This document shows, one piece after another, positions 1 through 64,000 of a DNA stretch of 64,000 nt. The notes below the pieces were generated by a model. That model was given only the letters and a program-made list of their open reading frames with translations, did no database searches and had not been told where the DNA came from. The position numbers and the translations under genes are program-made. Source of the stretch: Nakamurella alba (lineage in GTDB: Bacteria > Actinomycetota > Actinomycetes > Mycobacteriales > Nakamurellaceae); contig NZ_WLYK01000009.1 in assembly GCF_009707545.1 (NCBI RefSeq), positions 248,001 through 312,000 of the forward strand. The letters run 5' to 3'. Within the stretch, counting starts at the first letter, position 1. Each line of letters starts with the position of its first letter.

Positions 1-1
1 C

Positions 2-124
2 TTCAACGCCGGGCTGCTGGCCAGCTGGCTGGCCGGCGCCGACCCGGTCGACGCGCTGCGGGCCGGTGTGCTCGCCGGGACCGCCGCGGCCGCGGCGATC
101 GGGGCCCGGCCTCAGGACGGCTGA
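2..124 (+). CDS. PfkB-family carbohydrate kinase, C-terminal fragment
   Basis: Only the last 40 codons are inside the window. The fragment begins FNAGLLASWLAG, which fits the segment just after the GAGD anion hole and catalytic aspartate of ribokinase/PfkB sugar kinases, followed by the usual alanine-rich C-terminal helix. The family phosphorylates sugars or nucleosides with ATP in the cytoplasm; the substrate cannot be read from this piece. The stop codon lies inside the convergent next gene, so the two ends overlap by 13 bp. Confidence 0.6.
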   Translation, partial: FNAGLLASWLAGADPVDALRAGVLAGTAAAAAIGARPQDG

Positions 125-822
125 CCGGGCCCGTCGCCGGGTGACCAGGTGGTCACCCAGTAGGCGACGCCCAGCGGTGCGGTGAAACACGTGCCGTCCG
201 CGGTCGGTGCCGGTCCGCCGGCGAACGCACCGGCGAGCACCTGCCAGGCGGCCCGGCCGGCGGCGAGGAACCGGTCCGCGTCGGCGGGGTCGAGCGCGGC
301 CAGCGCGGTGGTGTCGGCGGTCCGCAGTGCGCCGTCCACGATGTCGTCCCAGCCCTCGGCATCGGCATCGAAGTCCCCCGGTGAGGCCTTGGTCCGGCGG
401 GCGGACCCGTCACCGAGAACCAGGAGGGCACAACGTCCTTCGACACTTGCGATCCGGGATCCGGCTCCCTGGCAGTCCTGTGGTGTCGCGTCGAACGGGA
501 TGCCCCGCAGAGAGACAGTTCCGGGCACCTCGGCGGCGTCCAGCAGCGAGATCCCGACGGCCAGCGAGAGGGGCAGGGAGCCACCCGTGCGCCCGGGCCA
601 CGGGGCGATGCCGGCGAACGGGATCCCGTCATTCGTGGTGGTCGTCGCGGCAGCGGGGACCCCGCCGACGACGATCCAGGTGTCGATCCCCCGCCTGTCG
701 AGGTCCCGGATCGCCTGCACCGCACGGTCCCTCACGTCCCGGAGCTCGTCACCGCCGGTGCCGCCGCCGACGCCGGGCAGCAGCAACGGCGGGTGCGGGG
801 CCACCACCGCGCCGACGATCAT
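112..822 (-). CDS. Class III extradiol dioxygenase-like (subunit B-like) protein
   Basis: A 236-residue protein. Its N-terminus (VVAPHPPLLLPGVGGG) is the hallmark of the small actinobacterial proteins annotated as class III extradiol ring-cleavage dioxygenase subunit B-like. The His in APHPP corresponds to a metal ligand in that fold, but I cannot confirm a full metal site, so enzymatic activity is unproven. The ATG at 820-822 overlaps the stop of the upstream DHPS-like gene by 4 bp, which points to translational coupling and a shared transcript. No signal peptide or membrane segment is evident. The family is certain only at fold level and no substrate can be named. Confidence 0.65.
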   Translation of the reverse strand: MIVGAVVAPHPPLLLPGVGGGTGGDELRDVRDRAVQAIRDLDRRGIDTWIVVGGVPAAATTTTNDGIPFAGIAPWPGRTGGSLPLSLAVGISLLDAAEVPGTVSLRGIPFDATPQDCQGAGSRIASVEGRCALLVLGDGSARRTKASPGDFDADAEGWDDIVDGALRTADTTALAALDPADADRFLAAGRAAWQVLAGAFAGGPAPTADGTCFTAPLGVAYWVTTWSPGDGPGQPS

Positions 823-1706
823 GCCAACCCCCGGACGGCGCGGACCGGCGGCCGGTCGCCGCGGATGGTGGCGACCATGTCGAGGGTCATCCGGGTCTCC
901 GGGACGTTGTGCGCGCGGAAGATCGTCGCGCCGAGCCAGGCACTGACGGCGGACGCGGCCAGCGTCCCGGGCAGCCGGTCGGGCAGTTCGGCGCCGAGGC
1001 TCTCGCCGACGAAGTCCTTGTTGGACAACGACACCAGCACCGGCCAACCCGTCGCGGCCATCTCGCCCAGCCGGCGGGTGACCTCCAGCGAGTGCCACGT
1101 GTTCTTGCCGAAGTCGTGGCAGGGATCGATGACCACCCGCCGCGGATCCACCCCCAGCGCCACCGCGCGTTCGGCGAGACCCGTGGTGGCGGCGAGCACC
1201 TCGCCCATCAGGTCGTCGTACTGCGGGCGGTGCGGGTCGGTCCGGGGGGCGAGACCGCCGGTGTGGCAGCACACGATGCCGGCGCCGAACTCCGCGGCGA
1301 CGGCGGCCAGCTCCGGGTCGTGCCCGCCCCAGGCGTCGTTGAGCACGTCGGCGCCGGCCTCGCAGACCGCGCGACCGACCTCGTGCCGCCAGGTGTCCAC
1401 GCTGATCGGCAGGTCGGGGAACTCGGACCGGACCCGGGCGACGAAGCCTGCGGTGCGGTCGATCTCCTCCTCCACCGAGACGAACCGGCCGTAGCCGGCC
1501 TTCACCCCGCCGATGTCCACCAGGTCGGCGCCCTGCCCGACGACGGTGCGCACCCGGTCCAGCGCCGCCTGTTCGGCATAGGTGGCGCCGCGGTCGTAGA
1601 AGGAATCGGGGGTGCGGTTGACGATCGCCATCACCAGGAGTTCACCGGGTCGCACCGACCGGTCCCGGAGCAGCAGTTCGCCGAACACCGGCTGCGTCCC
1701 CGTCAT
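819..1706 (-). CDS. folP2: Dihydropteroate synthase homologue, FolP2 type
   Basis: The 295-residue TIM-barrel protein has the DHPS signature near its start (VMAIVNRTPDSFYDRGATY). The second signature reads DIGGVKAG instead of the DIGGES(T/A)RPG of genuine folate-making DHPS. That combination is typical of the actinobacterial FolP2 branch, whose M. tuberculosis member was reported not to complement DHPS function. A role in folate synthesis should therefore not be assumed. The chosen ATG at 1704-1706 starts MTGTQPVFG; an in-frame start at 1724 would add six residues. It is followed with a 4-bp overlap by the extradiol-like gene. No folE, folB or folK lies nearby. Confidence 0.75.
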   Translation of the reverse strand: MTGTQPVFGELLLRDRSVRPGELLVMAIVNRTPDSFYDRGATYAEQAALDRVRTVVGQGADLVDIGGVKAGYGRFVSVEEEIDRTAGFVARVRSEFPDLPISVDTWRHEVGRAVCEAGADVLNDAWGGHDPELAAVAAEFGAGIVCCHTGGLAPRTDPHRPQYDDLMGEVLAATTGLAERAVALGVDPRRVVIDPCHDFGKNTWHSLEVTRRLGEMAATGWPVLVSLSNKDFVGESLGAELPDRLPGTLAASAVSAWLGATIFRAHNVPETRMTLDMVATIRGDRPPVRAVRGLA

Positions 1707-1739
1707 GGCCCCGAGTGTAGGCACGGGGGGTGAACGGGC

Positions 1740-3263
1740 TCAGTCGCGGCGGTCGGCGGCGGTGCGCCGGCCCCACTCCCGGGCCAGCGCGACGGCGTGC
1801 TGCCAGTGCCGGTACTCGAGCTCCCGCCGGTCCTCCGCCACCTGCGGGTGCCACTCGGCGGCCCGCTGCCACTGGCCCTTGAGGACGTTGCGGTCGGCCC
1901 AGTACCCGACGGTGAGGCCGGCCGCGTAGGCAGCACCGCGGGCGACGGTCTCGGCCATGATCGGCCGCACCACCGGGATCCCGAGGGCGTCGGCCACCGC
2001 CTGCATGAGCAGGTTGTCGCCGGTCATCCCGCCGTCCACCAGCAGCGAGCGGGCCGGCACCCCGGCATCTGCGTTCATCGCCTCGACGAGATCGCGGGTC
2101 TGCCAGGCGGTCGCCTCCAGTACCGCCCGGGCGATGTGCCCCTTGGAGACGTAGGAGGTGAGGCCGACGATGGTGCCCTGGGCGCCCGGGTCCCAGTACG
2201 GGGCGAACAGCCCGGAGAAGGCGGGCACCACGTAGCAGCCGCCGTTGTCGGAGACCGTGGCCGCGAGGGTTTCGATCTCGGCCGGGGTGCGGATCAGGCC
2301 GAGGTTGTCCCGGCACCACTGCACCAGACCGCCGGCCACCGCCGTCGAGCCCTCGAGCGCGTAGACCGCGGGCTGACCCTCCGCGCGGTGCGCGACGGTG
2401 GTGATCAGCTCGTGCCGGGACCGGATCGGCGTCTCCCCGGTGTTGAGCAGCAGGAAGCTGCCGGTGCCGAAGGTGCACTTCGCGTCGCCGGCCTCGAAGG
2501 CGGTCTGCCCGAACAGCGACGCCTGCTGGTCGCCGATCACCGCGGCGACCGGGAGCCCGCGGACGGGAGCGACGGTGGTGCCGACGGTGCCCATGGTGGA
2601 CCGGATCTCCGGCAGCACCGCGCGCGGCACGCGCATGACGTCGAGCAGGTCGTCGTCCCAGTCCAGGGTGTCCAGGTCCATCAGCATGGTGCGGCTGGCA
2701 TTGGTCACATCGGTGACGTGCCGGCCGCCCTCCACGCCGCCGGTGAGGTTCCAGACGATCCAGGAGTCCATCGTGCCGAACATCAGCTCGCCGCGGACCG
2801 CCCGCTCGTACAGGTGCGGGTGGCGTTCGAAGATCCACCGGAGCTTCGGTCCGGAGAAGTAGCTGAACAGCGGCAGCCCGGTGCGGCGCCGGATCTCCTC
2901 CGCCGACATCTCCCGGGCGATCTCCTCCAGCAGCCCGACGGTGCGGGTGTCCTGCCAGACGACCGCCCGGTGCACCGGCTGCCCGGTGCGGCGGTCCCAG
3001 AGCACCACCGTCTCCCGCTGGTTGGTGACACCCAGCGCGATCACCTGCGACGGGTCGACGTCGGCATCGGCCAGCGCCTGCGGCACCACCTTGCGCACCA
3101 CCGACCAGATCTCGGCGGCGTCGTGCTCCACCCAGCCCGGGTGCGGGAAATGCTGCCGGTGCTCGCGCTGCGCGATGGACACCATCCGGCCGTGCCGGTC
3201 GAACAGGATGCAACGGGTGGAGGTGGTGCCCTGGTCCAGGGCGGCGACGTACCGCTCGCTCAC
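1740..3263 (-). CDS. glpK: Glycerol kinase (first copy)
   Basis: A FGGY-family kinase of 507 residues, the usual GlpK length, phosphorylating glycerol to sn-glycerol-3-phosphate with ATP. The N-terminal phosphate loop is [13 protein letters not shown], followed by the GlpK-like GWVEHDAAEIW. FGTMDSWIVWNLTGG and TFGTGSFLLLNTG are typical of the two actin-like domains. The GTG start at 3261-3263 overlaps the stop of the upstream IclR gene by 4 bp, so regulator and kinase are cotranscribed. A second, distinct glycerol kinase lies divergently at 5171-6688. Which of the two is the main housekeeping enzyme cannot be decided from sequence. Confidence 0.93.
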   Translation of the reverse strand: MSERYVAALDQGTTSTRCILFDRHGRMVSIAQREHRQHFPHPGWVEHDAAEIWSVVRKVVPQALADADVDPSQVIALGVTNQRETVVLWDRRTGQPVHRAVVWQDTRTVGLLEEIAREMSAEEIRRRTGLPLFSYFSGPKLRWIFERHPHLYERAVRGELMFGTMDSWIVWNLTGGVEGGRHVTDVTNASRTMLMDLDTLDWDDDLLDVMRVPRAVLPEIRSTMGTVGTTVAPVRGLPVAAVIGDQQASLFGQTAFEAGDAKCTFGTGSFLLLNTGETPIRSRHELITTVAHRAEGQPAVYALEGSTAVAGGLVQWCRDNLGLIRTPAEIETLAATVSDNGGCYVVPAFSGLFAPYWDPGAQGTIVGLTSYVSKGHIARAVLEATAWQTRDLVEAMNADAGVPARSLLVDGGMTGDNLLMQAVADALGIPVVRPIMAETVARGAAYAAGLTVGYWADRNVLKGQWQRAAEWHPQVAEDRRELEYRHWQHAVALAREWGRRTAADRRD

Positions 3264-4030
3264 TCCGTCCTCCCGTGGCCGAACTCCCGGGAGATGGACC
3301 GGGCCGCCCGCTGCACCTCGGTGACCAGCGCGCCGCGCGGCCGGGACCGTTCGTCGCAGATCCGGTCCACTGCGCCGGTGATCCCGACCGAGGCGACCAC
3401 GTAGCCGCCGCGTTCCCGGACCGGCGACGCGATACCGGCGGTGCCGGGCCGGTACTCGTCCACCTCGGCGGCCCACCCCTGATCGCGCACCCCGGCCAGC
3501 ATGCGGAGCACACCCGTCCGGTCGATCACCGTCGTCCGGGTGAAGGCATCCGGGGTGACACCCACCTGACTGCGCGCGGCACCCGGGTCGAAGGCCAGCA
3601 GCACCTTGCCGAGAGCGGTGGCGTGCAGGGGGATCTCGGTACCGGTCGCCAGCACCTGGGATCCGCCGCCGGCCCGGAACACGTGATGGGCGATCACCGC
3701 GTGCCGGTCGCGGAAGGCGGCCAGCCACGCGGATTCCCCGGTGCGGGCGGCCAGCGCATCGGTCCAGTTCAGTGCGCGGGCACGGATCTCGTTGAGATCG
3801 AGCTTCGGCGCGCCGAGCCGGAACAGGTCCGGCGCCACCCGGTACCGGTTGCTGCCGGGCTCCTGGTCGACGAAACCGACCTCGGCCAGGGTGCGCAGCA
3901 GGCCGTGGGCAGTGCCCTTGGCCAGGCCCAGCGCATCGGCGATCTGGACCAGGCCGAGCGGCTCGTCCTCGGCGGCCAGCAACTGCAGCATCGCGGCGGC
4001 GCGCTCCACCGACTGCACGGTTCCCGGCAC
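3260..4030 (-). CDS. gylR: IclR-family regulator of the glycerol locus (GylR-like)
   Basis: A 256-residue protein with an N-terminal winged helix-turn-helix (residues about 5-65; SVERAAAMLQLLAAEDEPLGL then ADALGLAKGTAHGLLRTLAEVG) and a C-terminal IclR effector domain. Streptomyces GylR, which represses the glycerol operon and responds to glycerol-3-phosphate, has the same architecture and the same position next to glpF and glpK. It starts with GTG at 4028-4030, overlaps glpK by 4 bp, and faces the divergent glpF-glpK pair across a 333-bp intergenic region that holds a CGTTCG-N7-CGAACG dyad. Regulation of both arms by this protein is inferred from context. Confidence 0.85.
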   Translation of the reverse strand: MPGTVQSVERAAAMLQLLAAEDEPLGLVQIADALGLAKGTAHGLLRTLAEVGFVDQEPGSNRYRVAPDLFRLGAPKLDLNEIRARALNWTDALAARTGESAWLAAFRDRHAVIAHHVFRAGGGSQVLATGTEIPLHATALGKVLLAFDPGAARSQVGVTPDAFTRTTVIDRTGVLRMLAGVRDQGWAAEVDEYRPGTAGIASPVRERGGYVVASVGITGAVDRICDERSRPRGALVTEVQRAARSISREFGHGRTE

Positions 4031-4106
4031 GCCGGTGACGTTACCGTCCGTCGGGCCGCGGCACCCGTCGGAAGATCGTCACGGTGATCACCGGCGGCGC
4101 CGTCCG

Positions 4107-4125
4107 CGTTCGGCATTGTCGAACG
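4107..4125. promoter_or_regulatory. Candidate GylR operator dyad
   Basis: Perfect 6-bp arms CGTTCG and CGAACG separated by 7 bp, 77 bp upstream of the IclR gene and just upstream of the candidate glpF promoter. Size, symmetry and position suit an IclR-family operator. That GylR binds here is inference. Confidence 0.5.
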
Positions 4126-4132
4126 CTTCCGG

Positions 4133-4162
4133 TTGTCGCCCGGATCACATCCTCCCTACGGT
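4133..4162 (+). promoter_or_regulatory. Possible glpF promoter
   Basis: TTGTCG (4133-4138) and TACGGT (4157-4162) are separated by 18 bp, matching four of six bases of a -35 box and the TAnnnT pattern of actinobacterial -10 elements. It would give a leader of roughly 195 nt. Weak in-silico support only. Confidence 0.35.
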
Positions 4163-4363
4163 GATGCCACCGCGGCGTCCGGCGCCGCGATCCGGCCCAC
4201 CGGCCGGGCACGGCGTCATCGCGGACGGACGAGCGGGCTTCCGACACCTCCCCGCGGGCGACGGCCCGGCCGTCGCGACCGGTCCCCGGATCTCCGGCCA
4301 CCGGCCGGACGGGCCCCAGGCACCGGGTCGACGACGACGTCGCCCGGAGAAGGAGGACGTCAT

Positions 4364-5104
4364 TTGACTCCCACCAACGGCCAGATCTTCCTCTACGAGA
4401 CGCTCGGCACGGCGATGCTGCTGCTGCTCGGATGCGGAGTCGTGGCCACCGCGATCCTGAAGTCCAGCAAGGGTGAGGGCGGCGGCTGGCTGCTCATCAA
4501 CTTCGGCTGGGGCCTCGGCGTGTTCGCCGGCGTCTACGTCGCCTTCCCGACGGGTGCGCACCTCAACCCGGCGGTGACCGTCTCGCAGTGGATCATGGGC
4601 AACATCGACGGCAGCCAGGCGGTCGTCTACTTCCTGGCCGAGTTCCTCGGCGCCTTCATCGGCGCGGTGCTGTGCTGGTTGGCGTTCAAGGACCACTTCG
4701 ACGCGGACGAGGACCCGGGCAAGAAGCTCGGGGTGTTCTCCACCGGGCCGGCGATCCGCAGCTACGGCTGGAACGTCGTCACAGAGGTCATCGCGACCTT
4801 CGTGCTGATCTTCGTCATCCTGATCTCCGGCGGCACCCCGTCCGGCCTCGGGCCGCTGTTCGTCGCCCTGCTCGTCGTCGGCATCGGCGCCTCGCTGGGT
4901 GGCCCCACGGGGTACGCCATCAACCCGGCCCGTGACCTCGGGCCGCGCATCGCGCACGCGATCCTGCCGATCAAGGGCAAGGGCTCCTCGGACTGGGGCT
5001 ACGCCTGGGTCCCGGTCGTCGCCCCGATCATCGGCGCCATCCTCGCCACCCTGCTCTACAAGGCCATCGACGCGGACTCGCTGATCGCCCAGATGTCCTC
5101 CTGA
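4364..5104 (+). CDS. glpF: Glycerol uptake facilitator (aquaglyceroporin)
   Basis: A 246-residue MIP-family channel carrying glycerol passively across the membrane. Both pore NPA motifs are intact: HLNPAVTVS (NPA at residues 68-70) and YAINPARDLGPR (NPA at 187-189). The Asp after the second motif (NPARD) is the usual sign of a glycerol-conducting rather than strict water channel. Six membrane segments are evident. The start is a rare TTG at 4364-4366, chosen because a strong ribosome binding site (AAGGAGG, 4350-4356) lies 7 bp upstream and no ATG or GTG fits. A kinase gene follows after 66 bp, giving the classical uptake-and-trap pair. Confidence 0.93.
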   Translation: MTPTNGQIFLYETLGTAMLLLLGCGVVATAILKSSKGEGGGWLLINFGWGLGVFAGVYVAFPTGAHLNPAVTVSQWIMGNIDGSQAVVYFLAEFLGAFIGAVLCWLAFKDHFDADEDPGKKLGVFSTGPAIRSYGWNVVTEVIATFVLIFVILISGGTPSGLGPLFVALLVVGIGASLGGPTGYAINPARDLGPRIAHAILPIKGKGSSDWGYAWVPVVAPIIGAILATLLYKAIDADSLIAQMSS

Positions 5105-5170
5105 GGCTCATCTCTCTCCCTGCGCTCCCCCTCATGCTGTCCCCTCCTGCACGGAAGAACGGAAATCCAC

Positions 5171-6688
5171 ATGGCTGACCAGTACGTGATCGCAGTCGAC
5201 CAGGGCACCACCTCCACCCGCGCGATGATCTTCAACCACGAGGGCCGGGTGGTGGCCGTCGACCAGATGGAGCACCAGCAGATCTTCCCGAAGGCCGGCT
5301 GGGTCGAGCACGACGCCACCGAGATCTGGAACAACACCCGCGAGGTGGTGGCCGGGGCGCTGGCCAAGGCGGATCTCACCAAGGACGCCATCGCCGCGGT
5401 CGGCATCACCAACCAGCGGGAGACCGCCCTGGTCTGGGACCGCACCACCGGCAAGCCCGTCTACAACGCCATCGTCTGGCAGGACACCCGGACCGACGCG
5501 ATCTGTCAGCAGCTCGGCGCGCTGGGCGGCGGGCAGGAGCGGTACAAGGACAAGGTCGGCCTGCCGCTGGCGACCTATTTCTCCGGACCCAAGGTCCGCT
5601 GGGTGCTCGACAACGTCGAGGGTGCCCGGGAGAAGGCCGAAGCCGGCGATCTGGTGTTCGGCAACATGGACACCTGGGTGCTGTGGAACATGACCGGCGG
5701 GGTGGACGGCGGACTGCACGTCACCGACCCGACCAACGCCTCCCGGACCCTGCTGATGGACCTGCGCACGCTGAGCTGGGACGCCGACATCGCCGCCGAC
5801 ATGGGCATCCCGATGTCGATGCTGCCGGAGATCCGCTCCTCCTCCGAGGTATACGGAACGGTGCGGGCACAGGGCGTGCTGGCAGGGGTGCCGATCGCCG
5901 GCATCCTCGGCGACCAGCAGGCGGCCACCTTCGGCCAGGCCTGCCTCTCCCCCGGCGAGGCCAAGAACACCTACGGCACCGGCAACTTCATGCTGATCAA
6001 CACCGGCACGGAGCTGGTGCCCAGCAAGAACGGCCTGCTCACCACCGTCTGCTACAAGATCGGTGAGCAGGACACGATCTACGCGCTGGAGGGTTCCATC
6101 GCGGTGACCGGGTCGCTGGTGCAGTGGGTGCGGGACAACCTGGGCCTGATCGCTGCGGCGCCGGACATCGAGGACCTCGCGAAGTCGGTGGAGGACAACG
6201 GTGGTGCGTACTTCGTGCCGGCGTTCTCCGGCCTCTTCGCACCGCACTGGCGGTCGGACGCGCGGGGCGCGATCGTGGGACTCACCCGGTACGTCAACAA
6301 GGGTCACATCGCCCGGGCGGTGCTGGAGGCAACGGCCTTCCAGAGCCGGGAGGTGCTGGATGCGATGAACGCCGACTCCGGCGTGGATCTCACCGCGCTG
6401 AAGGTCGACGGCGGCATGGTCGTCAACGAGACCCTGATGCAGTTCCAGGCCGACATCCTCGGTGTGCCCGTCATCCGCCCGGTGGTCGCCGAGACCACCG
6501 CGCTCGGCGCCGCCTACGCCGCCGGCCTGGCCGTCGGCTATTGGGACTCCGAGGAGGACATCCGCACCAACTGGGCCGAGGACAAGCGCTGGGAGCCGCA
6601 GATGGACGCCGCGCAGCGCGAGAAGCTCTACGCCAAGTGGCGCAAGGCCGTCACCAAGACCCTGGACTGGGTGGAGGAGGACGACTGA
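5171..6688 (+). CDS. glpK: Glycerol kinase (second copy, glpF-linked)
   Basis: A full-length glycerol kinase of 505 residues (start [65 protein letters not shown]). It lies 66 bp after glpF in the same direction, so imported glycerol is phosphorylated by the product of the same transcript. The copy at 1740-3263 is clearly homologous but diverged throughout, so this is not a recent duplication. glpD is not in the window. The gene ends just before a strong stem-loop terminator. Confidence 0.95.
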
Positions 6689-6703
6689 GTCTCTCCTGTT
6701 GCT

Positions 6704-6745
6704 GGACCGCCGCGCCCCGGAAGCTGCTTCCGGGGCGCGGTGGTG
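6704..6745 (+). terminator. Intrinsic terminator after glpF-glpK
   Basis: A GC-rich inverted repeat (arms CCGCGCCCCGGAAGC and its near-perfect complement around a TGC loop) begins 18 nt after the glpK stop and runs into a short T-rich stretch. It also separates this operon from the convergent secreted-protein gene. Confidence 0.75.
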
Positions 6746-6759
6746 TTTCTCCGGGGTTC

Positions 6760-7896
6760 TCAGCGGACGGTGATGGTGCGGACCGTGCCGCTCGGCTCCC
6801 GGAACCCGTCCCCGCTGTAGCCGCCCTGCACCGTGTGCTTGCCCTTCGTCGCGAAAGTCAGCGTGGTCGTTGCCTTCCCGCCGCTGAGCCTGATGACCTT
6901 CGGGTTCTTCCAGTCCACCAGCACCACCACGTACCCAGTAGCTGCGCCGCCGGCAGTGGGGTTCGGCTTCACGGTGATGGTGACGGTGGTCTTCTGCTTC
7001 GCCAGCGGGGAGGACGGGGTGATGGTCAGAGCTGTGGTGGTGGGGGCCTTCTCGACGGTGATGGTCGTGGAGGCGGAACTGGGGAGCGCCCGTTCGCTGC
7101 CAGGGAACCTGACTTCGATGTCGTATTCGCCGGGGGCCAGGAAAGGGAGGCGAACGGTGCCGCCGGAGTACCCCTCTGCCAGCCAGTCGTACGGTTCGTT
7201 CTTATAGAGCTTCCCATCGATAAGGACCTGCGCAACGCCGCTGACGTAGAACCCGTATTCGTCTTCGAGGGTGCCGAACGTGATCTCTACGGGCGAGCCG
7301 TAAGTCGACGACTGCTCCACCGGCTCGATCCAAGTGCTGGTCTTGTAGGTCGCCACCTCGTAGGTCCGCACCATGCGACCGGATCCGTCGATATCAGTGG
7401 CGTAGGCCTGATTGCCCTGATCACTTTCCATAATCACTCGGTCGTCGCGTCCATCACCATCGGTGTCGTCCACAGCCAAGTAGATCGGGAACCCGGTGCC
7501 GTTGTCCTCCTCCAGGACGAAGTCATCGACCGTCCTCCGCATCGTCTGCAGGATGAAGCCCGGGTAGTAGCTGATGAACATCTGCCAAGACCCGTCGTCA
7601 CGCACCTGACCGAGCACCATCAAGATTTCGAAGTTCAGAGATCCCGTTTGAACCGTCTCGACGAAAGTCCTTCCGGCGAATGCTCCATCGGAGTCCGCAG
7701 GCGTGATGGTCAGAGTGCTGAAAATGGAGTCGACCTGCTCGAACTCCCACCTGTCGACGGTGCCGTCGCCGGTCAGGTCCCCGCGCGGCTTGTCCGGCAC
7801 GTCGGCCACGGCGACGCCGGCACCCATTCCGCCGAGTCCGCCCACGGCCAGTGCCATCAGCACTCCGGTGATCACCGACTTGCGCATGCTTCGCAT
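6760..7896 (-). CDS. Secreted Ig-like repeat protein (paralogue A)
   Basis: A 378-residue exported protein. Residues about 1-30 form a signal peptide (MRSMRKSVITGVLMALAVGG, ending in AVA). The mature part opens with a calcium-loop-like GDLTGDGTVD and has a second Asp-rich loop (DDTDGDGRDD). Two Ig-like domains follow; the last, of about 90 residues, fits the bacterial Ig-like 3/5 type (TTTALTITPSSPL ... GYSGDGF). The ATG at 7896 is preferred because GAGGGGTGG precedes it; an ATG at 7887 is possible. A diverged paralogue lies at 9437-10540. GC content is visibly lower than in neighbours, with codons such as ATA and TTA, hinting at different ancestry or relaxed selection. Function unknown; an extracellular binding or matrix role is inference. 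Confidence 0.75.
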   Translation of the reverse strand: MRSMRKSVITGVLMALAVGGLGGMGAGVAVADVPDKPRGDLTGDGTVDRWEFEQVDSIFSTLTITPADSDGAFAGRTFVETVQTGSLNFEILMVLGQVRDDGSWQMFISYYPGFILQTMRRTVDDFVLEEDNGTGFPIYLAVDDTDGDGRDDRVIMESDQGNQAYATDIDGSGRMVRTYEVATYKTSTWIEPVEQSSTYGSPVEITFGTLEDEYGFYVSGVAQVLIDGKLYKNEPYDWLAEGYSGGTVRLPFLAPGEYDIEVRFPGSERALPSSASTTITVEKAPTTTALTITPSSPLAKQKTTVTITVKPNPTAGGAATGYVVVLVDWKNPKVIRLSGGKATTTLTFATKGKHTVQGGYSGDGFREPSGTVRTITVR

Positions 7897-8097
7897 TGGA
7901 CCCACCCACCCCTCGTCCGACGCACCGGACCCGCCTGCCGGTGACGCTCTGAGCATGAGGGCTCACAGGGAGTTCACGCAAGAGGTGGGTCGATATCCGG
8001 CCGACCGTCCGTGCGGAGTTGTCCACACTCCCGGTTCGATCCACATCCCCGAACTCCGATCCCGACGACCGGCCTTGACATCCCTACCGTCCGACCC

Positions 8098-9450
8098 ATG
8101 ACAACCTCCGGCGCGGTGTACGTTGCAGCCGACACCTTCGATCCCGACAGCGATCTCGTCGTGCTCGCCGACATGCTCCGACAGACGGCGCGGTCGGCCT
8201 CCGACAACTGGGAGCGGATCAACCACATCCGGTGGCTCACGCAGATCGCCGCGGTCTGCGCAGCGGAGCAGGCCCGGCTGACGGACCAGTTCGCCCGCGC
8301 CAAGGAGGCCGCGGTACAGCCGTCCAGCCAGCGCGCGAAGAAAGAACTCCGATCGACGACCATCACCGAGATCGGGCTGGCCAGACGGGAATCGCCGAGC
8401 CAGGCCCGGCACCACCTCGGACTCGCCGACGCGCTCAGCTCCGCGATGCCCCACCTCCGGGCCTGCCTGGACCGAGGCGAGATCAGCGAACACCGGGCAG
8501 TTCTCATCACCCGCGCGGCGTCGAAACTGTCACCCGCCGACCGCTCACGCCTCGACGAGAAGATCGCACCCGACCTCCCCCACCTCGGCGACGCGGAGAC
8601 CTCCGAGAAGGCGAACGCAATCGCCTATGAACTGGATCCGGAATTGTACGCCGCTCGCCGCCGCAAGGCGGTCTCGGACCGGCGGGTCTCCCTCACCCCG
8701 GCCAAGGACGGCATGTGCTGGTTCTCCGCCCTCCTTCCGGCCGCCCAGGGTTTGGCGCTGCACGCACACCTGCAGCACTTCGCGGACCTGGACACCACCG
8801 ACGGCGACACCCGCACCCGCGACCAGAAGCTGGCCGACGAACTGGTGCGTCTGGGCACCGGAGGGAACGTCTTCGGGTGCGACGAGGACGGAGTGCCCGT
8901 CAACCTCGGTGTCCGCATGGAGATCCGGATCCTGATGGGCGAGCGCGCCCTGCTGGACGACGACTCCACCGCCGCCTACATCGAGGGCTACGGTCCCGTC
9001 CCGGCCGATCTCGCCCGCAAGATGGTCGGCGCGAGCTCCCAGACCTGGATACGGCGGCTGTACACCGACCCGGTGACCGGTCGGCTGGACGGGATGGACC
9101 AACGCCGCCGGGACTTCCCCGACAGCATCAAGATGTTCCTCCAGCTGCGCGACCGGCGGTGCCGCACGCCGTGGTGCGATGCGCCGATCCGGCACTTCGA
9201 CCACATCGTCGGCTACGCGATCGGCGGCGAGACCTCCGTCGAGAACGGGGAGGGCACCTGCGCGTTCTGCGACATCAACAAGGCGGGGAAGGGCTGGAGC
9301 TACAGCCGGAACGTCTCGGACGGCGTCATCACGGTGACCACCCCGACGGGGCACACCTACCGCTCCGTGGAGCCGTCGCTGCCCGCGCCGAAGCCGTGGC
9401 CGACCGCCGGCGTGCAGTGCACGTGCGGCGCAGGAGTCACCGCACAGTGA
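8098..9450 (+). CDS. DUF222 domain HNH endonuclease
   Basis: A 450-residue member of the large actinobacterial DUF222 plus HNH family. The N-terminal helical DUF222 region spans roughly residues 15-320. The HNH module is near residues 360-405: CRTPWCDAPIRHFDHIVGYA supplies the first cysteines and the HFDH metal/catalytic histidines, then ENGEG and CAFC complete the zinc-binding finger. Such genes occur in many copies per genome and are related to the REP13E12 repeats of mycobacteria; nuclease activity is expected but targets are unknown. The ATG at 8098 has no clear ribosome binding site and TACCGT lies 8-13 bp upstream, so a leaderless transcript is possible. It is flanked by two paralogous secreted-protein genes and overlaps the second by 14 bp. 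Confidence 0.88.
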   Translation: MTTSGAVYVAADTFDPDSDLVVLADMLRQTARSASDNWERINHIRWLTQIAAVCAAEQARLTDQFARAKEAAVQPSSQRAKKELRSTTITEIGLARRESPSQARHHLGLADALSSAMPHLRACLDRGEISEHRAVLITRAASKLSPADRSRLDEKIAPDLPHLGDAETSEKANAIAYELDPELYAARRRKAVSDRRVSLTPAKDGMCWFSALLPAAQGLALHAHLQHFADLDTTDGDTRTRDQKLADELVRLGTGGNVFGCDEDGVPVNLGVRMEIRILMGERALLDDDSTAAYIEGYGPVPADLARKMVGASSQTWIRRLYTDPVTGRLDGMDQRRRDFPDSIKMFLQLRDRRCRTPWCDAPIRHFDHIVGYAIGGETSVENGEGTCAFCDINKAGKGWSYSRNVSDGVITVTTPTGHTYRSVEPSLPAPKPWPTAGVQCTCGAGVTAQ

Positions 9451-10540
9451 CGACCCGGGTGGTGGCACTCGCTGTCCGGAACGCATCGCCGGCATACGCG
9501 ACCTGGACCTGGTGCCGCCCCCTGGCGAGCACCAGCGTGGTGGATGCCTTCCCGGCCGCGAGGCGGAGCACCTTCGGCTGTCGCCAGTCGATGAGCACCA
9601 CGACGAGACCGGTGGCCGGCCCGCCCTGTGCCGGGGTCGGGCGCACGGACACCGACACCTTCGTGGGACTTCCGGCGAGCGGCGAGGACGGGGTGATCGT
9701 CAGCGCGGTGGTGGTGGTCGCCTGGCCCACCCGGATCGTTGTCGTCCCCCTGCTGGGCAGGACCTGTGTGTCACCGAGATACCGGGCCTCGACGGTGTGC
9801 GATCCCGGCGCGAGCAACGGCAGGTCGACGTGGACCGCGGACACCCCGGGGAACTCCTCCGGTGCCTGCACGTCCGTCACGAAGGTCCCGTCGACGAACA
9901 CCTCCGTGGTGCCCGTGGGGGTGAAACCGATGATCACCTCGGTGGTCTCGACCAGGATGCCGGCCGGTTGGCCGTAGTTGATCGAGGCGTCGTCCGGCGT
10001 CAGGACCGTCGTCGACGGGAAGCTCGCCACCTCCACGCTGGAGACGAACCGGCCACTCCCGTCCACCGTGCTGGCGAAGGCCTGCGACGCGAGATCGCTC
10101 GTCTCGGTCACGGTGTCGTCGCGCCCGTCCCCGTCGGCATCGGTGACGGTCAGGTCGACCGGCGCCTGGGTGCTGCGGGGTGCGGTCTCGACCACGAAGT
10201 CGTCGGCGGTGCGGCGCAGGGTGGACAGCTCGCCGACCAGGTAGCCGTCGAAGAAGAGTTGCCAGGAGCCGTCGTCCCGGACCTGACCCAGACCCTTGAG
10301 GAAGTAGTCGTAGTCGCAGTCGCCGAACCCGGTGGCCTCGTGCTCGAAGGTCCGGCCGGCGAAGGCGCCCGCGGTGTCGGCCGGCGTGATGACGATCAGG
10401 CAGTTCTCGAAGTCCGTGGTGACGTACTCGATCGCGTCGGCGGTGCCGTCACCGGTGAGGTCCCCGGCGGGAAGTACCGGAGGCGCACCGGCCGGCAGGG
10501 CGACGAGCATTCCGGCGAGCAGACTCAGCACTGTCATCAC
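9437..10540 (-). CDS. Secreted Ig-like repeat protein (paralogue B)
   Basis: A 367-residue paralogue of the protein at 6760-7896 with the same order: hydrophobic export signal (MMTVLSLLAGMLVALPAGAP), GDLTGDGTAD loop, GQVRDDGSWQ block, DADGDGRDD loop, a middle Ig-like domain, and a C-terminal Ig-like 3/5 domain ending AYAGDAF...TTRVVTVR. The GQVRDDGSWQ and GDLTGDGT blocks are shared nearly unchanged between the copies. The GTG at 10540 or the ATG at 10537 could be the start; GGAGGTGG upstream serves both. GC content is normal here, unlike in paralogue A. The 3' end overlaps the convergent HNH gene by 14 bp. Function unknown. Confidence 0.75.
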   Translation of the reverse strand: MMTVLSLLAGMLVALPAGAPPVLPAGDLTGDGTADAIEYVTTDFENCLIVITPADTAGAFAGRTFEHEATGFGDCDYDYFLKGLGQVRDDGSWQLFFDGYLVGELSTLRRTADDFVVETAPRSTQAPVDLTVTDADGDGRDDTVTETSDLASQAFASTVDGSGRFVSSVEVASFPSTTVLTPDDASINYGQPAGILVETTEVIIGFTPTGTTEVFVDGTFVTDVQAPEEFPGVSAVHVDLPLLAPGSHTVEARYLGDTQVLPSRGTTTIRVGQATTTTALTITPSSPLAGSPTKVSVSVRPTPAQGGPATGLVVVLIDWRQPKVLRLAAGKASTTLVLARGRHQVQVAYAGDAFRTASATTRVVTVR

Positions 10541-10646
10541 GGCGGGCCACCTCCGACCGGCGAGGCGGACGTCGTCGTCCGCTGCCGGTCATGGTCCGCC
10601 GTCGCCCACCCGGCAGGGAACCGCCGGACGGTGGGTGTCGACCCGA

Positions 10647-10982
10647 CTACTCGCTGTCGACGATCTCGCGCGATCCGGCGGGCAACGCACGCTCGTGGTT
10701 GATCGTGCCGGGCAGTACCTTGCGCGCCTTCTTGGCCGGCCGGTCGTTGGCGATCAGCACCGCCATCCACGGCAATGGGATCGACAGGCCGATCAGAACG
10801 ATGGCCAGCCATGGGATCTGGTAGCAGAGCACACCGGCCACCAGCAGCGGGATGCGCATCGACATCATGAGGATGTAGCGCTTGCGGCGGGCCTTGAACT
10901 GCTCGTCGTAGGGCAGTTCGGCGGCGGTGATCACCGCCGGCGCAGGCTTGCGGCCCTGGGTCTGACGTGCCGACTCGGTCAC
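10647..10982 (-). CDS. DUF3099 small membrane protein
   Basis: A 111-residue actinobacterial protein. The conserved block RRKRYILMMSMRIPLLVAG is followed by two membrane segments (about residues 40-58 and 62-82) and IANDRPAKKARK, the pattern of the DUF3099 family. Function is unknown. The GTG start at 10980-10982 is supported by AGGAGG 9-10 bp upstream; longer versions lack this. It stands alone between the secreted paralogue and a repair gene. Confidence 0.8.
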   Translation of the reverse strand: MTESARQTQGRKPAPAVITAAELPYDEQFKARRKRYILMMSMRIPLLVAGVLCYQIPWLAIVLIGLSIPLPWMAVLIANDRPAKKARKVLPGTINHERALPAGSREIVDSE

Positions 10983-11092
10983 TGCACCATCCTCCTCGCG
11001 CTGCGGCCGCTCACCGGATCGCCCGGCGACCCCGCAGGGCGGCACCGCTCGTCACGCTACTCCGCCGTCCGGGACCGACGAAGAAGTCACGA

Positions 11093-11674
11093 TCAGGCGC
11101 CGGCCTTCGCCGCGGCCTTCGCTGCCTTTTTCGCGGCCCGCACCAGCACCAGCGAGTCGGGATCGATGACGTCCGCGACCGACTTGTGGACCCCGGCCTC
11201 GCCGTAGGGTGCCGAGGCCTCGCGCCAGCCGGGCGGGGTGATGCCGTACTGCTTGCCGAGCAGCGCCACGAAGATCGTCGACTTGGCCGCTCCGAAGCCC
11301 GGCAGCGCGGCGACCCGCTTCTTCAGTTCCTTGCCGTCGGCGGCGTCGGCCCAGAGGTTCGCCGCGTCCCCGTCGTACTGCTCGACCAGCACCTGGCACA
11401 CGGACTGCACCCGGCCCGCCATCGACCCCGGGAACCGGTGCACTGCCGGCGGGCGCGAGCAGATCTCCTTGAACACCTCCGGGTCGGCGGCGGCGATGGC
11501 CGCGACGTCGAGGGAGCCGCCCATCCGTTCGGCGATGACGGCCGGGCCGGCGAAGGCCTTCTCCATCGTCACCTGTTGGTCGAGCACCATGCCGATCAGC
11601 AGCGCGTTCGGGTCGGTGGACAGCAGGTGGTCGGCAGCCGCGATGCCGGTGAGGAACAGATGACGGTCGTCCAT
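11093..11674 (-). CDS. HhH-GPD-type base excision repair protein
   Basis: A 193-residue protein with the LIGMVLDQQVTMEKAF helix seen at the start of HhH-GPD DNA glycosylases and a helix-hairpin-helix loop LPGFGAAKSTIFVALLG around residue 125. Relatives in Actinobacteria are annotated as HhH-GPD base excision repair proteins of this short length, without the iron-sulfur cluster of Nth or MutY. They presumably act on damaged bases; specificity is unknown. The lysine/alanine-rich tail (AAKKAAKAAAKAG) may aid DNA binding. The ATG at 11672-11674 was chosen because upstream sequence is arginine-rich nonsense belonging to the divergent methyltransferase gene. Confidence 0.8.
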   Translation of the reverse strand: MDDRHLFLTGIAAADHLLSTDPNALLIGMVLDQQVTMEKAFAGPAVIAERMGGSLDVAAIAAADPEVFKEICSRPPAVHRFPGSMAGRVQSVCQVLVEQYDGDAANLWADAADGKELKKRVAALPGFGAAKSTIFVALLGKQYGITPPGWREASAPYGEAGVHKSVADVIDPDSLVLVRAAKKAAKAAAKAGA

Positions 11675-11733
11675 GCCGCCCAGCGTCGCAGACCGCCCCC
11701 GTCCGATCCAGCAGGTGCACCTAGCCTGGGCCG

Positions 11734-13230
11734 GTGACACCTCCACTGACCGATCCCGCCGTCGTCGACGACCTCGGCACCGACCTGCGCGCCGCCGGGT
11801 TCGACGCCACCGGCGTCCCCGAGCTGCTCGGATCCTCCGCACACCGAGCGCTCGGCCGGGGCGAGTTCGTCCCCGCCCTGCTGGCCACCGAGGACGGCGC
11901 ACCGCTGTCCACCCTGATCCGGCTGTTCCTGCTGGGCACCACCGAGTCGTCCGCGGCGGTCCGGGCGGCGCTGCCGGCCACGGGTATCGAGCGGGCGGTC
12001 GCGAACGGCGCGCTGGAACTCGTCGGCGAGGACGTCCGGGCCGGCCTGGACATCCGACCGCACGCCGACGACGAGTCCGAGTTCCTGGTGGTGTCCGACC
12101 TGGACTCCGACACCCGGCCCGGCCCGGTCCACGCCGAGCACGTGCTCGGCATCGGTGCCGCGTCGATCACCCTGGCGAATGCCGTCATCCGCGAGCAGGT
12201 CGGCACGGCACTGGACATCGGCGTCGGGTGCGGCATCCAGTCGGTGCACCTGGCATCCCACGCCGGGTACATCACGGCGACCGACGTCAGCACCCGGGCG
12301 CTGGCCCTGGCCGGCGCGACAGCCCGGCTCAACGGCCAGACCTGGGACCTCCGCCAGGGATCGCTCTTCTCCCCCGTCGCCGGCGAGCGCTTCGACCTCA
12401 TCGTCTCCAACCCGCCGTTCGTCATCGGGACCGGGCGGAAGCAGTACACCTACCGGGACTCCGGGGTGGCCGGCGACGGCATCTGCGAGCAGTTGATCCG
12501 CGGCCTGCCCGACCACCTGAACGAGGGCGGCACGGCGCAGCTGCTGGCGAACTGGATCGTCCGTGAGGACACCGACTGGCGGGACCGGGTCGGCAGCTGG
12601 GTCGCGGCCACCGGGCTGGACGGCTGGGTGGTGCAGCGGGAGCTCGCCGACCCGGCCGAGTACGTCGCGCTCTGGCTCAAGGACGCCGGGGAGACCGGTG
12701 GGCAGGCGGAGGCCACCGCCCGCGCCTGGCTCGAGTGGTTCCGCGCGGAGAAGGTCGCCGGCATCGGGATGGGCGTGCTCACCCTGCGCCGCACCGATTC
12801 CGACGACCCCGACGTGGTGCTCGACGAGATCACCGGCGCCGGGGAGGAGGTGACCGGTCCGGAGGCCGCCGCGTTCCTGGCCCGCCGCGACTGGCTGCGG
12901 GACGTCTCCGACGCCGAGCTGCTGGCCACCCCGCTGTCACTCGCGTCCACCGTGATCCTGGAGGACCGGTCGATCGCCACCGACAACGGCTGGTCGACGG
13001 TGCTGCGCATGCTCCGCCGCCCGGGCGGGCCCGGCGCGACGCTGCAGGTGGACGACTGGGGGCGCACCCTGCTCGCCGGTTGCCAGGGCAAAGTGCCGAC
13101 GGCCGTGCTGGTCGAACTACTCGCCGGGGTGCACGGGGTCGAACCGGATGCCCTCGCCGCGGCGGTGCTGCCGGCGCTGCGCGTGGGGGTCACCCGGGGC
13201 CTGCTCCACCCGGTGGAGACCGACGACTGA
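11734..13230 (+). CDS. Class I SAM-dependent methyltransferase (RlmG/HemK-like)
   Basis: A 498-residue protein: an N-terminal helical/winged region (about 1-130), a Rossmann methyltransferase domain with motif I DIGVGCG (161-167) and the catalytic SNPPFV (NPPF at 226-229), and a C-terminal accessory domain of about 200 residues. The (N/D)PPF motif marks enzymes methylating planar amino groups such as N6-adenine, N2-guanine or glutamine, so rRNA or a release factor is a reasonable target. The three-part architecture is common in Actinobacteria but the substrate is not established. The GTG start at 11734 follows the divergent glycosylase after 59 bp. Confidence 0.8.
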   Translation: MTPPLTDPAVVDDLGTDLRAAGFDATGVPELLGSSAHRALGRGEFVPALLATEDGAPLSTLIRLFLLGTTESSAAVRAALPATGIERAVANGALELVGEDVRAGLDIRPHADDESEFLVVSDLDSDTRPGPVHAEHVLGIGAASITLANAVIREQVGTALDIGVGCGIQSVHLASHAGYITATDVSTRALALAGATARLNGQTWDLRQGSLFSPVAGERFDLIVSNPPFVIGTGRKQYTYRDSGVAGDGICEQLIRGLPDHLNEGGTAQLLANWIVREDTDWRDRVGSWVAATGLDGWVVQRELADPAEYVALWLKDAGETGGQAEATARAWLEWFRAEKVAGIGMGVLTLRRTDSDDPDVVLDEITGAGEEVTGPEAAAFLARRDWLRDVSDAELLATPLSLASTVILEDRSIATDNGWSTVLRMLRRPGGPGATLQVDDWGRTLLAGCQGKVPTAVLVELLAGVHGVEPDALAAAVLPALRVGVTRGLLHPVETDD

Positions 13231-13233
13231 GAG

Positions 13234-13527
13234 TCAGCCCGTGATGCGCCGGGTGAGCTCCTTGCCCAGCAGCCGCGCAGCGATCGGCACCACGCGGCGG
13301 AACCCGCCGACCGATCCCACCGACAGCGCGGAGAACACGGCGAACAGCGACCCGGCGGAGAACGCGGAGCCGATCGACAGCACCGAACCCGCCGACCCGA
13401 TCGACAGGATCGACCCGGCGCTGCCGATGGACAGGATCGACCCGGCCGATCCGATGGAGAGGATGGAGCCCGAGGAGCCGGTGGACCACAGCGACCCGTC
13501 CACGGGGTACCGCTCTGCGGATGTCAT
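13234..13527 (-). CDS. Small SIGSAG-repeat protein
   Basis: A 97-residue protein of unknown function. After [20 protein letters not shown] come near-perfect 9-residue repeats of the form SILSIGSAG (residues about 21-55), degenerating into [25 protein letters not shown], then a basic tail ([19 protein letters not shown]). Ser and Gly recur at fixed spacing, as in short beta-solenoids, and the 27-bp DNA units are themselves tandem repeats. I recall similar unnamed proteins in other Actinobacteria. There is no signal peptide; the basic, amphipathic C-terminus could associate with membrane. It converges on the methyltransferase gene, 3 bp away. Confidence 0.6.
13390..13490 (-). repeat. 27-bp tandem coding repeats
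   Basis: Three to four head-to-tail 27-bp units (recognisable by GACAGGATCGACCCGG on the plus strand) encode the SILSIGSAG repeats. The near-identity of adjacent units suggests recent slippage or gene conversion. Confidence 0.7.
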
Positions 13528-13563
13528 GCGGACATCGTGCCGCCTTCTGCTTCGATGGCGCCT

Positions 13564-13989
13564 GTGAAGGCCGTCATCACCCGGGTCACCGGTGCCAGCG
13601 TTCGGGTCGACCGCGAGGTGGTCGGTGCGATCGACCGGCCCGGTCTGCTCGTGCTGCTGGGGGTCACCCACGAGGACACCACCGCCACCGCCGACACCAT
13701 GGCTCGCAAGATCCACGAGCTGCGGATCCTGCGCGACGACCGGTCGGTGGCCGACAGCGACGCCCCGGTGCTGGTTGTGAGCCAATTCACACTTTACGGA
13801 TCGACGAAGAAGGGGCGCCGCCCGAGCTGGACCGCCGCTGCCCCCGGACCGGTCGCCGAACCGCTGGTCGATGCCGTCGTCGCCGCCCTGCGCGACCGCG
13901 GAGTCGAGGTGGCCACCGGCAGGTTCGGCGCGATGATGGAGGTCGCCAGCGTCAACGACGGACCGTTCACGGTGATCGTCGAGATCTGA
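13564..13989 (+). CDS. dtd: D-aminoacyl-tRNA deacylase
   Basis: A 141-residue DTD enzyme that hydrolyses D-amino acids, and glycine mischarged on tRNA-Ala, from tRNA. Both family motifs are present: SQFTLYG followed by KKGRRPSW (about residues 77-95), and near the C-terminus NDGPFTV, which carries the Gly-Pro cross-subunit motif (usually NxGPVT). Length matches the family (about 145). GTG at 13564 gives the canonical start VKAVITRV; the in-frame ATG at 13555 would add MAP and cannot be excluded. It stands alone between the SIGSAG gene (divergent) and sigB. Confidence 0.93.
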
Positions 13990-14421
13990 CCCGCCACACC
14001 AGCGGACCAACCGCAGGTGGCCTGGTGTCCGGTTTGCCGGGCTTCCGGCTACCCGGTGTGAGCCCGCGGTGAACCCGGTCGGGAATACCGCCGAAGTGGA
14101 CAGGCGTTCACATGGTGTTCCCATCGACGGCACAGCGGCCTCGCCGCACGCCGGGTGTCTGATGCTCGATCAAGAGGCCGACCGATCCCGGGACGCCGAC
14201 CGACCCGGAGCACGCAGCGCGGGTCGGCGGAGAACTCCCACCGGGACCACCGATCTCGGGCAGCACCCCGCACCACCGAGCAGCACCACCACGCTTCAGG
14301 AACCAATCCGCGAGTGTGGCCGGGACCGAACCGGGGAACGAATCCCGGGCGAGGGGCGTTTGAACAAGCGTAGGCGCCCTCGACTCCGGCGCCACCCAGC
14401 TTCACAGGAGGGAGCACCACG
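13990..14421. other. Intergenic region upstream of sigB
   Basis: These 432 bases hold no convincing gene. The dtd end shows only weak GC-rich dyads. The 3' part carries the ECF-type promoter-like sequence at 14334-14360 and the sigB ribosome binding site. Confidence 0.6.
14334..14360 (+). promoter_or_regulatory. ECF-sigma-type promoter of sigB
   Basis: GGGAAC (14334-14339), a 17-bp spacer and CGTT (14357-14360) match the GGAAC-N16-18-CGTT consensus of the SigE/SigH/SigR stress sigma factors. In mycobacteria sigB is transcribed from a promoter of just this kind. Predicted leader is about 50 nt. The match is visible; the controlling sigma factor is inferred. Confidence 0.55.
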
Positions 14422-15447
14422 ATGACCGCTTCCCGCACGAGGAATACCGACACAGTAGCAGCGGACAACGACCTCGCCGAGGTCGTCACCCTGTCCCGCC
14501 AGCCGCGGCCGGAGCCCGAGGATCTCGACGCCCAGGGGCCTTCCGCCGATCTCGTCCGTGTGTACCTCAACGGTATCGGCAAGACCGCACTGCTGACCGC
14601 CGAACAGGAGGTCGAGCTGGCCAAGCGCATCGAGGCCGGCGTCTTCGCGGCACACAAGCTCGAAACCGCCTCGCGGCTCAGCCCGCAGAAGAAGGCGGAC
14701 CTGCGCGCCGTCGTCCGCGGCGGGCAGCGCGCCCGGAACCACCTGCTGGTGGCCAATCTCCGGCTGGTCGTCTCGCTGGCCAAGCGGTACACCGGCCGCG
14801 GCATGCCGCTGCTCGACCTGATCCAGGAGGGCAACCTGGGGCTCATCCGTGCAGTCGAGAAGTTCGACTACACCAAGGGTTTCAAGTTCTCCACCTACGC
14901 CACCTGGTGGATCCGGCAGGCCATCTCGCGGGGTATGGCGGACCAGGGCCGCACCATCCGGCTCCCCGTCCACCTCGTCGAGCAGGTCAACAAGCTGTCC
15001 CGGATGCGGCGTGAACTGCACCAGCAGCTGGGCCGTGACGCGACCATGGCCGAACTGGCCGCCGAGTCCGGTATCCCCGAGGAGAAGATCGCCGATCTCC
15101 TCGACCACGCCCGGGATCCGGTCAGCCTGGACATGCCGGTCGGCACCGACGAGGAGGCGCCGCTCGGCGACTTCATCGAGGACTCGGAGTCGACGTCGGC
15201 CGAAACGCTGGTCGTCGCCGGCTTCATGCACGACGACATCAACCGGGTGCTGCGCACTCTCGACGACCGGGAGCGCTCGGTGGTCCGGATGCGCTACGGC
15301 CTGGACGACGGCCGCCCGCGCACCCTCGACGAGATCGGCCGCACCTTCGGCATCTCGCGCGAGCGGGTCCGGCAGATCGAGCGTGACTCGATGGCCAAGC
15401 TGCGCACCGGCGACCGCTCGGAGATGCTCCGCGCCTACGCCAGCTGA
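14422..15447 (+). CDS. sigB: Primary-like RNA polymerase sigma factor SigB
   Basis: A 341-residue group 2 sigma-70 factor. Region 1.2 lies at about 42-75 ([26 protein letters not shown]), region 2 at 107-177 ([38 protein letters not shown]), region 3 at 186-262, and region 4 with its helix-turn-helix at 275-333 ([20 protein letters not shown]). It lacks the long acidic N-terminus of a housekeeping SigA, so it resembles mycobacterial SigB, the stationary-phase and stress factor. ATG at 14422 follows CAGGAGGG by 8-9 bp. The ECF-type promoter upstream fits stress induction. A terminator follows the stop. Confidence 0.9.
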
Positions 15448-15466
15448 TCGTCAGCACCGCACCCGA

Positions 15467-15502
15467 AAGCCCGCCGCCGGACGAACCGGCGGCGGGTTTT
15501 CG
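15467..15502 (+). terminator. Intrinsic terminator of sigB
   Basis: CCCGCCGCCGG, loop ACGAA, CCGGCGGCGGG, then TTTT: a perfect 11-bp stem with a U-run 20 nt after the sigB stop. It separates sigB from the convergent acyltransferase gene. Confidence 0.9.
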
Positions 15503-15519
15503 GCATCAACGGGGCGTTC

Positions 15520-18207
15520 TCAGCGCAGCCGGCGGCGGAGGTCCGGCCGCACCCCGGCCGGACCGATCCGGCCCTCGGCCCCGGTGACCACGATCCCGGC
15601 GGGCCCGGCCAGCACCGGCAGCAGCCGGAGCTCGACCAGCTCGGGGACGTCGTCGGCCAGCGCGGACAGCCGTAGCGCCAGATCGGCCAGCGGCGCCCGG
15701 TCCACCACCGCGGTGCCCCGGTAACCGTCCAGCAGCGGCGCCGCGCGCGGGCCGGCGATCAGGTCGACGGCGTCGGAGTCGGACAACGGCACCGCCCGGA
15801 ACGCACGGTCGTCGAGCAGATCGGTGGCCACACCACCGATCCCGAAGGACACCAGCGCACCGAAGCTCGGGTCGCCGGTGATGGTCAGCACCGTCGGTAC
15901 GGTGGCCCGGTCCACCGGCGCCTGCTGCTGCACGTAGACCCGGCTGGCGCCGGCCCCGGCGAGATCGGCGTAGGCGTCGACCACGTCGTCGGCGTCGTCC
16001 AGCCCGACCCGCACGCCGCGCTGGTCCAGCCGGTGCCGCAGTCCCCGGTCCAAGGCCTTGAGCACCACCGGGTAGCCGATCTCCTCCGCCGCCCGCGCCG
16101 CGTCCTCCACGTCCGCGGCCACCTGGAACGGCGCGATCCCGATCCCGTAGCAGTCCAGCAGTGCCACCAGCTCGTCATCGGTCAGCTCGCGTTCCGCCCG
16201 GACCGCCCAGGCGTCCAACAGAGCCCGCGCCGCCGCCCGGGAGGCGATCCGCTCCGCGGTGTCGTCGGCCGGCATCTCTCCTGCCGGCCGGGAGCGCCAG
16301 GCGGCGTACCGCACCGCGTGCGCCAGCGCCGCCACTGCCCGCTCCGGGGTGCGGAACGACGGCACCGACCCGCGGGCCGCTCCCCCTGCCGGGTCCGGCA
16401 CCACCAGCGAGGCAGCCAGCCCGTCGACGGCCAGGAACGTGGTCATCACCGGTACCCGGGACCCGGCCGCGGCGTCCCGCAGGGCCTGGGCGTGCTCCTG
16501 CCCGGCCACCGCCACCGGCGGCACGTAGACCACCACGACCGCGTCGACATCGGTGCGCGCCACGGCGATCCGGACCGCGTCGGCGAGCTCGGCGGGCGAG
16601 ACGTTCACCCCGAAGTCGACCGGCACCTCGTCGACCACGGTCAGCCCGGCGTCCAGGCAGGCGTCCAGCGCGAGCACCCCGAGAGCGGTCGAGTTCCCGA
16701 GCACCGCCACCCGGACGCCCTGCGGCAACGGCTGGTTCGCCAGCAGCTGCGCGACATCGAAGGCCTCGGTGAGGGTGTCGGTCCGGATCACCCCGGACTG
16801 GGCGAACAGCGTGGCCACCGCGTCGTCGCCCATGCTCACCGAGGACAGCGCCAGCCCCGGGCTGACCGTGGCGTGCCGGCCCGACTTCACCGCGATCACC
16901 GGCTTGGTCCGGGCGAGCTTGCGGGCCAGCCGGGCGAACTTGCGCGGGTTGCCGAAGGACTCGAGGTACAGCAGGACGACCTCGGTGCGGTCGTCGGAGG
17001 CCCAGAACTGCAGGAGGTCGTTGCCGGAGACGTCGGCCCGGTTCCCGGCCGAGACGAAGCTGGACAGGCCGAGCGTGCGGCCGGCCGCGTCGGCGAGGAT
17101 CGCGATGCCGAGAGCCCCGGACTGGCAGAAGAAGCCGACCCGGCCCGGCCCGGGCACGACCGGGGCCAGGGTGGCGTTCAGCCGGACGTCCGGGTCGGTG
17201 TTGACCAGCCCCAGGCAGTTCGGGCCGAGCACCCGCATGCCGTTGGCCCGGGCCAGTGACACCATCCGGCGCTGGACGTCTGTCCCGGCGCCGCCGACGT
17301 CGGCGAACCCGGAGGTCACCACGACCAGCCCGTGCACGCCCTTCTGTCGGCAGTCCTCCAGCACGTCCGCGACGTTCGCCGCCGGCACGGTCACCACCGC
17401 GAGGTCGACCGGGTCGGGGATGTCGCCGACCCGCGGGTAGGCGCGCACCCCCTGCACCGAGATGCTGTCCGGGTTGACCGGGTACACCGGGCCGGTGAAT
17501 CCCGTGCGCAGCAGGTTCACCAGCACCGCGTGGCCGAGCTTGGTCGGCTCGTTGGACGCCCCGATGACGGCGACCGACCGGGGCGCCAGCAGGCGAGCGA
17601 TCGACCGCGCCTCGGCCCGGTGCTCGCGGCTCTCCACCACCGCGCGGGACTTCTCGGTCGGCGCCAGATCCAGCACGAGATCGACGACGCCCGAGGAGAA
17701 CTGGCGGCTGGCGCCGTAGCCGGCGTCGACGAACACCCGCAGCATCTGCTGGTTCTCGGCGAGCACCTCGGCGGTGAACCGCCGGATGCCGCGCTCGGCG
17801 GCCGCCGCGGCCAGGTGCTCGAGCAGGATCGACCCGAGACCACGGCGCTGCTGGGCGTCCTCGACGACGAACGCGACCTCGGCGGCCTCGGGGTCGGCGT
17901 GGTCCCGGTGGCAGGTGCCGACCGCGATCACCTCCCCGCCGAGCTCGGCGAGCAGGCCGATCGAGTCGACCTGGTCGACCCCGGTGAACACCCGCAGCTG
18001 CGAGCTCGACAACTGGTCGACCGCGGTGAAGTACCGGAAGTAGCGCGACCTGTCGCTCATCCGGTCGTGCATGGCGACGATGGCCGGGCCGTCGCCGGAG
18101 TTCACCGGGCGCAGGTGCACCGCCCCGCCGTCGGACAGCAGGACGTCGGCCTCCCAGTGCTCCGGGTACGGCTGCCCGGGCGGCACGGATGCAACGGTCT
18201 CAGTCAC
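15520..18207 (-). CDS. Pat-type protein acyltransferase (GNAT fused to acyl-CoA synthetase-like domains)
   Basis: An 895-residue fusion. An N-terminal GNAT domain (about 30-185; RRGLGSILLEHLAAAAAERG is the acetyl-CoA loop) is followed by CoA-binding (APRSVAVIGASNEPTKLGH), succinyl-CoA-ligase-like and ATP-grasp domains of the NDP-forming acyl-CoA synthetase family. The segment that carries the phosphorylated histidine in active synthetases (SHTG) reads SSVSMG here (about residue 453). This supports a regulatory acyltransferase of the Pat/PatA kind, which acylates lysines of enzymes such as acetyl-CoA synthetase, rather than a synthetase. GTG start at 18205-18207, inside the end of the acuC gene (8-bp overlap), pairing a writer with an eraser. 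Confidence 0.85.
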   Translation of the reverse strand: MTETVASVPPGQPYPEHWEADVLLSDGGAVHLRPVNSGDGPAIVAMHDRMSDRSRYFRYFTAVDQLSSSQLRVFTGVDQVDSIGLLAELGGEVIAVGTCHRDHADPEAAEVAFVVEDAQQRRGLGSILLEHLAAAAAERGIRRFTAEVLAENQQMLRVFVDAGYGASRQFSSGVVDLVLDLAPTEKSRAVVESREHRAEARSIARLLAPRSVAVIGASNEPTKLGHAVLVNLLRTGFTGPVYPVNPDSISVQGVRAYPRVGDIPDPVDLAVVTVPAANVADVLEDCRQKGVHGLVVVTSGFADVGGAGTDVQRRMVSLARANGMRVLGPNCLGLVNTDPDVRLNATLAPVVPGPGRVGFFCQSGALGIAILADAAGRTLGLSSFVSAGNRADVSGNDLLQFWASDDRTEVVLLYLESFGNPRKFARLARKLARTKPVIAVKSGRHATVSPGLALSSVSMGDDAVATLFAQSGVIRTDTLTEAFDVAQLLANQPLPQGVRVAVLGNSTALGVLALDACLDAGLTVVDEVPVDFGVNVSPAELADAVRIAVARTDVDAVVVVYVPPVAVAGQEHAQALRDAAAGSRVPVMTTFLAVDGLAASLVVPDPAGGAARGSVPSFRTPERAVAALAHAVRYAAWRSRPAGEMPADDTAERIASRAAARALLDAWAVRAERELTDDELVALLDCYGIGIAPFQVAADVEDAARAAEEIGYPVVLKALDRGLRHRLDQRGVRVGLDDADDVVDAYADLAGAGASRVYVQQQAPVDRATVPTVLTITGDPSFGALVSFGIGGVATDLLDDRAFRAVPLSDSDAVDLIAGPRAAPLLDGYRGTAVVDRAPLADLALRLSALADDVPELVELRLLPVLAGPAGIVVTGAEGRIGPAGVRPDLRRRLR

Positions 18208-19384
18208 GCGGGTCCCACGGATCCAGCCCGTGCATCGGAAACAGCCGGCGCCGGACCTCCTCGATCACCCGGTCGACCGGCATCTCGCCGATCCCGTCCC
18301 AGCGCGGGACCTCGATCCCGTCCGGCTTCCCGTCCGACATCGTCTCCGGCAGCGGCACTCCCGGCCGCGCAGCCGTCGCCTGGTCCCGCCAGCCCGGCGG
18401 GGTCACGGTGTGCGGGTCGACGTCGCGGTCCAGCACGGTGGCGAGCAGGTGGGTCCAGGACCGGGGTACCACCCGGACGAGTGCGTAGCCGCCACCGCCC
18501 AGCGCCAGCCACCGCCCGCCGGTGGTCCTCTCGGCCAGGTCGCGCAGCGCCCGGTACGCGGTCAGGTGCCCGTCGACGGTGAGATTCAGGTCGGCCAAAG
18601 GATCTTCGGCATGCGAGTCGGCGCCCTGCTGGGTGACCAGCACCTCCGGCCGGAACGCGCTGACCAGCCCCGGTACCACCGCCTGGAAGGCCCGCAGCCA
18701 CGGCATGTCCCCCGTACCCGGCGGCACCGGGACGTTGACCGCGGTCCCGGTCGCCTCCCCCGACCCGCACTCGGCCGGCCAGCCGGTGCCCGGCCAAAGC
18801 GCCGCCGGCGACTCGTGCAGCGACACGGTCAGCACCCGCGGGTCGTGGTAGAACGCCGCCTGCACGCCGTCGCCGTGGTGCACGTCGATGTCGACGTAGG
18901 CGACCCGCTGCACCCCGGAGTCGAGCAGCGCCCGGATCGCCAGCGCCGCGTCGTTGTAGATGCAGAAGCCGGCGGCGTCGTCCGCCATCGCGTGGTGCAG
19001 GCCGCCGGCGATGTTGACCGCTCGGTCCACCTCGCCGGCGGCGATGGCCCTGGCGGCGGCGATGGATCCGCCGGCGATCAGCGCGGTGGCGTCGTGCATG
19101 CCGGGCCAGACCGGGTTGTCGCTGCCGCCCAACCCGTGCCGTGGATGCGCCGGCGGCGGCACCTGGGAGGAGGCCTTGACCGCCGCGAGGTAGGCCGGGG
19201 TGTGCACGGTGAGCAGTTCGTCATCGGTCGCCGGTGGCGGCGAGTAGAGCGACACCCCGTCCAGCACACCCAGTTCGGCGGCCAGCGACCAGGTCAGCTC
19301 CCAGCGCAGCGGGTGGAACGGGTGCGACCCGCCGAGGTCGTACCTCAGCATGGCCGGGTCCCAGACCACCATCGGCTTCGGCAT
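18200..19384 (-). CDS. acuC: AcuC-family lysine deacetylase
   Basis: A 394-residue class I/II histone-deacetylase-fold protein. Family hallmarks are SHPFHPLRWELTW near the N-terminus, NIAGGLHHAM with the catalytic His pair (about 138-147), and YVDIDVHHGDGVQ with zinc ligands (about 176-188). In Bacillus, AcuC removes acetyl groups from acetyl-CoA synthetase acetylated by the GNAT enzyme AcuA. Here the gene overlaps by 8 bp with a Pat-type acyltransferase, so the same reversible control of an acyl-CoA synthetase is likely. ATG at 19382-19384. The promoter must lie in the 105-bp gap upstream. Confidence 0.9.
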   Translation of the reverse strand: MPKPMVVWDPAMLRYDLGGSHPFHPLRWELTWSLAAELGVLDGVSLYSPPPATDDELLTVHTPAYLAAVKASSQVPPPAHPRHGLGGSDNPVWPGMHDATALIAGGSIAAARAIAAGEVDRAVNIAGGLHHAMADDAAGFCIYNDAALAIRALLDSGVQRVAYVDIDVHHGDGVQAAFYHDPRVLTVSLHESPAALWPGTGWPAECGSGEATGTAVNVPVPPGTGDMPWLRAFQAVVPGLVSAFRPEVLVTQQGADSHAEDPLADLNLTVDGHLTAYRALRDLAERTTGGRWLALGGGGYALVRVVPRSWTHLLATVLDRDVDPHTVTPPGWRDQATAARPGVPLPETMSDGKPDGIEVPRWDGIGEMPVDRVIEEVRRRLFPMHGLDPWDPRD

Positions 19385-19424
19385 CGCCCCAGCCTAACCG
19401 GCGGCGATCACCCCGGCCGGAGCA

Positions 19425-19447
19425 CCCGGAGCTCCCGGGAGTCCGGC
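19425..19447 (-). terminator. Hairpin after the LLM/FMN-reductase pair
   Basis: CCGGA and TCCGG arms enclose the palindrome CTCCCGGGAG with one bulged base, 44-64 nt downstream of the FMN reductase stop on its strand. There is no U-run, so it may be an L-shaped actinobacterial terminator; it could also serve the acuC promoter. Confidence 0.4.
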
Positions 19448-19489
19448 CCGGGCCCCCGGTCAGCGCCCGAGGACCGACAACGGCACCGT

Positions 19490-20197
19490 TCAGCCGGAGT
19501 GCGCGGCCAGCAGCCGCTCGAACCCGCCGAGCGCGAAGCCCTGCCGACCCGCGGAGTCACCGGCGTTACCGGTCTCCGGCGCCGGCGAGATCGCCGGCCC
19601 AGCAGCGGACGGCCCAGCAACGGACGGCACCGCAGCGGACGGCACTGCGCCGGCCACCAGCGACGCCAGCTGCTCGCCGGCCCGGAGGATCCGGGCGTCC
19701 AGAGCGGCGTCGGCGTCGGCCCGGCCGAAGTCCTCGGTCGCGGCGTAGACGGCGGTCGGCACCGGCACGGTGCGCAGGTAGGACAGCAGGGGCCGGATGG
19801 CGTGCTCGGTGACCAGCGAATGCCGGGCCGAGCCGCCGGTGGCGCCGATCAGCACCGGCTTCCCCTCCAGCGACTCCGGGTCGAGCACGTCGAAGAAGGT
19901 CTTGAACAACCCGCTGAACGAGGCGCTGAACACCGGGCTGATCACGATCACCCCGTCGGCGCCGAGCACCGTGTCGATCGCCACCTGCAGCCGGGCCCCG
20001 GCGAAGCCGGTGACCAGGTTGTCGGCGAGATCCCTGGCGTGCTCCCGCAGTTCGACGACCTCGACGGAGGCCGCCACCCCCTGGGCCGCCAGGGCGGCGA
20101 CCGCGGAGTCGGCGAGCCGGTCGGCGAGCAACCGGCTGGCCGACGGCGTCCCCAGACCCGCGGTGACCACCGCGAGGCGGACGGACGAGGCGGTCAT
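19490..20197 (-). CDS. NAD(P)H-dependent FMN reductase (CE1759 family)
   Basis: A 235-residue flavodoxin-like reductase. Residues about 5-185 carry the fold (LAVVTAGLGTPSASRLLADR; the FMN-site segment SPVFSASFSGLFKTFFDVL; GATGGSARHS); the last 50 residues are a low-complexity Ala/Pro/Ser tail. The enzyme would supply reduced FMN to a partner monooxygenase. It is encoded directly after, and overlaps by 4 bp, an LLM-class flavin monooxygenase, the arrangement of the CE1758/CE1759 pair in corynebacteria. The substrate of the pair is unknown. Confidence 0.88.
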   Translation of the reverse strand: MTASSVRLAVVTAGLGTPSASRLLADRLADSAVAALAAQGVAASVEVVELREHARDLADNLVTGFAGARLQVAIDTVLGADGVIVISPVFSASFSGLFKTFFDVLDPESLEGKPVLIGATGGSARHSLVTEHAIRPLLSYLRTVPVPTAVYAATEDFGRADADAALDARILRAGEQLASLVAGAVPSAAVPSVAGPSAAGPAISPAPETGNAGDSAGRQGFALGGFERLLAAHSG

Positions 20198-21312
20198 CGC
20201 GCACCCGCAGCGGTGAGGTCAGCAGCGGAGTCGGCAGCGGCGCGCGAGGCGGCGAGCAGGCTCTGGTGGGTCGGCGCGTCCGGCACCGAGGCGGGCCGGC
20301 CGATCGCGAACTCCTTGCGCAGCACCGGGACGACCTCCTCGCCCAGGATGTCGAGCTGCTCCAGCACCGTCTTGAGCGGCAGGCCGGCATGGTCCATCAG
20401 GAACAGCTGGCGCTGGTAGTGGCCGAAGGTCTCGCGGAAGCTCAGGGTCTTCTCGATGACCTGCTGCGGGCTGCCCACGGTCAGCGGGGTCATCTCGGTG
20501 AAGTCCTCGAGGCTCGGGCCGTGCCCGTAGACCGGGGCGTTGTCGAAGTACGGCCGGAACTCGCGCACCGCGTCCTGCGAGTTCTTCCGCATGAACACCT
20601 GGCCGCCCAGCCCGACGATCGCCTGCTCGGCAGTGCCGTGCCCGTAGTGCTCGAACCTGTTGCGGTACAGCTCGATCAGCCGCTGGAAGTGCGAGCTCGG
20701 CCAGAAGATGTTGTTCGCGAAGAAGCCGTCACCGTAGTAGGCGGCCTGCTCGGCGATCTCCGGGCTGCGGATCGACCCGTGCCAGACGAACGGCGGGACG
20801 TCGTCCAGCGGGCGGGGTGTCGAGGTGAAGGAGCGCAGCGGCGTGCGGAAGGTGCCCTTCCAGTCGACGACGTCCTCGCGCCACAGCCGGCGCAGCAGGT
20901 GGTAGTTCTCCACCGCCAGCTCGATGCCCTTGGTGATGTCCTGCCCGAACCACGGGTAGACCGGGCCGGTGTTGCCGCGGCCCATCATCAGGTCCACCCG
21001 GCCGTCGGCCAGGTGCTGCAGCATCGCGAAGTCCTCGGCGATCTTCACCGGGTCGTTGGTGGTGATCAGCGTGGTCGAGGTGGACAGGATCAGCTTCTCG
21101 GTACGGGCGGCGATCCAGCCGAGCATGGTGGTCGGCGACGACGGCACGAACGGCGGGTTGTGGTGCTCGCCGGTGGCGAACACGTCCAGCCCGACCTCCT
21201 CGGCCTTCAGCGCGATGGTGGTCATGGCCTTGATCCGCTCCGCCTCGGTGGGCGTGCGGCCGGTCGTCGGGTCCTCGGTGACGTCGCCGACGGTGAAGAT
21301 TCCGAACTGCAT
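20194..21312 (-). CDS. LLM-class flavin-dependent oxidoreductase (CE1758 family)
   Basis: A 372-residue luciferase-like TIM-barrel monooxygenase (MQFGIFTVGDVTEDPTTGRTPTEAERIK; FATGEHHNPPFVPSSPTTMLGW; GRGNTGPVYPWFG). The HHNPP segment and overall length match the putative FMN-dependent CE1758 family. It uses reduced FMN and oxygen, and the next gene, overlapping by 4 bp, supplies the reductase. ATG at 21310-21312 follows AGGAAG. A striking 41-bp dyad sits 39-79 bp upstream, so substrate-responsive control is likely. Sulfonate, aldehyde or xenobiotic oxidation are possible roles; none can be chosen. Confidence 0.9.
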   Translation of the reverse strand: MQFGIFTVGDVTEDPTTGRTPTEAERIKAMTTIALKAEEVGLDVFATGEHHNPPFVPSSPTTMLGWIAARTEKLILSTSTTLITTNDPVKIAEDFAMLQHLADGRVDLMMGRGNTGPVYPWFGQDITKGIELAVENYHLLRRLWREDVVDWKGTFRTPLRSFTSTPRPLDDVPPFVWHGSIRSPEIAEQAAYYGDGFFANNIFWPSSHFQRLIELYRNRFEHYGHGTAEQAIVGLGGQVFMRKNSQDAVREFRPYFDNAPVYGHGPSLEDFTEMTPLTVGSPQQVIEKTLSFRETFGHYQRQLFLMDHAGLPLKTVLEQLDILGEEVVPVLRKEFAIGRPASVPDAPTHQSLLAASRAAADSAADLTAAGAR

Positions 21313-21350
21313 GGCTGGTGCCTTCCTCGGGTGCGGTGGGGTTCCGCGGT

Positions 21351-21391
21351 GGCTGCAGAATTTCTATGCACCCGCATGAACTTCTGCAGCC
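21351..21391. promoter_or_regulatory. 41-bp inverted repeat upstream of the LLM/FMN-reductase operon
   Basis: Perfect 10-bp arms (GGCTGCAGAA at 21351-21360, TTCTGCAGCC at 21382-21391) surround a 21-bp centre that itself holds ATGC-N4-GCAT flanked by TTC and GAA. Position just upstream of the operon and lack of a T-run favour an operator over a terminator. No regulator gene lies next to it. Confidence 0.55.
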
Positions 21392-21466
21392 TACCGGGTA
21401 TTCCCACCGCTCCCGCCTGCGACGACCGTCACCCCGGCACCCCACCCGATCGCCGGGAACCGGGGC

Positions 21467-22288
21467 TCAGCCGGTCTCGACCGGACGCTGGAGCGCGCAC
21501 CACTGCGAGTACGACCCGGGATACAGCGCCAGCTCGACCCCGGCCACCCGTCCGGCCAGGATCAGGTGGCAGGCCGTCACCCCTGATCCGCAGGACGCGA
21601 CCGCCGGCGTCGCCGGCCGGATCCCGGCGGCGTCGAAGACCTGACGGAGTTCCGCCGCCGGCCGCAGCCGGAAGTCGTCCGTGTACAGCTCGGCGAACGG
21701 CAGGTTGACCGCACCGGGGATGTGCCCGGCCACCGGGTCCAGCGGCTCGAACTCGCCGCGGTACCGGGCGGCGGCCCGGGCATCGAGCAGGATCCCGGCG
21801 GCCGTGGGCTCGTCCAGTTCCGACACGTCGACGACCGGCATCGCCCCGGCGGCGACCGTTACCGTGCCCGGCTCCGGCACCACCTCCCCGGTCTCCAGAG
21901 GCCCGGTCCAGGCGGCCAGACCACCGTCCAGCACCCGGACGTCCCGGAGCCCGGACCAGCGGGCCACCCACCACGCCCGGACCGCGGCGGACCCGTCGTG
22001 GCCGTCGTGGACCACCACCGTGTCGCCGTCGTCGATCCCGCACCGGCGCCACACCTCCTGCAGCGCCGCCGGGTCCGGCAGCGGGTGCCGGCCACCGGTC
22101 CCGGCCGGCCCGGCCAGATCGCGGTCCAGGTCGACGAACACCGCCCCGGGCAGGTGCCCGGCGAGGTAGGCGTCGTGGTCGGCGCCGGCGCCGACCTTCC
22201 AGCGCACGTCGAGCAGCACGACCGCGGCTGCATCCGGCCCGTCGAGCAGTGCGGCGAGGTCGGCGGGGTCGAGGAGATCGGAGGTCAT
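21467..22288 (-). CDS. Thiosulfate/3-mercaptopyruvate sulfurtransferase
   Basis: A 273-residue protein with two tandem rhodanese domains: an inactive N-terminal copy (VLLDVRWKVGAGADHDAYLAGHLPGAVFVDLD) and a catalytic C-terminal one (GHIPGAVNLPF; active loop SCGSGVTACHLILAG with the persulfide cysteine near residue 238). The CGSGVTA loop is typical of the mercaptopyruvate/thiosulfate sulfurtransferase group (SseA-like). It transfers sulfane sulfur to cyanide or thiols in the cytoplasm. ATG at 22286-22288. It stands alone, divergent from ideR; no sulfur operon surrounds it. Confidence 0.9.
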   Translation of the reverse strand: MTSDLLDPADLAALLDGPDAAAVVLLDVRWKVGAGADHDAYLAGHLPGAVFVDLDRDLAGPAGTGGRHPLPDPAALQEVWRRCGIDDGDTVVVHDGHDGSAAVRAWWVARWSGLRDVRVLDGGLAAWTGPLETGEVVPEPGTVTVAAGAMPVVDVSELDEPTAAGILLDARAAARYRGEFEPLDPVAGHIPGAVNLPFAELYTDDFRLRPAAELRQVFDAAGIRPATPAVASCGSGVTACHLILAGRVAGVELALYPGSYSQWCALQRPVETG

Positions 22289-22404
22289 CGCACCATCCTG
22301 ACGTGCCCGATGCGGCCGCTCACCGGTGGTGCCGTGTTCACCGGACGCGAACTGCCCGGACCTGTGTGCTCCGGGTAGCATCGAAGACCGCAGAAGGGGC
22401 TGAT

Positions 22405-23091
22405 GTGAACGACCTGATCGATACCACCGAGATGTACCTGCGCACGATCTTCGAGCTGGAGGAAGAGGGCATCTTCCCGCTCCGTGCGCGCATCGCGGAG
22501 CGGCTCAACCAGAGCGGCCCGACCGTCAGCCAGACGGTCGCCCGCATGCAGCGCGACGGGCTGCTGGTGGTCTCCGACGACCGCCACCTCGAGCTGACCG
22601 ACCTCGGTCGCGACCGGGCGGTCTCGGTGATGCGCAAGCACCGGCTGGCCGAGCGGCTGCTGCTGGACGTGATCGGGCTGGACTGGCGCGACGTGCACGT
22701 CGAGGCCTGCCGCTGGGAGCACGTGATGAGCGACCAGGTGGAGCAGAAGCTGGTGGCCCTGCTCGGCCATCCGCAGGTCTCCCCGTACGGCAACCCGATC
22801 CCCGGCCTGGACCACCTCGGTGTGGAGAACTCGCACGTGGAGGAGACGCATGCCGACCTGATCGGCGCCGACGTCGCCGCCGAGCGCGGCGGCAACTACG
22901 AGGTCCGGCGGATCATCGAGATCGTGCAGAACCAGCCCGGGGTGATGGACCGGCTGCAGCGCGGCGGGATCAAGCCGGGCGCGGTGCTGGAGTTCGCGGT
23001 CCGCGGCCCGCAGCTGGTCGCCGTCGACGGCGGCATCACCACCGAGCTGCCGCCCGAGGTCGCGCACGGGATCCACGTCCGCCCGGCCTGA
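22405..23091 (+). CDS. ideR: Iron-dependent repressor IdeR/DtxR
   Basis: A 228-residue metalloregulator. The numbering of DtxR ligands is preserved: Met10, Cys102, Glu105 and His106 for the regulatory site, and His79, Glu83 and His98 for the ancillary site. The winged helix-turn-helix is at about 24-72 (ARIAERLNQSGPTVSQTVARM) and an SH3-like domain fills the last 75 residues. With Fe(II) it represses siderophore and uptake genes and activates storage. GTG at 22405-22407 is supported by AGAAGGGG 6-8 bp upstream, and TAGCAT at 22376-22381 could be the -10 box. No iron-box operator is evident upstream. The next gene converges. Confidence 0.95.
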   Translation: MNDLIDTTEMYLRTIFELEEEGIFPLRARIAERLNQSGPTVSQTVARMQRDGLLVVSDDRHLELTDLGRDRAVSVMRKHRLAERLLLDVIGLDWRDVHVEACRWEHVMSDQVEQKLVALLGHPQVSPYGNPIPGLDHLGVENSHVEETHADLIGADVAAERGGNYEVRRIIEIVQNQPGVMDRLQRGGIKPGAVLEFAVRGPQLVAVDGGITTELPPEVAHGIHVRPA

Positions 23092-23107
23092 CCGGCGCGG
23101 CACGCAC

Positions 23108-23141
23108 CGGGTCCGGCCCCCGCACGTGGGAGCCGGACCCC
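23108..23141. terminator. Bidirectional terminator between ideR and gntK
   Basis: GGGTCCGGC (23109-23117) and GCCGGACCC (23132-23140) form a perfect 9-bp stem with a partly paired 14-nt loop, 18 nt after the ideR stop and just beyond the convergent gntK stop. TAGTTT follows on the plus strand. Confidence 0.65.
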
Positions 23142-23148
23142 GGTAGTT

Positions 23149-23676
23149 TCAGGACACCGCAGCCACCAGGCCCAGGCGGTCGATGATCTCGTCGGCCTCC
23201 TGGGCCGGTTTGCGTCCGCCGACCTCCACGGTCAGGCTGCGCTCCCCCGGGCCGGGCGGTTCCAGGGTGGAGATCTGCGAGTCGAGCAGCGCCGCGGGCA
23301 TGAAGTGGTCCGTGCGCGCCGTCATCCGCCGACCGATCTGCTCGCGGGACCCGCTCAGGTGCACGAACACCACGTTCTCGCCGCGCAGCCGGTCCCGGTA
23401 GATCCGCTTGAGCGCCGAGCAGGTGATCACCCCGGGCCGGCCGGCCAGCGTGTGCTCCTGGATCCACGAGGCGACGGTGTCCAGCCAGGGCCAGCGGTCC
23501 TCGTCGGTGAGCGGGTGCCCGGCGGCCATCTTCTCCACGTTGGAGTCCGGGTGCAGGTCGTCGCCCTCCTCCAGGTCCCAGCCCAGTCGCCCGGCGAGAA
23601 GTCCTGCGACGGTGGACTTCCCGCTGCCGGACACACCCATCACCACCAGCACGGGCGGCTGCTCGGGCACGCTCAT
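23149..23676 (-). CDS. gntK: Gluconokinase
   Basis: A 175-residue P-loop kinase (Walker A GVSGSGKST at about 14-22) of the GntK/thermoresistant gluconokinase family. Specific segments are LEEGDDLHPDSNVEKMAAGHPLTDEDRWPWL and CSALKRIYRDRLR. It makes 6-phosphogluconate from gluconate and ATP, feeding the pentose phosphate pathway. Its ATG overlaps the stop of the upstream permease gene by 4 bp, giving a gntP-gntK operon, and a GntR-type regulator is divergent from it. Confidence 0.95.
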   Translation of the reverse strand: MSVPEQPPVLVVMGVSGSGKSTVAGLLAGRLGWDLEEGDDLHPDSNVEKMAAGHPLTDEDRWPWLDTVASWIQEHTLAGRPGVITCSALKRIYRDRLRGENVVFVHLSGSREQIGRRMTARTDHFMPAALLDSQISTLEPPGPGERSLTVEVGGRKPAQEADEIIDRLGLVAAVS

Positions 23677-25112
23677 GACACGAAGATCGACAGGATCATC
23701 ACGCCGCCGAGACCGGCCAGGGAGATCAGGCACTCCATGATCGTCCACGATTTCAGCGTCTGTCCGACGGTGGTGCCCATGTACTCCTTCACCAGCCAGA
23801 AGCCGGCGTCGTTGACGTGGCTGAGGAACACCGACCCGGCCCCGATCGCCAGCACCATCAGCGCCACCATCGGCGAGGACAGGTTCTCCGCCACCGGCGC
23901 CAGGATGCCGGACGCGGTCACCGTGGCCACCGTCGCCGAGCCGGTGGCGATGCGGATCAGCACCGCCACGATCCACGCCAGCAGCAGCACCGACAGGCTG
24001 GAGCCCTCGATCGCGTCGGCCACCACCTGACCGATCCCGGTGTCGATCAGCACCTGCTTGAGGCCGCCGCCGGCGCCGACGATCAGCAGGATCCCGGCGA
24101 TCGGCGGCAGCGACTTCTCCAGCGTCCCGGCGACCGCCGACCGGTCCATCCCGCCGCCCGGGGCGAGCAGGAAGATGCCGGCGATCACCGCGATGGTCAG
24201 CGCCACCGGCGGGTTGCCCAGGAAGTCGAGCAGGCCCTTCCAGCCGGCGTCCGACCCCTCGGCGAACACGTCCGCGAGAGCCTTGGCGAGCATGAGCAGC
24301 ACCGGCAGCAGGATCGAGGTGACGGTGACCCAGAACGACGGCCGGCGGCGCACCGGAGCATCCGCGTGGTCAGCCCTGTCGAGAGCGGTGCCCGACCCAC
24401 CGGAAGCGGTTGCCCCGCCATCGGTCTCGAACAGTGCGGGCACCGGGACCGGGGCCCACTTCGCCGCGAACCGGCTGAACAGCGGCCCGGCGATCGCAAC
24501 CGTCGGTATGGCGACCAGCACGCCGAAGGCCAGGGTCAGGCCGAGATTCGCGCCGAGGGTGGTGACCGCGGTCAGCGGACCGGGGTGCGGCGGCACCAGG
24601 CCGTGCATGGCGGACAGGCCGGCCAGTGTCGGGATGGCGATCCGCATCAGCGGCAGCCCGGACCGGCGCGCCACCAGGATGATCACCGGGATCAGCAGCA
24701 CCAGGCCGACCTCGAAGAACATCGGCAGACCGATCAGGGCACCGACCAGACCCATCGTCCACGGCAACGCCTTCGGGCTGGACCGGGCGACCAGCGTGTC
24801 GACGATCCGGTCGGCGCCGCCGGAGTCGGCGAGCAACTTGCCGTACATGGCGCCGAGGCCGATGAGCACACCGACACCACCCATGGTGGTGCCGAACCCG
24901 GCACCGAAACTCTTGATGGCGGCGGCCGCGTCGAGCCCGGCGCCGATGCCGATGCCGACCGCGCCGATCAGCAGCGCCAGGAACGGGTGCACCTTCAACC
25001 AGGTGATCAGCACGATCACCACCGCGATGCCGATCACGGCGGCCAGGATCAGTTGGGACGTCGAGCCGCTGGGAACGATCGTGTCGTCCGCGGCGAGGAG
25101 CAGGGCGTTCAC
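23673..25112 (-). CDS. gntP: Gluconate:H+ symporter
   Basis: A 479-residue GntP-family permease with about 12-14 membrane segments. Typical stretches are GIGAGLDAAAAIKSFGAGFG, GLPMFFEVGLVLLIPV, AMHGLVPPHPGPLTAV and, near the end, FLSHVNDAGFWLVKEYMG. It imports gluconate or a related hexonate. A poorly conserved Ser/Asp-rich cytoplasmic loop (residues about 225-260) is an insertion between transmembrane blocks. GTG at 25110-25112 follows GGAGAGA. Cotranscribed with gntK (4-bp overlap). The divergent FadR/GntR gene and the palindrome at 25211 suggest gluconate-responsive repression. Confidence 0.94.
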   Translation of the reverse strand: MNALLLAADDTIVPSGSTSQLILAAVIGIAVVIVLITWLKVHPFLALLIGAVGIGIGAGLDAAAAIKSFGAGFGTTMGGVGVLIGLGAMYGKLLADSGGADRIVDTLVARSSPKALPWTMGLVGALIGLPMFFEVGLVLLIPVIILVARRSGLPLMRIAIPTLAGLSAMHGLVPPHPGPLTAVTTLGANLGLTLAFGVLVAIPTVAIAGPLFSRFAAKWAPVPVPALFETDGGATASGGSGTALDRADHADAPVRRRPSFWVTVTSILLPVLLMLAKALADVFAEGSDAGWKGLLDFLGNPPVALTIAVIAGIFLLAPGGGMDRSAVAGTLEKSLPPIAGILLIVGAGGGLKQVLIDTGIGQVVADAIEGSSLSVLLLAWIVAVLIRIATGSATVATVTASGILAPVAENLSSPMVALMVLAIGAGSVFLSHVNDAGFWLVKEYMGTTVGQTLKSWTIMECLISLAGLGGVMILSIFVS

Positions 25113-25210
25113 ACATCTCTCCGATGAGATCGGGCCGGGTCGGGCGTGCCAGGGAACCGTGGAGGCCCTGACCGGCGGGGGCCGTGCAACAGGTGGGGCA
25201 AGTCTGCGTC

Positions 25211-25222
25211 AATCATATGATT
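25211..25222. promoter_or_regulatory. Palindromic operator candidate of the gluconate locus
   Basis: AATCATATGATT is a perfect 12-bp palindrome in the gntP/gntR divergent region, with a further AATCAT half-site at 25242-25247. It contains TATGAT, a good -10 box, on both strands. An operator for the divergent GntR-family protein is inferred. Confidence 0.5.
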
Positions 25223-25325
25223 TGTGCAAGACCTTTCGTCGAATCATCTGCGAATAGTCCCAACCGACCGAGTGTCGGCCGGTGATTGACCACCCTCCGG
25301 CGGCCTGCCTGGCGATACTGGGGCG

Positions 25326-26057
25326 GTGACGGACACCCCGGAGCCCGCCGGCCCCCGCAACCTGCACGACTCCGTCGTGCAGCGCTGGGGCGCGGAGATC
25401 GTCGACGGCACCCTGCCCACCGGCAGCCGGGTGGTCGCCGACGAGGCCGCCGAGCGGTTCGGGGTGTCCCGGTCGGTGATCCGCGAGGCGGTCCGGGTGC
25501 TCGAGTCGATGGGCCTGCTGGCCACCCGGCGCCGCGTCGGCATCACCGTGCAGCCCCCCGAGGGCTGGAACCCGTTCGACCCCAACATCATCCGCTGGCG
25601 ACTGGCCGGCCCGGACCGCGACGCGCACCTGCGTTCGCTGGGCGAGTTGCGCGGCGCCGTCGAACCGCTGGCCGCCCGACTCGCCGCCGAGCGCGCAGAC
25701 CCGGAGGACTGCGGCCGACTGACCGCGGCGGTGATCGGCATGTCGGCCACCGCCCGCGCGGCCGACGGTGCGGCCTATCTCGGCCACGATGCCGATTTCC
25801 ACCGCGCCCTGCTCCGCGCCTCCGGCAACCCGATGCTGGCCGGCCTGTCGCAGGTGGTGGTCGAGGTGCTGGCCGGGCGCACCCGGCACGCCCTGATGCC
25901 GCGGACCGCGGTGCCGGAGGCGGTGCAGTGGCACGCCGCCGTCGCCGCCGCCGTGCAGGCGGGCGACCCGGACGCCGCCGAGGAGATGATGCGCCGGATC
26001 ATCGGCGAGGCGGGCGACGCCCTGGCCCGGCAGCAGGCCGCGGACCGCCGCGGCTGA
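25326..26057 (+). CDS. gntR: FadR-type GntR regulator of gluconate genes
   Basis: A 243-residue regulator with an N-terminal GntR winged helix-turn-helix (about 12-75; DEAAERFGVSRSVIREAVRVLESMGLL) and a C-terminal all-helical FCD effector domain (about 100-230) whose GHDADFHRALLRASGNP and MRRIIGEAG segments carry the expected metal-site Asp and His residues. FCD regulators respond to carboxylic acids, and this gene faces gntP-gntK across 213 bp, so gluconate or 6-phosphogluconate is the likely ligand. GTG start at 25326-25328. Confidence 0.88.
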   Translation: MTDTPEPAGPRNLHDSVVQRWGAEIVDGTLPTGSRVVADEAAERFGVSRSVIREAVRVLESMGLLATRRRVGITVQPPEGWNPFDPNIIRWRLAGPDRDAHLRSLGELRGAVEPLAARLAAERADPEDCGRLTAAVIGMSATARAADGAAYLGHDADFHRALLRASGNPMLAGLSQVVVEVLAGRTRHALMPRTAVPEAVQWHAAVAAAVQAGDPDAAEEMMRRIIGEAGDALARQQAADRRG

Positions 26058-26137
26058 CACCCGCACGAGCCCGAACGACCCCGACTCACACCGGAGATCC
26101 GCCCGCATCCCCTCCGCGGACGTGACAGCATCCGGGC

Positions 26138-26716
26138 ATGGCCCTGCACCGCTCCGCCCTGCGCGACCAGCCCGTCCTGCACACCGCCCGCCTGGAACTG
26201 CGCCAGCTCGGGCCGGAGTACATCGAGGACTCGATGAACTCGCTGGGTGACCCGGAGGGCAACCGGATGACCGGCACCCAGACCACGTTCACCCGCGAGC
26301 AGGTGCTGGAGTTCCTGACCGGACTGCCCGGTCGCGACGACCGGGCGGACTTCGCGATCATCGGGCAGGAGGACGGCCGGTTCTACGGCGAGGTGGTGCT
26401 GAACGGGCTCGACGAGGACAACGCGTCGATGAACTACCGGATCGCCATGGTGCCCGGTGACGGCAGCACCGGCGGGCGCGGGCGAGGGCTCGGCACGGAG
26501 GCCGGGAAGGCAGTGGTGGACTGGGGTTTCGACGCCGTCGGCCTGCACCGCATCGGTCTGGACGTCTTCGACTTCAACCCGCGCGGCCTCCGCTCGTACG
26601 AGAAGATCGGCTTCACCGTGGAGGGCCGGCAGCGGCACACCCTGCTCTGGGACGGCACCTGGTCCGACTCGATCCTGATGGGCATGCTGCACGACGATCC
26701 ACGGCCGGACCGCTGA
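26138..26716 (+). CDS. RimJ/RimL-type GNAT acetyltransferase
   Basis: A 192-residue single-domain GNAT. It begins HTARLELRQLGPEYIED, as RimJ/RimL-like enzymes do, and has the acetyl-CoA loop GGRGRGLGTEAGKAVVDWGF followed by HRIGLDVFDFNPRGLRSYEKIGF. It acetylates an amino group of a protein terminus, lysine or small molecule; the target is unknown. Its stop overlaps the start of a sirtuin gene by 1 bp, so acetylase and deacetylase are translationally coupled. Confidence 0.85.
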   Translation: MALHRSALRDQPVLHTARLELRQLGPEYIEDSMNSLGDPEGNRMTGTQTTFTREQVLEFLTGLPGRDDRADFAIIGQEDGRFYGEVVLNGLDEDNASMNYRIAMVPGDGSTGGRGRGLGTEAGKAVVDWGFDAVGLHRIGLDVFDFNPRGLRSYEKIGFTVEGRQRHTLLWDGTWSDSILMGMLHDDPRPDR

Positions 26717-27630
26717 TGCGGGTGCGGCGTACCCTCGACGCGGTGACGGCCCAGCACCCCGGCGCGGTCCTCGCCCCGCCGGTCCCACCCGAGGTGGCCG
26801 CAGCGACCCTCGCGGATCTGTTGCGGGGCGGCCGGTTCGCCGTGCTCACCGGGGCCGGCCTGTCCACCGACTCCGGCATCCCCGACTACCGCTCCCCCGG
26901 CGCCCCGGTCCGGTCGCCGATGACCGCCACCGAGTTCCGCTCCGGACCCGTTGCCCGGCAACGCTACTGGGCCCGAAGCTACCTCGGCTTCGGCCGGATG
27001 GCCCGGGCCCTGCCGAACGCCGGCCATCGGGCGCTGGCCGCCCTGGAGCACGCCGGCCGGACGACCACCACCATCACCCAGAACGTCGACGGCCTGCACG
27101 GCGAGGCCGGCAGCCGCCGGGTCGTCGACCTGCACGGCCGGATCGACGAGGTGCGCTGCCTGGACTGCGGCCAGGTCACCGCCCGGGACGAGCTGCAGCA
27201 GCGGATGGCCGCGCTGAACCCGGACTTCGCTGCGCACCAGGACCTCTCGGTCAACCCGGACGGCGACGTCGACTTCGAGGACACCGACGGCTTCCGGGTC
27301 CCGGTCTGCCGGCGGTGCACCGGGGTGCTCAAACCGCGGGTGGTATTCTTCGGCGACAGTGTCCCGAAAGACACGGTGGAGCAGTGCTTCTCGGCCGTCG
27401 AAACCTCGGATGCGCTGCTGGTGGCCGGATCCTCGCTGACCGTGATGTCCGGGCTGCGTTTCGTCCGGCGGGCCGCGGCGCTGGGCCGGCCAGTGGCCAT
27501 CCTCAACCGCGGCACCACCCGCGGCGACGAGCTGGCCACCGTCCGGCTGGACGCCGGTTGCTCGGAGACCCTGGCCGGGCTGGCCCGGTCGCTGGATCAC
27601 CGGCCCGACCGCGCGGCGGACAGCCGCTGA
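26716..27630 (+). CDS. Sir2-family NAD-dependent protein deacylase
   Basis: A 304-residue sirtuin with the complete NAD site GAGLSTDSGIPDYRS (46-60), TQNVDGLH (121-128), catalytic His140 in DLHG, and a zinc finger from CLDC (148-151) and CRRC (198-201). The GIPDYR form and a long insert between the zinc pairs resemble class II (SIRT4-like) bacterial sirtuins. It removes acyl groups from lysine with NAD. It starts one base before the end of a GNAT gene and probably reverses acylations, possibly those of its partner. ATG at 26716. Confidence 0.92.
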   Translation: MRVRRTLDAVTAQHPGAVLAPPVPPEVAAATLADLLRGGRFAVLTGAGLSTDSGIPDYRSPGAPVRSPMTATEFRSGPVARQRYWARSYLGFGRMARALPNAGHRALAALEHAGRTTTTITQNVDGLHGEAGSRRVVDLHGRIDEVRCLDCGQVTARDELQQRMAALNPDFAAHQDLSVNPDGDVDFEDTDGFRVPVCRRCTGVLKPRVVFFGDSVPKDTVEQCFSAVETSDALLVAGSSLTVMSGLRFVRRAAALGRPVAILNRGTTRGDELATVRLDAGCSETLAGLARSLDHRPDRAADSR

Positions 27631-27694
27631 TCCGGCGACCCGCCCGCCTTGCGATGATGGGCGGGCAGCGGACCCGTCGAGAGCAGGAGTGCGG

Positions 27695-28654
27695 ATGACA
27701 CATGTCCCCGTGGTGGACCTGGACCGGGATCCCGACGCCGTCGGCGCCGAGCTGGACGACATCTGCGCCGAGGTCGGGTTCTTCCAGGTGATCGGGCACG
27801 GCGTGCCGACGGCGGTGACCGACGCGGCCTGGGACGCCGCGGTCGCGTTCTTCGAGCTGCCGCTGCCCGACAAGCTCGCGGTCCGCCCGCGCAGCCCCGA
27901 CTACCCGTACGGCTACATCCCGATGGCCGCCGAGTCGCTGTCGCAGTCGGTCGGCGGGCAGTCACCGCCGGACCTCAAGGAGGTCTACAACGCCGGCCCG
28001 GTCGACGCCCCGACCAGCGCCGTGTGCGAGGACGAGGCCTGGGTGTGGTCGCCGAACCTCTGGCCCACCGGGCTGCCCGAGCTCAAGGACAGCTGGACGG
28101 TGCACCACCGGTCGATGCTGGAGCTGTCCGGCCGGATCATGTCGCTGTTCGCCCGCGGACTCGGCCTCGACCCGCAATACTTCGCCCACAGCGTCGACCG
28201 GTCGGCCAGCGCCGTGCGCGCCCTGTGTTACCCGGCCCGCACCCAGGCACCGGGCGAGAACCAGTTCCGGGCCGGGGCGCACACCGACTACGGCACGCTC
28301 ACCCTGCTGCGCCAGGACACCGTCGGCGGGCTGCAGGTACAGACGCAGTCCGGGGACTGGGCCGACGTCACCCCGATCGACGGGGCGTTCGTGGTGAACA
28401 TCGGCGACCTGATGGCGCGCTGGACCAACGACCGCTGGCGGTCCACCCTGCACCGGGTGGTGGACCCGCCCGCGCTGCCCGACGGCAGCTTCGGCCGCCG
28501 GCACAGCATGCCGTTCTTCCACAACGCCAACTGGGACGCCGTGGTCGAGTGCCTGCCGACCTGCCTGGCGCCAGGTGCGACGCCGAAGTACGAGCCGGTC
28601 AAGGCCGGCCCGCACCTGATGACCAAGTTCCGCCGCACCGCCGTCGCCGGCTGA
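27695..28654 (+). CDS. 2-oxoglutarate/Fe(II) oxygenase, isopenicillin N synthase family
   Basis: A 319-residue double-stranded beta-helix dioxygenase. The N-terminal DIOX_N region (VPVVDLDRDPDAVG; GFFQVIGHGVP) is followed by the iron triad His196-x-Asp198 (GAHTDYGTLTLL) and His253 (TLHRVV), with the cosubstrate-binding Arg269 and Ser271 (RRHSMPFF). Bacterial members hydroxylate or oxidise small molecules; nothing nearby reveals the substrate. ATG at 27695 is preferred over GTG at 27689 because AGGAG lies 5-10 bp before it. Probably the end of a GNAT-sirtuin-oxygenase run, with 64 bp before it. Confidence 0.9.
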   Translation: MTHVPVVDLDRDPDAVGAELDDICAEVGFFQVIGHGVPTAVTDAAWDAAVAFFELPLPDKLAVRPRSPDYPYGYIPMAAESLSQSVGGQSPPDLKEVYNAGPVDAPTSAVCEDEAWVWSPNLWPTGLPELKDSWTVHHRSMLELSGRIMSLFARGLGLDPQYFAHSVDRSASAVRALCYPARTQAPGENQFRAGAHTDYGTLTLLRQDTVGGLQVQTQSGDWADVTPIDGAFVVNIGDLMARWTNDRWRSTLHRVVDPPALPDGSFGRRHSMPFFHNANWDAVVECLPTCLAPGATPKYEPVKAGPHLMTKFRRTAVAG

Positions 28655-28673
28655 GCCGGTCACCACCACGTCA

Positions 28674-28699
28674 CCACCCATGACATCTGTCATGGGTGG
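28674..28699. promoter_or_regulatory. 26-bp perfect inverted repeat upstream of the ABC/two-component operon
   Basis: Arms CCACCCATGACA and TGTCATGGGTGG (12 bp, no mismatch) around a 2-bp centre, 20 nt after the oxygenase stop and 185 bp before the ABC gene. Spacing and symmetry fit a dimeric LuxR/NarL-type response regulator site such as the one encoded in this operon. It lacks a T-run and is unlikely to be a plain terminator. Confidence 0.6.
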
Positions 28700-28773
28700 G
28701 ACGTGCAGACCGGCCGGAGACGGATGACGCCGTGCACTGGGGGCCGTCCCTGCTGATCGGCAGAGTCGGTGCC

Positions 28774-28887
28774 ATGACCACTCGGGAACCACGACACGAC
28801 CGACCGGACCGGCACACCGCCGTCCCCGGAGCCCACAGCGGCACCGCATCCCACAGCAGCACGGCCGCACCGGGGGCCGGCCGATGA
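28774..28887 (+). CDS. Possible 37-residue leader peptide
   Basis: An ATG-initiated reading frame of 37 codons, rich in Arg, His, Thr and Pro, ends in a TGA that overlaps the ATG of the ABC ATPase gene by 4 bp, the same junction used between every other gene of this operon. No clear ribosome binding site was seen and there is no recognisable domain. It may be a coupled leader or chance; low confidence. Confidence 0.25.
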   Translation: MTTREPRHDRPDRHTAVPGAHSGTASHSSTAAPGAGR

Positions 28888-29849
28888 GCGCCGTCATCAC
28901 CGCCCACGGGGTGCGCCGCACCTACGGCAGCGGCGACAAGGCGTTCGAGGCGGTCCGCGGCGTCGACCTCGACGTCACCGAGGGTGAGATCTTCGCCCTG
29001 CTCGGCACCAACGGTGCCGGCAAGACCTCGACCCTGGACCTGTTGGAGGGCATGGCCTCTCCGACCCGCGGCGAGATCACCGTCTTCGGGAAGGATCCGG
29101 TCCGCGACCGCCGGCTGGTCCGCCCGGAGACCGGCATCATGCTGCAGTCCGGCGGACTGCCCGCCGAGCTCACCGTCCGCGAGACGCTCGAGATGTGGCG
29201 CAGCACCAGCACCCACCCGACCACCGTCGACGACGTGCTGGCCATGGTCGGTCTGGAGCACCGGGCCGACGTCCGGGTCCGCGCCCTGTCCGGCGGCGAG
29301 CAGCGCCGGGTCGACCTGGCCTGCGCGCTGCTGGGCCGGCCGCGGCTGCTCTTCCTGGACGAGCCGACCACCGGCCTCGACCCGGAGAGCCGCCGGTCGG
29401 TGTGGCGGCTGCTGTCCGGGCTGCGCAGCGCCGGCGTCACCATGGTGCTGACCACCCACTACCTGGACGAGGCCGAGGCGCTGGCCGACCGGATCGCGAT
29501 CATGCACGAGGGTGGGATCGTCCGACGCGGCACGCTGCGCGAGATCGTCGGCGACCACCCGGCCACCATCGCCTTCGACCACCCCGGTATGCCCTTCCCG
29601 CAGCCGGACGGGGCGCAGGTGGACATCACCGGCATCCGCGTCACCGTGCACACCCGCAACCTGCAGGGCGACCTGCACACCCTGCTGGACTGGGCCCGCG
29701 ACCAACGGGTCCCGCTGGTCGGCCTGGCCGCGAACGCCGCCAGCCTGGAGTCCGTCTTCCTCGACGTCGCCAAGGACAAGCCCGCACCACGGGACACCGG
29801 CCGTCCGCAGCAGTCCCCGACCGACCCGCAGATCGGAGCCCTGGCATGA
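28884..29849 (+). CDS. ABC transporter ATP-binding protein (ABC-2 exporter)
   Basis: A 321-residue ATPase with Walker A GTNGAGKTST (about 42-51), signature LSGGEQRR, Walker B LLFLDEPTTGLDPESRR and switch His in TTHYLDEAEALADR. The family (DrrA/CcmA-like) drives drug, lipid or peptide export. The last 35 residues are a disordered Pro/Asp tail. It overlaps the next gene, an ABC-2 permease, by 4 bp; a histidine kinase and response regulator follow in the same way. The four-gene set resembles actinobacterial self-regulated exporters for antibiotics or lipids. Confidence 0.93.
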   Translation: MSAVITAHGVRRTYGSGDKAFEAVRGVDLDVTEGEIFALLGTNGAGKTSTLDLLEGMASPTRGEITVFGKDPVRDRRLVRPETGIMLQSGGLPAELTVRETLEMWRSTSTHPTTVDDVLAMVGLEHRADVRVRALSGGEQRRVDLACALLGRPRLLFLDEPTTGLDPESRRSVWRLLSGLRSAGVTMVLTTHYLDEAEALADRIAIMHEGGIVRRGTLREIVGDHPATIAFDHPGMPFPQPDGAQVDITGIRVTVHTRNLQGDLHTLLDWARDQRVPLVGLAANAASLESVFLDVAKDKPAPRDTGRPQQSPTDPQIGALA

Positions 29850-30679
29850 CCGCCCTCGACACCTCCCCGCGTACGACCCACCGCCCCCGGCCGCTGACCG
29901 GCCTGGCGAAGGCCGAGTTCCTGCAGTTCCTGCGGAACAAGACGCTGATCTACACCGGCATGGTCACCCCGGTGGCACTGCCGCTGATCATGTTCTTCGT
30001 GATCCGCCGGGGCACCGACCCGGACGCCCCCGCCACCGCCGCCCGGCTGGCGATCGACATGTTCCTCTGCATGGCGGTGCTCTTCGTGCAGTACTACTCG
30101 GTGCTGTCGATGGTGACGACCCGCCGGTCGGAGGGGGTGCTGCGGCGGCTGCGCACCGGTGAGGCGCCGGACTGGAAGATCCAGGCCGCACCCGCCGTCC
30201 CCGGCATCGCGCTGGCGGTGATCGGCGCAGTGGTGGTCGGCGTCGTGGTGTTCGTCGCCGGCGCGCCGACGCCGGTCAACCCGGTGGCCATCCTGCTCGC
30301 GCTGGCCTGGGGCCTGGTGCTGTTCGCCCTGCTCGCGCTCGCCACCAGTGGTTTCACCCGTAACGCCGAGGCCGCACAGATCACCTCGCTGCCGATCATC
30401 GCGCTGACCGTCGCCGGACTCGGGTCCATCCGGTCGGTCGTCCCGGACCGGGTCGCCGCGGTCCTCGACCTCACCCCGTACGCGGCCATCTCGGACCTGG
30501 TCGCCATCGGCACCACCGGTCGCCCGGAGGTGCCCGCGGCCGGTGAAGCCGGGCTCGCGCCGGTGGACTTCGCGGGCTCGTTCGCCGAGTTCGGCCGGCC
30601 GGTCGTCACACTGGTGGCGTGGACGATCGTCGCGGCGGTGCTGACCCGCCGGTACTTCCGCTGGGACGACCGTGGATGA
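29846..30679 (+). CDS. ABC-2 type transporter permease
   Basis: A 277-residue membrane protein with six hydrophobic segments, starting with LTGLAKAEFLQFLRNKTLIYTG, typical of ABC-2 (DrrB-like) permeases. It forms the channel for the ATPase encoded just upstream. ATG overlaps the ATPase stop (ATGA) and its own stop overlaps the kinase gene. The exported substrate is unknown. Confidence 0.92.
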   Translation: MTALDTSPRTTHRPRPLTGLAKAEFLQFLRNKTLIYTGMVTPVALPLIMFFVIRRGTDPDAPATAARLAIDMFLCMAVLFVQYYSVLSMVTTRRSEGVLRRLRTGEAPDWKIQAAPAVPGIALAVIGAVVVGVVVFVAGAPTPVNPVAILLALAWGLVLFALLALATSGFTRNAEAAQITSLPIIALTVAGLGSIRSVVPDRVAAVLDLTPYAAISDLVAIGTTGRPEVPAAGEAGLAPVDFAGSFAEFGRPVVTLVAWTIVAAVLTRRYFRWDDRG

Positions 30680-31815
30680 GTCGGCCGGAGCAGGTGCGGT
30701 CCTGGTGGCGCGGGATGCCCGACGCCGACCGGTTCCGCGCCTACACCCGGATCACGCTGCAGATCAGTGCGGTCGCGGCAGTGGTCGGGCTGGCGCTGGC
30801 GATCCCCCGGCCGGTGCCGATCGCCACCGTCGTGGTGGTCGGCCTGGTGGTGACGGTGCTGCTGGAGGTGCAGCCGGGGATGAGCCGGCACGGCCGGTTC
30901 CGCCCGCTGATCCCGGTCGGCATCGTCCTGCTGGCCCTCGGCTGGGCCGGATCCGCGATCGTGGTGCGGACCGGCGACGGCCAGGCCGCCCGGGACGCCG
31001 TGCTGCTCTGCCTGGTCTGCGGGTGGGCGGCGGCACTGACGGTGCTGCCGTTCGTCCGGTACCGGTGGTGGTGGATGCTCGCGATCGCGGTGGCCACCGC
31101 GGTGGTCTGTGGCACCGACTGGGCCTCCCGGGCACAGGTTTTCGCGATCGTGCTGGGCACCGGCGGCATCATGGTGCTGACCATGGTGCTGACGGTGCGG
31201 TGCGTACGGCTGGTGGACGACCTGGACCGGGCCCGTGGTCTGGAGGCCCGGCTGCGGGTCGCCGACGAGCGGTTACGGTTCGCCCGTGACCTGCACGACG
31301 TGGTCGGCCGCGCGTTCTCGGCGGTGGCGGTGAAGAGCGAGCTGTCGGCGACGCTCGCCCGGTCCGGCGCCGTGGAGAAGGCAGCGACCGAGATGGACGA
31401 GGTGAAGGCGTTGGCGGTGGACTCCATGGATCAGCTGCGCTCGCTGGTCCGTGGTTACCGCGGCATAGACCTGGCGCAGGAGGTCGCCGGCGCCCGGTCA
31501 CTGCTGTCGGCCATCGGCTGCGAGCTGGTCGTCGAGGGCGACCCGGCCCGGCTGCCGGAGCGGCTGCACGAGATGGCGGCCTGGGTGACCCGGGAAGGGA
31601 CCACCAACATCGTCCGGCACTCCGCCGCCACCCGGGCGGTGCTGGCCTTCGGCACCAGCGCCATCACGTTGCGGAACAACGGGGTGCACGGCCGGCCGAA
31701 CCCGCTGTCGGGCCTGCGCGGCCTGGCCGAACGGGCGCACACCGTCGGCGCCGAGCTCTCGACCGACTGCACCGACGACGAGTTCCTGCTCGAGATCCGT
31801 TGGGAGACGGCATGA
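30676..31815 (+). CDS. Histidine kinase of the DesK/NarL class
   Basis: A 379-residue sensor kinase with about five or six N-terminal transmembrane segments (about 28-175) and almost no extracellular domain, a HisKA_3 dimerisation domain with the phospho-accepting His207 (LRFARDLHDVVGRAFSA), and an HATPase_c domain with the N-box EGTTNIVRHS. Kinases with membrane-buried sensing regions often detect lipid state or antimicrobial peptides, or the transporter itself. ATGA junctions link it to the permease and to the response regulator. Confidence 0.92.
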   Translation: MSRPEQVRSWWRGMPDADRFRAYTRITLQISAVAAVVGLALAIPRPVPIATVVVVGLVVTVLLEVQPGMSRHGRFRPLIPVGIVLLALGWAGSAIVVRTGDGQAARDAVLLCLVCGWAAALTVLPFVRYRWWWMLAIAVATAVVCGTDWASRAQVFAIVLGTGGIMVLTMVLTVRCVRLVDDLDRARGLEARLRVADERLRFARDLHDVVGRAFSAVAVKSELSATLARSGAVEKAATEMDEVKALAVDSMDQLRSLVRGYRGIDLAQEVAGARSLLSAIGCELVVEGDPARLPERLHEMAAWVTREGTTNIVRHSAATRAVLAFGTSAITLRNNGVHGRPNPLSGLRGLAERAHTVGAELSTDCTDDEFLLEIRWETA

Positions 31816-32456
31816 CTCCAGATGTTGGGGACGGCGTGATCCCGGTGCTGCTGGCCGACGACGAGACGATGATCCGGTCGGCGATGGCCACCATGCTGGA
31901 CCTGGAGGACGACCTGCAGGTGGTCGCCCACGTCGGCAGCGGCGACGAGCTGCTGTCGATCTGGAAGGTCCGGGCGAACTCCGGCGAGCCGCCCGCGGTG
32001 GCCGTGCTCGACCTGCAGATGCCCGGCCGGGACGGGATCTCGACCGCCACCGAGCTGCTCAGGATCACCCCCGGCGCGGCCACCATGATCGTCACCAGCC
32101 ACGGCCGGCCGGGCTACCTGAAGCGGGCGCTGTCCGTCGGCGTCCGCGGCTTCCTGCCGAAGACCGCGTCCGCCGCGACGCTGGGCGCGGCGATCCGGGT
32201 GGTGCACGGCGGCGGCCGCTACGTCGATCCGGAGCTGGCCGCCGAGGCGATCAGCGCCGGGGACTCGGTGCTGACCCCACGGGAGGCCGACGTGCTCGAG
32301 TTCGCCGCGGACGGTGCCGCCATCGAGCAGATCGCCCGCCGGGCGCATCTGTCCCCCGGCACCGTCCGCAACTACCTCTCCTCCGCGATGACCAAACTCG
32401 GCGCCGCGAACCGCTACGAGGCCGTCGTCACCGCCCGCGACCACGGCTGGATCTAA
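31812..32456 (+). CDS. LuxR/NarL-family response regulator
   Basis: A 214-residue regulator: receiver domain (about 10-130; acidic Asp16/17, phosphorylation site Asp67 in [11 protein letters not shown], Lys near residue 116 in GFLPKTAS) and a LuxR helix-turn-helix (about 150-210; [36 protein letters not shown]). It probably controls its own operon through the dyad at 28674. ATG at 31812 overlaps the kinase stop. Its TAA stop overlaps the convergent ileS stop by 3 bp. Confidence 0.93.
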
Positions 32457-35400
32457 CTTCTGCTCACAGACACCCAGACCTGCTCGCCCTCGCCCACCAC
32501 ACCGGTCGGGTCGCTTTGGGGATCGGTGAGGCGGTCCAGGGACAGCGCCAGCACCTCGCCCCTGACCCGCTCGGCATCGGCGGACACCGCGGCCCACAGC
32601 CGGTCGGACACCCCGAGGGACAGGGTGATCCGGTCGGAGACCTGCAGCCCGGCGGACTTGCGGGCCTGCTGCACCAGGCGCAGCAGGTCCGCGACGTCGC
32701 CGGCGTCGCGGAGCGCGTCGGTCACCGTCAGGTCCAGGGTGACGAAACCGCCGGAGCGCAGCACCCCGACCGCCCCGCCGCTCGCCTCGGCGATGACCAG
32801 GTCGACGGTGTACTCGCCCTCCTGCAGCGCGATGCCACCGGCCCTCACCCCGCCGTCCGCGTCGATGCTCCAGTCGCCGGACTTCGTCGCCTTGATCACC
32901 TGCTGCACCAGCTTGCCCAGCCGCGGCCCGGCCGCCCGCGCGTTCACGGTCAGCCGACGCTCCACCGGGGAGGCCCCGCCTTCCGCCAACTCGGTGAAAT
33001 CGACCTGCTGGACGTTGATCTCGTCCGCCAGCAGGGCGCCGAGGAACTCCAGCCGGGCACCGGAGGGGGTCGCCACGGTGAGCGTGGACAGCGGCTGCCG
33101 CACCCGGATCCGGGACTCCTTGCGGAGCGAGAGCGCCACCGACGCGACCTCGCGGATCTCGTCCATCGCCGCCACCAGCCCGGCGTCCGCCGGCAGGTCC
33201 GCGGCCGACGGGTAGTCGGTGAGGTGCACCGACCGGCCGCCGGTCAGCCCGCGCCAGATCTGCTCGGTGGTCAGCGGCAGCAGCGGCGCGAGCGCCCGGC
33301 TGACCGTCTCCAGCACCGTGTGCAGGGTGTCGATGGCGTCCTGGTCGCCGTCCCAGAACCGCTGCCGGGACCGCCGCACGTACCAGTTGGTCAGCAGCTC
33401 CAGGTAGGATCGCGCGGACGCGCAGGCACCCGCGATGTCGAAGGTGTCCAGCTGCCCGGTCACCTCGGCCACCAGGTCTCCGGTCTTGGCCAGGATGTAC
33501 CGGTCCAGCACGTCGGTCGAGTCGGTGCGGACCGTCCCGGTCACCCCGGCCGCGTTGGAGTACAGCGACAGGAAGTACCAGGCGTTCCACAGCGGCAGTA
33601 CCGCCTGGCGCACGCCCTCCCGGATGCCCTGCTCGGTGACGACCAGGTTGCCGCCGCGCAGGATCGGCGAGGACATCAGGAACCAGCGCATCGCATCGGA
33701 ACCGTCCCGGGCGAACACCTCGTTGACGTCCGGGTAGTTCCGCAGCGACTTGGACATCTTCTGCCCGTCGTCGCCCAGCACGATGCCGTGGCTCAGGCAG
33801 GTGCGGAACGCCGGCCGGTCGAAGAGCGCGGTGGCCAGCACGTGCATCGTGTAGAACCAGCCGCGGGTCTGGCCGATGTACTCGACGATGAAATCACCCG
33901 GGAAGTGGTGCTCGAACCAGTCCGCGTTCCGCACCGGGTAGCCGACCTGGGCGAACGGCATCGACCCGGAGTCGAACCAGACGTCCAATACGTCCTCGAT
34001 CCGGCGCATGGTGGAGCGCCCGGTCGGGTCGTCCGGGTTGGGCCGGGTCAGCTCGTCGATGAACGGCCGGTGCAGATCCGTGACGGACACACCGAAGTCG
34101 CGCTCCAGCTCGGCGATCGAGCCGTAGACGTCGATCCGCGGGTACGCCGGGTCGTCGGACTTCCACACCGGGATCGGGCTGCCCCAGAACCGGTTCCGGC
34201 TGATCGACCAGTCCCGGGCGTTGGACAGCCACTTGCCGAACTGCCCGTCCTTGACGTGCTCGGGCACCCAGGTGATCTGCTGGTTCAGCTCGACCATCCG
34301 GTCCTTGAACTTCGTCACCTCGACGAACCAGGACGAGACCGCCTTGTAGATCAGCGGGTTCCGGCAGCGCCAGCAGTGCGGGTAGGAGTGGTCGTAGGTC
34401 TCGCGGCGCAGCAGCACGGTGCCGGCGGTCACCGCGGCGACCGCCTCTCCGGTCCGGGTGGCCTGCTTGAGGTGCTCGATGATCTCGGCATTGGCGTCGA
34501 ACACCAGCAGCCCGGCGTAGTCGTCCACCGGCGCGGTGAACCGGCCGCCGGCGTCCACCGGCACCACCGGCGGGATGCCGGCCGCGTCGGTGACCGCCTT
34601 GTCCTCCTCACCGAAAGCCGGTGCCATGTGCACGATCCCGGTGCCGTCCTCGGTCGTCACGTAGTCGGCGGGCAGCACCCGGTGCGCGCCCTGGTGCCCG
34701 ACGTAGTACGAGAACGGCGGCTGGTAGCGGAGTCCCAGCAGCTCGCTGCCCTTCATCCGGCGCACGACCCGCTCGGCGGCGTCCGCGCCCAGCTCGCGGG
34801 CGTAGGCGGCCAGCCGGGCCTCGGCAAGCAGGTACTGCTCGCCCTCGTGCTCGACCACCACGTAGTCGATGTCCGGCCCGACCGAGATCGCCAGGTTGGA
34901 CGGCAGTGTCCACGGCGTGGTGGTCCAGATCAGTGCCAGCTCACCGGTTTCCAGCCGCAGGCCGACGGTGACCGCCGGGTCCTGCCGGTTCCGGTAGACC
35001 TCGTCGTCCATCCGCAGCTCGTGGTTGGACAGCGGGGTCTCGTCGTTCCAGCAGTACGGCAGGACGCGCAGACCCTCGTAGATCAGCCCCTTGTCGTAGA
35101 GCGTCTTGAACGCCCACAGCACCGACTCCATGTACCAGGGCTCGAGCGTCTTGTAGTCGTTGTCGAAGTCCACCCAACGGGCCTGCCGGGTGACGTACTC
35201 CTGCCACTCGTCGGTGTACCGCAGCACCGACTCCCGGCAGGCGTCGTTGAACGCGCCGATGCCGAGCTCGAGGATGTCGTCCTTGGTCTTCAGCCCGAGC
35301 TGGCTCATCGCCTCGAGCTCGGCCGGCAGACCGTGGGTGTCCCAGCCGAACCGGCGCTCGACGTGCTTGCCGCGCATGGTCTGGTAGCGCGGGACGATGT

Positions 35401-35635
35401 CCTTGACGTAGCCGGTCAACAGGTGGCCGTAGTGCGGCAGGCCGTTGGCGAAGGGCGGGCCGTCGTAGAAGACGAACTCGTTGCTGCCGTTCTCCCCGGC
35501 GGGGCGCTGCTCGACGGACGCCCGGAACGTGTCGTCGGCGCGCCAGTGCTCCAGCACCTGGAGCTCCAGGGCGGGGAAATCGGGATGGGCGGACACCTCG
35601 TCGGCGCCGGCCAGCGGGTATCGGCGGTCGCTCAC
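32453..35635 (-). CDS. ileS: Isoleucyl-tRNA synthetase
   Basis: A 1060-residue class I synthetase charging tRNA-Ile. The HIGH motif is HYGH within [14 protein letters not shown] (about 60-73) and KMSKS is intact ([12 protein letters not shown], about 605). The CP1 editing domain, the GWDTHGLP segment and a C-terminal anticodon-binding domain are all present. Length and motif context place it in the IleS2 (eukaryote-like) branch common in Actinobacteria, which is often mupirocin-tolerant; that phenotype is inference. GTG start at 35633-35635 follows GAGGAG. Its leader is a T-box riboswitch. Confidence 0.96.
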
Positions 35636-35863
35636 AGCTGCTCCTCGGTCGTTCTCGTCCGTTGCACCAACAGTGCAGGGACGAGCCGGCCGGCCCGCGG
35701 TACCACCCCGCTTGCATCCGGTCCGCTCGCGACGGCCCGGGTGCCGCTCGTGTCAGGCTGTGTCGGGCCTGGCCCGTCCGGTTCTAGTGAGCGCGTGGCG
35801 CCGTTCTTCCGGATGGCTCGCCGGTGATGGCCGGGTCGTCGCCGTGCTGCTGGGGAACTGATG
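35636..35863 (-). ncRNA. T-box riboswitch in the ileS leader
   Basis: Read on the minus strand, the T-box core GGGGTGGTACCGCG (rc of 35695-35709) is followed by CGTCCCT (rc of 35677-35683), the partner strand of the antiterminator/antisequestrator. Upstream, CCGGCCATCACCGG resembles the short Stem I of actinobacterial ileS T-boxes, with the Ile specifier AUC at 35826-35828. The competing helix is CTCGTCC paired with GGACGAG close to the SD; there is no U-run, so control is probably at translation initiation. Uncharged tRNA-Ile would open the SD. A TAGACT -10-like box lies at 35870-35875. Confidence 0.85.
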
Positions 35864-35922
35864 CTGTCCAGTCTACGACCGGTCCGCGACCGGTTTCGAC
35901 ACCATGGTCATCGGGCCGCGCA

Positions 35923-35969
35923 ACGACCACCGCCCGCGACCGGTGATCCGGTCGCGGGCGGGTGGTCGT
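35923..35969 (-). terminator. Long hairpin terminator of divIVA
   Basis: A 21-bp stem with one bulged G and a 4-nt loop (arms begin ACGACCACC and end GGTGGTCGT), 19 nt after the divIVA stop. It separates divIVA from ileS and its T-box. There is no long U-run, but the stem is very stable. Confidence 0.75.
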
Positions 35970-35987
35970 GTACGGAGGTCGGGTCGG

Positions 35988-36893
35988 TCAGACCTGCTGC
36001 TCGGCGGGGGCGGCCTGGTTGGTGCCCTCGTCCAGCTGGGACAACTGGTCGGTGATCCAGCCCTTGAGCCGGCTGCGGTACTCCCGCTCGTAGGTGTGCA
36101 GGTCGTCGATCTTGCGCTCCAGGGTGGTGCGCTGCTCGGTGAGCTGCCCCATCACCTGCGCGTACTTGGTCTGCGCCTCCCGGTCCATGGCCTCGGCGCG
36201 GATGCGGCTGTCCCGCTCCAGCGCCTCGGACTTCGCGGTGGCGTCGTTGACCATGCCCTCGGAGGTGTTCTTGGCGTCGTTGAGGGTCTTGTCGGATTCG
36301 GCGCGGGCCTCGGTGACCAGCCGCTCGGACTCGTTGCGGGCGTTGGTCAGCATGGTGTCGGACTCGGTGCGGGCCTCGGTCAGCATCCGGTCGGACTCGT
36401 TGCGGGCGTTGGTCAGCAGCGACTCGGACTCGGCCTTCGCGCTGTTGCGGGTGGCCTCGGCCTCGGCGGCGGCGTCGGAGGTGAGCCGGTCCGCGGTGTC
36501 CTGGGCCAGGCCGAGCAGGCGGGCGGCCTGCAGGTGCACGTCCTGCACGGCACCCTGCGGCGCGGGCGCCGGGGCCGGCGCGGGTGCCGGCTCGGGCTCC
36601 GGGGCCTTCTGCATGACGACCGGCTCCGGCTCGGGCTCCGGGGCGGGCGCGGGAGCCTCGACCGGGGCGGCGGCCACGGCGGGAGCACCGGCGGCACCGG
36701 CCTCGGCGGCGGCGAGGCTGCCCTGCAGGGCCGCGACGCGCTGCGTCAGCTCGTTGTTCTCCTCGATCAGGCGGGCCAGCTCCGCCTCGACGAGGTCCAG
36801 GAAGGCGTCGACCTCGTCCTCGTCGTACCCCCGCTTGCCGATCGAGGGCTTCTTGAATGCGACGTTGTGCACGTCGGCGGGTGTGAGCCGCAT
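35988..36893 (-). CDS. divIVA: Polar growth and division protein DivIVA/Wag31
   Basis: A 301-residue protein starting MRLTPADVHNVAFKKPSIG, the conserved membrane-curvature-binding DivIVA N-terminus, then RGYDEDEVDAFLDLVEAELARL and a first coiled coil. A Pro/Glu/Ala linker (residues about 75-125) leads to a second long coiled coil with 11-residue repeats (NARNESDRMLT, EARTESDTMLT, NARNESERLVT, EARAESDKTLN). It marks poles and directs peptidoglycan synthesis in Actinobacteria. ATG at 36891-36893 is chosen because AAGGAGC precedes it; an earlier in-frame start would add nine residues. It is the last gene of the division cluster. Confidence 0.95.
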   Translation of the reverse strand: MRLTPADVHNVAFKKPSIGKRGYDEDEVDAFLDLVEAELARLIEENNELTQRVAALQGSLAAAEAGAAGAPAVAAAPVEAPAPAPEPEPEPVVMQKAPEPEPAPAPAPAPAPQGAVQDVHLQAARLLGLAQDTADRLTSDAAAEAEATRNSAKAESESLLTNARNESDRMLTEARTESDTMLTNARNESERLVTEARAESDKTLNDAKNTSEGMVNDATAKSEALERDSRIRAEAMDREAQTKYAQVMGQLTEQRTTLERKIDDLHTYEREYRSRLKGWITDQLSQLDEGTNQAAPAEQQV

Positions 36894-36974
36894 GGCCTGC
36901 TCCTTGCGTTGCGATGTCACCGGTGACGCACTTCGAGTCGGGTCAACTGCTGGTCGTCAAGTTCTACTGCGTCT

Positions 36975-37015
36975 GATCAACTGCGTTCGATCAACTGCGT
37001 GTCCGATCAACTGCG
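36975..37015 (-). repeat. Three direct GATCAACTGCG repeats in the divIVA leader
   Basis: Exact 11-bp copies of GATCAACTGCG at 36975, 36989 and 37005, with weaker relatives at 36937 and 36962, in the 143 bp between yggT and divIVA. Spacings of 14 and 16 bp are close to 1.5 turns of DNA. They may be operators, RNA elements or slippage products. Confidence 0.75.
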
Positions 37016-37036
37016 GGGGCGTCATGAACTGCTGTT

Positions 37037-37339
37037 TCAGAGCATCGACCTGATCATCAACGACTCCACGACGGCCATCGCGATGTACAGGACGACGAAC
37101 AGAACGATAACGCTGAGGTCGAACCCTACCCCGCCGAGCCGGACTGTCGGAATCAGCCGGCGGAAGAGCTTCACCGGGGGATCGGTCGTGACGTACAGCA
37201 CCTCCATCGCCGCGGCCGGTCGACCGGTGGGTCGCCACTGGCGCGCGAACACCCGGACGAACTCGATGACCAGGCGGCCCAGGAGCAACCACCGGAAGAT
37301 CCACAACAGCAGGAAGAGCACCTGCCAGAAGATGTTCAC
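37037..37339 (-). CDS. YggT family membrane protein
   Basis: A 100-residue protein with two YggT-type membrane segments (residues about 5-28 and 72-95) and the conserved LYVTTDPPVKLFRRLIPTVRLGGVGFDLS between them. In Gram-positive bacteria the gene sits between sepF and divIVA, as here, and is linked to division-site or osmotic functions that are poorly defined. ATG at 37337-37339; 37 bp separate it from sepF. Confidence 0.9.
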   Translation of the reverse strand: MNIFWQVLFLLLWIFRWLLLGRLVIEFVRVFARQWRPTGRPAAAMEVLYVTTDPPVKLFRRLIPTVRLGGVGFDLSVIVLFVVLYIAMAVVESLMIRSML

Positions 37340-37376
37340 GCCTCAATTAGTACCGGAAAGGGCTGCCGCGACCCGC

Positions 37377-38021
37377 TCAGCGACCGGCGAACGAGTTCTG
37401 GTAGCCGGCGGTCGCGGCGGCGACGTCGGCGTCCGGGGGCAGCAGCATGAAGACCTTCGGGGCCACCTTCTCGATGGATCCGCGCAGGGAGAACGCCAGA
37501 CCGGCGGAGAAGTCGACCAGCCGGCGGGCGTCGGAGTCCGACATCTGGGTCATGTCCAGGATCACGGACTGGCCCTCGCGGTACTTCTCCCCGATCACCC
37601 GCGCCTCGCCGAACCCGGTCAGCTTGACCGTGGACGGGCGGCCGGCGGAGGAGGTGTCCTCGCGGCGGATGGCGCTGATCGGCTCGGTCACGGCCTTGAC
37701 CGCGAGCGCCCCCTGGGTCGGCGCGTCGTCGTGGTAGCGACGACCACCGCCACCGGCCACCCCGGCGGTCGGCCGGGCCGGGTAGCGGTCGTAGTCGTCG
37801 TCGTACTTCTCGTCGTACTTGCCGGAGCCGTAGCCGCGGTCGGCCGCACGCTCGGAGCCCCGGTCGTCGCGGTCGTCACGGTCGTAGCTCGGTCCGTCGA
37901 AGGAGGACGAGGAGCGGTAGTCGCGCTCGTACTCGTCCGCGTAGTCGTCGCCGTCGGCGTACTGGCGGTGGTCCTCCGGGACGAGCCCCAGGAAGGCTCC
38001 AACCTTGCGCCCGATGCCCAT
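37377..38021 (-). CDS. sepF: Cell division protein SepF
   Basis: A 214-residue protein: an N-terminal amphipathic helix (MGIGRKVGAFLGLV), a disordered Asp/Arg/Tyr-rich linker (about 15-90) and a C-terminal SepF/DUF552 domain (about 115-205; EYREGQSVILDMTQMSDSDARRLVDFSAGLAF). SepF binds FtsZ's C-terminal tail and anchors the ring to the membrane; it is essential in Actinobacteria lacking FtsA. ATG at 38019-38021 follows GGAAGGA. It is separated from ftsZ by a terminator-bearing 348-bp gap and not by the usual pgeF and yggS genes. Confidence 0.95.
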   Translation of the reverse strand: MGIGRKVGAFLGLVPEDHRQYADGDDYADEYERDYRSSSSFDGPSYDRDDRDDRGSERAADRGYGSGKYDEKYDDDYDRYPARPTAGVAGGGGRRYHDDAPTQGALAVKAVTEPISAIRREDTSSAGRPSTVKLTGFGEARVIGEKYREGQSVILDMTQMSDSDARRLVDFSAGLAFSLRGSIEKVAPKVFMLLPPDADVAAATAGYQNSFAGR

Positions 38022-38369
38022 CGATCCGTCCTTCCGCTGAACTGTCCGACCCTGCCCCGTGAGGTCAGGGCCTGCGACGAGGCTATCGGCGCCGGGTGGC
38101 CCGTTCGGGTTGCGACACACCCGATGTGACGTCGCGTCGGAATTCTGTGTGCGGTCCCACCGGTCCCTGTGTGCACAGGGGTCCCATCCTGACGCCGGCT
38201 GCGGGCCATCGGACGGGCCCGACCGACCGGACGACGAAGGGCGACCACCCTCGGGTGGTCGCCCTTCCTCACGTCTGTCACCTCACGAAGCACGGAACCG
38301 CGTCGTGCGCAACGCTTCTCGCGCAGCGCGTCGCCGGCCGCCCTGTCGGGCCGGCGCGGTGGATGCCGG
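38022..38369. other. Intergenic region between ftsZ and sepF
   Basis: 348 bases without a credible gene. It holds the ftsZ terminator hairpin (38237-38266) and presumably a sepF promoter. pgeF and yggS, which sit here in mycobacteria and streptomycetes, are absent and no remnant of either was recognised. Confidence 0.7.
38237..38266 (-). terminator. Terminator of ftsZ
   Basis: Perfect 14-bp complementary arms (AAGGGCGACCACCC and GGGTGGTCGCCCTT) with a 2-nt centre, 104 nt after the ftsZ stop. The stem is very stable and lacks a U-run. It implies that sepF-yggT-divIVA have a separate promoter. Confidence 0.75.
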
Positions 38370-39584
38370 TCAGCGCTTCATGAACGGGGGGACGTCGACG
38401 TCGTCGTCGTCCTCCTCGAACTGCGGCACCGACCGCGGGGCCTGCGAGAGGTTCGCCGGCGGCGCGGCCGGCGGCATCGGCGGCACGTAGGCCGGCTGGG
38501 CCGGCTGGGCCGGCGGCGCGGAGGCCTGCGGCGGGACACCGGCGTTGTCCGGGTAGGCGGGGCGCAGTTCCCCGGCGCTCGCCTCGGCGATCACCCGGGA
38601 CGGCCGACGGTCGGCCGTACCGCCACCCGGGACGGTCGGGGTGGAGTCGAACCCGGCGGCGATCACGGTGACCCGCACCTCGTCGCCCAGGCTGTCGTCG
38701 ATCACCGTGCCGAAGATGATGTTGGCGTCCTCGTGCGCCGCCTCCTGCACCAGCGAGGCGGCCTCGTTGATCTCGAACAGCCCGAGGTCGCTGCCGCCGG
38801 CGATCGACAGCAGCACGCCGTGCGCACCGTCCATCGAGGCCTCGAGCAGCGGCGAGTTGATCGCCTTGCCGGCGGCCTGCACGGCCCGCCCCTCGCCGCG
38901 GGCCGAACCGATGCCCATCAGCGCGGTGCCGGCACCGGCCATCACCGACTTCACGTCGGCGAAGTCGACGTTGATCAGGCCCGGGGTGGTGATCAGGTCG
39001 GTGATGCCCTGGACACCGTTGAGCAGCACCTCGTCCGCCGACCGGAAGGCGTCCATCAGCGAGACGCCGAGGTCGCCCAGCTGCAGCAGCCGGTCGTTCG
39101 GAATGACGATCAGGGTGTCGCACTCGTTGCGCAGCTCCTGGATGCCCGACTCCGCCTGGCCGCCGCGGCGCTTGCCCTCGAAGGCGAACGGGCGGGTGAC
39201 CACGCCGATGGTCAGGGCGCCGAGCTTGCGGGCGATCGACGCGACGACCGGGGCGCCACCGGTGCCGGTACCGCCGCCCTCGCCCGCGGTCACGAAGACC
39301 ATGTCGGCCCCCTTGAGGACCTCCTCGATCTCCTCGCGGTGGTCCTCGGCGGCCTTCCGGCCCACCTCCGGGTTGGCGCCCGCGCCGAGACCGCGGGTCA
39401 GCTCGCGGCCGACGTCGAGCTTGACGTCCGCGTCGGACATGAGCAGGGCCTGCGCATCGGTGTTGATCGCGATGAACTCGACCCCGCGCAGGCCGACCTC
39501 GATCATCCGGTTGACGGCGTTCACGCCGCCGCCGCCGATGCCGACGACCTTGATCACGGCGAGGTAGTTGTGCGGTGGCGTCAT
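38370..39584 (-). CDS. ftsZ: Cell division GTPase FtsZ
   Basis: A 404-residue tubulin homologue that polymerises into the Z-ring. The GTP-binding loop is [10 protein letters not shown] (signature at 103-110), the T7 synergy loop is NVDFADV, and the C-terminus ends with [13 protein letters not shown], the short peptide that binds SepF and other partners. The variable linker (about 320-385) is Pro/Ala-rich. ATG at 39582-39584 after AGAAAGG. A TSUP transporter gene on the other strand lies where ftsQ would normally adjoin it, so ftsZ has its own promoter. Confidence 0.97.
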
Positions 39585-39691
39585 CGCCTGGCCTTTCTTC
39601 TCCGGGTCGGGTACGCCTGGTCGTGCCGGACGCCGGACCGGCAGGGCCGGCGCCGTGAAGGTGTGGGATCCCCGGTACTCATCGTGCCAGA

Positions 39692-39729
39692 AACCCTGAA
39701 CCTCAACCATACGGTTACAGTTATGTCAA
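39692..39729 (-). promoter_or_regulatory. ftsZ promoter region with GGTT repeats
   Basis: On the minus strand a perfect TTGACA (39724-39729) is followed by TATGGT (39706-39711) and three GGTT direct repeats 6-7 bp apart. The -35/-10 spacing (12 bp) is not ideal, so the exact start is unclear. The stretch is AT-richer than its surroundings, about 110-145 bp upstream of ftsZ. Confidence 0.35.
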
Positions 39730-40021
39730 GTGGTGCTGTGGACGAAAGTAGGCGGGTGACCGCCGGGTGTCGGCGCGGCGCGCCGGGGATCCTGCGGGGA
39801 AACCAATTCGTCTGGACCCGGGGTCGAGAGTTGTGGTGGCGCAGTGTCCTCGGACGACCGCACCGAGTGCCGATGTGGGCGTCCCGGACGCCCGCGCGGG
39901 TGCCGGTCGAGTGCGACCGCGCCCGTGCACGCCGGCCGCCGAGGCGGTGCCGGGGCGGCCCGCCGGCCGGACTAGCGTTGCACCACGTGCCTGCCCTGCC
40001 TCCCCCACCGGACCGCCGCCC

Positions 40022-40798
40022 GTGACCATCGGGGAGATCCTGTTGCTGCTCGCGGCCGGTGTCGGCGCCGGGATCGTCGGCTCCACAGCAGGTCTCGCGT
40101 CGCTGGTGTCCTATCCCGCGCTGCTGCTGGTCGGTCTGCCGCCGGTGGTGGCGAACGTGACCAACACCGTCGGGCTGATCGGTTCGTCCATCGGTTCGGT
40201 GGCCGGCAGCCGCCCGGAGCTGACGGGGCAGGGGCGCACCCTGCTGCGCTGGGCGCCGATCGGGGTGGTCGGCGGCATCCTCGGGGCGATCCTGCTGCTG
40301 GTCGGTTCCCCCGCCACCTTCGGCGCGATCGTGCCCTTCCTGGTGGCGATGGCCAGTGTGCTGCTGCTGCTCTCGCCGAACCTGCGGCGCTTCACCCTGG
40401 CCCGTCGCGAGCGGGCGGTCGGCGCCGGCGCCGTGCTGCGGCCGGACGGCGGGCCGCTGGTGCCGTTCCTGCTCTTCCTGGGTTGCGTCTACGGCGGCTA
40501 CTTCGGCGCGGCCGCGGGCGTGATGATCCTGGCGCTGCTGCTGGCCGGCACGGACCGCACCCTGCCGGTGGCGAACGCGATCAAGAACTTCGTCCTCGGC
40601 TGCGCGAACGCCGTTGCCGCGGTGACTTTCTCGCTGACCGCCGACGTCGACTGGTCGGCCGTCCCACCGCTGCTGGTCGGCTGTGTGGTGGGTGGCCGGA
40701 TCGGGCCGGCCGTGGTCCGGCGGATCCCGGCAACGGGCATGCGGTGGTTCATCGGGATCGCCGGATTGGCCCTGGCCGTCAAGCTGTGGATCGGCTGA
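40022..40798 (+). CDS. TSUP (TauE/SafE) family anion permease
   Basis: A 258-residue membrane protein with about seven to eight hydrophobic segments. It opens LLLLAAGVGAGIVGSTAGLASLVSYPALL and repeats a similar block (GGYFGAAAGVMILALLLAG), the internal duplication of the sulfite exporter TauE/SafE family. Members move sulfite, sulfoacetate or other organic anions. It lies on the opposite strand between ftsQ and ftsZ and so interrupts a junction that is usually unbroken. GTG start at 40022 with weak ribosome binding sequence. The role here is unknown. Confidence 0.88.
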   Translation: MTIGEILLLLAAGVGAGIVGSTAGLASLVSYPALLLVGLPPVVANVTNTVGLIGSSIGSVAGSRPELTGQGRTLLRWAPIGVVGGILGAILLLVGSPATFGAIVPFLVAMASVLLLLSPNLRRFTLARRERAVGAGAVLRPDGGPLVPFLLFLGCVYGGYFGAAAGVMILALLLAGTDRTLPVANAIKNFVLGCANAVAAVTFSLTADVDWSAVPPLLVGCVVGGRIGPAVVRRIPATGMRWFIGIAGLALAVKLWIG

Positions 40799-40840
40799 CC
40801 GCCGCCCGGTCGCGGCAGGGCACCGGGCACGGCCCGCAGG

Positions 40841-41596
40841 TCAGCGGACGGTGACCAGGTCCGGGTCGGACACGTCGAACGTCTTCCCCGGGCGCTCCAG
40901 CAGCGCGGGCAGGATCTGCATCTTGCGGGCGCTGCGGTCGGTGCCGCCCCAGAAGACGACCCGCTTGTCCTTGAGGGTGACCGACAGGTCGTAGGCGGAG
41001 CGCGCGGTCACCGACGCCACGGTCTCCCGGAAATCGGCGGTCATCGCCCCGATCACGGTCAGCGCCGCCTCGGTGGCCGGGTCGCCCGGTGCCGGCGTGG
41101 CCAGGTTGACCGTCACCATGCCCGCCGGGACGGTCGCCACCCGCTCGTAGGCGACACCGGACGAGTCCAGCAGCCACGTCCTGCCGTTCGCGCTGGTCAC
41201 CGCGACGGGGGTGCGCGACCGCACGGTCACCACCAGTCCGTCCGGCCAGGCCCGGGTCACCGTCGCGGCCGCCACCTGCGGCACGTCCTCCACCCGGTCC
41301 TGCACCTGGGACAGGTCGATCCGGGCCAGCGGGGTGCCGTCCGGCAGGTCCACTGCGGCCCGGATCTGTCCGGTCAGATCCGCGTCCGCGCCGGCCACCG
41401 TGACCGTCCGCAGACCGAGCAGCGGGGAGAAGAAGAACACGTAGCCGGCGCCGGCGCAGACCAGCACCAGGATGGAGGCGACCAGCACGTAGGGCCAGCG
41501 CCGGCGGCGGGGTGCCGCCTCGGCGTCCGTGGTCGCAGCCGTCCGCGCCGTCGCCCGGGCCGACGTGCGGGTGGAGGGACTCCGGGTCGTGGTCAC
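40841..41596 (-). CDS. ftsQ: Divisome protein FtsQ/DivIB
   Basis: A 251-residue bitopic protein: an Arg/Thr-rich cytoplasmic N-terminus, one membrane segment (about 36-56; WPYVLVASILVLVCAGAGYV), a POTRA domain (about 60-130; LLGLRTVTVAGADADL) and an FtsQ beta domain ending at VTVR. It forms a complex with FtsL and FtsB and regulates FtsW/FtsI. GTG at 41594-41596 overlaps the murC stop by 4 bp. It is the last gene of the mur-fts run before the TSUP insertion. Confidence 0.93.
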   Translation of the reverse strand: MTTTRSPSTRTSARATARTAATTDAEAAPRRRRWPYVLVASILVLVCAGAGYVFFFSPLLGLRTVTVAGADADLTGQIRAAVDLPDGTPLARIDLSQVQDRVEDVPQVAAATVTRAWPDGLVVTVRSRTPVAVTSANGRTWLLDSSGVAYERVATVPAGMVTVNLATPAPGDPATEAALTVIGAMTADFRETVASVTARSAYDLSVTLKDKRVVFWGGTDRSARKMQILPALLERPGKTFDVSDPDLVTVR

Positions 41597-43212
41597 CGCT
41601 CCCCCAGCCGGTCGAGGATCAGCGGGCCCAGCATCGTCACGTCACCGGCGCCCATGGTGATCAGCAGGTCGCCCTCCCGGACGAGGCCGGCCACCCGCTG
41701 CGGGGCGGTGGCCAACGACGGCTCGAAGTGCACCTCGGCCGTCCCGGCCGGGATACCTGAGGTGATCAGCTCGCCGGTGATGCCCGGCTGCGGGTCCTCG
41801 CGGGCGCCGTAGACGTCGAGCACCACCGCGACGTCCGCGGTGGCCAGTGCCTGCGCGAACTCGGCGGCGAAGGTGCGGGTGCGGGAGTACAGGTGCGGCT
41901 GGAACACCACGACCAGCCGGCCCGGGTGGTCGTCACGGGAGTCCAGCACCGCCCGGGCGGCGGCGAGCTGGGCGCGCACCTCGGTCGGGTGGTGCGCGTA
42001 GTCGTCGTAGACGGTGACCCCGCCGGCCCGACCCTTGTACTCGAACCGCCGGCGGACGCCGGTGTACCCGGCCAGCCCGGACGCCATCGCCTCCGGATCC
42101 ACCCCGAGCGCGACACCGGCGGCCAGCGCGGCCGCGGCGTTGGAGAGCATGTGGGTGCCGGGGACGGCCAGGGTCAGCCGCACCTCGACCGGTCCGGACG
42201 ATCCGGTGCGGTCGGTGCGGTCTGCGCCGGGGGTGACCGACAGGCCCCCGGGGCTGATCGACAGGGTCGCCACCGTGCCGTGGCCGGCCGCCGAGTGCCG
42301 CTCGATCAGCACCTCGGTGTCGGCTCTTCCGGCTGAGGGCGTGCGGGTAGCCGCGGGGTGGGCAGAGGTGGCGTCGGCGGCGGCGCGGTCCACGGCGGCA
42401 TCGGGGTCCGCGGTGCGTGCGTCGACCGAACCGCCGGGGGCGAAGCCGTAGCGGATCACCCGGGGGGCGCCGACCCGGCCGTCGAGGGTGCTGAGCAGGG
42501 TCCGCACCCCGGGATCGTCCTGGCAGGCGACCAGGAACCCGCCGGGCGCGATCCGGTCCACGAACTGCTCGAACACCCGGGCGTAGGCCTCCGGTGTCCC
42601 GTGGTGGTCCAGGTGGTCGGGCTCCAGGTTGGTGATGATCGCGCCGTGCGGGGTGAAGGCGAGAAAGGACCCGTCGGACTCGTCGGCCTCGGCGACGAAA
42701 ACGTCCCCGGTGCCCTGGTGCGCGCCCGATCCGGACTCGTTCAGCTCCCCGCCGATCGCGAACGACGGATCGAGCCCGGCCCGCTGCAGGGCGACGGTGA
42801 GCATCGAGGTGGTCGAGGTCTTGCCATGGGTGCCGGCCACGCAGACGCTGCGCGATCCGTCCATCAACGCCGCCAGTGCCTGCGCCCGCAGCACCACCGG
42901 GATCCCGCGTCGACGCGCCTCGGCCACCTCGGCGTTGTCGGCGCGGATGGCGGTGGAGACGACCACCGCGGTCGGGCCGCCGTCGAGCAGGTCGAGGTTG
43001 TCCGCCCGGTGGCCGAGCACGGTGCGCACACCGCGCTGGGTCAGGCCGGTCAGTACGTGCGAGCCCTTGGCGTCCGACCCCGACACCGGCAGCCCGCGAT
43101 CGGCGAGGATCCGTGCGATGGCAGACATCCCGGCGCCGCCGACGCCGACCAGGTGGGTGCGTTCCAGGGAATGCCCGTCGGCGGTGCGCGGCACGGCGGT
43201 GGCGGGCATCAT
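41593..43212 (-). CDS. murC: UDP-N-acetylmuramate--L-alanine ligase
   Basis: A 539-residue Mur ligase adding the first L-Ala to UDP-MurNAc. It shows the N-terminal Rossmann loop HLVGVGGAGMSAIARIL, the ATP P-loop GTHGKTSTTSM (about 124-134), the central EADESDGSFL and the C-terminal domain with YDDYAHHPTEVRAQL. About 45 Ala/Thr/Arg-rich residues (about 290-335) are inserted between the central and C-terminal domains and make it longer than the usual 460-490. The second base triplet ATG (43212) overlaps the murG stop as ATGA. Confidence 0.96.
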   Translation of the reverse strand: MMPATAVPRTADGHSLERTHLVGVGGAGMSAIARILADRGLPVSGSDAKGSHVLTGLTQRGVRTVLGHRADNLDLLDGGPTAVVVSTAIRADNAEVAEARRRGIPVVLRAQALAALMDGSRSVCVAGTHGKTSTTSMLTVALQRAGLDPSFAIGGELNESGSGAHQGTGDVFVAEADESDGSFLAFTPHGAIITNLEPDHLDHHGTPEAYARVFEQFVDRIAPGGFLVACQDDPGVRTLLSTLDGRVGAPRVIRYGFAPGGSVDARTADPDAAVDRAAADATSAHPAATRTPSAGRADTEVLIERHSAAGHGTVATLSISPGGLSVTPGADRTDRTGSSGPVEVRLTLAVPGTHMLSNAAAALAAGVALGVDPEAMASGLAGYTGVRRRFEYKGRAGGVTVYDDYAHHPTEVRAQLAAARAVLDSRDDHPGRLVVVFQPHLYSRTRTFAAEFAQALATADVAVVLDVYGAREDPQPGITGELITSGIPAGTAEVHFEPSLATAPQRVAGLVREGDLLITMGAGDVTMLGPLILDRLGER

Positions 43213-44339
43213 CCGCGGCGCCGGCGGGCCGCTGCCAGCGCGATCCGGGCGAGAACCTCGTCGGCGTGGGCGGTCTCGCTGCCGGCGGCAGCCTCGGACA
43301 TGGCCGTCAGCGCCTGCGGGTCCTTGACCAGCGGGACGATGGTGTCGAGCACCGCCTCGCCGGTCAGCGCCTCCTCGTCGATCAGCCGGGCGGCGCCGCT
43401 CTGCACCTGCGGCAGCGCATTGAGCCGCTGCTCGCCGTTGCCGAAGGCGAGCGGCACGTAGACGACCGGGACCCGGACCGCACCGATCTCGGCCACGGTC
43501 ATCGCACCGGACCGGGCGACCATCAGATCGCCGGCGGCGTAGGCGAGGTCCATCCGGTCGACGTAGGGCACGGCGACATACGGCGGGCGGCCGGGCGGTG
43601 CGGGCGGCAGGTCCACCGGCTTGCCCTTGCCGTGCACGTGCAGCACGCCGACGCCGGCAGCGGCCAGCCGGTCGGCCACGGAGGCGAAGATCTGGTTGAA
43701 CTTGACCGCACCCAGCGACCCGCCGACGACCACCAGGGTCGGTGCGTCCGGGTCCAGACCGAAGTACTCGCGGGCCTGCGCCCGCAGCGCAGGGCGGTCC
43801 AATTCCCGCAGCGACCGGCGGACCGGGTTGCCGACCACCCGGGCGCCGGCCAGGCCGGTGTCCGGGACGGCGGCGGCGACCACGGTCGCGAACCGGGCGC
43901 CGATCTTGTTCGCGATACCGGCCCGGGCGTTGGCCTCGTGCACCACCACCGGCACCCGGCGGCGGGCCGCCAGGTAAGCAGGCAACGCCACGTAGCCGCC
44001 GAAACCGACCACCACGTCGATGTTCTCGGACTTGATGACGGCGCGGGCGGCCTTCACCGTGCGCCGCAACCGGCCCGGGATGCGGAGCACGTCCAGGTTC
44101 GCCTGCCGGGTGAACTTCACCTCGGGGATCAGCTCGAGCCGGTAGCCGCGGTCCGGGACCAGGGTGGTCTCCAGGCCCCGCTCGGTGCCCAGGCAGATGA
44201 CCGTCGCGGTCGGCTCGGCCGCCATGATCGCGTCCGCGACCGCCAGGGCGGGCTGCACGTGACCGGCGCTGCCGCCGCCGGCGATGAGGATCCGCGGCCC
44301 ACCGGCTGCGGCCGTCTCCGGACCGTCGGTGGCCGTCAT
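43209..44339 (-). CDS. murG: Lipid II-forming GlcNAc transferase
   Basis: A 376-residue GT28 glycosyltransferase that adds GlcNAc to lipid I at the inner membrane face. The conserved N-terminal loop GGGSAGHVQPALAVAD, VGFGGYVALPAYLAA, HEANARAGIANKIGAR, and the C-terminal donor site GGSLGAVKFNQ and ARSGAMTVAEI (usually RSGAxTxxE) are present. ATGA overlaps join it to ftsW upstream and murC downstream. Confidence 0.96.
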   Translation of the reverse strand: MTATDGPETAAAGGPRILIAGGGSAGHVQPALAVADAIMAAEPTATVICLGTERGLETTLVPDRGYRLELIPEVKFTRQANLDVLRIPGRLRRTVKAARAVIKSENIDVVVGFGGYVALPAYLAARRRVPVVVHEANARAGIANKIGARFATVVAAAVPDTGLAGARVVGNPVRRSLRELDRPALRAQAREYFGLDPDAPTLVVVGGSLGAVKFNQIFASVADRLAAAGVGVLHVHGKGKPVDLPPAPPGRPPYVAVPYVDRMDLAYAAGDLMVARSGAMTVAEIGAVRVPVVYVPLAFGNGEQRLNALPQVQSGAARLIDEEALTGEAVLDTIVPLVKDPQALTAMSEAAAGSETAHADEVLARIALAAARRRRG

Positions 44340-46222
44340 CGGCGCACCGTCCGGCCGGAGCGGCGGATCGTCCGCTCGCCCTGGTGATCGACCGGTATCG
44401 GCCGTGGCCGTCCGTCGCCCTGCACCTGCACCATCCTGTCCTTCCCGGCCCGGCCGGCGCCCGGGGTCTCCCGGCGCCGTCCGGCATCGTCCCGCATCCG
44501 CGCGTTCCCGGCTGCCCGGGGGTCGCCGCGGCGCGGGTCCGATCCTGCCGGACCGGCGGTCCTCCGGGCACCCCGGTCCTGCCGGGCACCCCGGTCCTGC
44601 CGGGCACCCCGGTCCCGCTGCGTGCCCGGGTCCCGGCGGTCCGTGGCCCGCTCCGCCGACCGCCCGGAGGTGCGACCCGCGACCGCCCGCTGGGACTTGG
44701 TGCCGCTCCGGGTGCCCGAGCGGCGGGCGTTGCCCGGGTGGGCGCGCCGGTCCGACCGGTCGCCATCACCCCTGCGGGCCGGGCGGGAGCGCTCGGCCCG
44801 CTCCCGACGCCGAGCGGCGCGGGCCTCTTCCCGGGCCGCACGCCGCCGGGCGCGCTTGGTGTTCTCCGTGCCCGCACCCGGCGTCGGTCGGCTGTGGATC
44901 CCGAGGAACCGGGCCACCCGGCCGGGCCCCTGCGCGTACAGCGCGGCGGCGGCCTGCGGCTCGGTACGGGCGAAGTTGGCAAGGATGCCGAAGACGAACA
45001 TGGTGACGATCAGCGAGGTGCCACCGGCCGAGATCATCGGCAGGGTGATCCCGGTGACCGGCAACAGGCCGACCACGTACCCGATGTTGATCGACGCCTG
45101 GCCGACCAGCCAGACCGTGCAGGACGAGGCGACGATCTTGATGAACGGGTCGACGTTGCGGCGGGCGATCCGGAATCCGGTGTAGGCGAGCATCGCGTAG
45201 AGCACCAGGACCAGCCCGGTCCCGACCAGGCCGAGCTCCTCGCCGATGATCGCGAAGATGAAGTCCGAGTCGGCGTTGGGCAGCGATCCCCACTTGGCCA
45301 CCGAGTTGCCGAGGCCTACGCCGAAGATGCCGCCGTGGCCCATGCCGAACAGGCCCTGGTTGAGCTGGTAGGTGGCTGCGGCGTTCGCCGGGTTGCTCGG
45401 GTCGAGGAAGGCGAAGACGCGGGCGGCGCGGTAGTCGGCGGAGGTGGCGAGGTAGGCGACACCGGCGACCGCACCGGTGCCGAGCAGTCCGAAGATCCAC
45501 CACGGCGCGCCGGCGAACCAGAGCACGGCGAAGAAGACGATGGTCAGGCTGACCGTGGTGCCGAGGTCGGGCTGCAGCATGATCAGCAGCACCATCAGCA
45601 CGAACACCGGCAGCACCGGGATCAGCAGGGCCCGCAGCGACCGCAGGGTGTGCCGGCGGGAGGCCAGCACGTGCGCCGACCAGACCAGCAGCGCGACCTT
45701 GGCCAGCTCGCTGGGCTGCACCGTGATGTTGCCGATGCCGAGCCAGGACCGGGCGCCACCACGGACCTGGCCGATCACCAGGGTGACCGCGAGCAGGCCG
45801 ATCGAGACCAGGACGCCGGGGAACGCCAGGCTGCGCATCGCCTTCGGCGCCAGGCGCGCGGCGAAGACGAACCCGAACAGCCCGACGAAGGCGTACAGCG
45901 CCTGGTTCTCGAAGGTGCCGAAGACGCCGTTCCCGCGCTTGAGGGCGGTGATCGACGACGCCGACAGCACCATCAGCAGACCGAAGGCGAGCAGCAGCCC
46001 GAAGACGCCGAGGATCAGGTGCCAGGACGTCATCGGCCGGCCCAGCCAGTCCTTCAACCGGGCGACCGGACCGGCCAGGAAGCCGGGCACGAGCGAGCTG
46101 CCCTTCGACTTCTGCTTCTTCTGCCCGTTCGACGACTTCTGCTGCGCTGACTTCTGAGTCGACTTCTGCTGGGCCGACCCGTCGGTGACGGCCGTGATCG
46201 CTCCGGTCCTCACCCGCGGCAC
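44336..46222 (-). CDS. ftsW: Peptidoglycan glycosyltransferase FtsW with long basic tail
   Basis: A 628-residue SEDS polymerase. The ten-TM core (about 68-425) contains RGGARSWLGIG, QPSELAKVALL with the catalytic-region motif, LPNADSDFIFAIIGEELG and GLLPVTGITLPMISAGGTSL. It joins lipid II into septal glycan with FtsI. Both flanks are unusual: a Gln/Lys/Ser-rich N-terminus and a basic, disordered C-terminal tail of about 190 residues with RGARQD repeats. GTG at 46222 is taken; GTG at 46213 is possible and neither has a clear ribosome site. murD, normally just upstream, is absent; a 727-bp gap precedes it. Confidence 0.95.
   Translation of the reverse strand: MPRVRTGAITAVTDGSAQQKSTQKSAQQKSSNGQKKQKSKGSSLVPGFLAGPVARLKDWLGRPMTSWHLILGVFGLLLAFGLLMVLSASSITALKRGNGVFGTFENQALYAFVGLFGFVFAARLAPKAMRSLAFPGVLVSIGLLAVTLVIGQVRGGARSWLGIGNITVQPSELAKVALLVWSAHVLASRRHTLRSLRALLIPVLPVFVLMVLLIMLQPDLGTTVSLTIVFFAVLWFAGAPWWIFGLLGTGAVAGVAYLATSADYRAARVFAFLDPSNPANAAATYQLNQGLFGMGHGGIFGVGLGNSVAKWGSLPNADSDFIFAIIGEELGLVGTGLVLVLYAMLAYTGFRIARRNVDPFIKIVASSCTVWLVGQASINIGYVVGLLPVTGITLPMISAGGTSLIVTMFVFGILANFARTEPQAAAALYAQGPGRVARFLGIHSRPTPGAGTENTKRARRRAAREEARAARRRERAERSRPARRGDGDRSDRRAHPGNARRSGTRSGTKSQRAVAGRTSGRSAERATDRRDPGTQRDRGARQDRGARQDRGARRTAGPAGSDPRRGDPRAAGNARMRDDAGRRRETPGAGRAGKDRMVQVQGDGRPRPIPVDHQGERTIRRSGRTVRR
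44562..44618 (-). repeat. 18-bp tandem repeats in the ftsW 3' tail
   Basis: Two and a half to three copies of an 18-bp unit (CCGGGCACCCCGGTCCTG on the plus strand) encode the RGARQD repeats of the FtsW tail. Near-identity suggests recent expansion. Confidence 0.7.
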
Positions 46223-46949
46223 CCGAGTGCAGGACGGGTGGCGACTGCGGTCACGGTTGCCACGTTGTCGGTGCTCGTCCGCATACTGCCGACAAGCCGG
46301 ACACCGGTCCCCCGACCGCAGGGTGCGGTCGGCAGGACGGACGTCATGGCTCGATGATCGGTGCCCCCTGCCTCCATCCGGGGGACATCGGAGGCGTGTC
46401 GAGCAACTCCCTCAACTTCGTGCCCAGTGACCACATCGAGCGCACTTTGCACACTCGTCCCACCAGTCACATCGGTCCCAGAGTTCACTGACGTCACTCA
46501 AGTCACATCAGTCTCGAACGAATCGGACCTTCCCGACGATCCGGAACATCGGTCCGGCCGCCGACCCCAGGGGATCGCCGACACTCCACCGTCCACGAAA
46601 CCGGGACCGATTCCATCGCCCGCCGATGCTTTCGGTCCCCGATCCGCGCCGGCCCACCCGGCGACCGACAACGGCACCCACCTCGGGGCGAAGTGCAGCG
46701 ACCACCTGCCCACCGCACACCCGGCCGCCGAAACCCGCTCATCGCCGGCAGCCCGCCGTCCACGAATCCGGGACCTTCTCCGTCGCCCACCGATGCTTTC
46801 GGTCCCCGATCCGCACCAGAACCCGGGCACCAGACCACGCCGGCGACGACACTCCCCCTCCCGGCGCAGTGCAGCAACCACCTGCCGACCGCTGCCCGGG
46901 CACACCAAGGCTCCGAAACCCTGCCAGGTCACCGCCCGACCACGACCGA
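46223..46949. other. 727-bp non-coding gap where murD is expected
   Basis: No reading frame here has a recognisable domain or ribosome site. One sampled 60-bp line (46441-46500) is 57% GC against about 72% for the window. The half next to ftsW contains dyads (a perfect 9-bp inverted repeat CCGACCGCA/TGCGGTCGG at 46312-46332; TTGTCGG/CCGACAA at 46265-46295), a TGACGTCA palindrome near 46489, and 12-bp near-direct repeats AGTCACATC(G/A)GT at 46465 and 46501. The half next to mraY is a duplicated unit of about 170 bp. No trace of MurD motifs was found. It must contain a promoter for ftsW-murG-murC-ftsQ. Confidence 0.75.
46587..46925. repeat. Tandem imperfect duplication of about 170 bp
   Basis: Unit one starts near 46587 and unit two near 46753. 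A 25-bp core is identical at 46623-46647 and 46790-46814 (167 bp apart); flanking blocks match with substitutions, including CCGTCCACGAA, AGTGCAGC(G/A)ACCACCTGCC (46692 and 46868) and CGAAACCC at the end. Each unit contains a small hairpin, (A/G)CCGA-TGCTT-TCGGT. Substitutions show the copies are not brand new. Confidence 0.8.
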
Positions 46950-48074
46950 CTACCCGCCGGTGTTCGCCAGCCAGTCGGCGTAGAAGAGCGCGGCGCCGAG
47001 GGCGGCGGACATGGCGGCGAGGAGCCAGAAGCGGACCATCACGGTGGTCTCGGTCCAGCCGCCGACCTCGAAGTGGTGGTGGAAGGGGGCCATCTTGAAG
47101 ATGCGGACCTTCCGGGCCTTGTAGACCAGCATCTGCAACACCACTGACAGCATCTCGACCACCGCCAGACCGGCGATGACGATCATCAGCATCTCGGTGC
47201 GGGTCAGGATGGAGAGCCCGGCGACGAGACCGCCGAGGGCCAGCGAACCGGAGTCGCCCATGAAGATCCGGGCCGGGTGCGCGTTCCACCAGAGGAACCC
47301 GATGCAGCCGCCGAGTGCCGCGGCGGTGACCACCGCGATGTCCAGCGGGTCGCGCACCTCGTAGCAGCCCTGCGCGGCGATCCCGGTGAGATCGACGTTC
47401 GCGCAGGCGTTCCGGAACTGGTAGAAGCCGATGAAGACATAGACGCCGAGCACCATCACCGACGACCCGGCGGCCAGCCCGTCCAGCCCGTCGGTGAAGT
47501 TGACGGCGTTGGACCAGGCGGCGATGACCAGCACCGCGAAGATCACGAAACCGACGGCGCCGAGCGAGATCCACGGGATGTCCCGGGTGTAGGACAGGTG
47601 CGTCGAGGCCGGGGTGAGGCCGGCGTAGGGGGTGCCGTCGTTCCGCACGCCGCCGACCGACCGGAACATCAGCGCCAGCACGCCGAAGGACACGGCGATG
47701 AAGGTCTGCCCGATCAGCTTCGCCCGCTTGTTCAGCCCGAGGCTGCGCTGCTTCCGGATCTTGATGAAGTCGTCGAGCATGCCGACCACGCCGAGACCGG
47801 TGGTCAGGTAGAGCAGCAGCCAGCCGGACGCGGTCGGACCGTTGCCGCCGCCGATCATCTGCACCACGGTGGAGACGACGTAGCCGACCCACATCGCGAT
47901 GATGATCGCGGTGCCGCCCATGGTCGGCGTGCCGCGCTTCTTCAGGTGGGTCTGCGGCCCGTCGTCCCGGATCTCCTGCCCGAACCCCTGCCGGGAGAAC
48001 ACCTTGATCAGGTACGGCGTCAGCAGGATGGAGACGACCAGACCCACGATCGCTGCGATCAGGATCGACTTCAC
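46950..48074 (-). CDS. mraY: Phospho-MurNAc-pentapeptide transferase
   Basis: A 374-residue polytopic enzyme making lipid I from UDP-MurNAc-pentapeptide and polyprenyl phosphate. Catalytic motifs are GMLDDFIKIRKQRSLGL (first Asp pair), NFTDGLDGLAAG (DGLDG) and the late histidine cluster APFHHHFE. Ten membrane segments. GTG at 48072-48074 overlaps the murF stop by 4 bp. Downstream, where murD normally begins, lies the repeat-filled gap. Confidence 0.97.
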   Translation of the reverse strand: MKSILIAAIVGLVVSILLTPYLIKVFSRQGFGQEIRDDGPQTHLKKRGTPTMGGTAIIIAMWVGYVVSTVVQMIGGGNGPTASGWLLLYLTTGLGVVGMLDDFIKIRKQRSLGLNKRAKLIGQTFIAVSFGVLALMFRSVGGVRNDGTPYAGLTPASTHLSYTRDIPWISLGAVGFVIFAVLVIAAWSNAVNFTDGLDGLAAGSSVMVLGVYVFIGFYQFRNACANVDLTGIAAQGCYEVRDPLDIAVVTAAALGGCIGFLWWNAHPARIFMGDSGSLALGGLVAGLSILTRTEMLMIVIAGLAVVEMLSVVLQMLVYKARKVRIFKMAPFHHHFEVGGWTETTVMVRFWLLAAMSAALGAALFYADWLANTGG

Positions 48075-49633
48075 CGGTGGTCCGGACCCTTCGTCGGGGA
48101 CGCCGCCGGGGCGTCCGCTTCCTCGACCCGCACCGCAGGCCATGCCGGATCAGCCGGATCCGCCACCCCGGCCGACTCGGGGGAATCAGCCAGCAATGCC
48201 AGCGCCACCCGCTCCAGACCGGCCGCGCGGGAGGCCTTTACCAGCACCACGTCACCCGGCTGCAGGTCGCTCCGCACCGCGTCGACGGCTGCGGCCACGT
48301 CCGGCACCCAGAGGCTCTCGCCGTCCCAGGAGCCTTCCAGATGGGCGCCCATATGCAGCGGCCGGGCCCCGGGGCCGACCGCGATCACCTGGTGCACACC
48401 CAGCCGGACCGCCAGCCGGCCGACGGCGTCGTGCGCGTCCCGGGCCGCGTCACCGAGCTCACCCATCTCGCCGAGCACCGCCCAGGTCCTGCGGCCACGC
48501 CCGATGGTGGCCAGCGAGCGCAGCGCGGCCTTCATCGACTCCGGGTTGGCGTTGTAGGCGTCGTTGACGATCGTCACCCCGTCCGGCCGGGTGGTGACCT
48601 CCATCCGCCACTTCGAGGCAGGCCCGGCGGTGCCGAGGGCCGCCGCGATCGCCGGCGTCGACATGCCGACGGCCCGGCCGACCGCGGCAGCGGTGAGTGC
48701 GTTGCCGATCTGGTGCTCGCCGGCCACGGCGAGCTGCACCGGGGCGGTGCCCTCGGGGGTGACCAGGGTGAAGGACGCCCGGGCCAGCTCGTCCTCGCCG
48801 ATGTCCTCGGCCCGCAGGTCGGCGCCCGGGCCGGTGCCGACAGTGACCACCGCGGCGGACGTCCGGTCGCGCATGGCGAGCACCCGGCCGTCGTCGGCGT
48901 TGAGCACGGCGATGCCGCCGTCGGCGGCCGTCGGCAACGACTCGACCAGTTCGCCCTTGGCCTGCGCGATGCCCTCCACCGAGCCGAACTCGCCCAGGTG
49001 CGCGCTGCCGACGTTGAGCACCGCGCCGATCAGCGGTCGTGCCGTGGTGGCCAGCGCAGCGATGTGGCCGATGCCGCGGGCGGAGAGCTCGAGCACCAGG
49101 AACCGGGTGCCCGGCCCGGCCCGCAGCACGGTGTACGGGTGGCCGAGCTCGTTGTTGAACGACTCGCGGGGGGCGACCACGGCACCGCCGGACCCCGCCG
49201 GATCGGCTCCGTAGTCGACCGCGGTGCCGGCGTGGGCGGCGAGCACCGCGGCGACGAGGTCCTTGGTGGAGGTCTTGCCGGAGGACCCGGTGATGCCGAC
49301 GACCACCAGGCCGGCCTCGACCAGTGCGCCGACCGAGGCCCGCGCGAGCCGGGCCAGCGCCGGCAGGACGTCGTCGGCCGAGGGCAGCACCAGCACCGGG
49401 ATCCCGGCGTCGTCGATCGCCCGCGATCCGAGCACCGCCACCGCCCCGGCGGTCGCGGCCGCTGCAGCGAAGTCGTGCCCGTCCACCCGCTCGCCGGGCA
49501 GTGCCACGAAGAGGGCGCCCGGCCGGACCCGGCGGGTGTCGAACTCGACCGAGTCGACCACGGCATCGGCGCCGGCCGACGGAGCGGGGACACCCAGCAC
49601 GCCGGCCACTTCGGCCACCGTCATCGGGATCAC
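48071..49633 (-). CDS. murF: UDP-MurNAc-tripeptide--D-Ala-D-Ala ligase
   Basis: A 520-residue Mur ligase. The N-terminal domain has DTRRVRPGALFVALPGERVDGHDF, the P-loop is GITGSSGKTSTKD (about 113-125), the central motif ESFNNELGHPYTVL, and NDAYNANPESMKAAL lies in the C-terminal domain. It completes the cytoplasmic pentapeptide precursor. The last 30 residues are an Ala/Pro/Asp-rich tail. GTG at 49631-49633 overlaps murE by 4 bp. Confidence 0.96.
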   Translation of the reverse strand: MIPMTVAEVAGVLGVPAPSAGADAVVDSVEFDTRRVRPGALFVALPGERVDGHDFAAAAATAGAVAVLGSRAIDDAGIPVLVLPSADDVLPALARLARASVGALVEAGLVVVGITGSSGKTSTKDLVAAVLAAHAGTAVDYGADPAGSGGAVVAPRESFNNELGHPYTVLRAGPGTRFLVLELSARGIGHIAALATTARPLIGAVLNVGSAHLGEFGSVEGIAQAKGELVESLPTAADGGIAVLNADDGRVLAMRDRTSAAVVTVGTGPGADLRAEDIGEDELARASFTLVTPEGTAPVQLAVAGEHQIGNALTAAAVGRAVGMSTPAIAAALGTAGPASKWRMEVTTRPDGVTIVNDAYNANPESMKAALRSLATIGRGRRTWAVLGEMGELGDAARDAHDAVGRLAVRLGVHQVIAVGPGARPLHMGAHLEGSWDGESLWVPDVAAAVDAVRSDLQPGDVVLVKASRAAGLERVALALLADSPESAGVADPADPAWPAVRVEEADAPAASPTKGPDHR

Positions 49634-51285
49634 GCGACATCACCGGCGCGCCCGGACCGCCCCGACCGCTCTGCCAGCTCCGTGAGCGCGGCGAGAGCCT
49701 CCAGGCGGTCCGAGAACGGATGCACCACACCGGCCACGTCCTGGCCCTCCTCGTGTCCCTTGCCCGCGATCACCACCACGTCGCCGGTCCCGGCCGCGCC
49801 GACGGCCACCCGGATCGCCTCGTGCCGGTCGCCGACCTCGCGGATCTCCACCCCACCGGGACGCCGACGGGGGGTGGCAGGATGCGTCGCGCCGGCGAGC
49901 ACCGCGCGGCGGATCGCGGCCGGCGACTCCGAGCGCGGGTTGTCGTCGGTGATCACCACCAGGTCGGCCCAGACGGCGGCCTGTTCGCCCATCGCCGGTC
50001 GCTTGCCCGGATCCCGGTCGCCGCCGGCGCCCAGCACCACGATCAGCCGGCCGTTCATGCCGCGGCTCGCCGCCTCCAGCACCGCGGCCACCGCGGCCGG
50101 CTTGTGCGCGTAGTCGACCAGCACCAGGAAGTCCTGGCCGGCGTCCACCCGTTCCATCCGGCCGGGCACCACGACCGAGGACAGCGCGGACGCCGCCACC
50201 GGCAGCGGGACCTCGGTCCCGGCGGAGACGCAGGCCAGCGCCAGCACGGCGTTGGCGACGTTGAAGGCACCGGGCAGGGCGAGGTCGAAGGACACGGTCC
50301 GCTCCCCCGGTGCCCGCACCCGGACCTGCTGGTGCCCGGCGGCAGCCGCCTCGACGGCCAGCACCGCCCAGTCCGCCTCCGGCCGGTCGGTGCCCGACAC
50401 GGTGATCACACCCGGGTGCTCGGCGGCCAGCCGGCGGCCGTGCTCGTCGTCGATCTGCACGACGCCGGTGTCCGCGCGGCCGTCGAACAGCAGCGCCTTG
50501 GCCCGGAAGTAGGACTCCATGTCCGGGTGGAAGTCGAGGTGGTCCTGCGACAGGTTGGTGAAACCGCCGACGGCGAAACGGGTTCCGGCCACCCGGCCGA
50601 GGGACAGCGCGTGCGAGGAGACCTCCATCGCCACCGCCCGCGCGCCGCGCTCCACCATCACGGCGAACAGCGCCTGCAGGTCCGGCGCCTCCGGAGTGGT
50701 GAGGCTGCTCGGCGTCGCGGTGCCGTCGATCCGGATCTGCACGGTGCCGACCAGGCCGGGGTGCAGCCCGCCGGCGGCCAGCGCCGCCTCGAGCAGGTAG
50801 CAGGTGGTGGTCTTGCCCGATGTCCCGGTGATCCCGATGACCGCGGTCTTCTCGCTGGGCCGGCCGTAGACGGTCGCGGCCACTTCGCCGAGCACGGCGC
50901 GCGGGTCCTGCGTGACGAGCACCGGCAGGTCCGCGCCGGCCGATCCGGGACCGCCCGCGGCCACCGCAGCGGCACCGGCCGGGTCGGTGAGCACGGCCAC
51001 CGCGCCCCGCGCGGCGGCGTCGGCGGTGAAGGCGGCACCGTGCGCCCGGGCCCCGGGCAGCGCGGCGAACAGGTCCCCCGGCAGCACCTGCTGTGCCCGC
51101 AGCGTGACCCCGGTGACCAGCGGATCCGCACCGGACGCGCCTCCGGGCACGGCCGCCCCGGCGGATTCCGCCAGCCGGGTCAGCGGCGTGCCGACGACCG
51201 AGGTCGGACGGAGCGGAGCTGACGGAGGGGCGGCGCACACGAGGTCTGAGGGTACTGCCCGGTCACTGCCAGCCGTCGCCGACAT
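49630..51285 (-). CDS. murE: UDP-MurNAc-L-Ala-D-Glu--meso-diaminopimelate ligase
   Basis: A 551-residue Mur ligase with P-loop GITGTSGKTTTCYLLEAAL (about 182-200), EVSSHALSLGRV, NLSQDHLDFH and DYAHKPAAV. The DDNPRSE motif near residue 425 is the signature for meso-DAP rather than lysine, so the cell wall is predicted to be DAP-type (A1-gamma). ATG at 51283-51285 follows AAGGA and lies inside the end of ftsI (23-bp overlap). The N-terminal 40 residues are not conserved. Confidence 0.96.
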   Translation of the reverse strand: MSATAGSDRAVPSDLVCAAPPSAPLRPTSVVGTPLTRLAESAGAAVPGGASGADPLVTGVTLRAQQVLPGDLFAALPGARAHGAAFTADAAARGAVAVLTDPAGAAAVAAGGPGSAGADLPVLVTQDPRAVLGEVAATVYGRPSEKTAVIGITGTSGKTTTCYLLEAALAAGGLHPGLVGTVQIRIDGTATPSSLTTPEAPDLQALFAVMVERGARAVAMEVSSHALSLGRVAGTRFAVGGFTNLSQDHLDFHPDMESYFRAKALLFDGRADTGVVQIDDEHGRRLAAEHPGVITVSGTDRPEADWAVLAVEAAAAGHQQVRVRAPGERTVSFDLALPGAFNVANAVLALACVSAGTEVPLPVAASALSSVVVPGRMERVDAGQDFLVLVDYAHKPAAVAAVLEAASRGMNGRLIVVLGAGGDRDPGKRPAMGEQAAVWADLVVITDDNPRSESPAAIRRAVLAGATHPATPRRRPGGVEIREVGDRHEAIRVAVGAAGTGDVVVIAGKGHEEGQDVAGVVHPFSDRLEALAALTELAERSGRSGRAGDVA

Positions 51286-53620
51286 AGAGGTCCTTCTCGG
51301 GGGTGACGGTTGCCGTCGGCGGCACGTCGGCGGCCCGCAGCGCGTACGCCATGATGTCGTGGAAGAGCGGCGCGGCAACCTCGCCGGCCTCCCCCTCCTC
51401 GTTCGGCGCGTCCAGCATCACGGCCACGGCGTAGACCGGGTCGTTCGCCGGGGCGACGCCCGCGAAGGTCAGCGTGTGCACGGTGTCCGAGTAGGTCCCG
51501 GTCGCCGGGTCGATCTGCTGCGCCGTACCGGTCTTGCCGGCCACCGGGTACCCCGTGACGGCCGCGTCCGGCGCGGTGCCGTGCCGGCCGATGTCACCGT
51601 CGTTCCGGCCCGACTGGGTGGTCGCCTGCAGCATCTCCAGCAGTGCGGTGGCGGAGGTCTCCTTCATCACCCGGGTCTTCGTCGGCGCCTTCGCGGCAGT
51701 CCAGACACCGTCGGTGGTGGTGCCGGCGACGATCGAGGGCTGGATCATCACGCCCTTGTTGCCGATGGCCTGGTACATGTCCACCAGTTGCACCATCGTC
51801 ATCGAGACCCCCTGCCCGATGGGCAGGTTCGCGAAGCTGGTGGCCGACCACTGGTCCCGCTCCGGCAGCTGCCCGGCGGACTCGGCGAGGCCGATGCCGG
51901 TCTTCTGACCCAGTCCGAACTTCTTCAGATAGGACTCGAAGGCGTCCTCGCCGACCTTCTGCGCGATCATCAGCGTCCCGACGTTGGACGACTTGGCCAG
52001 CACCCCGGTGGCGGTCATGTCCACCGGGTCGTGCGACCAGGCATCCCGGATGCTGCGGCCGCCCATCTCGATGGAGTCGTCCACCTGCTTGATGACGGTG
52101 TCCGGGGTGATCAGGCCGGCATCGAGCGCCGCCGCGAAGGTGACCACCTTGTTGACCGACCCCGGCTCGAACGGCTCGAGCAGGGCGGGGTTCCCGGTCT
52201 CCAGCGCCGTCTTCCCGGGCTCGTAGCAGTACATCGAGTAGATCTGGCCGTCCTTGACGCCCTTGACGATCGCGCAGCCGCGCTTCGCCCCGGTGGCGTT
52301 CACCTTGTCCGCGACCATCTGCTCGACCGAGTACTGCAGGTCGGAGTCCAGGGTCAGCGTGATGCCGGTGCCGTTGACCACCGGCACGTCCTTGGTGACG
52401 GTGTCCGGGACGGGCCGGCCGCCGGTGTACTGCTGGGTGATCGAACCGTTGGTGCCGGCCAGCAGCGCGTTGTACTTCGACTCGACGCCGGACAGTCCCT
52501 CGTTCATGTTGCCGGTCACGCCGACGACCGCCTCGGCGAGGGTGCCGTCCGGGTTCTGCCGGATGTCCTTCGACTCGGCCGAGATGGCATCGATCTCGTG
52601 CATCACCGTCTCCTTGGCGGTGCCCTTGTTGAGCACCACCTCCTCGTAACCGAGGACGGCCTTCACCTGCTCCAGGATGTTGTCGGCCTGGGCCGGCAGC
52701 ACCTGCTTGACCAGGTAGACGTAGGGGGTGTCGGTGCGGGACATCTGCGCGAGCAGGGTGGCCCGGTCGGTCCCCCGCGCCCTGTCCTCGCCCAGCACAC
52801 CGATGATGATGTCGGCGACCAGCTCCCGCTTCTGAGCTGCGGTGCGGGCCGGAACGTCGTCGCCGTCGTAGTTCTCGACGGTCCTCACATTCGTCGGGTC
52901 GTCGAGGAAGGCACCCGGGCGGGCGGCCAGCTGCCGGCCCTCGATGGTGAAGGCGAGCTGCGAGCCGTTCCGGTCGGTGATCGCCCCGCGGGTGGCCGGG
53001 ATGGGTGCCGTTTTCGTCATGTTCACCCTGGACTGCGCCGTGAGCTCGTCTGCCTGGACACCCTGGATGATCACCAGCTTGACCGCAGCGGCGAGCAGCA
53101 GCACCAGCAGGATCACCAGCGCGCCGCGGTGCCGGAGCGTGACGTTGTAACGGACGGCGCGGTCGCGCCGGGTGCGGTGCCCGCGGTGCGACCGGACCGG
53201 GCGGCGGGCCGCCCGGACGGTGCGGTCGGTCGTGGACTCGGTGCCGGGGGTGCGGCCGCGGGCGGGCGCCGGACGGTCGGGGGCGCGGCGCTCGCGGGCC
53301 GGCCTGGACGGCGCGACGGGCCGTCGGTCGGTCCGCCCGTTCCGGGTCGTTCCGCGAGCTGCGGCGCTGTCGCTCGCCCGGGCGGAACGGTCGCGGGTCT
53401 CCCCCCGCCCGGTTCCACGGGTGCGGGAACGGCTGCTGTCACCGGTGGTACGGCCACCTCGACCATCGGCAGCCGGAAGTCCGTTGCCACGGACGCTGGT
53501 GGTGCGCCCACCCGCCGCCCGGGCATCGCCCGACGTCCGGGCGCTGCGGGCCGGTGGGGGTACCCGGCGGGTGCGTCCCGGTTCGCCGGACCTGCCGGAC
53601 GGTTCGCGCACGGTGGTCAT
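51263..53620 (-). CDS. ftsI: Septal transpeptidase FtsI (PBP3)
   Basis: A 785-residue class B penicillin-binding protein. Catalytic motifs: Ser488-VN-Lys491 (EPGSVNKVV), SSN at 544-546 and KTG at 696-698. A single membrane segment (about 166-186) follows a 160-residue Arg/Thr/Gly-rich cytoplasmic extension, long for the family; the dimerisation domain spans about 200-400. It cross-links septal peptidoglycan with FtsW. ATG at 53618-53620 overlaps the ftsL stop as ATGA. The cytoplasmic extension could contact other divisome proteins (inference). Confidence 0.96.
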   Translation of the reverse strand: MTTVREPSGRSGEPGRTRRVPPPARSARTSGDARAAGGRTTSVRGNGLPAADGRGGRTTGDSSRSRTRGTGRGETRDRSARASDSAAARGTTRNGRTDRRPVAPSRPARERRAPDRPAPARGRTPGTESTTDRTVRAARRPVRSHRGHRTRRDRAVRYNVTLRHRGALVILLVLLLAAAVKLVIIQGVQADELTAQSRVNMTKTAPIPATRGAITDRNGSQLAFTIEGRQLAARPGAFLDDPTNVRTVENYDGDDVPARTAAQKRELVADIIIGVLGEDRARGTDRATLLAQMSRTDTPYVYLVKQVLPAQADNILEQVKAVLGYEEVVLNKGTAKETVMHEIDAISAESKDIRQNPDGTLAEAVVGVTGNMNEGLSGVESKYNALLAGTNGSITQQYTGGRPVPDTVTKDVPVVNGTGITLTLDSDLQYSVEQMVADKVNATGAKRGCAIVKGVKDGQIYSMYCYEPGKTALETGNPALLEPFEPGSVNKVVTFAAALDAGLITPDTVIKQVDDSIEMGGRSIRDAWSHDPVDMTATGVLAKSSNVGTLMIAQKVGEDAFESYLKKFGLGQKTGIGLAESAGQLPERDQWSATSFANLPIGQGVSMTMVQLVDMYQAIGNKGVMIQPSIVAGTTTDGVWTAAKAPTKTRVMKETSATALLEMLQATTQSGRNDGDIGRHGTAPDAAVTGYPVAGKTGTAQQIDPATGTYSDTVHTLTFAGVAPANDPVYAVAVMLDAPNEEGEAGEVAAPLFHDIMAYALRAADVPPTATVTPEKDLYVGDGWQ

Positions 53621-54231
53621 CGGCCCGCCGCCGTGGTCGCTGCGGTCGCTGCTCCGGTCGTTGCCGGGGCCGTGCCGGCAGGTGCTGTCGTCAGGGCGGT
53701 ACCGGTCGCCGGAGTGCCCGTGCCGTTCGCAGCACCGGTGGTCACCGCCGGTGTGGTGGCGGCCGCTGGTGTGGTGGTGGTCGGGGTCGGCACCGCCGAG
53801 GGCGAACCGATCACTGTGCCCTTGCCGTTCTTGTCGATCACCAGGAAAGGTGCGTCCCCGGCCGGAACCAGCCCGAGTTCCCTGGCAGCGCGGGCGATCT
53901 CGTCGGTCGAGTTGAGCCTGGCGACGTTCTGCTGCTGCTCCTGGACGTCCATCAACAGGGTCTCCTGGACGCTGCGACTGCGCTGGGTCTCCAGATCGGC
54001 GGCGTCGGTGAGGGTGTTGAGCAGCAGCACCCCGGCGATCCCGCCGGCCAGCAGCAGCATGATCGCCAGCACGAACGGCACCCGGCTCAGGGCCGCGCGC
54101 ACCGGCCGGCCGGTGTCGGTCAGCCGGTCCCCGCGGGCCAGTGCAGCGCGGCGCTCCCGCCGGGCGTACGCCTTGTCCGCGGAACCGGAGCGGGTGCGCT
54201 CCTGCTGATCCGGATCCTGCTGGATGGTCAC
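53617..54231 (-). CDS. ftsL: Divisome protein FtsL-like
   Basis: A 204-residue protein with a basic cytoplasmic start, one membrane segment (about 50-71; [21 protein letters not shown]), a coiled coil ([21 protein letters not shown]) and the [20 protein letters not shown] block that closes actinobacterial FtsL. The last 60 residues are a Thr/Ala/Pro-rich extracellular tail absent from short FtsL proteins. It stabilises FtsQ and FtsB and activates FtsW/I. GTG at 54229-54231 overlaps rsmH by 4 bp. Confidence 0.85.
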
Positions 54232-55343
54232 GCTGCCTCCCGGATGCGTTCGGCGACGCGCAACCTGGCCGAGGCGGCGCGGGAGTTCTGGGCGATCTCG
54301 GCATCGTCGGGCTTCACCGATCCGCGGACGATCCAGCGCAGCTGCGGCTGGTACTCCTCCGGGACCACCGGCAGTCCGGGCGGTGCGGTGGACTCGGTGA
54401 GCGGCTGCAGGATGCGCTTGGCGATCCGGTCCTCCAGCGACTGGAACGACATGACGACGATCCGGCCGCCGACGGCGAGCAGTCGCAGCGCCTCCGGCAG
54501 CGCCCGCTCCAGCACGCCGAGCTCGTCGTTCACCTCGACGCGCAGCGCCTGGAAGCTGCGCTTCGCCGGGTGGCCACCGGTGCGCCGGGCGGCGGCGGGG
54601 ATCGCCTCGCGGATCAGCGCGACCAGACGTGCGCTGGTGGTGAACGGCTCGCAATCCCGTTCCCGGACGATCGAGGACACGATCCGGGTGGCGAACTTCT
54701 CCTCGCCGAACTCGCGCAGCACCCGGACCAGCGCCCCGGGCGGGTAGGTGTTGACCACGTCGGCGGCGGTCGGGCCGGTGGTCGGGTCCATTCGCATGTC
54801 CAGCGGGGCGTCGACGGCGTAGGCGAACCCGCGGTCGGTCTCGTCCAGCTGCAGCGAGGAGACGCCGAGGTCGAACAGGATGCCCTGCACGCCGGCCGGG
54901 GCGCGGCGGTCCAGGATCTCGCCGATCCGGTCGTTCGGGGCGTGGACGAGGTCTGCCCGGTCGGCCACACCGGCCGCCTCGAGCCGGGACCGCGCCACGG
55001 CCAGCGCCTGCGGATCCCGATCGATGCCGATCACCCGCAGCGCTGGGAACCGGGCCAGCAGCGCGAGCGTGTGGCCGCCCATGCCGAGGGTGCCGTCGAC
55101 CATCACCGCGCCGTCGCGGGACAGCGACGGGGTGAGCAGATCGACGATCCGGTCGAGCAGGACCGGGACGTGCAGGTCGTCGGCATCACGGGTGGGCAGC
55201 TGCGGGAAGGTGCCCCCGGCAGACCCGGCAGGTCGGGCAACGTCCGAGGTCGGATCAGGGGTCGGGTCGGACGACGGGTCGGACACCAGGCGGGACGCCG
55301 GATCGGGAGCCGGGGCCGGCGGCCGCTGGTCTCCCGGTGCCAT
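54228..55343 (-). CDS. rsmH: 16S rRNA (cytosine-1402-N4)-methyltransferase
   Basis: A 371-residue MraW/RsmH enzyme that methylates C1402 of 16S rRNA. After a 55-residue Asp/Pro-rich extension come [13 protein letters not shown], the SAM loop [10 protein letters not shown] (about 84-93), [27 protein letters not shown] and the C-terminal [16 protein letters not shown] at 55341-55343 follows AGGAGAGGGG. Its 345-nt leader carries two mraW-RNA-like hairpins and a terminator-like stem. Confidence 0.96.
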
Positions 55344-55394
55344 CCCGTCCCCTCTCCTGCTCGTGCGTCCGGTCCTGGTGGTCCGGGTGTTTCC

Positions 55395-55424
55395 GGCCCG
55401 GGTCCGCGGCTGCGGACCCGGGCC
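55395..55424 (-). terminator. Terminator- or attenuator-like hairpin before rsmH
   Basis: GGCCCGGGTCCGC and GCGGACCCGGGCC form a perfect 13-bp stem with a 4-nt loop, 52 nt before the rsmH start and after the two ACUUCCCC hairpins. No U-run follows (GGAAACACC). It may attenuate, be processed, or insulate mraZ from rsmH. Confidence 0.5.
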
Positions 55425-55496
55425 GATCGGAAGGGGCCTGCCCGAGGCGATCAGGGATCGGAGCCGGCCCCTGCAACCTGGTCCCCACCCGCCCTG

Positions 55497-55560
55497 CCTG
55501 GCGCGGGGGAAGTCGCGTCAGGTCGGCGCCCCTGCCCGGCGCGGGGGAAGTCGTGCCGGG
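55497..55560 (-). ncRNA. Two mraW-RNA-motif-like hairpins with ACUUCCCC loops
   Basis: Read on the minus strand, hairpin one (55560-55535) has stem CCCGGC/GCCGGG, an A-C mismatch, CG/CG and loop ACUUCCCC. Hairpin two (55522-55497) has CCUG/CAGG, an A-C mismatch, CGCG/CGCG and the same loop. Both are 26 nt, 12 nt apart, with different stem sequences but identical loop and mismatch, which is the mark of a selected RNA structure. From memory, the mraW RNA motif of Actinobacteria is a small hairpin with this conserved loop upstream of mraW (rsmH), where these sit. Confidence 0.7.
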
Positions 55561-55619
55561 ACGGGACAGCGGGTGCAGGCCACGTGGCAGGGAACGGATC
55601 TCCCGTCCCGGTGCTCGCC

Positions 55620-55675
55620 GGTACTGCTGGTCGTACTGCTGCTTGCTCGGTACTGCCGGTACTGCCGGTACTGCT
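55620..55675 (-). repeat. Tandem GGTACTGCC repeats after mraZ
   Basis: Three contiguous 9-bp units at 55649-55675 (GGTACTGCC, GGTACTGCC, GGTACTGCT), preceded by two related GTACTGCTG units at 55620-55639. They start 13 bp beyond the mraZ stop. Function unknown. Confidence 0.75.
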
Positions 55676-55688
55676 CGGTGGTGCCGGA

Positions 55689-56123
55689 TCAGCCCAGGTC
55701 CAGGCCCGACGGATCGGCGTAGTCGGCCTCTTGTGCCGCCTCGTACGCCGCCCAGCGGTCCGCGTCCCACAGCTCCATCCGCCGACCGACCCCGACCACC
55801 ACCACGTCCTTGACCAGACCCGCGTACTCCCGCATCCGGGCGGGGACGCTGATCCGGCCCTGCCCGTCGGGGATCTGCTGGTCGGCATTCGCCAGCAGGT
55901 AGCGCTGGTAGCCACGGGCACGCTGATCGGTGATCGGCGCGTCGATGGCGGACGCCGCGTGCTCGGCGAAGCCCTCCGGGGTGAAGACGTAGAGACAGTG
56001 GTCCTGACCGCGGGCGACCATCACCCCGTCGGTGAAGGTGCCGCGGTAACGGGCGGGCAGGGTGACCCTGCCCTTGTCGTCCATCCGGGGTGTGTAGGTG
56101 CCGAAGAACCCGGTGAGGGCCAT
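55689..56123 (-). CDS. mraZ: Transcriptional regulator MraZ
   Basis: A 144-residue protein with two SpoVT/AbrB-like DNA-binding repeats, each with the DxxGR signature: MDDKGRVTLPARYR (about 14-27) and PDGQGRISVPARMR (about 86-99). MraZ forms a ring that binds direct TGGGN repeats before its own gene and represses the division cluster. Such repeats lie at 56269-56293. ATG at 56121-56123 follows GGAGGTGG. It is the first gene of the dcw cluster; 345 bp separate it from rsmH. Confidence 0.95.
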   Translation of the reverse strand: MALTGFFGTYTPRMDDKGRVTLPARYRGTFTDGVMVARGQDHCLYVFTPEGFAEHAASAIDAPITDQRARGYQRYLLANADQQIPDGQGRISVPARMREYAGLVKDVVVVGVGRRMELWDADRWAAYEAAQEADYADPSGLDLG

Positions 56124-56177
56124 CCGTCCACCTCCGACAGTCCCTGATGCACGGTGGCGGCTCCCGCGATCCCTGCA

Positions 56178-56228
56178 CCTGATCGAGCCCTGCACTTGAT
56201 CGAGCCCTGTACTTGATCAAGCCCTGTG
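56178..56228 (-). repeat. Three 17-bp tandem repeats in the mraZ leader
   Basis: CCTGATCGAGCCCTGCA, CTTGATCGAGCCCTGTA and CTTGATCAAGCCCTGTG follow each other without gaps, 55-105 bp upstream of mraZ, between the MraZ boxes and the start codon. Each unit has a TGATC(G/A)A core that is partly palindromic. Confidence 0.8.
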
Positions 56229-56268
56229 GCCGTTCAGGCCGGGACCGTGAGGTCCGCTGTCCGTCCCG

Positions 56269-56293
56269 ACCACGGTACCCCACTTCCCCCCAC
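56269..56293 (-). promoter_or_regulatory. MraZ-binding boxes
   Basis: On the minus strand GTGGG, GTGGG and GTGGT occur at exact 10-bp steps (complement of CCCAC ending 56293 and 56283, and of ACCAC ending 56273), about 150 bp before mraZ in the same orientation as the gene. This is the TGGGN-N5 arrangement known for MraZ autoregulation in other bacteria. Two more GTGGG-like sites with other spacing lie just upstream. Confidence 0.7.
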
Positions 56294-56908
56294 TTTCTCC
56301 CCCAGAATTGGGATCATCCCCCACTCGTGTCGATCGCTGCAGGTGAGCCGCCCGTTGCTCACCCAGCGTGCGGACGCCGCAGTCCGCTGCGACACGTTCG
56401 GCGCAGCCCCGGCGGACCGGGGACTCGACCAGCCCACGGCCCGCGGAGGTTCGCTCCGTGAGCCACAGGACCGGGCATCACCGCAGATCAACGGGGCTAC
56501 ATCGGTGGATGACCGACACGGTCGCCGATGAAGGGACCGGTCCCGGTGCTGCCCGCCGACAGTGGCGGTGGAGCGATGGTGGGTGGATGTGGGGCATCGA
56601 GAGGGACCGCGGGCGCGGCGGTGGCAGGTGGTGGGGATCCGGGGTCGTCCGGAGAGCCGAGAAGAATGCGGGGTGGGGATCGCCGTGTCTGAACCACACA
56701 AGAGGCGGCCCGGCACCTCCGCCGAACCATCCGTGGCTCCCGGTCGTGGGGGAAGGTGGGGATGCCGGGCACCGCGCCCGTGCAACCCCGCGTACCTCCC
56801 GGCCGTCCTTCTGACGCCGCCCCCGCCACCGGCGGGCCTGGCAGACTGGACGATGCCGTCCGGACCACCGGGCGGGTGCGCGAACCACCGATCGGCGAAG
56901 AGGAACCT

Positions 56909-57937
56909 GTGGCCCAGCATCTCCAGACCGAGACCCCGATCCCGCCGGCACCGATCTCCCTGCCGGGCACCGGCGGGGCCGCCGCCGCGGAGTCGGTCGC
57001 CGCGGTGGGTGGACGCATCGCGGCCGCCGTGTCCCAGGTCGTCATCGGCAAGCCGGACGTGGTCCGCCTCGCTGTCGTCGCGCTGCTCACCGAGGGCCAC
57101 CTGCTGATCGAGGACGTCCCCGGCACCGGCAAGACCAGCCTGGCCAAGTCCCTGGCGCGCGCCGTCGACGCCACCGTCTCCCGGGTGCAGTTCACCCCGG
57201 ACCTGATGCCCAGTGATGTGACCGGCGTCAGCATCTACGACCGGCAGAAGAGCACCTTCGAGTTCCGGCCGGGTCCGGTGTTCGCCAACATCGTGGTCGC
57301 CGACGAGATCAACCGGGCCTCGCCCAAGACCCAGTCCGCACTGCTGGAGGCGATGGAGGAACGGCAGGTCACCGTCGACGGCACCACCTACCCCCTGCAG
57401 CGCCCGTTCCTGGTGCTGGCCACGCAGAACCCGGTGGAGATGGAGGGCACCTACCCGTTGCCCGAGGCGCAGCGCGACCGGTTCCTGGCCCGCACCACCA
57501 TCGGCTACCCGGACCCGGCGTCCGAGCTGGCCATGCTGGCCGGCCGGGACCGCATCGACCCGCTGGACCAGCTGCGCCCGGTCACCGACGCCGCGACCGT
57601 CTCCCGGATGATCGATCTGGTGGCCCAGGTGCACATCGCGCCCGAGGTCCGGCAGTACATCGTCGACCTGGTCCGGGCCACCCGCGCGATGCCGGAGGTG
57701 CGGCTGGGTGCGTCACCACGCGCCGTGCTGCACCTGGCCCGGGCGGCCAAGGCCGCCGCCGCGCTGGACGGCCGTGGTTTCGTGCTGCCGGACGACGTCC
57801 AGCGGCTGGCCGGCCCGGTGCTCGGACACCGCCTGCTGCTCACCGTCGAGGCGCACCACGCCGCGCGGCGGTCCCCCGAGGAGATCGTCGGCATGTTGCT
57901 GGGACGGGTGCGGGTGCCGCGTGGCAGCCGCGCCTGA
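56909..57937 (+). CDS. moxR: MoxR-family AAA+ ATPase
   Basis: A 342-residue AAA_3 ATPase: Walker A EDVPGTGKTSLAKSL (about 68-82), Walker B VVADEINRASPKTQSALLEAMEE, sensor LATQNPVEMEGTYPLPEAQRDRF and the C-terminal lid. MoxR proteins act as chaperones for modules with DUF58 and VWA or transglutaminase proteins, as encoded next. GTG at 56909-56911 after GAAGAGGA is preferred; upstream residues look non-coding. Its 3' end overlaps the DUF58 gene by 17 bp. Confidence 0.92.
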   Translation: MAQHLQTETPIPPAPISLPGTGGAAAAESVAAVGGRIAAAVSQVVIGKPDVVRLAVVALLTEGHLLIEDVPGTGKTSLAKSLARAVDATVSRVQFTPDLMPSDVTGVSIYDRQKSTFEFRPGPVFANIVVADEINRASPKTQSALLEAMEERQVTVDGTTYPLQRPFLVLATQNPVEMEGTYPLPEAQRDRFLARTTIGYPDPASELAMLAGRDRIDPLDQLRPVTDAATVSRMIDLVAQVHIAPEVRQYIVDLVRATRAMPEVRLGASPRAVLHLARAAKAAAALDGRGFVLPDDVQRLAGPVLGHRLLLTVEAHHAARRSPEEIVGMLLGRVRVPRGSRA

Positions 57938-59219
57938 CAAGGCCCGGCGCAAGGGGCCGGGCGGACGTGGCCTGACCACCCGGGGGCGCTGCCTGCTCGC
58001 CGGCGGGGTCGCCGCCGGGATCTGCGCCATCGTGCTGGACGAGCGGGACCTGCTGCGGGTGGGGCTGCTGGCCATCGCCCTGCCGGTCCTCGCCGTCCTC
58101 TTCACCGCTCTGCGCCGCAGCCAGCTCTCGGTCGAGCACCGGGTCCGGCCGGAGCGCCTGCAACCGGGTTCGCAGGGCTGGGTCACCCTGGTCGTGCGGA
58201 ACACCGGGCAGACCCGGAGCCAGTCGATCGACATCGCCGAGGAAGCCGTCGACGGCCTGACACCCGGTGTGCGCTGGCTGATCTCGCCGATCCGCCGGGG
58301 CGGGGAGGCGGAGGTCCGCTACCCGTACCAGGCGTCGCGGCGCGGTCGTTTCGTGCTCGGTCCGCCGCTGATCCGCTTCTACGACCCGTTCGACCTGTGG
58401 GAGGAGCACCGCACCCTCGATGTCCGCACCGAGGTGCTGGTGCTGCCGTCGCTGGTACCGCTCACCGGCATGCCGCGCGGCTCCGGTGTGCGGTCGGCCG
58501 CGTCCGGCCGGGCCGCGCTCGGCACGGTCGGCGGTGACCCGGACGTCGGCGTCCGGCCCTACCGCAGCGGCGACGACATCCGCACGATCCACTGGCGGGC
58601 CTCGGCCCGGCACGACGACCTGGTGGTCCGCCTCGACGAGCCGGTCTCGCACGGTGGCGCCACCGTGCTGCTCGACCACCGGGGCCGCGAACTGCCCGGC
58701 GGCGATCGGTCCGCACCGCTGGAGACCGGGGTGACCATCGCCGCATCGGTGGCGCTGCACCTGCTGGCCGCCGACAACGAGGTCCGGCTCACCGATCAGC
58801 GGGCCCGGGTGCTGGCCGAGGGCCACGACATCTCCGACGACGTCCTGGCCGGTCTGGCCGTGATCGAGCCCGACGACGACGCCACCTTCGCGGCGCCCTC
58901 GGTCGGCCGCACCGGGCTGCTGATCGCCGTCGTCGGCGACCTGGCCCGGTCCGATGCGGTCGCGCTCGCCTCGGCCAAGAACCGCTCCGTCAACGCGATC
59001 GCCTTCGTGCTGCGGACCGCCGACTGGTCGCTGCCGGAGGGTGTCAGGCCGCCTCCGGGAGTCCCCGACCCGGACTGCACCGGTGTGCTGGAGGCCGCCG
59101 GGTGGCGGGTGGTCGTGGTCGGCCGCGGCGACGACCTCGGCACCGCATGGCGTCGGGCCTGCTCGGCGGCCGACGCCGGGATCCGTCCGGGACCGCAGAC
59201 AGTGGGTGCGCAGCGATGA
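57921..59219 (+). CDS. DUF58 domain membrane protein
   Basis: A 432-residue protein with two hydrophobic segments near the N-terminus (about 20-60; CLLAGGVAAGICAIVL and VGLLAIALPVLAVLF) and the DUF58 core YRSGDDIRTIHWRASARHDDLVVR (about 210-235), a degenerate VWA-like region. GTG at 57921-57923 lies inside the end of moxR; its stop overlaps the transglutaminase gene as ATGA. DUF58 proteins occur with MoxR and TgpA in many Actinobacteria, probably as envelope assembly factors; the exact function is unknown. Confidence 0.88.
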   Translation: MAAAPDKARRKGPGGRGLTTRGRCLLAGGVAAGICAIVLDERDLLRVGLLAIALPVLAVLFTALRRSQLSVEHRVRPERLQPGSQGWVTLVVRNTGQTRSQSIDIAEEAVDGLTPGVRWLISPIRRGGEAEVRYPYQASRRGRFVLGPPLIRFYDPFDLWEEHRTLDVRTEVLVLPSLVPLTGMPRGSGVRSAASGRAALGTVGGDPDVGVRPYRSGDDIRTIHWRASARHDDLVVRLDEPVSHGGATVLLDHRGRELPGGDRSAPLETGVTIAASVALHLLAADNEVRLTDQRARVLAEGHDISDDVLAGLAVIEPDDDATFAAPSVGRTGLLIAVVGDLARSDAVALASAKNRSVNAIAFVLRTADWSLPEGVRPPPGVPDPDCTGVLEAAGWRVVVVGRGDDLGTAWRRACSAADAGIRPGPQTVGAQR

Positions 59220-61705
59220 CGACGACTCTCCCCGGGCCCGCCGGTCCCCCGCCCGCACCGGCACCGCCGGTGCGGCACGCTCCCCCGGCGCCGACGGGTC
59301 CGGAGCCGCCCGCGGTCCCGGAGCGGCCGCTGGCGATCGTGCCGTGCCTGGTAGGTGCGGCCGCCATCATCGCCGGTTCCTCCGCCCTCGGTTCCATCAT
59401 CTCCGGCACCAGCTGGCTGCTGCCGCTGGTCGAGGTGGTCCTGGTGGTCACGCTGATCGGCATCGGCGGCCGGATGATCCGGTTCCCCGCCGCGGTCACC
59501 GTGCTGGTCCAGCTCATCGCGCTGTCGGTGGCGCTCACCGCGCTGTTCACCAGCAGCGGCTACGGCGGGGTGATCCCAAACTTCGCCGCCGCCCGGGAGG
59601 CCGGCACCCTGCTCGCCGGCGCCTGGGAGCAGATCCTCGGCACCGTCCCACCGGCCGACTCCACCCCCGAGCTCGGCTTCCTCATCGCCGCCGCCGTCGG
59701 GTTGTCCGCACTGATCGTCGACTTCCTGATCGCCGAGGCACAGGCCCCGGCACTGGTCGCGCTGCCGCTGCTCTGCCTGTACTCGGTGCCGGCCTCGATG
59801 GCCGACGAGATGCTGCCCTGGTACGCCTTCGCCGCCCCGGCCGCGCTCTACGCGCTGCTGCTGGCGGTCGCCGGGCAACGCGGCCGGCACACCGGTATGC
59901 GGGCCGGGTTCGGGCTGGCGATCAACGGCACCCTCACCGCGGCGCTGGCCGTGGTGGCCGCAGTCGGGATCGCCGGGACGGTGACCGTCATCGGCACCGA
60001 GGGCAAGCTCCCCCAGAACACGGCCACCACCGGTGAGATCGGCCTGTCCCCGTTCACCAGCCTGTCCGGCGACCTGATCCGGGCCGAGGCCCGCGACCTG
60101 CTCACGGTGAGCGGCCTGAACGAGCCCGAATACCTGCGCACCACCGCGCTCACCGAGTGGACCAACAACCAGGGGTGGTCGGTCGGCACGCTGCGCAACG
60201 ACGGTCTGGATAGCGTCCCCGGCCCGCAGTCGGTCCCGACCGCGGCGCGGGTGCAGTCGCTGGACTTCCGCGATCGCTTCCTGCCGGCCTACAAGAGCAC
60301 CACCGGGGTCAGCGGCCTGGCCCCCGGCTGGGGTTACGACGCCGCGCTCGGCACGTTCTTCCGCGACGACCCGCTGAACCCGGTCAGCTACACCCTCGAG
60401 GTCGACGAGTCCAAGCCGACCGCCGATGACCTGGCCGCCGACACCGTCACCGGCGGCGGGGTGCTCACCGCGATCGGTGACCTGCCGCAGACCGTCCGCG
60501 ACGAGGCGGAGCGGGTGACGGCCGCCCAGGACACCCCGTTCGGCAAGGCCCAGGCGCTGCAGGAGTGGTTCACCAACCCGGCCAACGGCTTCGTCTACAG
60601 CCTGTCCGTGCCGCAGGGCAACAGCGGCAACCTGCTGGTGGACTTCCTCGACAACAAGCAGGGCTACTGCGAGCAGTACGCCTCCGCCATGGCGGTCATG
60701 CTGCGCTCGCTGGACATCCCGGCCCGGGTGGCGATCGGCTTCACCCAGGGCGAATTGCAGGACGACGGCAGCTACGTCATCAACAGCCACGACGCGCACG
60801 CCTGGGTCGAGGTGCTCTTCGACAACTACGGCTGGATCCAGTTCGATCCCACCCCGCTGGTCAACGGCCAGGGCGGGCTCGACGATTACCTGCCGGGCGA
60901 CGGCACCACCGGCCCCAGCGAGAGCAGCGCCGCCCCGAGCGAGTCCGCCGGCGCCGACCCCTCGGAGTCGGGTGCCCTGGGCAACCCGCTCGAGCTGGAC
61001 GACGATCAGAACCCGTCGTCCACCGCCACGCAGACCGACATCACCGTCGCCGGTGGCGGCGCCAAGGCGACCCGCTGGTGGTGGCCGCTGCTCGGCTGGA
61101 TCCTGCTGGTGGTCGTGGTGCTGGCCGCGATCCTGCTGACCCCGTCGCTGATCCGGCGCGGCCGCCGCCGCCGGCGCCTGGCACTGGCCACCGCCGGCGG
61201 TCCGGGTGCGGCCGGGGCGGCCTGGGCCGAGATCGAGGACAGCGCAATCGATCACGGGCTCCCGGTCAACGCCTCCGAGTCCGCGCGGGTGACCGCGAAC
61301 CGGCTCGCCAAACGCGCCCACCTCGACCCGGGCGACCGGGAACGGCTGCGCGGTGTCGTGCTCGCCGCCGAATGGGACTGGTACGGCGCCGGCGACGATC
61401 CGGCACCGGCTGCTACGGATCCTGGTCTATCCGACAGCGAGGCGACGGTGGTCCTCAACGGGGCCGGCCGCAGCGGTGCTGCAGGTCATGGCGCCGGCGC
61501 GAACGGTGCCGGCGCAAACGGGGCGGTGGCGAACGGGGCGGACGACGGTGCAGGCGGGGTGGCGACCCTGACCGCGGCCCGGCCCCGGCAGTCCGGCGCC
61601 GACCACGCCCGCGCCGCCACCGCCGTGGTCACCGGGCTCGACGAGCACGTCCGGCTCGGCCCGATCGACAAGTGGTGGCCGCGGTCCCTCCGGATGGGTC
61701 GCTGA
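59216..61705 (+). CDS. TgpA-like membrane transglutaminase
   Basis: An 829-residue protein with a Pro-rich start, about six N-terminal membrane segments (about 40-260), an extracytoplasmic transglutaminase-like domain with catalytic Cys485 (QGYCEQYAS), His528 (SHDAHAWVEV) and Asp544 (IQFDPTP), a Ser/Glu-rich linker, one more membrane segment (about 615-640) and a cytoplasmic C-terminal domain (DUF4129-like) with Ala/Gly-rich stretches. Topology matches TgpA family proteins, which act outside the membrane on an unknown substrate. ATG overlaps the DUF58 stop. Confidence 0.9.
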   Translation: MTTTLPGPAGPPPAPAPPVRHAPPAPTGPEPPAVPERPLAIVPCLVGAAAIIAGSSALGSIISGTSWLLPLVEVVLVVTLIGIGGRMIRFPAAVTVLVQLIALSVALTALFTSSGYGGVIPNFAAAREAGTLLAGAWEQILGTVPPADSTPELGFLIAAAVGLSALIVDFLIAEAQAPALVALPLLCLYSVPASMADEMLPWYAFAAPAALYALLLAVAGQRGRHTGMRAGFGLAINGTLTAALAVVAAVGIAGTVTVIGTEGKLPQNTATTGEIGLSPFTSLSGDLIRAEARDLLTVSGLNEPEYLRTTALTEWTNNQGWSVGTLRNDGLDSVPGPQSVPTAARVQSLDFRDRFLPAYKSTTGVSGLAPGWGYDAALGTFFRDDPLNPVSYTLEVDESKPTADDLAADTVTGGGVLTAIGDLPQTVRDEAERVTAAQDTPFGKAQALQEWFTNPANGFVYSLSVPQGNSGNLLVDFLDNKQGYCEQYASAMAVMLRSLDIPARVAIGFTQGELQDDGSYVINSHDAHAWVEVLFDNYGWIQFDPTPLVNGQGGLDDYLPGDGTTGPSESSAAPSESAGADPSESGALGNPLELDDDQNPSSTATQTDITVAGGGAKATRWWWPLLGWILLVVVVLAAILLTPSLIRRGRRRRRLALATAGGPGAAGAAWAEIEDSAIDHGLPVNASESARVTANRLAKRAHLDPGDRERLRGVVLAAEWDWYGAGDDPAPAATDPGLSDSEATVVLNGAGRSGAAGHGAGANGAGANGAVANGADDGAGGVATLTAARPRQSGADHARAATAVVTGLDEHVRLGPIDKWWPRSLRMGR

Positions 61706-61750
61706 CCCAATAGGTCTGATCGTCCAGGTGTTGCGCCGGATCCGGTGCGA

Positions 61751-61773
61751 TCAGCCACCTCCGACGTGGCTGA
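61751..61773 (+). terminator. Hairpin after the moxR-DUF58-tgpA operon
   Basis: Perfect 8-bp arms TCAGCCAC and GTGGCTGA around a 7-nt loop, 46 nt after the transglutaminase stop. GTGGCTGA recurs at 61792-61799, so an alternative pairing is possible. No U-run. Confidence 0.5.
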
Positions 61774-62338
61774 GGGCACCAGATCGGGCGCGTGGCTGAT
61801 CACACCGGACCGGACGTCCTGGCGGTCGTCCGCGATCATGAGCTGAACGGCGGACCATGTCCGTGTCCGCATGCTGACCGACGTCGCTCTCAGCAAGAAG
61901 TCTGTCGGCGGACGCGTGCCGCAACATCCGAGACGCTGCACCGTCGATCGGTGCCGTTGGGTCGCGGATCGCGCGGGTGGACGGCGCGGATCGGGTGCGT
62001 CGGCCGATTTCGAGCGCCAACAGGCCAGGGTCCGCGCCATGGAGGAGTCGGGATGGGGCCGGGCCGACTCAGGTGGCACATAGGGATCGGGGACCGCAAC
62101 CATCGGTGGCCGGGGGGGAACGGTCCCGGATGTCCCGGCCGGCGTCGTGGGACAGGCAGCTGATCCGGTCCGACGGCGGTCGGCCTGTCCCCGGCGTCAC
62201 TGGCCGCGGCTACCGCGGTAGTGGTGTCGCGGTGTCCCAGCTCCGTGGTCTCACGCTTGTGGGCCGTGTGCGGTCTGGTCCTCCGCAGCCGCGACGCGGG
62301 CCGGCTTCCTGCACCACCGGCTTCCAGGAACGCCGAAA

Positions 62339-62368
62339 CCGGGCCGTCGCGGCAATGCGACGGCCCGG
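62339..62368 (-). terminator. Terminator of the DUF3040 gene
   Basis: CCGGGCCGTCGC and GCGACGGCCCGG make a perfect 12-bp stem with a 6-nt loop, 23 nt after the stop on the minus strand, followed by TTTCGG. Confidence 0.8.
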
Positions 62369-62390
62369 TGGCGTGGTGCGAGAAGTGGTG

Positions 62391-62774
62391 TCAGCCCTGC
62401 TCGTCGAACCGGCGTCGGAAGCGTTCTTCCATGCGGTCGGACAGGGTGTTGCTGCCGGCGGCCTTGGTGTTCTCCGGCGAGCGGGTCGCCGCACGACCAC
62501 CGCCGGGCTGCCCGAAGACGAAGAGGCCGACGGATCCGACCATCACCAGGAACCCGACGACGCTGACGATCACGCCGAGCGCGAGCAGGGACTGGGAGGC
62601 GATCACGCCGACGACCAGCATCACCAACCCGAGGAGGAAGGCTAGTCCGGCCAGTATCGGTCGACGGCGTCGGAGCCGTGTCACGTTGACGCTGGTCGCG
62701 AACTTCGGGTCGTCCTGATAGAGGGCGCGTTCGATTTCATCGAGCATTCTCTGCTCGTGCTCGGAGAGCGGCAT
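62391..62774 (-). CDS. DUF3040 membrane protein
   Basis: A 127-residue protein beginning MPLSEHEQRMLDEIERALYQDDPKFA, the invariant DUF3040 start, with two membrane helices (about 40-60 and 64-88) and a charged C-terminal tail (DRMEERFRRRFDEQG). Actinobacterial DUF3040 genes often neighbour mraZ or dinB, as here, but their role is unknown. ATG at 62772-62774 follows GGAGGAG. Monocistronic, with its own terminator. Confidence 0.92.
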   Translation of the reverse strand: MPLSEHEQRMLDEIERALYQDDPKFATSVNVTRLRRRRPILAGLAFLLGLVMLVVGVIASQSLLALGVIVSVVGFLVMVGSVGLFVFGQPGGGRAATRSPENTKAAGSNTLSDRMEERFRRRFDEQG

Positions 62775-63126
62775 GGGAACTCCTCCGGCACCGGACCATT
62801 GCGGGAGCGGTCAGTGGGTGGGACGTCGATCGACGCCCTCCCATCAGGATACGAGTCGGAAGCTGCGGATTCCACCTGACCGGCAATTCTTCCGATTCTC
62901 ACATCACGGCGACGTGCCGTTCCGGGGTCCGGGTGCTGTCCGGACGGCATGCCACGCGCAATTCAGACGTTCCCGGACCCATCTCGGGCCAACCACGTCC
63001 ACCTACGGATGTTGCAAATTGCAGGACCGGTCGCCCCGATCTGCTGAGAGTGCAGTCGTGGATCCGGGCCGACTCCGCCGATCGGTGCCGTCGGCTCGGT
63101 CCTCGCTCCACGTGACTGTCCCCGGT
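62775..63126. other. Region between dinB and the DUF3040 gene
   Basis: 352 bases. A TATCCT box on the minus strand (62846-62851) could be the DUF3040 -10 element. Nothing else stands out; no terminator for dinB was recognised. Confidence 0.5.
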
Positions 63127-64000
63127 TCACTCCTCGTGCTGCGGCAGCAGCGAGGCACGACGCACGGCCGCGGAGCCGAACCGCGCGCTCACCCGGTCCA
63201 GCACCCCTTCGGCCTCTCGCCAGCCGGGTTTCTCTGTCTCCTCGCCGAGGGTCAGCTGTTCGGTCGCCTCCCCCGCCGGGACCAGCCCCTCCAACCGGAC
63301 CCCCACCAGCCGGATCTTCCGACCGATCAGATTGATCCGGTCGAGCAGGGCGAGCGCGGTCGCGTGCACGGTGCCGGACAGGTCGGTCGGTGCGGGCAGG
63401 GTGATCGACCGGCTGAGCGTGGTGAAGTCGGCGTACCGGACCTTGATCGCCACCGTGCGGCCGCGCATGCCCGCGGCCCGCGCCCGCCGGGCGGTCTTCT
63501 CGGCGAGCTCGAGCAGGGTGAGGTCGATCCGGCGACGGTCGCCGAGGTCGGTCTCGAAGGTGGTCTCGGCACCGATCGAGGCCTCGACGTGTTCGGTGGA
63601 CACGGAGCGGTCGTCGAGTCCGTTGGCCAGGTCGTGCAGCTTCGCACCGATCGCCGGGCCGATGGCCCGCATGAGTGCGGCCCGGTCGGTGCGGGCGATC
63701 TCGCCGACGGTGGTGAACCCGAGGGATTCGAGCGAGGTGGCGGTCCGTGGGCCGACGCCCCACAACGCCCGCACCGGCAGCGGGTCGAGCAGCGGTCGCA
63801 CGTCCGCCGGCGGCACGACGAGCAGCCCGTCCGGCTTGGCCAGCCCGGAGGCGAGCTTGGCCATGAACTTGCTCGCCGCCAGACCGACCGTCGCGGTCAG
63901 TCCGAGATCGTTCCGGATGCGTTCGCGGAGCCGGCGGGCGATGTGCACCGGCCGTCCCGCCGACCGGCGCGCCCCCGACACGTCCAGGAACGCCTCGTCC
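63127..64000 (-). CDS. dinB: DNA polymerase IV (DinB), 5' end cut by the window
   Basis: The last 290 codons of a Y-family translesion polymerase. The fragment opens with DEAFLDVSGARR, the catalytic palm motif, so the fingers and first Asp lie outside. Then come the helix-hairpin-helix LPVRALWGVGPRTATSLESLGF and the little-finger domain (about the last 120 residues). It copies damaged DNA with low fidelity. No beta-clamp motif is obvious, although QLTLGEE near the C-terminus is a candidate (QLxLF-like). The frame remains open to the window edge. Confidence 0.95.
   Translation of the reverse strand, partial: DEAFLDVSGARRSAGRPVHIARRLRERIRNDLGLTATVGLAASKFMAKLASGLAKPDGLLVVPPADVRPLLDPLPVRALWGVGPRTATSLESLGFTTVGEIARTDRAALMRAIGPAIGAKLHDLANGLDDRSVSTEHVEASIGAETTFETDLGDRRRIDLTLLELAEKTARRARAAGMRGRTVAIKVRYADFTTLSRSITLPAPTDLSGTVHATALALLDRINLIGRKIRLVGVRLEGLVPAGEATEQLTLGEETEKPGWREAEGVLDRVSARFGSAAVRRASLLPQHEE

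Follow-up and report, generated by a model that had tools for sequence, protein, structure and literature searches.

The gap between mraY and ftsW

Where has murD gone in this genome, and what stands at its site? In the window, i.e. the whole stretch of 64,000 nt from Nakamurella alba that was analysed, ftsW and mraY flank a gap at the place where canonical relatives carry murD (Table 1). A first-pass annotation had reported 727 bp without murD between the two genes, and this is borne out by the open reading frames, the profile matches and the comparison with congeners. Might the gap be an artefact of assembly? The assembly does consist of 29 contigs, but the gap sits within a contig of 415,554 bases, and murD is likewise absent from the mraY-ftsW site in all four other congeners with murL (see below), which makes an artefact hardly credible.

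The same annotation had set the gap apart by its lower GC content and by overlaps of 4 to 23 bp at the other mur/fts junctions. A lower GC content is found in two of the twelve 60-bp lines (52-58%), but it is mostly local, the whole gap having 68.4% GC, the window 71.9% and mraY 68.0%. Overlaps of 4 bp exist at three junctions in the list of open reading frames (murE/murF, ftsW/murG and murC/ftsQ), but the value depends on the choice of start: with the longest-ORF start of mraY, the murF/mraY overlap is 73 bp. A duplicated unit of about 170 bp, also claimed, is confirmed. Its two copies are 77% identical over 172 aligned columns, with ungapped pieces 82% and 79% identical. It lies upstream of the conserved element described below. 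Pieces of the unit are found again on the opposite strand at 61950-61995 and 62084-62144 (82% over 61 bp, 81% over 47 bp), pointing to a dispersed intergenic repeat. A perfect inverted repeat with 9-bp arms and a 3-bp loop lies at 46312-46332, between the murD remnant and ftsW, with no T run after it. The scan of the gap for consensus promoters and terminators gave nothing, and an Rfam search of 45500-47500 at a lax threshold gave three matches, all under the gathering scores and to implausible families.

Table 1. Features of the window discussed in the text
Feature	Position	Strand	Basis or remark
sepF	37377-38120
ftsZ-sepF interval, 249 bp; pgeF site of canonical congeners, pgeF absent	38121-38369	.	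congener comparison
ftsZ	38370-39710
ftsW	44336-46222	-	TIGR02614, above cut-off
mraY-ftsW gap (murD site of canonical relatives)	46223-46949	.	ORFs, synteny
Decayed 3' part of murD (G004 MurD piece, residues about 409-433)	46333-46407	-	protein and DNA matches
Conserved element, CGACACGC ... GATCAT (hexamer 46354-46359)	46354-46401	-	comparison of murD ends and gaps
Duplication copy 1, imperfect	46554-46716	.	sequence self-comparison
Duplication copy 2, imperfect	46721-46892	.	sequence self-comparison
mraY	46950-48143	-	TIGR00445, above cut-off

A remnant of murD in the gap

Is the gap free of MurD motifs, as the first-pass annotation had it? It is not: its minus strand is matched by all 12 canonical MurD proteins of the genus. 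The best match is to MurD of G004 (37.0 bits, E 5e-7, 64% over 25 aa) and the weakest to that of G008 (E 0.068). In 1000 dinucleotide shuffles of the window gap the maximum was 30.0 bits, and none reached 37 bits. At the DNA level, 46343-46404 matches the 3' end of G004 murD at 82% over 62 bp. The suggestion of a gene loss scar has thus found its evidence, by both the protein matches and the shuffles.

Remnants are also present in other murD-less gaps, namely those of G010 (33.9 bits with MurD of its sister G013), G069 (40.8 bits with G093, a canonical congener), G075 (31.2 bits with G093, equalled by G016) and G160 (59.3 bits with its canonical congener G148); the shuffle control covers the window gap. 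At E<=0.05, seven of 17 gaps gave a remnant, weak in G122 and G228, and the other 10 gave none. The murD2 proteins gave no match to the gap at E<=0.05. The remnants in several gaps indicate that murD once stood there and decayed in place in more than one lineage. Among the canonical proteins, the MurD of G001 (L159) is more than 100 residues longer than its relatives and has a repetitive stretch near the C-terminus.

Two states within one genus and across the order

Is there any pattern in the loss? Among the 17 genomes covered for the family, all of one genus, MurL is found in five, namely the window's genome (G000), G002, G010, G012 and G014, while MurI is above cut-off in exactly the other 12 and in none of these five. 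The two are mutually exclusive in all 17. Each of the 17 genomes has one MurD-type gene at E<=1e-40, and murD lies between mraY and ftsW in 12/12 MurI genomes and 0/5 MurL genomes. MurL and MurI genomes are interleaved both in a tree built from six dcw proteins and in an independent tree of RpoBC, for which 16 of the 17 genomes were used (no match in G015). G000 forms a pair with canonical G004 (0.998; bootstrap 100), as G010 does with canonical G013 (1.0; 100), and G002 falls into a group with canonical G003 and G011 (1.0; 100). The gene content and the interleaved states together indicate that murD was displaced rather than relocated. Second mraY genes were noticed outside the dcw cluster in G010 (L169) and G007 (L176).

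A survey of 249 genomes of the order, some of them incomplete, gave MurL at E<=1e-10 in 61 and MurI at E<=1e-25 in 187, with 177 genomes having a MurI match above cut-off. Three genomes have both, MurL being weak in G038, MurI weak in G184 and both strong in G246; four (G020, G021, G046 and G131) have neither. Species of both kinds exist in genera g1, g7, g17, g21, g41 and g49. Among 20 dcw loci from other genera, those of all 12 MurL-only genomes lack murD, and those of all seven MurI-only genomes and of G246 have it. The last genome (L236, L248) has a strong MurI, a canonical dcw murD and a full-length MurL with no MurD2 match beside it; it is possibly an intermediate, or its MurL possibly has another function. 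In G020 (L334; 86% complete), where neither MurI nor MurL was found, no murD lies between mraY and ftsW, and a weak MurD match is located elsewhere on the contig. The MurI matches in genera g20, g38 and g60 of family f7 are no better than about 1e-29 to 1e-35, well short of most others, and the racemase there is perhaps divergent.

The replacing genes

What does the work of MurD in the window's genome? A copy elsewhere or a functional replacement had been anticipated by the first-pass annotation; the second alternative stands, the distant gene being of the murL-linked MurD2 type. The MurD profile search of the genome gave one match above cut-off, on contig C5 (249.3 bits), and the MurD-like gene at L018:7797-9164 scores 250.9 bits. 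The gene directly before it encodes a MurL homologue (NF041275, 327.9 bits, E 7.8e-98, positions 7-438 of 447), which is below the family cut-off of 700, a score that none of the 249 genomes of the order reaches. Before murL, in turn, a gene for a protein of the PgeF/YfiH family is found (PF02578, 254.6 bits). The best score for glutamate racemase (MurI) in the genome is 20.2 bits, against a cut-off of 146.65. A MurD2 match stands beside MurL in 78 of 80 loci, and the other two end at a contig end.

The residues agree in part with this assignment of the ligase. At the K348 position there is R in the window genome's enzyme and in 84/84 murL-linked enzymes, and K in 20/20 canonical ones. Among the 84 murL-linked enzymes, the A414 position has P in 64, and the L416 position has F in 64 and Y in 18. 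At the position of E197 of X. oryzae MurD2, which is a property of one studied enzyme and not a definition of the family, the window genome's enzyme has D, as do 72 of the 84, the remaining 12 having E. K348 and D182 are motif positions in E. coli numbering, D182 corresponding to E197 of X. oryzae. Use of L-Glu by the replacing ligase is likely from its context, and the activities of this ligase and of MurL are putative.

Could the dcw murD itself have moved to another contig with its function kept? The genome does hold one full-length MurD-like gene above the MurD cut-off. This gene, however, adjoins murL, and its product shares 60-63% identity with the other ligases linked to murL in the genus but only about 30% with canonical MurD, which together with the MurD2 type speaks for replacement. 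The ligase carries R at the K348 position and groups with Frankia murL-linked ligases in the MurD2 tree (0.999), and a remnant of murD is still in the gap. Unless the genome has a second, canonical murD, relocation is refuted by the tree, and such a move is very improbable. The trees contain 85 MurL and 84 MurD2 sequences; eighteen loci, L249 and matches under about 340 residues were left out.

Some neighbouring genes may be mentioned. A gene for an FAD-linked oxidase (PF02913/PF01565) at L018:14172-15521 is found near or next to murD2, in convergent orientation, in several lineages including Frankia (L178, L177, L083, L084), and is possibly a fourth member of the cassette. In the window's genome, a D-Ala-D-Ala ligase-like gene (L018:3006-3950) precedes the cassette by about 2 kb; none was found near murL in the other four murL congeners. 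Further Mur-ligase-type proteins matching the Mur ligase C-terminal domain are encoded on contigs C17 (two) and C1 (one) of G000 (L019, L020).

A second dcw gene is involved, that of pgeF. It lies between ftsZ and sepF in all seven informative canonical congeners, ftsZ being outside the stretches of the other five of the 12. Of the four murL genomes covered, G000, G010 and G012 have pgeF in the cassette and none between ftsZ and sepF, while G002 has it between ftsZ and sepF and a cassette without it. No convincing pgeF remnant was found between ftsZ and sepF in G000, G010 and G012, the best score being 18.5 bits. Of 80 loci with murL, 52 also have a pgeF match. In G231 and G069, murL genomes of other families, pgeF was found in neither place at the sensitivity used, which counts against a simple swap rule.

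A conserved element at the murD 3' end

Then why is this piece of murD still recognisable? Alignment of the remnants with canonical murD 3' ends gave common strings. The string GACACGC is present in 20/20 canonical murD genes of the first set, where the Arg codon at the site is CGA in 19 and one gene has GGA; CGA makes up 50 of the 601 Arg codons of those genes. With 17 more genomes added to these 20 genes, CGACACGC is found in 36 of 37 murD 3' ends from 15 families, the exception being G195, and all 36 element-bearing ends have a hexamer of the form xAxxxT at +42 from its first base.

Of 19 gaps without murD, 17 retain GACACGC. Eleven have the hexamer at +42, three (G002, G073 and G025) at +43 and two (G192 and G231) at +48; the G160 gap has GACACGC only and no hexamer, and the gaps of G012 and G014 have neither. 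For the first 17 gaps, taken as stretches including short ends of the flanking genes, GACACGC was observed in 15 against 1.97 expected from shuffles, and the full pattern in 12 against 0.033; the gap genomes are related, so that these counts are not independent. In the 64,000-nt window a loose pattern occurs twice, once at the element, against 0.38 expected. A stricter pattern occurs in 52 of 316 loci, which are all dcw pieces, many of them overlapping, except L084, L141, L184 and L187. In the window the element overlaps the murD remnant, with GACAC upstream of ftsW at 46396-46400 on the minus strand, and a transcription start is predicted near 46347, 125 nt before the GTG of ftsW. In six of seven murL genomes examined in family f16, an in-frame FtsW start codon stands at +54, seven bases past the hexamer, so that the message would be leaderless.

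What might the element do? In S. venezuelae, WhiA recognises GACAC and leaves a footprint at the ftsW promoter (PMC3781837). Since GACAC is the WhiA consensus and a WhiA footprint lies at the Streptomyces ftsW promoter, the best reading of these sequences is that the murD 3' end may also be the ftsW promoter, kept after the displacement of murD. We consider it fairly probable that across the order the last part of the murD coding sequence serves as a WhiA-type promoter of ftsW, and that after replacement by MurL/MurD2 the promoter remains, sometimes with a leaderless ftsW start. The idea of a promoter island, raised in the first-pass annotation, gains support here, but the element looks inherited from inside murD and not new.

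An unlikely alternative is that the element is a DNA signal other than a WhiA promoter, for another regulator, for mRNA processing or at the RNA level, or that it is a conserved coding stretch in slow decay. GACAC is short and common, with about 15,000 copies in S. venezuelae (PMC3781837), and binding of WhiA at the element is a prediction. The sigma-70 consensus scan of the gap gave no promoter, and in windows of 15 columns (z about -0.2 to 1.9) the synonymous codons within the segment show no clear excess of conservation over other parts of murD. Against this alternative stand a spacing fixed in f16 gaps where no murD coding is detectable, the constant position of xAxxxT in all murD ends bearing the element, the FtsW starts seven bases past it in six of seven f16 genomes and the WhiA footprint at the ftsW promoter in Streptomyces.

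Proposed history

What history could have led to these two states? We propose, with a probability of roughly 0.8, that a cassette of pgeF, murL and murD2 replaced murD, and that a 3' scrap of murD was kept as the promoter of ftsW. The ancestor would have had a canonical murD between mraY and ftsW, plus murI. The cassette would then have been acquired at another site, the dcw copy of pgeF would have been lost as well, and murD would have decayed in place. About 75 bp near its 3' end would have stayed recognisable because the same DNA carries the ftsW promoter, which would consist of the WhiA-type GACAC site and a -10-like hexamer 42 nt past the first base of CGACACGC. The loss or alteration of the element in G012, G014, G160, G002, G073, G025, G192 and G231 counts against this proposal, as do the unremarkable synonymous codons, the negative sigma-70 scan, the D at the E197 position of the ligase and the 10 gaps in which no remnant was found.

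Was the cassette gained several times? It may instead have stood in the ancestor of the genus together with canonical murD and murI, with differential loss afterwards. This concerns the history only and is compatible with displacement, and we give it somewhat less than an even chance. The five murD2 of the genus are monophyletic (0.968), as are the five murL (0.978), the order of the murD2 is partly like the dcw tree, and G246 has both pathways. On the other hand, outside the cassette and the FAD oxidase no flanking gene is common to G000, G002, G010 and G012/G014 in stretches of 12-18 kb, the MurL tree orders the five differently (with weak support), and under differential loss both pathways would have had to exist side by side for long. 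In the sister G013, 400 kb at the collinear position were searched for an empty site of the murL cassette of G010 and showed no synteny.

If the displacement of murD with retention of the promoter is true, the repeated replacement of murD by MurL/MurD2 would be a natural deletion experiment, in which the coding constraint is gone and the promoter is left. A dual role of the murD end would be exposed because the coding role has been removed in several lineages, making it a testable case of one DNA stretch as both coding sequence and promoter. An essential step of cell wall synthesis has been swapped between alternative pathways inside one genus, and the remnant proves what was lost. The distribution also shows which actinobacteria are likely to be without glutamate racemase as a target, and it ties pgeF, a precursor-editing enzyme, to the same cassette as murL-murD2.

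Comparison with known systems

In literature searches, outside of which most subscription papers lay, nothing joined murD, ftsW and WhiA, and nothing was found on Nakamurella together with murD. A phrase search for a promoter inside murD gave Enterococcus papers only, and MurL with MurD2 and epimerase gave reviews only, the original MurL report being among the subscription papers outside the search. Papers naming the dcw cluster, murD and Actinobacteria together do exist, PMC5943314 among them.

PgeF/YfiH/YlmD proteins are described in PMC8844914 and PMC5943314. The present PF02578 protein is like them, with its gene between ftsZ and sepF in canonical congeners; unlike them, it has its gene in front of murL in the cassette, and no dcw copy is left in 3/3 examinable members of the genus with a cassette copy. 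The MurD2/MurL pathway is known from Xanthomonas and from the actinobacteria Micromonospora, Actinoplanes, Verrucosispora and Salinispora, according to PMC8788868 and PMC5808125, and the stereospecificity of X. oryzae MurD2 is determined by E197 and R358 (PMC8788868). As in that pathway, murL here adjoins a MurD-like ligase, murI is absent at cut-off, and the ligase has R, P and F at the K348, A414 and L416 positions. It differs from X. oryzae MurD2 in having D at the E197 position. In contrast to the MurD2/MurL systems as far as described in these sources, the pair here travels with a pgeF homologue, both pathways occur in one genus, and a remnant marks the old site.

For Streptomyces, an ftsW-specific promoter in mid-dcw is inferred by the authors of PMC3781837, whose Table 1 gives 269 bp for ftsW, and WhiB co-controls the ftsW promoter (PMC4850268); murD is mentioned in neither text. 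Unlike the accounts of the WhiA/WhiB ftsW promoter given there, the putative site here is traced to the coding end of murD in 15 families, and it outlives murD itself.
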